Virus record (IMG/VR): IMGVR_UViG_3300034166_000013
Coordinates: 1 to 24,043 of that record
From: a virus
Direction: 5' to 3' (one strand)
Length of the DNA stretch: 24,043 bases
Position 1 is the stretch's first letter, and each line of letters opens with the position of its first letter. Position numbers and translations under genes: made by a program. Below, one piece after another: positions 1 to 24,043 of the stretch. The notes beneath the pieces are model-generated. The model searched no databases. It saw only the letters and a list, made by a program, of their open reading frames with translations, and was not told the origin of the DNA.

Positions 1-289
1 GGTCTTGTGCGATGGCGATCAACTCATGGAGGAAAACATGAAGCACCTCGTGGAGTGCTGTCTGGGATAGGGACTTATTGTTTATCGGCGTTGCACCGAA
101 ATCCCCTAAGCGGTAAGTCGCTAGCTTCGCATCGTCGTTGAACTCGACTGATGCCATTGCATCCTTGGCCTGTTTCTGGCCGCGCTCTATTCGCCATCGG
201 TGCAGGCCCAGCAAGTCCTGCCATTGCTTGACAAAATCATCGAATTGCTCTGCCTGGACTGCGGTAGGAACATTCTGATGTTTTGCCAT
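1..289 (-). CDS. Putative HExxH zinc metallopeptidase, C-terminus cut off by window edge
   Basis: An open frame begins with ATG at 289-287 and runs off the left edge; 96 codons are visible. A Shine-Dalgarno-like AGGTG lies just upstream, and the start is 7 bases past the lysozyme stop, so it continues the same operon. Residues 80-84 read HEVLH and are followed by VFLHEL, giving an HExxHxxxHE arrangement. HExxH is the zinc-binding and catalytic motif of many metallopeptidases, in which the two His bind zinc and the Glu activates water. Before it is a Trp/Leu-rich stretch (about residues 23-34) as seen in SprT-like and other small phage HExxH proteins. No signal peptide is seen, so a cytoplasmic role is likely. 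The substrate is unknown, and the third metal ligand cannot be assigned because the rest of the protein is missing. Confidence 0.72.
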   Translation of the reverse strand, partial: MAKHQNVPTAVQAEQFDDFVKQWQDLLGLHRWRIERGQKQAKDAMASVEFNDDAKLATYRLGDFGATPINNKSLSQTALHEVLHVFLHELIAIAQD

Positions 290-296
290 ACATCAC

Positions 297-806
297 CTAT
301 AGGCTTGAGAGGAAAAGCTCTCTTTCTGCTTTCCTACGTTTAACCAGGCCGGGTAAAACCCTGCCGCCGCCCTTAGTCCAGTCCATCAGATGATCTGCGG
401 CCTGCTGCCACTCTCCGCGATTGGCCTTGATGCGAATCTGGCTGCGCTGAAGATTGCCTAGCCCAGCGTTGAACGCAAAAGAGACAAGAGCGTCGAATGC
501 GCCTTGATACTCAACCACACCGGGCACAAGACGAAGAACACCGCGCTCAAAAGTGCCGACATCATCTCGGAACAAATCTTCCACTTCCTGCTTCGACCAC
601 ATACGAGAGTCCTCGGCCTTGAGTGGATAGTCACTCCTGAGAAGCCCGTTATAGCCTTCTTTTCTGACAACAGGAAGTCGGATTTGGTCTTGGTAGAGAA
701 CATGGCCATATCCAATCGTCCAGATCGTCGCTGGGCATAAGTAAGGCTTGAGCCTGCACCCCTCGTAGAGATGCATTAACTCAGCGCCCTCTTTTGAGAG
801 CTTCAT
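297..806 (-). CDS. Endolysin: phage lysozyme, glycoside hydrolase family 24
   Basis: This 169-residue protein should cleave the N-acetylmuramic acid to N-acetylglucosamine bond of peptidoglycan at the end of infection. The T4-lysozyme-type active site is visible: E15 in LYEG, and T30 followed by IGYGH (31-35). The position matching T4 Asp20 is C24 (in YLCPA), a substitution common in this family; in T4 lysozyme, Cys at that position is reported to keep much of the activity. Residues 36-70 form a longer insertion than in T4, as in many R21/P21-like lysozymes. The C-terminal half has the usual AFDALVSFAFNAGLG helix and the late GLVKRRKAERELF motif. There is no N-terminal signal-anchor, so export should depend on the holin. 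Its ATG overlaps the holin stop as ATGA, with GGAAGAA as ribosome site. Confidence 0.95.
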   Translation of the reverse strand: MKLSKEGAELMHLYEGCRLKPYLCPATIWTIGYGHVLYQDQIRLPVVRKEGYNGLLRSDYPLKAEDSRMWSKQEVEDLFRDDVGTFERGVLRLVPGVVEYQGAFDALVSFAFNAGLGNLQRSQIRIKANRGEWQQAADHLMDWTKGGGRVLPGLVKRRKAERELFLSSL

Positions 807-1303
807 TTCTTCCAGGAGCGTGATCCGAACCAGAATCCAATGATCCCGCCGAGCATCGCCATCTCGTCATCGGTGAAGATCACCTCGGTCACCCGCAAGA
901 GGTCGTCGATGTTCTGAATCAGGCTCGGATGGGTGAAGGCATACCAAGCAATCACACCGTTTACCGCGATCAGCTCAAGAATAAAAATGTATGTAACGGT
1001 AGGCCGAACAGTCCCGACATAGTTCGCCACCCACTTAGAGGCTTTCTCCAGCACCTTTTCATCGTGCTTCAGAGCCGCCTCGGTCATCTTGGCGTCAGTC
1101 TCTAGAGCGACTTGCTCGGTACGCATCTCCTCGATACGCGCCTGAGCAGCAAATCCCTGCGCCGCCATCTGTAGATCGCGCTCCGTGGCAAGTTTTGCCA
1201 GTTCCCGCTCATGGGCCTGGTCAGACTTGTTTTGGAAGAACTCTAAGAGCTTGGGAAGGCCAGAGATCAGCAGGCCACCAAGTGTAGAAAGTAGAGACAG
1301 CAT
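803..1303 (-). CDS. Holin-like membrane protein, 3TM gene-transfer-release type
   Basis: The frame is open from 1366, but the likely start is ATG at 1303-1301, which forms a TGATG overlap with the previous stop and gives 166 residues. Residues 1-23 are an amphipathic or membrane helix, 24-95 are a charged coiled-coil-like stretch rich in Glu, Ala and Lys, 102-123 are a hydrophobic segment (TYIFILELIAVNGVIAWYAF), and 147-160 are a second one ending in GFWFGSRS. This layout and the FWFGSR ending match the Pfam family of 3TM holins first described in gene transfer agents (PF11351). The role is to permeabilise the inner membrane and release the lysozyme encoded immediately downstream with a 4-base overlap. 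The holin call is family-based; the pore function is inferred. Confidence 0.8.
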   Translation of the reverse strand: MLSLLSTLGGLLISGLPKLLEFFQNKSDQAHERELAKLATERDLQMAAQGFAAQARIEEMRTEQVALETDAKMTEAALKHDEKVLEKASKWVANYVGTVRPTVTYIFILELIAVNGVIAWYAFTHPSLIQNIDDLLRVTEVIFTDDEMAMLGGIIGFWFGSRSWKK

Positions 1304-1773
1304 CAGATCACCATCGCGTAAATCATGAGAGAGGTTCCAAGTCCACCGACCAGAACACTCACCCACAGGAGTTGAACCATTACTGCAAGAATCGCAGCAG
1401 ATGAGAGAACAATGGAGAGCTGGAGCGCCATACCAGCGTACGAGAACCAGGGACTCCGTGTCTTGGCGATGTCGCGAGCAGCCTCAGCAGCCCGAGCCTT
1501 CTCAGATATCTCCTCCATGTCGGCTCGTTGCTTCGCTTCCTTCTCCGAGGCTCCAGAGGTCTCATAGATAGTCGCCCTGACATTCTTGGCTTGATACCAC
1601 GCCCAATAGTTATTTGCTTGAATCGTGTTGTTCAGGACTTTGGAGGAGTTAGACCCACCAAACATCCCATTCACGGCCAGGATCAGCGCAAAGATAGAGA
1701 TCGTGATCGCGGCCCATTGTTTGACATACGCCTCTCTCTCAGAGCGAGACATCGTGTTCGGCAGGACTCTCAA
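1303..1773 (-). CDS. DUF4337-like membrane protein of the lysis region
   Basis: This protein of about 156 residues (counted from the TTG start) resembles DUF4337 proteins: an N-terminal membrane segment (about 20-38), then the signature region NNTIQANNYWAWYQAKNV (about 48-65), a charged helix, and two hydrophobic segments at the C-terminus (about 110-156). Its biochemical role is unknown. The longest frame starts with GTG at 1782, but a strong AAGGAG sits 8 bases before a TTG at 1773-1771, which also overlaps the upstream stop as TTGA, so I prefer that start; an ATG at 1752 has no ribosome site. The stop overlaps the holin ATG. Position between other membrane genes and the holin suggests a part in lysis or membrane modification, but that is inference. 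Confidence 0.72.
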   Translation of the reverse strand: MRVLPNTMSRSEREAYVKQWAAITISIFALILAVNGMFGGSNSSKVLNNTIQANNYWAWYQAKNVRATIYETSGASEKEAKQRADMEEISEKARAAEAARDIAKTRSPWFSYAGMALQLSIVLSSAAILAVMVQLLWVSVLVGGLGTSLMIYAMVI

Positions 1774-2264
1774 AATCCACACTCCTTAGAAGACTTGCAA
1801 TGGCCCCATCCTAGATAGGCCATGTATGCCATAGCACCAAGTGCTATAACGATGATCACAGCCCCAACGGTGGCCTCAATCATCTGAGCGATCTGTTTCT
1901 TTCGACGGGCTGCGGCTTCCTTCTCCCGCTTGGCCTCGAGCGCATCATCTCGGTTCATCTGAGCCACACGAATCTGGATGTTTTCCCAAACATCAGCGTT
2001 CCCGGTGGTGAAGAACATCATCTTGAGTTCGTCTTCGAACTGCTTTTGCTGCATCAACTGGAGTTCGGCCTGAATCGCCATCCCCATGTTGGAGCCGCCC
2101 TTCTTCTTGGCCTGGGCTACAGCTTTCGTTGCCTCATGTTTGGCATCGAAATATTTACCCAAAAGAGGCCCAAGACTGCGAACATCGTCGACAGCCTTGG
2201 ATGCCTTCTTGATTAGGTTAACCGCTGACGATACAGCAGCTATCGCGGTCAGCGGATCGATCAC
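1770..2264 (-). CDS. Tail-anchored membrane protein of unknown function, lysis region
   Basis: This 164-residue protein has an N-terminal Ala/Ser-rich helix (MIDPLTAIAAVSSAVNLIKK), a long charged helical middle (about 60-128), one hydrophobic segment at about 131-152, and a short polar tail with cysteines at 156 and 162. I do not recognise a named family, although the N-terminus resembles small virion or membrane proteins of aquatic phages. The start is GTG, supported because GTGA overlaps the stop of the 52-residue gene before it. With the TM near the C-terminus, the helical part should be cytoplasmic and the cysteine tail periplasmic, or the reverse if insertion is unusual. It lies in a run of four membrane-protein genes before the lysozyme. 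A spanin or lysis-timing role is possible, but no lipobox is present. Confidence 0.7.
   Translation of the reverse strand: MIDPLTAIAAVSSAVNLIKKASKAVDDVRSLGPLLGKYFDAKHEATKAVAQAKKKGGSNMGMAIQAELQLMQQKQFEDELKMMFFTTGNADVWENIQIRVAQMNRDDALEAKREKEAAARRKKQIAQMIEATVGAVIIVIALGAMAYMAYLGWGHCKSSKECGF
1782..1787 (-). promoter_or_regulatory. Ribosome binding site that decides the TTG start of the DUF4337-like gene
   Basis: The minus strand reads AAGGAG here, 8 bases before TTG at 1773-1771. The GTG at 1782-1780 touches the site with no spacer, and the ATG at 1752-1750 has nothing comparable upstream, so TTG is the best-supported start. Confidence 0.6.
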
Positions 2265-2419
2265 AGCTTTGTAACCAGACCGATCAAAAGAAGAATGATC
2301 GCTCCAGCACTGGTAATCAGGATTTGCTCTAGCCGCTTGAGCCTAGCGTTGATACCAGCGTATCGCTCGGCACAAACAGCCTCATGGGTCATGAGCTTTG
2401 ACTCCACTTCTGTGACCAT
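2261..2419 (-). CDS. Small single-pass membrane protein, XhlA/holin-accessory-like, 52 aa
   Basis: ATG at 2419-2417 opens a 52-codon frame ending in TGA at 2263-2261. The protein has a charged N-terminal helix (MVTEVESKLMTHEAVCAERY) leading into NARLKRLEQ and a C-terminal membrane segment at about residues 34-50 (ITSAGAIILLLIGLV). This N-charged helix plus C-terminal TM plan is that of XhlA-type haemolysin/holin accessory proteins and many small phage membrane proteins. A GGAG ribosome site lies 9 bases upstream, the start is 3 bases after the chaperone-like gene's stop, and the stop overlaps the next start as GTGA. These couplings make it a convincing gene despite its size. The exact role in lysis is not shown by sequence. 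Confidence 0.8.
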   Translation of the reverse strand: MVTEVESKLMTHEAVCAERYAGINARLKRLEQILITSAGAIILLLIGLVTKL

Positions 2420-2422
2420 TTA

Positions 2423-2935
2423 TCACGGCTCCTCGGGCCAGGTTACGTTCCAAGGAAAACCCTGCTGAGTAGGAACATCACGCAAGGCTTGACGATAAAC
2501 CTCCCAGGCGCCAGGAATGTTCTCGTTGCGCTCGAGATGCTTAACCACCACCCAGTCGGTTTCCTTCAGCTTCTGGCTGCGCTGCTCACGCATAGCCTTA
2601 GACTGCTCGGCGTCCTTCTGAGCCTTGTATGCGGCTTCCTGCTCAGCAGCGGTTTTGGCAGGCTCAGTATCCGTTGCAGGACGGTCAGTAAAGATCGGCC
2701 CAAGAACGTGCTTGGTGAACCACTTGCCATCAATCTGCTCCACGCCTTGACGCATAGAGAACTGATAAACAGTAGCTCCTGTAGCCTGTGGGCCTTCGAA
2801 GACTACATCAGCGCCTAGCGCCTCTAGCACCTCTTCCGTGGTGCGATCCCATGACGGGCCACCATTGTCCTTGGCCCAACGCCGGAGTTCATCCTCCAAC
2901 ATAACTGCGCCAGTAGCGCGAATTCTGATTTCCAT
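2423..2935 (-). CDS. Tail fibre assembly / tail assembly chaperone-like protein
   Basis: This 170-residue protein has an N-terminal domain (about 1-80), an Ala/Glu/Lys-rich linker (about 85-118), and a C-terminal region that looks like the phage tail assembly chaperone family (PF16778-like): REQRSQKLKETDW at 116-128, then WEVYRQALRDVPTQQGFPW and NVTWPEEP to the end. Such proteins usually sit directly after a fibre gene and help it fold, trimerise or attach; some stay in the particle. Here it follows the repeat fibre gene, with AAGGAG 8 bases before the ATG; that site overlaps the fibre stop. The N-terminal part is not recognised and may be an independent virion domain. Family call by motif recognition; partner inferred from position. 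Confidence 0.75.
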   Translation of the reverse strand: MEIRIRATGAVMLEDELRRWAKDNGGPSWDRTTEEVLEALGADVVFEGPQATGATVYQFSMRQGVEQIDGKWFTKHVLGPIFTDRPATDTEPAKTAAEQEAAYKAQKDAEQSKAMREQRSQKLKETDWVVVKHLERNENIPGAWEVYRQALRDVPTQQGFPWNVTWPEEP

Positions 2936-2945
2936 GCTTTGCTCC

Positions 2946-4925
2946 TTATGCGATGGCGAGGAAGATGTAGGACGCGCCGTTGACGTTCAGATTTTCCGTT
3001 GTTTCATTAACGACAAACCCTGTGCTGTCTGTGTCAACCGCATCTTGTCCGGTTTGCTCTGCAGCCGTGGTGTTAAGTTCAAGGAAGGGATCGTTGCCCG
3101 ACACAATTCCTCGTGCGCTATCAAACACAACCCAATCACCGGCCGCATTCGTGCGCTTAATAAGCACGAACCGAGCGCCGCCCGTGAATCCGCAGTTAAT
3201 CGTTTGACTGCTTCCGTTGCCGGTATAACTTCCGACCTTGGAAACACCTATAACGGTTGAGAAAAGGTAGGCGACGTATGTCTCTGCACTCAAGTTCTGA
3301 TCGGTAACACCAACTCCAAAAGTGGTTGATGTCGGTGTTAACCAAGAACCAGAAAATGTTTGCGCCGCTGATCTGCCGCCAGTAGAGGAAGAAAACAGTT
3401 CAAGATATTGGTCTACACCCAAAGAAGATGCATACACAGCGCCATACGTTGCGCCATTCCTTCTCTTAGTAATGATTAATTCAGGGGTAACGCCAAGGTT
3501 ATGATTCAGCGTCAGGTTAGAACCCGTCCCCGTATAGCAAACCACATCAAAGAAGCCGGGGGCGCGTTTGAAGAAATGCCCGACATAAGTTTGGCCGCCG
3601 CCAAACCCGCTATTTAAATTTCCGTTATTGTTGCTATACCCCGTCATATTAAACGTATTACCAGATTCAGAATTTTCTGCGTCTGTCACGTTTGTGGCTA
3701 AAGTAACAGCCAAGCCCCTCAAAATATCAGTTGCGAATGTCTTGGCGTGTATAGCGCCGCGATTTATACCAATAAACATATCAGGGAAAAAGCCTGTTGT
3801 TATTTGCTGAGTACTTCCTGTGCCAGTCCATATATTAGGATTAAACACACTCGTCCCCGTCGTCGGAGTTTTCATCGGGCCGCGACGGATGGCGATGTAG
3901 ATGTAGGTGTTGCCGGAGTTATTCCAAAAAGTGCCCCCGCCCTCAAGAATGAAGCCAGTAGCAGTTGGTGCGATTTGCGTAAGACCACTAGCCCCGTTCC
4001 ATGACACCTCGTCAGTTGAACTATTAGGAACAAGGGCGAAATCTCCCCCTGTACCGTTTACCATGCCCCGCATGACATCCACCAACTGCCAATCACCAGT
4101 AATAGAGGTATTTTTAATCAATACCCATTGAGGTTCATAACCGAGAGTGACCGCATTACCGGCTGCGCCTGTACCCGTATAAGACCCACACGAAATCACA
4201 TTGTCCGTACCCGTCAGGCCAAAGCCTCCTGCGTTGTGGGCGAAGAGGTAGGCGACGTAGGTGCCATTATTAAAATTTAACTCTAGATCGTTATCTGCCT
4301 GAAATGTTGTACTTGTTGGGTTCCAGTCAAAATCAGTAGAAGTGTTGGCGGCATTTTGGGAATCTAGACGAATAAACCCATATCTTCCGCTATTGATTGA
4401 ACGATGAAACACAGTCCAAATACTTGTTGTATCTGTGCGCTTGACAATAATGCAGCCAGGAACAGAACCAAGACTGTGTGAAATAGTGCGATTGCCAGTT
4501 CCATCCCCCGTCCACGTCACCACATCAAAGAACTTCGGCTGCTTGCGGAATGTCCATGAGACGTAAGAGCCGGTGCTTTCATTTACTTGACTTCCACCGG
4601 CAAGAGTAAATCCGTTAGCGTTAAACGCTGTAACACGATTAGTAGATGTGGATTCAGCGTTTGTGAGGTTGCTATTGATGTACTTCGTTGATCCACGAGT
4701 TGTATCAACAAGTTGATGGTCGTAAACAGATGAAATGCGGCTCTTCAGCCAAACCAACCCACCCTTCGTGGACAGATCAATCCCGTTGGTGATGGTCTGC
4801 GTAGAGCCGTTTCCGGTGTAGAGCCACGTCGAGAAACATGACTCTATATATACAGCCTCGCCAGTCTTGGCGAATTCACCAAAACCCTGTGCAGAAGCCG
4901 CGCCTTTTGTTTCAATTAGTGGCAT
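2946..4925 (-). CDS. Tail fibre / receptor-binding protein with six DUF7483-like repeats
   Basis: This 659-residue protein starts MPLIETKGAASAQGFGEF, a head seen in fibre proteins of many uncultured aquatic phages, and is then built entirely of about six related units of roughly 100 residues. Each begins with a Tyr/Trp-Thr-Gly motif (36-38, 138-140, 249-251, 366-368, 464-466, 567-569) followed by a TI-like strand, has a LIIKR-like strand near the middle and a Trp/Val-Phe/Val-D or H segment, and ends with a YVAYLFA-like strand (near 121, 223, 341, 447, 550, 653). This matches the beta-sandwich DUF7483 type. The likely role is host recognition at the tail. It follows the first fibre gene with AAGGAG five bases before the ATG and precedes the chaperone-like gene. 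Confidence 0.85.
   Translation of the reverse strand: MPLIETKGAASAQGFGEFAKTGEAVYIESCFSTWLYTGNGSTQTITNGIDLSTKGGLVWLKSRISSVYDHQLVDTTRGSTKYINSNLTNAESTSTNRVTAFNANGFTLAGGSQVNESTGSYVSWTFRKQPKFFDVVTWTGDGTGNRTISHSLGSVPGCIIVKRTDTTSIWTVFHRSINSGRYGFIRLDSQNAANTSTDFDWNPTSTTFQADNDLELNFNNGTYVAYLFAHNAGGFGLTGTDNVISCGSYTGTGAAGNAVTLGYEPQWVLIKNTSITGDWQLVDVMRGMVNGTGGDFALVPNSSTDEVSWNGASGLTQIAPTATGFILEGGGTFWNNSGNTYIYIAIRRGPMKTPTTGTSVFNPNIWTGTGSTQQITTGFFPDMFIGINRGAIHAKTFATDILRGLAVTLATNVTDAENSESGNTFNMTGYSNNNGNLNSGFGGGQTYVGHFFKRAPGFFDVVCYTGTGSNLTLNHNLGVTPELIITKRRNGATYGAVYASSLGVDQYLELFSSSTGGRSAAQTFSGSWLTPTSTTFGVGVTDQNLSAETYVAYLFSTVIGVSKVGSYTGNGSSQTINCGFTGGARFVLIKRTNAAGDWVVFDSARGIVSGNDPFLELNTTAAEQTGQDAVDTDSTGFVVNETTENLNVNGASYIFLAIA
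2949..4832 (-). repeat. Six tandem protein-level repeats of about 100 residues in the fibre gene
   Basis: The units start near residues 32, 134, 245, 362, 460 and 563 of the encoded fibre. They share opening (Y/W)TG and closing YVAYLF-like strands but are diverged at DNA level, so this is an old duplication series kept by function rather than a recent DNA repeat. Confidence 0.8.
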
Positions 4926-4934
4926 ACGGACTCC

Positions 4935-5993
4935 TTACTTGAACTGGGTCTGCGAAGCCAACACCGTGAAAGTCGCTGATCCCGTTTTAATGATCGTATA
5001 AACGTAGGCATCGATGCCGCTTGCATTACCCGCAGCAGGAGCGGTTCCTCCTTGCCACTTCGGAGTGACGCTAGTTCCGTCCACTTGAACCGCGCTGTTG
5101 TAGTACGCAGTAGACCCTTGAGTCACCAAGAAAGCAACCGTTACGCTCTGGCCCGTACTCATGGCCGTATTCAGACTTGTACCACTCGAGGCGCGGAAAT
5201 TCACCGTCCAATTCGCAGAAGCATTGGAGGTGTAGTAAATGACCGATTGCGTGGTCACATCAAAATTGATCGTGCCCGTTGCGGCAGTAGCCGAGACAGT
5301 CGTTGTCTCTGCTGCATCATTCAAAACCATCGCCAGGGAGCTAGACGAACCGCTAAATGTCTGTGTTGCGGTGAAGGTCTGAGCGACGCTCAATCCGGCA
5401 ATGGTCGTGGACGCATCAGGAAATGTGGCCGTCCGGCTTGCCGTCAGCGTTCCAGGAGTCAGCGTGACCCGATAAGAAGACGATCCACCAGCTCGACCCG
5501 CAATAATGATCCCGTCCTCGGACGATGTGGCCGTGCCGAAGGTCTGTCCCGTGGCGTTGAAGAAGGTATTAGCACCCGTGAAGGCGTTATTTGCCGAGGT
5601 GCTGACGTTTCCACCAGACGCCCAACTCAGCACTCCAGAGCCGTTCGTTGAGAGAACCTGGTTCGCCGTGCCATCTGCGCTAGGAAGCGTCCATTGCACA
5701 TTAGAAGCGATGGAAGCAGGAGCCATGAACCCGACATAGTTCGTGCCGTTGTCGGTGTCCTCGTACAGCTTCAGATCGGCTCCAGAGGCCGAAGTACCCT
5801 TGGCCGCGAGCGTTCCTACAACCGTGATGTTGTCACCCGCAGCGCCGGACTGGAAGTCCTTGAGCTGGGCCATAAGCTCACGAATGGCATCGTTGATACC
5901 ACTCGGGGCACAGCCCTCCGCGATGTTGATTCCATCGATGTCGGTGTTATCACCAGCGGTGGTCGAAAACTCTGAGATTTTTGCGCGTGGCAT
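4935..5993 (-). CDS. Tail fibre protein, N-terminal attachment type
   Basis: The 352-residue product begins with an N-terminal block (about 1-50) with NTDIDGINIAEGCAPSGIND followed by AIRELMAQLKDFQ, common at the head of phage fibres and thought to attach the fibre to the tail. It is followed by Ser/Thr/Ala/Gly-rich sequence with motifs typical of fibre shafts: WTLPSADGTANQVLSTNGSG (about 101-120), two TFTGANTFF/TFTATQTF-like repeats, and a beta-rich C-terminus with YVYTIIKTGSATFTVLASQ. No catalytic residues are evident. It is a likely adaptor or shaft fibre, with the repeat fibre downstream as the distal receptor binder. AAGGA precedes the ATG. Assignment by sequence style; the exact place in the tail is inferred. 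Confidence 0.8.
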   Translation of the reverse strand: MPRAKISEFSTTAGDNTDIDGINIAEGCAPSGINDAIRELMAQLKDFQSGAAGDNITVVGTLAAKGTSASGADLKLYEDTDNGTNYVGFMAPASIASNVQWTLPSADGTANQVLSTNGSGVLSWASGGNVSTSANNAFTGANTFFNATGQTFGTATSSEDGIIIAGRAGGSSSYRVTLTPGTLTASRTATFPDASTTIAGLSVAQTFTATQTFSGSSSSLAMVLNDAAETTTVSATAATGTINFDVTTQSVIYYTSNASANWTVNFRASSGTSLNTAMSTGQSVTVAFLVTQGSTAYYNSAVQVDGTSVTPKWQGGTAPAAGNASGIDAYVYTIIKTGSATFTVLASQTQFK

Positions 5994-6003
5994 GATTTAT
6001 TCC

Positions 6004-7971
6004 TTACTGAAGGAGAGACTTGAGAGTCTCAACAAACGGATCAGCGACCGATTGGAACTGGCCCCCAACTACACCGCTGGTCGAGGTTTGGACTTGTTGC
6101 TGTCGGCGCATTCTTTCCATTGCTTCGCGGATCATCCGGATTTCATCACCACTTTGAGCGCGACTCAATAGGATTCGCCCGATTTCATCTCGAACAGGCT
6201 CAGGAACCGCAGTCCTACGCATACCGCTGGTTATCATATTCAGCAGCGTACCGACATCCATTGACTTGGCGGCGGCGGCAAGATTGACTGTATCCTGAAG
6301 CTGAGATGCAGCCACATCCTCCATCCTGGCCTCCCTGGATGCGGTCTGTGAACCACGACCAGAAGCCTCTAGTTCTTTCATCCGGCGCTCGGCAGTCACT
6401 CGAGAAACAAACTCTCGATAAGCCCGTTCGCTCGGGAAAACTTCTTTCAACTTTGCTTGTGTATCAGGCTCAACCCACATATTGAGCAGCTTGTTCTGCC
6501 CTGCGCGGGTTCCGGCCATCATCTTGAGATTTTCTTGAGCGCCGACTCGGAAAGCCTGAAGCTCAGAATCACCCATGCCCCTGAGTTCAGAGCGAATCTC
6601 ATCAGGGCTGCGATTCAGAACCGTACGGCCAAACTCTGCCGACTCAATCATTCTTGTCGGGCCAGCGAATGCACTTCGAGCCTGAGCATAAACAGAGGCC
6701 CCCGTATCAGGGTCAATGGTCGCATCATCAAGTCTTGCGAGCAGGCGATTCTGTAGCCCAACCAAAGACCGTCCAAAGGGCGTCATTTTCCCGCGAGCAT
6801 CAACCGCTTGATTGGTGGTCAAAAGTTGATCTATGCCTTGCTTGACATAGTTCAAATCAACCATTGACGCTTCTGTGCCAGGCTCAATCTTCTTCAGACT
6901 AAACGGGCGCTGCTCGGCCTTGGCAATTCTGGTCGCCATGTTGAAAGCGCCGAGTTCCCTGGCCGAGTTAAGGATTCCAGCCAAGTCATCATCGGCGCTC
7001 ACAACCATCTGGTCTAACTGTCGATAGAACGGAGAGGAGTCAGCTGTGCGTTTTGTAATCAAACCCTCTACAGTTGCGCCAAGACCTTCATCACCAACAC
7101 CCATCGCGCTTCTAGATGCGCCTTCCAAACGTCCACCACGAGTAGCTTGTCGGCTTTGAATCACACGCTCTGTGATGTTCCTGGTGCGGCCAGGAAGGGT
7201 CGCCATCGTGTCCAGAAGGTCTTTCAGATTCTTCCCGGCGGCATCTGCAATGACAGCCTCATCGCCCAATTTGGAAAGGCGAGCCTGCACTTGCTCAGTC
7301 GTTGCGCCATCGCGGATCATTGCCTGAGCAATTCGGCGACGAGCATAGTCGGCAGGAGTCATGCTGATTAGGTCTTGGATGGCCCCAGGAACCATCCCTG
7401 CCGCACGAGTAGCCGCAGCTCCAACCACGGGTGAAACCATCTTACGGGTTTGCTCGATAGCGCCACCAGCACCAGCTCCGGCAACCGCAGACTGAATCAT
7501 CTCGGCAGGAATATCAGCCATGCTAGGAGCCTCACCAGCTCCACCGATAGCTCCCTGAACACCACCACTTACCGCAGCACCACGCAATCCCTGGCCAGCG
7601 GGAAGAATCCTGCCAAGAGGCAAAGAAGCGGCAGTCTGAACAACCATTGATCCAATCGGTTGCTCTTCTTGGTAAGCCTGAATACCAGCTCGCTGAATGT
7701 CACGAATCCGTCCGTAGGCGTCCATCAAAGGCTCGCCAGGACGACGCATGATAGGCGCTGCGATGGCAGAGGTGATTTCCTCGCCAAACCCAAAGGTCGG
7801 GCCTTGAAGTGCCGTCATGCCCATTCGCAGGGCTTTAGGCAATTGAGCGCCAGTAACCTGAGCCTCTCCGACCTGAAGCTCCTTCGGGAGTTCTAGTCCC
7901 TTGCTCAGATAGTAAGCCCTGATCTCATCATCAGAGTAACCAGCGGCTCGGGCTTCATCAAGTTTGCTCAT
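6004..7971 (-). CDS. Putative internal virion / ejection protein, 655 aa
   Basis: The N-terminus carries ARAAGYSDDEIRAYYL (7-22), a short helix motif repeatedly found at the start of large phage virion proteins, then QGPTFGFGEEITSAI (56-70), also typical of such proteins. Residues 108-175 are Gly/Ala-rich and weakly hydrophobic, and the rest is predicted mainly helical with many Arg, Glu and Gln. No enzymatic motif such as a lytic transglycosylase Glu site or peptidase site is seen. Its place, last of three Ala/Gly/Gln-rich genes just before the fibres, corresponds to the large internal core proteins of podoviruses (T7 gp15/gp16, P22 gp16/gp20), which are ejected to form a channel across the envelope. 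GGAGG lies 9 bases before the ATG. Function inferred from position and composition. Confidence 0.68.
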   Translation of the reverse strand: MSKLDEARAAGYSDDEIRAYYLSKGLELPKELQVGEAQVTGAQLPKALRMGMTALQGPTFGFGEEITSAIAAPIMRRPGEPLMDAYGRIRDIQRAGIQAYQEEQPIGSMVVQTAASLPLGRILPAGQGLRGAAVSGGVQGAIGGAGEAPSMADIPAEMIQSAVAGAGAGGAIEQTRKMVSPVVGAAATRAAGMVPGAIQDLISMTPADYARRRIAQAMIRDGATTEQVQARLSKLGDEAVIADAAGKNLKDLLDTMATLPGRTRNITERVIQSRQATRGGRLEGASRSAMGVGDEGLGATVEGLITKRTADSSPFYRQLDQMVVSADDDLAGILNSARELGAFNMATRIAKAEQRPFSLKKIEPGTEASMVDLNYVKQGIDQLLTTNQAVDARGKMTPFGRSLVGLQNRLLARLDDATIDPDTGASVYAQARSAFAGPTRMIESAEFGRTVLNRSPDEIRSELRGMGDSELQAFRVGAQENLKMMAGTRAGQNKLLNMWVEPDTQAKLKEVFPSERAYREFVSRVTAERRMKELEASGRGSQTASREARMEDVAASQLQDTVNLAAAAKSMDVGTLLNMITSGMRRTAVPEPVRDEIGRILLSRAQSGDEIRMIREAMERMRRQQQVQTSTSGVVGGQFQSVADPFVETLKSLLQ

Positions 7972-7976
7972 TGCCG

Positions 7977-9185
7977 TTAGCCTCCAATGATTTCGTCCAA
8001 AGTCCTGCGAAGAGGATTCGGAACCCTCATGATTCGAGCATCAGCTTCCTCGGGTGTGATCTTCCCTCTTAGCGCATCTCTAGCAATCGCACCGATCTGC
8101 TGATCGTATTGATTGATTGCCTTGAGGGTGTCAATGATCTGTTTGTTACCAGCAGGCGTGTTAATCAGACGAGGCAAAGACCGCTTAAACAAGGCAAGGT
8201 CAGCATCCGACATCGTTCCTGAGCCTGGTGGTCGCTGCAACGGAACCAACTGGTTGACGATTGCCTCAGCCGCCTGGATTTCGCTTAGGTTCTTTGTCTC
8301 GATACCAAAGTTTCCGGCGATTGCCTTAGCTTGAGTGGCAAGACCACCTCCAGTTTGACCCAACAGAGTATTCAACCGATCCAGCTGAATTGATGACCTA
8401 GTTGCGGTAGTGCCCTGGTTTGCAAGATCACGGAATGTCTCAGCAGCGAACTGACCAGCCTTCTTCTCAAATTCCTTACCGCCCGTATCAACATTAACAG
8501 TTGTTGCTGAACGTCCAAGTTGCTTGAACTGGTCAAAAGTTCCCTTATAACCACCCTTTACAGCGAAGTTGTATTCTTCAATTGCGCTAGGCAGTTTCTC
8601 AGGCTTCGGAATCCCTGCAACTTGTCTAAATCCTTCCGGTGTTTCCTCCAGTAGTTGCTCACCCTCTTTAAGAGTCATTCGCTTAGGAGCAAATGCGCCT
8701 TGGATTGCGGCGGCTTCCTTCAGGACTTGGCTTCGAGCGCCGGGGGTCAGGCTTCCGAGCATTCCTTGAAGACGGGCCATGTCCAACATCGGAGGAGTCA
8801 TTCCCACCCCGACTCGCTGGCCCATGACATCCTCGCCATACATCTCACGAGGAGCGAATGCGCCTTGAATGGCTTGCTGAGCCATCTGCTGCTCTGCTCG
8901 AGCCTGCTGACGCTCTGCCAGTTGTTCTTGCATCATCCGATCACGGACAGCCTTGTCATAGGCTCCGGCGTATGCCTGCTGACCAGCCATCACGCCCTGC
9001 GCGAGAAGCTCACCCACACCGCGACGCTGAGTACTAGGGCCAGACCCAGCAAGTAAGGATAGACCAACATTCAGGAGTCCTTGTTGTTGGGCTTGTTGCC
9101 GAAGACGAGCCGCTTCATCCTCTCCGAAAAGAGCATTAGCGTAACTCGGGCTTTGTCCAAAAAGCTGAGCAAAAAGTTCATTCAT
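7977..9185 (-). CDS. Putative internal virion / ejection protein, 402 aa
   Basis: The frame is open from 9221, but ATG at 9185-9183, one base after the previous stop, fits best and gives MNELFAQLFGQSPSYANALF, a start of a kind common in aquatic-phage virion proteins. The N-terminal third is Gln/Ala/Gly-rich helix with GLSLLAGSG and a Gln/Arg/Ala-rich coiled stretch. A short internal duplication, AIQGAFAP followed by Arg or Lys, appears twice, near residues 105 and 163. The C-terminal third is helical, with DPDA-like SDADLALFKRSLPRL and an acidic GKITPEEADARI segment close to the end. No enzyme motif is visible. The gene sits between two other presumed ejection proteins, so an internal virion role is the best guess. 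Confidence 0.65.
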   Translation of the reverse strand: MNELFAQLFGQSPSYANALFGEDEAARLRQQAQQQGLLNVGLSLLAGSGPSTQRRGVGELLAQGVMAGQQAYAGAYDKAVRDRMMQEQLAERQQARAEQQMAQQAIQGAFAPREMYGEDVMGQRVGVGMTPPMLDMARLQGMLGSLTPGARSQVLKEAAAIQGAFAPKRMTLKEGEQLLEETPEGFRQVAGIPKPEKLPSAIEEYNFAVKGGYKGTFDQFKQLGRSATTVNVDTGGKEFEKKAGQFAAETFRDLANQGTTATRSSIQLDRLNTLLGQTGGGLATQAKAIAGNFGIETKNLSEIQAAEAIVNQLVPLQRPPGSGTMSDADLALFKRSLPRLINTPAGNKQIIDTLKAINQYDQQIGAIARDALRGKITPEEADARIMRVPNPLRRTLDEIIGG

Positions 9186-9186
9186 A

Positions 9187-10008
9187 TCACCCACCCAAAA
9201 GGCCAAGGAGACCGCCGCCAATCGCGCCTACAGGCCCGAACATCTGACCACCAGCCAGAGCGCCACCAAGAGCGCCAGCAGCGCGGTTCGTATAGACAGG
9301 AGTCGTCTGCACAGCACCTCGAGGAGCGCCATAAACCGCCCCAAGGTACTGGTTCAGTTGAGACTGCGGCAATCCCTGAAGGAAATTGAAGCGATTGATG
9401 TCAGCCTGGAGCGCGGCCTGTTGGTAAGCCTCTGCGGTCTGTCCTGCGCCCATCAGTTGCTGAATGTCACCATAGTCAGCAGCGGCCAAAGCAGGAGCAC
9501 CACCGATCATTGCCTGCTGGCGAGCGCGTTCGGCTTCGTAGTTCTGGAAGGCCAACTGCCCAGCAGTATTCGCAAGAGTCTGAGCCAACTGACCAGATGC
9601 GCGGTCTTGAAGCTGACCCATCGCACCCGATCCGTACCGACCAGCCCTAGACGCTTGCGAATTGATGTTCTGCATTGCGTCATAGAAAGACTGCTGTGCG
9701 GCTTGCGCGGCAGGCTGAAATGCCCCCTGGAAGAAAGGGTTTCCACCTAGGTATTGACCCTGAATAGTGGACAGAGCCTGCTGTTGGGCGCCTGGAAGTA
9801 GTGGTGATCCGTAGATCGCCCGATTTTGGAGCGCGGTCAAGCCCTGTTGAGTCTGCGCGGAAGGCCCGACAAAGGTCTGCCCAGGGTAATACTGAGGAGT
9901 TTCGGTCTGATAGAGCCGTTGGGCTTCGCTCAGACCATATTGGACATACGGACGGACTGCGGGATCGAGTTCGTTCGTTGTCGTTTGAGTTCGAGTAGAA
10001 CCACCCAT
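9187..10008 (-). CDS. Putative internal virion / ejection protein, 273 aa
   Basis: This protein is strongly enriched in Gln, Ala and Gly. Features include VRPYVQYGLSEAQRLY near the start (about 18-33), PQYYPGQTFVGPSAQTQQG (about 38-56), a central RAGRYGSGAMGQLQDRASG segment, and a Gly-rich hydrophobic C-terminus (about 245-273, ending GGGLLGLLGG) that could insert in a membrane. Similar proteins are widespread in uncultured podovirus-like phages and are usually annotated as internal virion or injection proteins. Glycine-zipper tails of this kind suit a protein that crosses the host envelope after ejection. The gene begins directly after the GNAT-like gene, with GGAGG overlapping that gene's last codons. 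Function is inferred from composition, neighbours and family resemblance. Confidence 0.7.
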   Translation of the reverse strand: MGGSTRTQTTTNELDPAVRPYVQYGLSEAQRLYQTETPQYYPGQTFVGPSAQTQQGLTALQNRAIYGSPLLPGAQQQALSTIQGQYLGGNPFFQGAFQPAAQAAQQSFYDAMQNINSQASRAGRYGSGAMGQLQDRASGQLAQTLANTAGQLAFQNYEAERARQQAMIGGAPALAAADYGDIQQLMGAGQTAEAYQQAALQADINRFNFLQGLPQSQLNQYLGAVYGAPRGAVQTTPVYTNRAAGALGGALAGGQMFGPVGAIGGGLLGLLGG

Positions 10009-10404
10009 TTAGACCTCCAGCGCCCACGAGCGGGGCTTAAAACCTAGTTGTTTGGCTTTTCTGGCCCAACCAGGTCGCCAAGATTCAAAAGTGAGGCGTT
10101 TCGCATCACCGTGTTGAGCAATGTTCATGAGATGCTGCCAGCCTGCGTCGAAGTACCCGACTTCGGAAAGGTACGCGCACCAAACATGGAGTGCGTCGTT
10201 TCGGGGCTGGAGAACCATGAACCCGATTGGCCTTGCATCAACCAGGCCGACCCAGAGCATAGATTTCCGATTAAAACAGTCTGTGTAGACATCCTCGGGT
10301 ATCCAATGTTCCGGGGTCTTGTGCAGGATTTGCAGCAGCCCTGGTCTGACGAATCGCCACCATTGTCGCAGATCGTTGGGGGAAATCAATCGTGCTTCCA
10401 TCAT
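10009..10404 (-). CDS. GNAT-like acetyltransferase-fold protein (T7 gp13-type position)
   Basis: This 131-residue product has a beta/alpha pattern of a small GNAT fold: LWVGLVDARPIGFMVLQP (about 50-67) as the central strand pair, LHVWCAYLSEVGYFDAGWQH, then KRLTFESW and the late KAKQLGFKPRSWAL typical of GNAT C-terminal strands. A canonical Q/RxxGxG/A acetyl-CoA loop is not obvious, so catalysis is uncertain. Many podoviruses carry such a protein between the nozzle gene and the core proteins, where T7 has gp13, and it may aid internal core assembly rather than act as an enzyme. ATGATG at 10404-10399 overlaps the previous stop; either ATG could serve. Fold assignment moderate, function open. 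Confidence 0.65.
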   Translation of the reverse strand: MMEARLISPNDLRQWWRFVRPGLLQILHKTPEHWIPEDVYTDCFNRKSMLWVGLVDARPIGFMVLQPRNDALHVWCAYLSEVGYFDAGWQHLMNIAQHGDAKRLTFESWRPGWARKAKQLGFKPRSWALEV

Positions 10405-11183
10405 CCCACCAAAATGTAAGCAAAGGTCTTATCGGCTGTGGAATTAGCGTAATGGCTGATAGTTGCCGATCCCTGAGTCTGCGATGAAACGTACACATTT
10501 GCAATGCTCGCCATTGATACGCAGTTTGCCGTCACGATTGCGCTTGGAGTCGCCGGACGGGTAGGGCTTGTCTGGGTTGGGAGCTGCTCAATCGTCACAT
10601 CGGTTGAGGTTGTCGCCCACATGATCTCCATGTAGTCATTCTCCGCCAGCTCAATAAAGTAATTCAGAGCCGCGATCAGATGGCCGTTGATGCTTCCATG
10701 CTTATTTGGGATTGAGTACCGACTGTTACTTCCTGCCACATCGGTTCCGTTCTTCCTGAACCAAATGTCCACGTCATGAATCTGCGAGTCTGTATTTGCA
10801 AACTGGAGCGAAAACTGGATGTTGTATGTCCCAGGGTTCTTGAAGTTGACCCGAGAACTGTTGGAGACCGTGATCCCGTTTGAGTAATCGGTTGTGTTCA
10901 GGGTGACCGCATACGCCGCTGTGGTCGAGGCCGCAGTCTGATCTGTGGAGTCCTGAAATGCCCCGAAAGGCAGCTGATCGGCGAATGCGGCAGCAGAAAA
11001 CGGAAGCAGAATGATCTTCGTGTCCGTGCTGATCCGCTCGTCATAGAGAGTCGTGGTCAATGCTCCACCCGTGGCGAGAGTGACAGTTCCAGTATTGTTG
11101 GACTTGCCATTCATCAGCCCATTGACTACCTCGGAAATGCCTCGAGGATCAGCGCCAAACGGGGGGAGAACACGAAACATCAT
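10401..11183 (-). CDS. Virion protein with C1q/TNF-like jelly-roll domain
   Basis: The 260-residue protein has a short N-terminal part with FRVLPPFGADPRGISEVVNG (about 3-22) and a hydrophobic stretch near 56-70. A C-terminal beta domain (about 90-215) contains NFKNPGTYNIQFSLQF, DIWFRKNGTDV and YFIELAENDYMEIMWA, the pattern of C1q-like jelly rolls found in phage decoration or fibre proteins. No enzyme motif is visible. It lies directly after the nozzle gene, with which it shares an ATGA overlap, so attachment to the tail or head surface is plausible. A Gly/Ala-rich ribosome site GGGAGG precedes ATG at 11183-11181. Both a fibre-tip and a head-decoration role fit; sequence alone does not decide. 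Confidence 0.62.
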   Translation of the reverse strand: MMFRVLPPFGADPRGISEVVNGLMNGKSNNTGTVTLATGGALTTTLYDERISTDTKIILLPFSAAAFADQLPFGAFQDSTDQTAASTTAAYAVTLNTTDYSNGITVSNSSRVNFKNPGTYNIQFSLQFANTDSQIHDVDIWFRKNGTDVAGSNSRYSIPNKHGSINGHLIAALNYFIELAENDYMEIMWATTSTDVTIEQLPTQTSPTRPATPSAIVTANCVSMASIANVYVSSQTQGSATISHYANSTADKTFAYILVG

Positions 11184-12598
11184 CGACGGCCCCTCCCGAC
11201 GATGTTCACATCAACCCCGGCCATCGTTGTCCAGTTGCCCGTAGGAACAACCTTGATACGGTGGTACTTGCCGGAGCTTCTGAGGGAGACACGGTTTTCA
11301 TCACTCGCAGCCACAGCCGTTGAGTAGGTGATCGTGTCGTCCAACATCTCGCGAGATGCTACCGCCACGGTAGCAGAGCCATTGTCGATTTGCGGACGGG
11401 CCAAAGTGATAAGGCTTGCAGTCGCGCTCAGGTCGCCAGTCTCAATGAATGCAGACATCGGCTGGCCCTCGAAGGTGACGATCCTGGCCCCGGAAATCCC
11501 CGCAAACACCAATTTCCCACCCAGCCATTGCCGTGAGTCCAAAGAAACGGTGAGCGCGTCAATCGAGGCAGAGAACGAATCCAATCCCTCAAGAGTCGTG
11601 GATGCGGTGGCCGCAGATGCGATGTAGGTGGCAGCAGTTGTGCCGTAAGACCAGCGGTTTAGTTGCCAGTTGTAGATCAGCAGGGAATACCCGCCTGTGG
11701 TGTTTTGATAGCACCAGATCACAACCTTCTTGATCGGATCGACAGCAGAGCTGAAGTTCGCATAAGCAGGCTCAAGATCATCCCAGAACCAGCGGTCAAC
11801 CTTCTCAGCACCAATCGGCGTGACCCTTTGGCCATCGCACATATAGAACCCGTCATCAGATAGGAAGAAGGTCATGTTTCCGTACTGACAGATCGATCCA
11901 GGCTCATAGCACCCGATCTCGCGTGAGATGGTGTCGAACTGGAAGAACAGCGGAGAGCCTACATAGCTCATCCGAACGATGGACTTCTCCAGCAAGACAA
12001 GCCCAAACTCTCCACCAGTTATCCCCTGAATATCCCCGCCGTCAGGAATGTCCTGGAAGTCCGACTGAGATGCTCCACCAGAAGTCCAATCTGTCTCGTC
12101 ATTGATGTCAGACCATTGGACTCGGTTCGGATAAGAGGCGATGTTTGCCGCGACAACGAAGTCGCGAACCACCGTGATGTACTCAGCAATGGGAGCAGCC
12201 GCAGCGACATCAGCGAATGCGGTACTTGAGTTCAGAGTGAATGACTGAATCTTCTGCGAGTTGTTTGTTGCAAGGAGCGCATCACCAAACTGGACAAACT
12301 TCCACTTTCCAGTACCCGTGTATCCACCTGTTTTTGACACATCACTCAGGTTGCGAGTGCCAGAGTCGTACTTGAACAGCTTAGTGGCTCCACCAGCAAA
12401 AAGAGTCGATGTGCTGCTGATCTTTCCAGAATAGATCGCGGTCAGGTTCTCGGAAGCATTGTTGGAGTAGTTCGCCAATGAAGGGATCGGCCCATATCCA
12501 ACCTGTTGAGGATAGACGTTGTATGCGGCCTGGAGCGCACCAGACACACCAGGCTGATCTGGAAGCCACTCACCGAACACAATCTTTGTTTCTGCCAT
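11180..12598 (-). CDS. Tail nozzle / packaged-DNA stabilisation protein (P22 gp10-like)
   Basis: This protein has 472 residues, rich in beta strands with regularly spaced short motifs such as LFAGGATKLFKYD, DALLATNNSQKIQSF and NRVQWSDINDETDWT (159-171), which resemble blades of a beta-propeller-like nozzle. NPRVQWS/DW motifs, DIPDGGDIQGI, and LSDDGFYMCDGQRVTPIG (247-263) are typical of the podovirus tail-hub family that includes P22 gp10. A further motif, LDSFSASIDALTVSLDSRQW (339-358), recurs in part in the neighbouring repeat protein. The likely role is to close the portal channel after packaging and to form the tail nozzle with the adaptor. AAGGGGAG precedes the ATG, and its stop overlaps the next gene. 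Family by recognition; exact tail position inferred. Confidence 0.75.
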   Translation of the reverse strand: MAETKIVFGEWLPDQPGVSGALQAAYNVYPQQVGYGPIPSLANYSNNASENLTAIYSGKISSTSTLFAGGATKLFKYDSGTRNLSDVSKTGGYTGTGKWKFVQFGDALLATNNSQKIQSFTLNSSTAFADVAAAAPIAEYITVVRDFVVAANIASYPNRVQWSDINDETDWTSGGASQSDFQDIPDGGDIQGITGGEFGLVLLEKSIVRMSYVGSPLFFQFDTISREIGCYEPGSICQYGNMTFFLSDDGFYMCDGQRVTPIGAEKVDRWFWDDLEPAYANFSSAVDPIKKVVIWCYQNTTGGYSLLIYNWQLNRWSYGTTAATYIASAATASTTLEGLDSFSASIDALTVSLDSRQWLGGKLVFAGISGARIVTFEGQPMSAFIETGDLSATASLITLARPQIDNGSATVAVASREMLDDTITYSTAVAASDENRVSLRSSGKYHRIKVVPTGNWTTMAGVDVNIVGRGRR

Positions 12599-12608
12599 GT
12601 CGCTCCCC

Positions 12609-13166
12609 TTAAGCGAGACTCCATGTATTCGTTGGGAGTGTCACGTTTGTCCAGTTGAAGTTTGGCAGCGTCACATCTGCCCACTCGTCACCCTGCTCTG
12701 ATGCGTCACAGGTCACAGCCGCAGAGGCTGTGATTGAAGCCACTCCTCCGGCAACATAAGTTCCGTTTGCCGTAACTGTTGCAGATGCCGTGATTGATGC
12801 AGAACCGTCTGCGGTGATGCCGCCATTAGCGGTTACCGTTGCAACGCAAGTGATCGCGGCAGCGCCAGGAATGACAAGCTGCGCGTTTGCCTCACAAGTG
12901 CCAGATGCCGTGATGGATGCGCTCGCATTTTGGACAAGCGTTCCATCGGCAGAGAAACTGGCAGATGCTGTTATCGAGGCAGCGGCGTCTTGAACCCGTA
13001 TTCCGCTTGCCGTAACACTCGCCGACGCTGTGATAGCGCCATCCCCATCCCACCGAGTAACGCTTGTGATGTAAAGCGGAGAATCAAGCGTTAGCGTGAG
13101 GTCATCTAGACTCGCCTTGAGGTTATCAAGGGAGTCTATTGTCCACGGTGGGTAGAGATCAGCCAT
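12609..13166 (-). CDS. Repeat protein with an exact 20-residue period, probable virion component
   Basis: The 185-residue protein contains six tandem units with conserved Ile-Thr at positions 45, 65, 85, 105, 125 and 145, a strict 20-residue spacing. The unit reads roughly A-SITASA-VTANGT-V. It is Ala/Thr/Ser/Val-rich with Gly/Asn turns, as expected for a beta-solenoid. The N-terminus (residues 13-29) carries LDNLKASLDDLTLTLDS, which matches a motif in the nozzle protein downstream. The C-terminus has DVTLPNFNW and NVTLPTNTW, a short duplicated Trp motif. No known function is recognised. It lies between a 128-residue virion protein and the nozzle gene, with a TAATG start overlap, so a tail or head-surface role is likely. 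Confidence 0.7.
   Translation of the reverse strand: MADLYPPWTIDSLDNLKASLDDLTLTLDSPLYITSVTRWDGDGAITASASVTASGIRVQDAAASITASASFSADGTLVQNASASITASGTCEANAQLVIPGAAAITCVATVTANGGITADGSASITASATVTANGTYVAGGVASITASAAVTCDASEQGDEWADVTLPNFNWTNVTLPTNTWSLA
12702..13046 (-). repeat. Six units of a 60-base coding repeat
   Basis: Residues 41-155 of the gene at 12609-13166 repeat with a period of exactly 20 codons. Words such as GATGCTGTGAT or GATGCCGTGAT recur on the plus strand, so there is both protein and DNA similarity. Confidence 0.8.
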
Positions 13167-13552
13167 TACGTCAAGGTGACAGACAGCGATCCAGCGGCGA
13201 TGCGGAACACATCACCAGTAGCGATGGTCTTGGACGCATCCAAAGCGGTGTGATACAGCAGATTCCCGCTAGAAGAAGCATCACGCAGCCCAATGTAGGC
13301 CACCGTACCCCACGAACCCGTGGCTTGCGGGAACTCCACAGCCGAAGAGTTAGAGGTCGCGCCGTTCGAAGGAGCCGAGAAGGTCACACTCTGACGCGCA
13401 TATCCGTTGCCACTCACCTCAGTACCCGTATCCGCATCAGTCGGGTCTGTGGTGTATAGCGCCACATAAACCGTTGCAGGACTCGTGTAAGAAGTGTTGC
13501 GGAGAGTCGCGTTTACAAGCGCGTTCTCCAAGTAATTCGACATTTCAGCCAT
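13166..13552 (-). CDS. Conserved virion protein, 128 aa (fibre/decoration type)
   Basis: The sequence begins MAEMSNYLENALVNATLRNT, continues with VYVALYTTDPTDADTGTEVS (about 29-48), then VEFPQATGSWGTVAYIGLRD (about 72-91), and ends with GDVFRIAAGSLSVTLT. This whole pattern is shared by a widespread family of small phage proteins variously labelled tail fibre or virion protein. It is predicted to be all-beta, with no enzyme motif. It sits between the adaptor and the repeat protein. AGGAG lies about 7 bases before ATG at 13552, which is preferred over the inner ATG at 13543. Its stop overlaps the next start as TAATG. A place at the head-tail vertex or head surface is possible, but unproven. Confidence 0.72.
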   Translation of the reverse strand: MAEMSNYLENALVNATLRNTSYTSPATVYVALYTTDPTDADTGTEVSGNGYARQSVTFSAPSNGATSNSSAVEFPQATGSWGTVAYIGLRDASSSGNLLYHTALDASKTIATGDVFRIAAGSLSVTLT

Positions 13553-13554
13553 TT

Positions 13555-14175
13555 TTATCTCCTAGCCAAAGTCATGGTGAGAGGAACACCTGCGTATTCT
13601 CCCCGATCATCGGAAGCATTGATAGAGTCAATTGCCCTCTGATACAGAGCCGCCCAGGTCGCAAGACGCTCATCGTTCATCAGATAAGGCTCTGCCTCAC
13701 CCAAAGAAGCGTAAAGCAGCGCATCTGGGCAGTTTGCCAAGAACGCATTTGAGGTGTTGGTGTCGCTCAGATAGGCCGGGGCTGCGTAGTACAGCATTCG
13801 GACGTTGTAGGCCGAATCCGGGATCGGGGCGAACTGGAAGTCATCTGCCAAAACCGTGTATTTCCTCGGAACACCCGTGGTTGTCACATCGGCATTGCGA
13901 TAGAAGATGTTGGGAGACAGGTACTCTAGGGCATAAATTGGAGTCGTGTTCAGGTGGATGTCCCGAATCTCCAGAAAGTCATTCGGCAATGAGACTGTGG
14001 CGGTGTTTGCCGTCATGGTCGCATAAACCAGCTTAGACATCTGGCGAATCCGCAAGTCACGGCGAAGTCGGTTCTCCGCGAATGTGATGAAGTCAGGAAT
14101 CTGACTGGTCAGATCAGACCGAGCGAGGTAGTTTGCTACCGTGGTCTTGAGATCGGAATAGGTGGAGATAGCCAT
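13555..14175 (-). CDS. Head-tail adaptor protein (SU10/P22-gp4-like, T7 gp11-like role)
   Basis: The protein has 206 residues from ATG at 14175, which makes a TGATG overlap with the preceding stop; a TTG one codon earlier is less likely. GGGGAGG sits five bases upstream. The N-terminal helices read TYSDLKTTVANYLARSDL and IPDFITFAENRLRRDLRIRQ, the hallmark start of podovirus adaptor proteins, followed by LPNDFLEIRDIHL and a beta-rich middle, then a helix-rich C-terminus with CPDALLYASLGEAEPYL, also typical. Twelve copies usually bind under the portal and provide the docking surface for the nozzle. The family identification is firm by motif, and the place in the gene order, between capsid and nozzle genes, agrees. 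Confidence 0.85.
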   Translation of the reverse strand: MAISTYSDLKTTVANYLARSDLTSQIPDFITFAENRLRRDLRIRQMSKLVYATMTANTATVSLPNDFLEIRDIHLNTTPIYALEYLSPNIFYRNADVTTTGVPRKYTVLADDFQFAPIPDSAYNVRMLYYAAPAYLSDTNTSNAFLANCPDALLYASLGEAEPYLMNDERLATWAALYQRAIDSINASDDRGEYAGVPLTMTLARR

Positions 14176-14498
14176 CAAATCCTCCCCGGACGGGTGCGGA
14201 ATGCGCGGTTGTCAGGATGGTTTAGCCAAGCCTTGAAACGGGCCTGATCAAGAACATGAAACCCTCGCATGATGCCCTTTTGGTTGAGATCGTCAATCAC
14301 CGATAAGGGAATAGAAGCGATCTTATTGCCCAACAGGTCATCACTCCACCGAGCGCGTTCATCATAAGCATTGAATTGCTTACGATTGGACTCAACGATC
14401 CCGCCAACATCCTGGGCGCTCTCAATGATGATGCCCCCATTGTCATCGGCGTGAGCCTTGCGGTGGACTACCTTGATGTCTTCTAAATTGGTGTTCAT
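14175..14498 (-). CDS. Conserved phage protein of unknown function, 107 aa
   Basis: This short protein is of a type often found after the capsid gene in phages of this kind. Recognisable parts are QDVGGIVESNRKQFNAYDER (29-48), KIASIPLSVIDDLNQKGI (59-76) and the ending KAWLNHPDNRAFRTRPGRI. It is predicted to be mixed helical with no TM or enzyme motif. It lies just downstream of a terminator that follows the capsid gene, so it should be transcribed at a lower level than capsid. The stop is shared in a TGATG overlap with the adaptor start. A head-completion role would fit the position, but nothing in the sequence proves it. Confidence 0.75.
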   Translation of the reverse strand: MNTNLEDIKVVHRKAHADDNGGIIIESAQDVGGIVESNRKQFNAYDERARWSDDLLGNKIASIPLSVIDDLNQKGIMRGFHVLDQARFKAWLNHPDNRAFRTRPGRI

Positions 14499-14501
14499 GT
14501 G

Positions 14502-14532
14502 AAAAAGGGGGCTGAGTTGCCCCGGCCCCCTT
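14502..14532 (-). terminator. Rho-independent terminator after the major capsid gene
   Basis: On the minus strand, AAGGGGGC at 14532-14525 pairs perfectly with GCCCCCTT at 14512-14505 across a 12-base loop, and a run of T (five, two of them in the stem) follows. The hairpin lies in the 55-base gap after the capsid stop and ends just before the next ATG. It probably lowers transcription of the tail genes relative to capsid, as the terminator after gene 10 does in T7. Some read-through is required because no downstream promoter was recognised. Confidence 0.85.
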
Positions 14533-14553
14533 AGTTGTCACCGATAGATCGGC

Positions 14554-15504
14554 TTAGGTCAGGTCAGCGGCGATACCGTGAGCAGCCTGGTTGCGAACCT
14601 CGAGCGTGTACTCGCACAGCAACTGGGTCTTCTCCGAGTCACCCGTCTTGGCCAGCTCGTTCGTTTGGAACGGACGCAGGAAGGCCACAGCAGCGTACTC
14701 AGGATCAACCACGAAGGCCACCTCCGCGCAGTCGTTGTTCGCGTTCATGAAGCGGTTGGGGACAACCGACACAGAACCGAAGTCCGACAGATAGATGTCA
14801 GCAGCGCCGATGATGGTGGTCGGAGCATCCGAAGGAGCCATGTAACGCTGAGCAGCGATGCCAGCGAAGGCCGAAACGGTCTGCTTGTGACCAGGGTTGA
14901 CCATCAGAATCTTCGGCGTGCCGCCCGACTCGTACACTTCCTTGATGACCGTCTTGAGGATGGTCTCGGTGAAGGTGCGATCCGTGCCGCCCACGCGAGC
15001 GGTCGTGCCCAGGTTACCAGCCGTGGAGTTCGTGCCACCGTCGAAGTTGCTGTTCAGCCAAGCCTGCAAGCCACCCAGGGTACGGGCGGTGGAGCCAGCC
15101 GTGCCGTTAGAGGCGGTCTGGTTGCTCAACAGGATGTGTTCCATGTCGCGCTTGATCTCAGACGAAGCCTTGGAGAGCTGATAGGCCAATTCCGACTTGC
15201 GGCCAGCCTTGTCAACGGCTTGCAGCGTTCCGGTGATGCCAACCGTCTTCTGGCTGATCTGGGTGCGGTTGCCCACACGAACAGTCGGAGCCAGGGTAGC
15301 GGTGGTGGCGTCAGCACCTTCCACAGCAGCGTTGGAAACGCTAGCGGCGGCCAGGGAGTCGGTCTGCCACTCGTGCAGAACAGCGGTAGCCTTGGTCTTG
15401 CCGATAGACGACATGAAAGGCGTGTCGGTGGGAGCGATGTTATAGATGATATCGCTCAGGTCTTCCCGCATACCAATAGCGGCATAGGTACGAAAAGTGG
15501 TCAT
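14554..15504 (-). CDS. Major capsid protein, DUF5309 / SU10 type
   Basis: The 316-residue protein has the typical start of the DUF5309 capsid family: MREDLSDIIYNIAPTDTPFM (12-31), then HEWQTDSLAAAS (44-55), a VEGADATTA segment and NRTQISQKTVGITGT. The middle has helix-rich KASSEIKRDMEHILLSNQ (111-128), GGLQAWLNSN, and KILMVNPGHKQTVSAFAG near 197-214. The C-terminus has DPEYAAVAFLRPFQTNELAK and LLCEYTLEVRNQAAHGI. This family adopts the HK97 fold and forms the icosahedral or elongated shell (as in SU10). No N-terminal maturation domain or adjacent protease gene is apparent, and scaffolding is by the separate upstream gene. AAGGAA precedes the ATG, and a strong terminator follows. Confidence 0.93.
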   Translation of the reverse strand: MTTFRTYAAIGMREDLSDIIYNIAPTDTPFMSSIGKTKATAVLHEWQTDSLAAASVSNAAVEGADATTATLAPTVRVGNRTQISQKTVGITGTLQAVDKAGRKSELAYQLSKASSEIKRDMEHILLSNQTASNGTAGSTARTLGGLQAWLNSNFDGGTNSTAGNLGTTARVGGTDRTFTETILKTVIKEVYESGGTPKILMVNPGHKQTVSAFAGIAAQRYMAPSDAPTTIIGAADIYLSDFGSVSVVPNRFMNANNDCAEVAFVVDPEYAAVAFLRPFQTNELAKTGDSEKTQLLCEYTLEVRNQAAHGIAADLT

Positions 15505-15513
15505 GATGTTTCC

Positions 15514-16464
15514 TTAGAGTAGACGTTCAAACAGGGCCGCAGCATCGGAGACTTTTCCAGACTTCCTCAACTGCGAATGAGCTTTCTTTACTGTTTCGTC
15601 TGCCGCTACCTTTTGAGTTGCTGCATTGCCTGGACGAAGCATCTTCGGCGCTTCACTTACTTTCTTGGTTACTTGAGGCTTCTGGCTCTGTAACTTCGCG
15701 TATTGCGCGGCCATATACAGAACCTGAACAGCTCGAGAATCGTAAGCAGTTGCCAGTTCTTGCTCGGAATAACCGATTGATTTGGCAAACTCTCGAACCA
15801 TCTTCTTGACTTCGGTTCCCTTCTCAGGATGTGCGTAGTCAGGAATCACCTCCGCAAGTCGCTGCGCTTCACGGTTGACAGCTTGGGCTAGTTCGGCTTG
15901 ACGCTCGGCGTTTTGCTGTTGAGCAATACGCTGCTTCTCGGCCTGAACCATCGCAAGTTGCTTCTCGCGCTCTGTGCGCTCGGCTACCTTGACGGCATAA
16001 CCAATGGGGTCTGTCTCTTTCAACGCCTCGAGATTTTCCCCGGTGTCTTGTTTACTGATGAACTCTTCGATCAGGTTCAGCCTTTGCGCGTAGGCATCTC
16101 GCGCCTGCTTTGCCTGCTCTACGGCCATCCTCTCAGCTTCTACAGCTTTACGCTGCTCGGCCAGAGTCTGTGACTTCTTGGTGTAGTCCAGCCCCTTTTG
16201 ATACCCATCCACCAATTCGTCGAAGGTGACTTCCTTTTCCTCACCAGCGGCTTTCACTCGGAATCGCTGTGGTTCAGGCTCTACCTCTACTTCTTCGGTT
16301 TCAAGTACCTCGGGTTCGGACGCCTCGACTTGTTCTGGTTCCTCTTGAGCTTGCGGGGCGGCTTGTTCAGCTTCCGTCGGCTCCATCAGTCCCAAAAACG
16401 CGCCTGCGGCTTCGTTTACCGTCATCGAGACATTCCCGGATTCCGGGGCCATGTTCTCAGCCAT
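15514..16464 (-). CDS. Scaffolding protein
   Basis: The 316-residue product is very acidic in residues 27-65 (long runs of Glu and Pro), then contains EEKEVTFDELVDGYQKGLDY (about 75-94) followed by TKKSQTLAEQRKAVEAE, a signature seen in scaffolds of this phage type. Residues about 95-215 form an Ala/Gln/Glu/Arg coiled coil, and the C-terminal 60 residues are basic (VTKKVSEAPKMLRPGNAAT) and would bind the capsid shell. It lies directly before the capsid gene, the usual place. It should guide procapsid assembly and then leave. GAGGAA lies before the ATG. No protease motif is seen. Assignment rests on composition, motif and position, and all three agree. Confidence 0.88.
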   Translation of the reverse strand: MAENMAPESGNVSMTVNEAAGAFLGLMEPTEAEQAAPQAQEEPEQVEASEPEVLETEEVEVEPEPQRFRVKAAGEEKEVTFDELVDGYQKGLDYTKKSQTLAEQRKAVEAERMAVEQAKQARDAYAQRLNLIEEFISKQDTGENLEALKETDPIGYAVKVAERTEREKQLAMVQAEKQRIAQQQNAERQAELAQAVNREAQRLAEVIPDYAHPEKGTEVKKMVREFAKSIGYSEQELATAYDSRAVQVLYMAAQYAKLQSQKPQVTKKVSEAPKMLRPGNAATQKVAADETVKKAHSQLRKSGKVSDAAALFERLL

Positions 16465-16502
16465 TTCGTTCCTCAGTTGTGTCTGAAAGCGTCAGACTCG
16501 CA

Positions 16503-16733
16503 TCAGAGGATTTTCCACCGCTTCTTGACCATCTGGTCTTCGGAAGCAATTGCGGAAAAGTGCCCCATTATTTCATCAAGTAAGCGAAGTTTCAAATAGG
16601 CTCGCTCACGAATGTCAATGTCCATCTCATCCGAATTGGTAATAACACTCATAAGTGTTGACCGGATGGAATCAATCTCTCCGGTAAACCATTCGTCACC
16701 CAGAAGCGTTTTAGCCCGTTCTGACTTGTTCAA
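16503..16733 (-). CDS. Small conserved phage protein, 76 aa, TTG start
   Basis: The helical protein begins MNKSERAKTLLGDEWFTGEI and continues with DIDIRERAYLKLRLLDEIMG (about 38-57), then KKRWKIL at the end. Similar short proteins accompany capsid or terminase genes in many podovirus-like genomes, with no proven role. The start is TTG at 16733-16731, overlapping the previous stop as TTGA, with AGGAGC about 9 bases upstream. No ATG in a better place exists. It precedes the scaffold gene by 38 bases. No TM or metal-binding motif is evident. Confidence 0.72.
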   Translation of the reverse strand: MNKSERAKTLLGDEWFTGEIDSIRSTLMSVITNSDEMDIDIRERAYLKLRLLDEIMGHFSAIASEDQMVKKRWKIL

Positions 16734-18337
16734 ACTGCTGCGCTCCTGCTAGGAGTTGTCGGAATAGACATCATCTGAGGCCCGAGAAGTCCCGGCAAAG
16801 CAAATGCCTGCGGACGCGCCCCGAATCTACCCGCGCCATAGTAAGGCCCGAAGTAATCGTAAGCCCCTAGCATTCCATCGCTTATCCCACCCATCCCAGG
16901 CAAGCCTCCAAGAGATATCGGGGTGAACTCGCCTCGAGGATAAACAGGGCTGCGACCTCTAGCAATTGCGTCGTAAGCCGCTTGGTCAACAGGCGCGCCC
17001 GTCGATCCACCACCAGCCAAAGCAGTCCCGGCAAGCCCCAAAAGCCCCAATGCCAACAGAGGATTAACCGTGGTCGATCCCTCAATTGGGCCTGTAGAAG
17101 AGCGGGGAACCGTTACATCTGCAACTGGAACACCAGCAACCGTACCAGCGGCAACGGGAGCCAGAATCTGAGCCTCTTCGCGCTTGATTGGCCGATCCTC
17201 AACTTGGACAGTCTGCGTAGGAGCAAGCGTTCCAACAGCGGCGGCAGTCGGCGCGGTGGCCTGCGTCTGAGCTGGGATATTTGTGGCCTGGACTGGAACC
17301 GTCTGCGTGGGAGTCAATAAACCACCCACAGCAGCAGCGGCTGGGGCGGTTGCTTGCATTTGCGCCGGAGTTGTAGCGGCTTGCACCGGAACGGTTTGCG
17401 TAGGGGCCAACAGTCCACCCGCAGCAGCGGGAGCAATTGACTGCAACTCAACCGGGGCGGCTGAGGATGTCACCGGAACAGTTTGTGCCACTATAGCGGG
17501 AGCTTGCTGTGCAGGAACTTGAGTACCAAGCAATCCACCCGCAGCGCCAGCCAATGAAGGCGCAGCGGTTGCCAAAAGGCCGGGAGCAGCGGTTGAACCC
17601 AAAACCTCCACAACATTCGGGGCTAGTGATGTCGCTCCAGCAGCAGTCCCGCCGATAGACGCACCAGCGAAGTCGGTTGCAATCTGTCGAGCAGTCGCGC
17701 CTGCCAATGCGTCACCCGCAATCTGAGCAGCAGTTCCAGCCCTTACGCCTTGATCCACCAGGGCATTGACGATATCTACTTGAGATGCGCCAGTCCCGGC
17801 AAGATCAACAGCAGTATTTGCGGCGGTTTGGATAGCGGTTGGGAAAAGTTGCTCTATGCCGAAAGCGGCGGCTCCACCCAATGCTGCGGCCCTGAGAGCC
17901 TGAGCAAGATCACCACTATTAGCGAAACTTGTCGTCCCCGCACCAACAGCAGCGGCGGCAGGAGTGCTTAGGAATCCAACCCCGGCAGGGCCAAGGCCAG
18001 CAGCGGTTCCTGCGGCGATGGCGGCATTTGCCAGAGTGCCTAGCAGGCGATCTGTCGAGGTCTGCTCAAACTGAGTGCTGAGTTCCTCTGTGGCTTGCTG
18101 GCCTTCAGGAGTGAATCCAGCAGCCAAATACGCGCCCGTCGGGGTCTCAATGAACCCTTGAATCGACCCGTCGCCTTGGACGTTGTAGGTGATGCCGTTC
18201 TCTGTGAAGCTGCCGACGATTGCGTCTGCAAAGCGTGGATCATTCGCCCGTCCACTCGCGGAAAGAACATCTTGCGCCCTGCTTGCCAGGATATCGCTAG
18301 GGCTAAATAGCCCAGAAAATCTTTGTGCTGTAGCCAT
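16730..18337 (-). CDS. Ala/Pro/Thr-rich repeat protein of unknown function, 535 aa
   Basis: I do not recognise a family. The N-terminal 90 residues look globular (FADAIVGSFTENGITYNVQG at 36-55). Residues 100-265 are Ala/Gly-rich and weakly hydrophobic, and 267-400 hold about four units of near 31 residues of the form GGLL-PTQTVPVQA---PAQ-QATAPAAAAV. Residues 426-444 form a hydrophobic Leu/Gly/Ala segment that could be a membrane helix, and the C-terminus is Gly/Pro/Tyr-rich (YDYFGPYYGAGRFGARPQAF). It lies between portal and scaffold genes, three bases after the portal stop, where few phages have a gene of this size. The composition resembles ejection or surface-exposed mucin-like proteins. 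Membership in the virion is probable but inferred. Confidence 0.72.
   Translation of the reverse strand: MATAQRFSGLFSPSDILASRAQDVLSASGRANDPRFADAIVGSFTENGITYNVQGDGSIQGFIETPTGAYLAAGFTPEGQQATEELSTQFEQTSTDRLLGTLANAAIAAGTAAGLGPAGVGFLSTPAAAAVGAGTTSFANSGDLAQALRAAALGGAAAFGIEQLFPTAIQTAANTAVDLAGTGASQVDIVNALVDQGVRAGTAAQIAGDALAGATARQIATDFAGASIGGTAAGATSLAPNVVEVLGSTAAPGLLATAAPSLAGAAGGLLGTQVPAQQAPAIVAQTVPVTSSAAPVELQSIAPAAAGGLLAPTQTVPVQAATTPAQMQATAPAAAAVGGLLTPTQTVPVQATNIPAQTQATAPTAAAVGTLAPTQTVQVEDRPIKREEAQILAPVAAGTVAGVPVADVTVPRSSTGPIEGSTTVNPLLALGLLGLAGTALAGGGSTGAPVDQAAYDAIARGRSPVYPRGEFTPISLGGLPGMGGISDGMLGAYDYFGPYYGAGRFGARPQAFALPGLLGPQMMSIPTTPSRSAAV
17138..17539 (-). repeat. About four 31-residue (93-base) tandem coding repeats
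   Basis: Residues 267-400 of the gene at 16730-18337 repeat with units at 267, 307, 338 and 369. The two central units, 307-337 and 338-368, are the closest match and share the words PTQTVPVQA and QATAP. The outer units are more diverged. Confidence 0.75.
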
Positions 18338-18340
18338 GAT

Positions 18341-20386
18341 TTACCCCGGAATCTCAATGTTTGAGGAGATGCCTGCGCCGATCTTTGCCGCCTTGAGTTG
18401 GACTTCGGCCTCGAACTCTTGCCTCTTCAGCTCCAGTTCAGCCGCAGCCTTCTCTCGGGCGAGTTGAATCTCAGCCGCCGCTTTCTCTCGCTTGGCCTGA
18501 ATATCTGCCATCGCCTTCTCGCGGTCAATCTCCAACTGGGCCTGAGCCTGCATCATCATCGCTTGGATGGCCGGATCGGGTTGCTGTTGCTGCGGAGGAG
18601 GATTGCTCAGAGCCTGGTCGATCTCAGGCGTGACGGGCTTGAAGAAAGTCGCTGAATCTTTGAACCCTGCGGCTTCGATCATCCGTCCCAGAGTCTCGCG
18701 GTACTGACCCACCGTCACTAGAGGATTGGCAGGGCCGAACTGCTGAAGAATCCGCTCCTGCTTGTCCAGGATCATCGCAAGCATCGCCATCTGCTCTTGC
18801 TTGTTACCCGTTCCCAGACCGACAGAGATGCTCACATCGTACTGATTCGACCATTCGCGGGGATCCATCTGAATGTACTGACCACGCATCCGAATGATCC
18901 GGGGTTTGTCTTGGTACTTGCACAGGAGTTGCAGGATGCCCTTGAACAGACTCTTAACCCCTGTCTCAGCGAAGTTCCGAGCGATGAGTTCCATCTTGCC
19001 AGCAGAGGCGTTCTGGAACGCAGCCACAGCCGTAGCGGTGACATTCTGTAGGACATTGGGGTCAAGACCCTGCGTAGCATCCGAAACGCCCGTGCGCTTG
19101 GCCTGGACTTGATCCAGATACTCGAGCATCGGGAAGGCTTGATTCGCCACGGGCTGAACCGCCATCGGAACCACCGCATTGGGGTTCTTCATCCGAATCA
19201 CACCACCAGGCGTGGGAGAGATGAGATCGTCCAGGTTGACCTGACCATCCACCGCACCGACCCGGTAGTTGTTCGTCAGATACAGGTTATCCAGCATCTG
19301 GCGGGTGATCGTGGACTTCTGAAGCTGCAAGTCCATCACCTTATCCGCGAGAGATAGTCCATAGAACTTGTGCGGAACAGGGATCGGGCAGAGGCTATGG
19401 AAAGGAATGTAGTCCGTTTCCGTTTCCTCGAGAATCTCGCTTCCGGCGTACCAAACCTGGAGCAGCTCGGCCAGACCATCACCATCCCGGTCTGCTCGGA
19501 TGTAGCACTCGTACACCTCCACATCCTGCATGGCAGGGTCGAGGCTTTCGTCTTGGCTTGGTTGTTCGCCCTCAGAGTACCGAGCCACCCGCTCAGGAGA
19601 GAAGCTCAGATCATCGTAGGCCGGGAGGTCGCGGACAACATCCTCCGGGAAGCCCATCGCCACCAGGTCAGACCGAGGGATCAGTCTGCGGTGAGCGACA
19701 AAGGGAGAGTCTTGGATCGTTGTGGCCTTCTTGGAGATCAGGAATTCCTCGGGAGGAATGTTCTGAATCGCCACCCGCCCGACTTGGTTCTTCTTCTTGA
19801 CCTTGACGGTGTGAGATGCCTGTACCAGCGGCATACCGTCCAACCCAATCGCAGGACTTCCGTCAATGTTCATGACGGGAGTGACGATGGTTTCCTGCTC
19901 AATGATCTCCCGAGTCCCGTCTGCCAGGAGCATCGTGAGTTCGTCATCGGTCAGGTTCTGGTAGGTCTCCTTGACAACATCAATGCGGTTGTCCCAGTAA
20001 GCCTTGACCACGCCGACCTTCTCGAGCAGCGCATCCTTGAACCAGTCATGCAGGATGGCGAAACCAGGGTTGTCCTTGTAGAACACCCAGTTTGAGTAGT
20101 CCGTGGCTTGATTCGCGCCTTGCTCATCACCGGGGCCGACAGGCTCATAGCGGATGATGTCATCCGAGGCGGTGAAGATGCGGATCAGTTGAGGAATCGC
20201 GCCGTCAATGACCTCTGCCACCTCTCCGGTGACGATCTGGCTTCGACCCTCTACCTCGTTACCGTAAGGGTAACGAAGGTAATACTCAAGTGACCGGGTT
20301 CTCTGCTCGGTTGTCTCCGTTTGGAGATACCCGATCGCTCCATCGATTTCGGCCTCGAGCAGGCTTTTCAGGCTGATTTGATTCAT
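18341..20386 (-). CDS. Portal protein, P22-like
   Basis: The 681-residue protein forms the dodecameric ring for DNA entry. The N-terminus contains EGRSQIVTGEVAEVIDGAIP (46-65), a signature of this portal family, followed by the wing and stem regions with VVKAYWDNRIDVVKETYQN, NIPPEEFLISKKATTIQDSP (about 215-234) and a middle LQKSTITRQMLDNLYLTNNY. Residues 622-665 are an 11-residue repeat coiled coil that should form the barrel extending into the capsid, as in P22 (725 residues). The ATG is preceded by AGAGGA within the small overlapping gene before it. It follows terminase in the usual order. Family call is firm; the barrel assignment is by analogy. Confidence 0.93.
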   Translation of the reverse strand: MNQISLKSLLEAEIDGAIGYLQTETTEQRTRSLEYYLRYPYGNEVEGRSQIVTGEVAEVIDGAIPQLIRIFTASDDIIRYEPVGPGDEQGANQATDYSNWVFYKDNPGFAILHDWFKDALLEKVGVVKAYWDNRIDVVKETYQNLTDDELTMLLADGTREIIEQETIVTPVMNIDGSPAIGLDGMPLVQASHTVKVKKKNQVGRVAIQNIPPEEFLISKKATTIQDSPFVAHRRLIPRSDLVAMGFPEDVVRDLPAYDDLSFSPERVARYSEGEQPSQDESLDPAMQDVEVYECYIRADRDGDGLAELLQVWYAGSEILEETETDYIPFHSLCPIPVPHKFYGLSLADKVMDLQLQKSTITRQMLDNLYLTNNYRVGAVDGQVNLDDLISPTPGGVIRMKNPNAVVPMAVQPVANQAFPMLEYLDQVQAKRTGVSDATQGLDPNVLQNVTATAVAAFQNASAGKMELIARNFAETGVKSLFKGILQLLCKYQDKPRIIRMRGQYIQMDPREWSNQYDVSISVGLGTGNKQEQMAMLAMILDKQERILQQFGPANPLVTVGQYRETLGRMIEAAGFKDSATFFKPVTPEIDQALSNPPPQQQQPDPAIQAMMMQAQAQLEIDREKAMADIQAKREKAAAEIQLAREKAAAELELKRQEFEAEVQLKAAKIGAGISSNIEIPG
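18392..18523 (-). repeat. Four hendecad (11-residue, 33-base) repeats in the portal C-terminus
   Basis: Residues 622-665 are REKAMADIQAK, REKAAAEIQLA, REKAAAELELK and RQEFEAEVQLK. The DNA words on the plus strand also recur (for example CTTTCTCTCG and CTTCTCTCGG). The 11-residue register suits a near-straight helix bundle. Confidence 0.85.
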
Positions 20387-20465
20387 GCTTTTCCTCTAAC
20401 GCTTTGATGCGTCGCTCCAGCTCCGCGAGTTTGGCGTTGATGTTGCCTTGAGGCGTTGCCCACAT
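20286..20465 (-). CDS. Small protein coupled to terminase stop, overlapping the portal gene
   Basis: ATG at 20465-20463 makes a TAATG overlap with the large terminase stop and opens a 59-codon frame. The product starts MWATPQGNINAKLAELERRI and continues KALEEKHE, a short coiled coil, followed by a basic polar tail without TM. AAGGTGG is about 8 bases upstream. The frame extends through the first 101 bases of the portal gene in a different register, so if real it is an overlapping gene. The N-terminal half lies in a stretch not otherwise coding and has a helix-forming composition, which supports it. The C-terminal half may be only what the portal sequence permits. No function recognised. Confidence 0.55.
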   Translation of the reverse strand: MWATPQGNINAKLAELERRIKALEEKHESNQPEKPARGRNRWSDRVSPNGDNRAENPVT

Positions 20466-21727
20466 TAGACCACCCACCTTGTGTTAACGCTAATCGGCTT
20501 GCTCCAGTCGCCCTGTTCGTGAATCCCGATAGCGAAGTATCGGAACGCATCGGACGAATGAGAGGCCCAGTCGTGTAGCGGTGTGTCAAAGAATACGTTT
20601 CTCTTCTCGTCGAAGTTGCGCCGATAGTTCCTGAGCGCGTCTAGACCCTGCTTCACCTTCGGCACGTTAAACCAGCACTTCGGGAGAATGCGTCTGACGC
20701 TCTGGATTCCATCTGCAACTGACAAGCGCGGAGCAACCGTTATTTGTAGCCCTGCCTCTTGCAGCATTTCCTTTCTGCTGCGTCCTGTCCCCAATTCTCG
20801 CACTTCTACGTCATGAGGCAAGATGTGTTCGGCTGTATGCCACTTATTCTCTTTGAGCCAGTTCACATACCAATCTAGCCCTTGGCCGTGGTTTTCCACG
20901 AAATCCATCACCCGGTACTCTTGCCCAACCACCTGAACCACCCAGATCGCGGTGGTGTCAGACATCCCCAAGTCCCAAGCGGTGAATGTCCGGGTCAAGT
21001 CGTCCCGGTCTATGTTCGTGAGCCTGCCCTTCTCCTCCAGGTCGTTTATCAGCGCCCCGTAGTAAGAACCCTCAACAGCGGCATGGAAGGAGCATTCGAA
21101 CTCCTGGTTGTACTTATCCACACCCATCTCGCGCTTGGCGGCGTGGAGTTCGGATTCGGGGATCAGGTTGGTCTGGGAGGCTTTGAACTCCAGTAAGCCC
21201 CAGTCTTCCTCTTCCTCGGCCTGGTCTCTCAGGTCTTTGAAGTGGTTTGATCCCTTAGGGGTTCCAAGGAACAGCGCCCAGCCCAACCTGTCTGACAGCG
21301 CGGGACGAACAATGTCAGTCCAGATTCGTGGGTCTTGGTCGGCGATCTCGTCAATGATGACGCCATCGAAGTATTGGCCTCGGAGGGAGTCAGGATTGTC
21401 TGAGCCGTAGAGCTGGATTCTGCGCCCCCAGAAGTCCGTGCGGAGTTCCGAGATGTTCGGGGTCGCGCCCAGAGGCTCTGTGTACTTCAGCAGATAGTCC
21501 CAGGCCACCCGCTTTGCCTGCCCATAGGTCGGAGCGATGTAAGCATACCGAGGGGCCTCTTTACGGTTCTCCACCGCATCCCGAATGATGTGGTTCAGAG
21601 CGGCAACTGTCTTTCCCATCCGTCGGTGAGCTACCACCACCCCAAAGCGGTGATCCCGCATCATCTGATGGATGGCGAGTTGTGGCTCTCGAGGAGAGTA
21701 CGGGATTACGATTTCTCGTTTGCCCAT
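20465..21727 (-). CDS. Terminase large subunit
   Basis: The 420-residue motor-nuclease packages DNA into the procapsid. The ATPase has an adenine/Walker A region VVAHRRMGKT (31-40), a Walker B VIIDE (123-127) with the catalytic Glu, and the coupling motif LFLGTPKG (152-159). The RNase H-like nuclease carries acidic residues at D252 in AWDLGMSD, D306 in PHDVEV and D393 in HSSDAFRYF. All key residues are present and the length suits the family, so an active enzyme is expected. The start is the ATG inside the small-subunit gene (22-base overlap), and the stop overlaps the next ATG. Packaging mode (headful or cohesive ends) cannot be told from this alone; headful is possible with a P22-like portal. 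Confidence 0.95.
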   Translation of the reverse strand: MGKREIVIPYSPREPQLAIHQMMRDHRFGVVVAHRRMGKTVAALNHIIRDAVENRKEAPRYAYIAPTYGQAKRVAWDYLLKYTEPLGATPNISELRTDFWGRRIQLYGSDNPDSLRGQYFDGVIIDEIADQDPRIWTDIVRPALSDRLGWALFLGTPKGSNHFKDLRDQAEEEEDWGLLEFKASQTNLIPESELHAAKREMGVDKYNQEFECSFHAAVEGSYYGALINDLEEKGRLTNIDRDDLTRTFTAWDLGMSDTTAIWVVQVVGQEYRVMDFVENHGQGLDWYVNWLKENKWHTAEHILPHDVEVRELGTGRSRKEMLQEAGLQITVAPRLSVADGIQSVRRILPKCWFNVPKVKQGLDALRNYRRNFDEKRNVFFDTPLHDWASHSSDAFRYFAIGIHEQGDWSKPISVNTRWVV

Positions 21728-22059
21728 GAGATCACCATCTCCAGCGGGTTGCCATTTGCCCCCGTCACCTCAAGTCGGTCATTCTCCCGCCATTGGGCGC
21801 GGGTCTTGAGCCAGAAAATAGCCGCCGTGGTGTTTCCATTCTTGGCTTGCTGATACAGAGTCTGCGCCACAGAAGCATTGGCCTCAATCCGGCCCTCGTC
21901 CAGTTCTTTCCTGTAATGCTTGCGAAGGGTGTCGTCGGTGATTTCTAACTTGGCAGCGATGTCCTCGTGCCTAGTGCCTACCGCGCTAAGCATCTTTACG
22001 ACCTTTCGGTTTTCATCATTTGGCTTATGGGCTACGCCTTGCCCTGAAGTCTTATGCAT
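21706..22059 (-). CDS. Terminase small subunit
   Basis: This 117-residue protein has an N-terminal helix-turn-helix, EDIAAKLEITDDTLRKHYRK (32-51), which would recognise the packaging site, followed by helical oligomerisation segments with VAQTLYQQAKNGNTTAAIFW (64-83) and LKTRAQWRENDRLEVTG. This pattern of HTH plus AxxxLyxxAxxGnxxAaifwLKtr is shared by many phage small terminases. Its position directly before the large subunit agrees. The ATG overlaps the methyltransferase stop by 8 bases without a clear ribosome site, so its translation is probably coupled to that gene. Identification firm. Confidence 0.9.
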   Translation of the reverse strand: MHKTSGQGVAHKPNDENRKVVKMLSAVGTRHEDIAAKLEITDDTLRKHYRKELDEGRIEANASVAQTLYQQAKNGNTTAAIFWLKTRAQWRENDRLEVTGANGNPLEMVISWANEKS

Positions 22060-23302
22060 TTTGTAATCCCGAAGGTTCCGTAAGTTCGCTATAGGTTTGG
22101 CCTGTTGACTCTAGTGTTGCTTGCTTGCCTGTGAAGTCCTGCCAGCGTTTTACTATGACATCGCAATACTTGGGGTCTAGCTCCATCAGGCGGGCGATGC
22201 GGCCCGTCTTTTCGCAGGCGATGAGCGTGGAGCCGGAGCCGCCGAACAAATCCAAAACGATCTGGCCGCTCTTACTGCTGTTGCCGATAGCGCGCTCTGG
22301 CAGTCCGACCGGCTTTTGAGTCGGATGGAAGTCGTTTCGAGCTTCCTTCTTTAGCTCCCATACAGTCTTTTCATCAGTCGGCCCAAACCACTGCGGCGAC
22401 GCCCCTTCTTTGAAGGCGTATATGCACGGCTCGCAGTTTGGTATGTACTGCGACATAAATGCGCCAAGACCAGACCTGACCTTATACCACTGGATGACCG
22501 CCCGAAGTTTCAACGATAGGTTTGAAAAAGCCGCAAATGTTTCGACGCTCTTGCCTGATGCAAACCAGACATAAAAGGCGGCATGGTCGTGCGTGACAGT
22601 ATGAGCAACAGAAAGCGCCCCGTAAAACAGACCCGTCAGGTTTTCCCCGTCAAGAGCATCGTTCTTAATCTGTTGCCGCTTTTTGGTATTGTGGCCGCCT
22701 TCGTATGAAACCCCATACGGTGGGTCGGTGAACACCATGTCGGCCTTCTGACCTGCCATCAACTTATCCACAGCATCTACGCTCGTGGAGTCCCCGCACA
22801 TCAGGCGGTGCTTTCCTAGCACCCAAACATCCCCAGGTTTTGTGACTGGCTCATCAGGGACTTCAGGCGTTGCGTCCTCGTCCGTCAGCCCTTCTGTCGG
22901 CTCGATCTTATTCAGCAGAGCATCGATCTCGTCTGCATCGAAACCTAGGCTTTCCAGGTTGACCCCGCCATCCAGAAGCTCACTTAGCTCCAGGCTTAGA
23001 AGTTCGGCCTCCCACCCTGAGTTAAGGGCGATCCTGTTGTCTGCCAGGATGTAGGCTTTCCTCTGGGTCTCGGTGAGATGCTCTAGACGGATGCAGGGGA
23101 CTTCCTTGAGGCCCAGCTTCCTTGCCGCGGCGAGTCTCCCATGCCCCGCTATAACCCCGTTGTCCTTGTCGATCAGGACAGGGTTGTTGAACCCAAACTC
23201 TTTTATGCTTCCGGCGATCTGGGCGATCTGCTCGTCGCTGTGGGTTCTTGCGTTCCGTGCGTATGGGATTAACACGGAGATGTCGATCTTTTCGATGTTC
23301 AA
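22052..23302 (-). CDS. ParB-like domain fused to an adenine/N4-cytosine-type DNA methyltransferase
   Basis: The 416-residue protein has an N-terminal ParB/sulfiredoxin-like domain (about 1-90), with the NARTHSDEQIAQIAGSIKEF helix and GVIAGHGRLAAARKLGL (49-65). Residues 155-395 are an amino-methyltransferase of the beta order: DPPY catalytic motif at 193-196, then HPTQKP (326-331), and the AdoMet-binding DLFGGSGST at 351-359. This order and the DPPY suit N6-adenine more than N4-cytosine. The start is TTG at 23302 with AAAGGAG five bases away. It is probably a phage-borne solitary methylase; no restriction nuclease is adjacent. Roles could include evasion of host restriction or marking DNA for packaging. 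Target sequence unknown. Confidence 0.92.
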   Translation of the reverse strand: MNIEKIDISVLIPYARNARTHSDEQIAQIAGSIKEFGFNNPVLIDKDNGVIAGHGRLAAARKLGLKEVPCIRLEHLTETQRKAYILADNRIALNSGWEAELLSLELSELLDGGVNLESLGFDADEIDALLNKIEPTEGLTDEDATPEVPDEPVTKPGDVWVLGKHRLMCGDSTSVDAVDKLMAGQKADMVFTDPPYGVSYEGGHNTKKRQQIKNDALDGENLTGLFYGALSVAHTVTHDHAAFYVWFASGKSVETFAAFSNLSLKLRAVIQWYKVRSGLGAFMSQYIPNCEPCIYAFKEGASPQWFGPTDEKTVWELKKEARNDFHPTQKPVGLPERAIGNSSKSGQIVLDLFGGSGSTLIACEKTGRIARLMELDPKYCDVIVKRWQDFTGKQATLESTGQTYSELTEPSGLQNA

Positions 23303-23307
23303 TCCGA

Positions 23308-23314
23308 CTCCTTT
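23308..23314 (-). promoter_or_regulatory. Ribosome binding site that supports the TTG start of the methyltransferase
   Basis: The minus strand reads AAAGGAG here, five bases before TTG at 23302-23300. No in-frame ATG lies nearby, so this strong site decides the start. The rest of the 54-base gap holds two short A/T-rich inverted repeats, without a recognisable promoter or terminator. Confidence 0.7.
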
Positions 23315-23356
23315 CGGGCCATCGGGGTAAAAAAGTTTACGGTTGCGTAAGAAATC

Positions 23357-23629
23357 TTACCATTTAACCTTGTTGGCCCAGTACGCTGCGCTCATCTTTC
23401 CCTTTTGGATGTTCTCGGCGTGTCTGGCCTTGAATGATTCCCTGCGCCTTTTATCGGCTTCTGACTCCCCTTCCCTCTTTGGGGAACCGCTTACGCCTTG
23501 CTGACCAAATCGAATGAGCTTGACCTCATCCCCACTCTTTGCCAGGACTGCGTGGCTTTTTGTAGGGTGGTTGGGCGTTCGCTTGGGCTGGTTATAGCCC
23601 TGGAACTGCTCCTTGCCGCGCTTAATCAT
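23357..23629 (-). CDS. Conserved basic phage protein, 90 aa
   Basis: The protein starts MIKRGKEQFQGYNQPKRTPN and has HPTKSHAVLAKSGDEVKLIR (21-40), FGQQGVSGSPKR, and the ending FKARHAENIQKGKMSAAYWA (67-86). This entire pattern is shared by a family of small phage proteins, found near the packaging genes of proteobacterial and aquatic phages, with no known activity. It is rich in Lys, Arg and Gln, so nucleic acid binding is possible. The ATG overlaps the preceding stop as ATGA. No TM or zinc motif is present. Confidence 0.82.
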   Translation of the reverse strand: MIKRGKEQFQGYNQPKRTPNHPTKSHAVLAKSGDEVKLIRFGQQGVSGSPKREGESEADKRRRESFKARHAENIQKGKMSAAYWANKVKW

Positions 23630-23781
23630 TTCTTTGCCGTCTTAGCAGCAGCCTTGAAAGCAGCAGCAGTCGGCGCTCCCTTGGTTCCAGGCTTTCTCAT
23701 CCGCTCAGGAGTCTTGCCTGCGGCCTTCTGGCGCTCGATGCGCTCACGCTTGGCGTGGATGTTGGCGTAGAGACCCTTCAT
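23626..23781 (-). CDS. Small conserved basic protein, 51 aa
   Basis: ATG at 23781-23779 gives MKGLYANIHAKRERIERQKA followed by GKTPERMRKPGTKGAPTAA and AFKAAAKTAKK, ending in TGA at 23628-23626. The start motif and the RMRKPG-KGAPTA-AFK segment recur in small phage proteins of many T7-like and aquatic phages, usually next to structural or packaging genes. The protein is strongly basic with no fold clues beyond helices. Both ends overlap neighbours as ATGA, and it is shorter than many gene finders accept. Function unknown. Confidence 0.82.
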   Translation of the reverse strand: MKGLYANIHAKRERIERQKAAGKTPERMRKPGTKGAPTAAAFKAAAKTAKK

Positions 23782-23924
23782 TTCTTTTTCCTTTTGGCTT
23801 CGGAAAGAGCGATGGCGATAGCCTGCTTTGGGTTGGTGACCTTGCCGCCAGAGCTGCTCTTGAGCTTGCCCTTGCCGTACTCAGTCATCACCTTCGAAAT
23901 CTTCTTTTCCGCTTTCGTCTTCAT
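23778..23924 (-). CDS. DUF6496-like small protein, 48 aa
   Basis: ATG at 23924-23922 opens 48 codons: MKTKAEKKISKVMTEYGKGK, then LKSSSGGKVTNPKQAIAIAL and SEAKRKKK. The KVM-EY-KG-L-S-SGGKVTN-KQAIAIALSEA pattern is the DUF6496 family, present in many bacteria and phages with no known function. A GAAAGGGCGAG ribosome site lies upstream. Its stop overlaps the next ATG as ATGA. High Lys content suggests nucleic-acid binding, but that is only an inference. Confidence 0.85.
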   Translation of the reverse strand: MKTKAEKKISKVMTEYGKGKLKSSSGGKVTNPKQAIAIALSEAKRKKK

Positions 23925-24043
23925 ACTCGCCCTTTCGTGCGTTGTACTTTGCCATCTGAAGCATTTGCTTGCGCTTCGTGGTCATCTTGGTGATCGGGCC
24001 ACCTGTGAGCCATGCGCTACAGGTTCTGTCTGCCGCACACTTG
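23881..24043 (-). CDS. C-terminal part of an unrecognised gene, runs off right edge
   Basis: A frame is open from the window edge to TGA at 23883-23881, 53 codons. The visible residues start KCAADRTCSAWLTGGPITKM and end in an acidic GEYEDESGKEDFEGDD. An inner ATG at 23985 gives a 34-residue product but has no good ribosome site, so a longer gene cut by the edge is more likely. Its last 44 bases overlap the DUF6496 gene in another frame. The two cysteines in the first part could be functional, but I can name no family. Reality is uncertain because it is short and partial. Confidence 0.42.
   Translation of the reverse strand, partial: KCAADRTCSAWLTGGPITKMTTKRKQMLQMAKYNARKGEYEDESGKEDFEGDD

Follow-up and report, generated by a model that had tools for sequence, protein, structure and literature searches.

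A protein of 185 amino acids encoded directly before the nozzle gene of a podophage is probably, to judge from its sequence, the string in a tail fibre of beaded build; the beads would be Gp80 proteins, and the number of its repeat units would set the length of the fibre. The observed basis of this reading consists of the exact repeats, the change of length by whole units, a Gp80 gene close by in many lineages, the relatedness of that bead to the fiber I subunit of phage GP4 and an LD motif common to string and nozzle. The reading is tempered by the consideration that the products of neighbouring genes need not bind each other.

The window, meaning the whole stretch of viral DNA analysed, is 24,043 bases long. 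On its minus strand it carries a set of podophage structural genes, comprising SU10-type proteins for portal, capsid and adaptor, and the nozzle. The interval between adaptor and nozzle is filled by two small genes (13166..13552, then 12609..13166 in gene order). The genes of this region, together with a fibre-like gene elsewhere in the window, are as follows.

13555..14178, minus strand: tail adaptor (SU10_adaptor; PF24175, E=8.8e-37)
13166..13552, minus strand: Gp80 bead of 128 amino acids, homologue of GP4 fiber I gp80 (PF23140, E=4.2e-52)
12609..13166, minus strand: open reading frame of the repeat ('string') protein, 185 amino acids
11180..12598, minus strand: nozzle protein of 472 amino acids (PDB 8zkk, 'nozzle gp16', E=1.3e-11)
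4935..5993, minus strand: fibre-like protein of 352 amino acids, whose N-terminus resembles a trimeric short-fibre docking domain (by eye, unscored)

The start of the string gene overlaps the stop of the Gp80 gene by one base (TAATG). A stop/start overlap of this kind is the usual mark of translational coupling. The string gene stands directly before the nozzle gene, as does the short tail fibre gene gp16 in SU10 (PMC9509320). The first-pass annotation of the window had known of no podovirus component like this one described next to a nozzle gene. That statement is not upheld, since the slot is a fibre slot in related phages, in which LUZ24 gp57 likewise lies, and the preceding gene encodes a fiber I bead.

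The string protein contains a 40-residue N-terminal part, six 20-residue units and a Trp tail. The repeat region is located as follows.

12687..13046, minus strand: six exact 20-residue units, residues 41-160

The span originally assigned to the repeats, 12702..13046, corresponds to residues 41-155 only. Units 1-3 read GDGAITASASVTASGIRVQD / AAASITASASFSADGTLVQN / ASASITASGTCEANAQLVIP and units 4-6 read GAAAITCVATVTANGGITAD / GSASITASATVTANGTYVAG / GVASITASAAVTCDASEQGD. The ladder of Ile residues at 45, 65, 85, 105, 125 and 145, which had been reported to run through six units without insertion, is borne out by the sequence; the other Ile residues of the protein lie at 10, 33, 56, 99 and 117. 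None of 20,000 shuffles of the repeat region produced an Ile ladder of six steps, and the column agreement among the units was 78/120, where shuffling gave 43.9 on average (s.d. 2.5) and never more than 54. From 252 distinct units the consensus GSASITASATVTANGTIVQD was derived, in which Ala occupies positions 3, 7, 9 and 13, Ile or Val 5, Val 11 and Gly or Ala 15. This is the alternation that an extended beta segment would show if one of its faces were small and apolar.

A first scan of viral contigs found 53 loci related to the string gene. Two later scans took 80 each, the best of 298 relatives in one case and the best of 586 in the other, and the unit-number frequencies are consequently biased towards close relatives. 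There were 151 unique repeat proteins among the matches listed. The LD and PPW classes within them were assigned with simple patterns. In the 77 listed proteins with the PPW N-terminus of the window string, every unit step was 20 residues (478/478), and length differs by whole units only, with six units in 51 proteins, ten in 19, nine in 6 and five in 1. Among the other 74 listed repeat proteins, 478 of 537 steps were 20 and the other 59 were 19, 21 or 22; counted over 73 relatives with other N-termini, these 59 stand against a total of 528 steps. In the comparison of unit number among relatives that had been proposed for this protein, nearly all close relatives among the matches listed had 6, 9 or 10 units. 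In an early listed set of 55 unique proteins, the first C-terminal Trp was located at exactly the six-unit distance in 46 and the ten-unit distance in 8; in the remaining protein (L001) one of the units contains a Trp, and a count of nine units was judged from its Trp spacings. The idea that units are required in pairs, as for Gp80 dimers, or in threes, as for trimers, was dropped, as counts of 4 to 10 and 14 exist. Derivation of the 10-unit forms through duplication of a four-unit block is likewise not advanced, the identity at offset 80 being top or near-top in several proteins and not in most. Some members of the family carry misleading names: Venkman gp51 (L056, 2482-3198) is a 'putative E3 ubiquitin-protein ligase HERC6' in the public record, and the string protein at L001 6001-6831 is named 'serine-rich adhesin'.

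Gp80 of the window matches PDB 8jou_a in sequence (E=1.7e-13), and its AlphaFold2 model (pLDDT 92.9) matches the same chain with a Z of 17.3 and an rmsd of 1.5 over 124 residues (Foldseek E=2.3e-7). The title of the 8JOU entry reads 'Fiber I and fiber-tail-adaptor of phage GP4', and the deposit has 10 chains of the Gp80 sequence. A published account describes 8JOU_g as a fibril between an adhesin and the tail nozzle collar (PMC13243795). GP4 fiber I (gp80; PDB 8JOU; PF23140) resembles the proposed fibre in having a homologous bead of the same fold and a position near the nozzle collar. Fibres of Gp80 are already known, and the window encodes the Gp80-fold bead that a GP4-type fiber I, a Gp80 chain fibre, requires. 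Further matches of the Gp80 fold, in the set of PDB 9mt4, 9c39 and 9h4p, are connector and neck chains from the phages Bas63 and Sf14, at a Z of about 10, and a portion of one tail chain from Haloferax tailed virus 1 (Z 8.1). When bacterial genomes were sampled around four of the locus hosts, Gp80 was found in 7/294, 12/82, 12/385, 5/369 and 12/294, draws that overlap in a few genomes and include some matches under the curated cut-off. One genome (G1327; L412/L422) contains a 298-residue frame with two tandem Gp80 matches and a 367-residue period-20 protein alongside.

The association between string and bead extends beyond the window. Among the 151 listed repeat-protein loci, Gp80 was adjacent upstream in 86 and lay farther upstream in 15, within 2 kb in 13 of these and at 2-6 kb in 2. 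The remainder comprised 8 loci with under 500 bases upstream and 42 without Gp80, and none of these 42 belonged to the PPW/LD class as defined by a crude pattern. Venkman, which has such a string, carries Gp80 about 5.5 kb upstream. Around 131 strong Gp80 loci, 20 was the best period (z>=3) in 18 of 83 adjacent open reading frames, compared with 11 among the 178 that lay farther away (Fisher p=3.6e-4), redundancy in these neighbour statistics having been filtered via shared 4-mers only. At least seven of the 11 farther frames (L308, L310, L328, L331, L344, L354 and L360) read as repeat proteins like the string, either separated from Gp80 by some genes or missed as adjacent. Of the 47 non-redundant adjacent frames downstream of Gp80, 16 had 20 as their best period (z>=3) and 31, a number that counts against the reading, did not; among the strongly periodic downstream neighbours the mode was 20 (14 frames), with at most 2 for any other period.

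Period-20 proteins are located next to Gp80 in BcepIL02 (gp56), MEP401/402, C72C1, PVJ1 and mycobacteriophage UPIE, where gp21 sits upstream of Gp80, and in the genome loci L362, L363, L377, L383, L384, L394, L395, L409 and L422. In PVJ1 the repeats occupy the first 130 residues and are followed by a domain that is baseplate-like by eye; a similar fusion, also judged by eye, is present in L383 with Gp80 alongside. The pairing also occurs in L312, and in both L312 and L422 the repeats are fused to another domain. The repeat fusions of L312, L422 and L362 fit a fibre with an adhesin at one end. The period-20 signal near Gp80 is weaker or mixed in JC1, phiM5, CRP-4 and Itty13, and no period-20 protein was found beside Gp80 in Octadecabacter DB virus 2, L361, L365, L366, L385 and many others. 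In MW202710, HTVC106P, LUZ24 and RHph_Y1_10, which have the nozzle and no Gp80, two frames pass the period filter and neither resembles the string family. The period-20 signals of MW202710 (11672..12985), which reads as an ejection protein, and of LUZ24, an antisense frame, were discarded. A 449-residue protein of period 21 (z 12.3) is encoded upstream of Gp80 in Desulfosporosinus acididurans (L364, 120-1469). Putative bead-and-string gene pairs recur with unrelated anchors, in podophages, mycobacteriophages and prophages.

In the proposed fibre, Gp80 subunits would line up along the string to form a beaded side fibre. Each 20-residue unit, as an alternating small/hydrophobic beta segment, would give one bead site, and the unit number would in turn determine the number of beads and the length of the chain. 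Three Bcep22-like strings read as 11 units against the 10 Gp80 chains of the GP4 deposit, numbers that are near and unequal, the GP4 figure being one of chains only. A broader version, in which this is a general phage module whose repeats are stoichiometric Gp80 sites and a ruler of fibre length, the string being moved between unrelated anchors, is put forward tentatively and has somewhat less than an even chance of being correct. Evolution would then have moved the string between copies of the nozzle dock, baseplate proteins and adhesins, in phages of very different bacterial hosts.

The AlphaFold2 monomer of the string (pLDDT 41.4, pTM 0.39, 46 sequences) has strands throughout and no usable fold, a result compatible with folding as an oligomer or in dependence on a partner. 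No credible match emerged from PDB sequence searches, whether with the string, its profile and a Trp-decad peptide or with two Bcep22-like strings, and Pfam, PHROGs and NCBIfam revealed no recognised fibre or tail-collar domain. The filamentous haemagglutinin repeat (PF05594) is a beta repeat of about 20 residues. The string shares this character, but its score against PF05594 (E=0.0016, 19.5 bits) falls under the curated cut-off of 21.5. The first-pass annotation had suggested a beta-solenoid or a rod of stacked beta-hairpins, of defined length. The beta pattern and the whole 20-residue steps agree with a rod-like part, whereas the monomer model lends no support to a self-contained solenoid; disorder, the outcome held to speak against a rod, was not clearly seen, the model placing strands throughout at a pLDDT of 41.

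A free-standing beta-solenoid or trimeric beta-rod, serving as a side fibre of fixed length on the nozzle with Gp80 as a mere genetic neighbour, would account for the regular 20-residue period and the alternating pattern. The weak sub-threshold likeness to PF05594 and the fibre slot ahead of the nozzle gene are also in its favour. It is nevertheless judged unlikely, given the poor monomer prediction and a Gp80 tie that recurs across unrelated anchors, although an intertwined trimer stays compatible with both.

The two ends of the string carry features of their own, one of which has a counterpart in the nozzle.

13080..13130, minus strand: N-terminal triple LD motif of the string, LDNLKAS-LDDLTLT-LDS, residues 13-29, spacing 7/7
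12621..12683, minus strand: C-terminal Trp decads of the string, W162, W172 and W182
11534..11584, minus strand: nozzle counterpart, also a triple LD motif, reading LDSFSAS-IDALTVS-LDS, residues 339-355 (14-nozzle alignment)

When 14 nozzles are aligned, the LD site falls where SU10 has the loop that docks its short fibre (Trp839/847/857), and the LUZ24 nozzle has a Trp triplet of 7/7 spacing at the same place. Each Trp of the SU10 loop touches one chain of the trimeric short fibre (PMC9509320). The dock of SU10 nozzle gp17 resembles the window nozzle in having three tandem aromatic/hydrophobic sites at an equivalent place, and differs in spacing, with Trp at 8 and 10 in SU10 and LD at 7/7 in the window; the pre-nozzle slot of SU10 holds an alpha-helical trimeric fibre, whereas that of the window holds a repeat protein (PMC9509320). 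A loose LD motif was present in 9/14 nozzles versus 75/2,800 shuffled nozzles. The strict motif was found in 190 of 3,421 unique open reading frames compiled, namely 77 repeat proteins, 95 nozzle-like proteins and 18 others, of which two (L061, L062) are nozzles and 16 are repeat proteins of the C72C1 type; among the 3,421 frames, LD triplets are confined to nozzles and repeat proteins. In one locus (L296), the repeat protein has LEGLDAFSSSIDSLAISLDSTLW and the nozzle has LEGLDSFSASIDALTVSLDSRQW.

The simplest reading, by analogy with SU10, would be that the trimer dock of the nozzle has been copied onto the string. A second such dock may lie in the Trp decads. The decads are spaced exactly 10 residues apart in relatives with 3, 4 or 6 Trp (PPW class, among the matches listed), one decad is inserted in L008 relative to its neighbours, and the first Trp lies 21 residues after the start of the last unit in 143/151 listed repeat proteins. 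For the beaded fibre, it is proposed that the string is probably fastened, through the LD triplet at one end and the Trp decads at the other, to trimeric proteins of the fibre or adhesin type. This end docking is modelled on the SU10 nozzle, where a tandem triplet of one polypeptide holds a trimeric fibre. The 352-residue protein (4935..5993) is a candidate ligand of the LD/Trp docks. At 2946-4925 the window encodes a 659-residue protein that contains DUF7483 (PF24299), matches a tail-fibre family in PHROGs and is likely to be a distal adhesin. In MEP402 gp62 and MEP401 gp59 (L269, L270), which are adjacent to Gp80, three Trp segments about 14 residues apart are seen terminally by eye, with no decads.

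The docks raise the alternative that the protein is a docking adaptor, its repeats a mere spacer and its LD triplet and Trp decads the parts that hold trimeric fibres. The N-terminus is the most conserved part of the protein (30/35 invariant columns fall in residues 1-40), the LD triplet is common to the string and the nozzle dock loop, SU10 holds a trimer through three Trp of one loop, and the distance of the Trp decads from the last unit is fixed, as described above. This alternative is quite unlikely to be the whole account, as FSQ-type strings have no LD triplet and BcepIL02 gp56 and UPIE gp21 have neither triplet by eye. Strings without the triplets still pair with Gp80, which marks the pairing of repeat and Gp80 as the common part. 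As to the ends of the string, the adaptor reading and the bead-and-string reading agree and are compatible. A capsid or head decoration component in place of a tail fibre, as the PHROGs label of Gp80 relatives (phrog_240, 'head protein') would imply, is very improbable beside a solved relative titled fiber I of GP4 and a gene order of adaptor-Gp80-string-nozzle.

Several known systems can be set beside the proposed beaded fibre. In GP4, gp81 is said to link gp80. If so, the string would belong to a known kind of protein, as a variant set apart by its LD/Trp docks and by units of exactly 20 residues. The gene pairs BcepIL02 gp55-gp56 and JC1 gp53-gp54 are like the window in that Gp80 is followed by about 11 units of about 20 residues; the Bcep22-like units, however, are looser (steps up to 24), and by eye the proteins have other termini, without the LD triplet or Trp decads. 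The neck fibre of Anabaena phage A-1(L) is, like the proposed fibre, a chain of small beads with a larger distal protein; its bead trimers are arranged head to tail, and a repeat string is not described in the accessible part of the report (PMC10966104). No family of strings that combines exact units, length changes by whole units and a dock copied from the nozzle came up in the literature searched, and the phrase '20-residue repeat' with phage terms was not found among the literature matches listed.

The string would be a component of the virion. Annotation of BcepIL02 gp56 as virion-associated is on record. Two observations count against this. The JC1 virion proteins, in the accessible part of the report, include the Gp80 homologue gp53 and do not list the adjacent repeat protein gp54 (PMC9144972). 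JC1 gp54 has 11 tryptic peptides of 7-30 amino acids and is not peptide-poor; the string of the window, for its part, contains only 3 Lys and Arg residues in all. In the phiM5 record, Gp80 is flagged as found in particles and the next gene carries no flag.

If the bead-and-string reading is true, a widespread set of unannotated phage proteins would turn out to be strings that fix how long a beaded tail fibre grows, a simple rule would link sequence to fibre length, and the fibre dock of the nozzle would have been copied onto a second virion protein. The natural 6-, 9- and 10-unit variants put the ruler idea within reach of a direct test. Elsewhere in the window, at 22052-23302, a ParB-like N-terminus and a DNA methyltransferase (DPPYG motif) are joined, as judged by eye.
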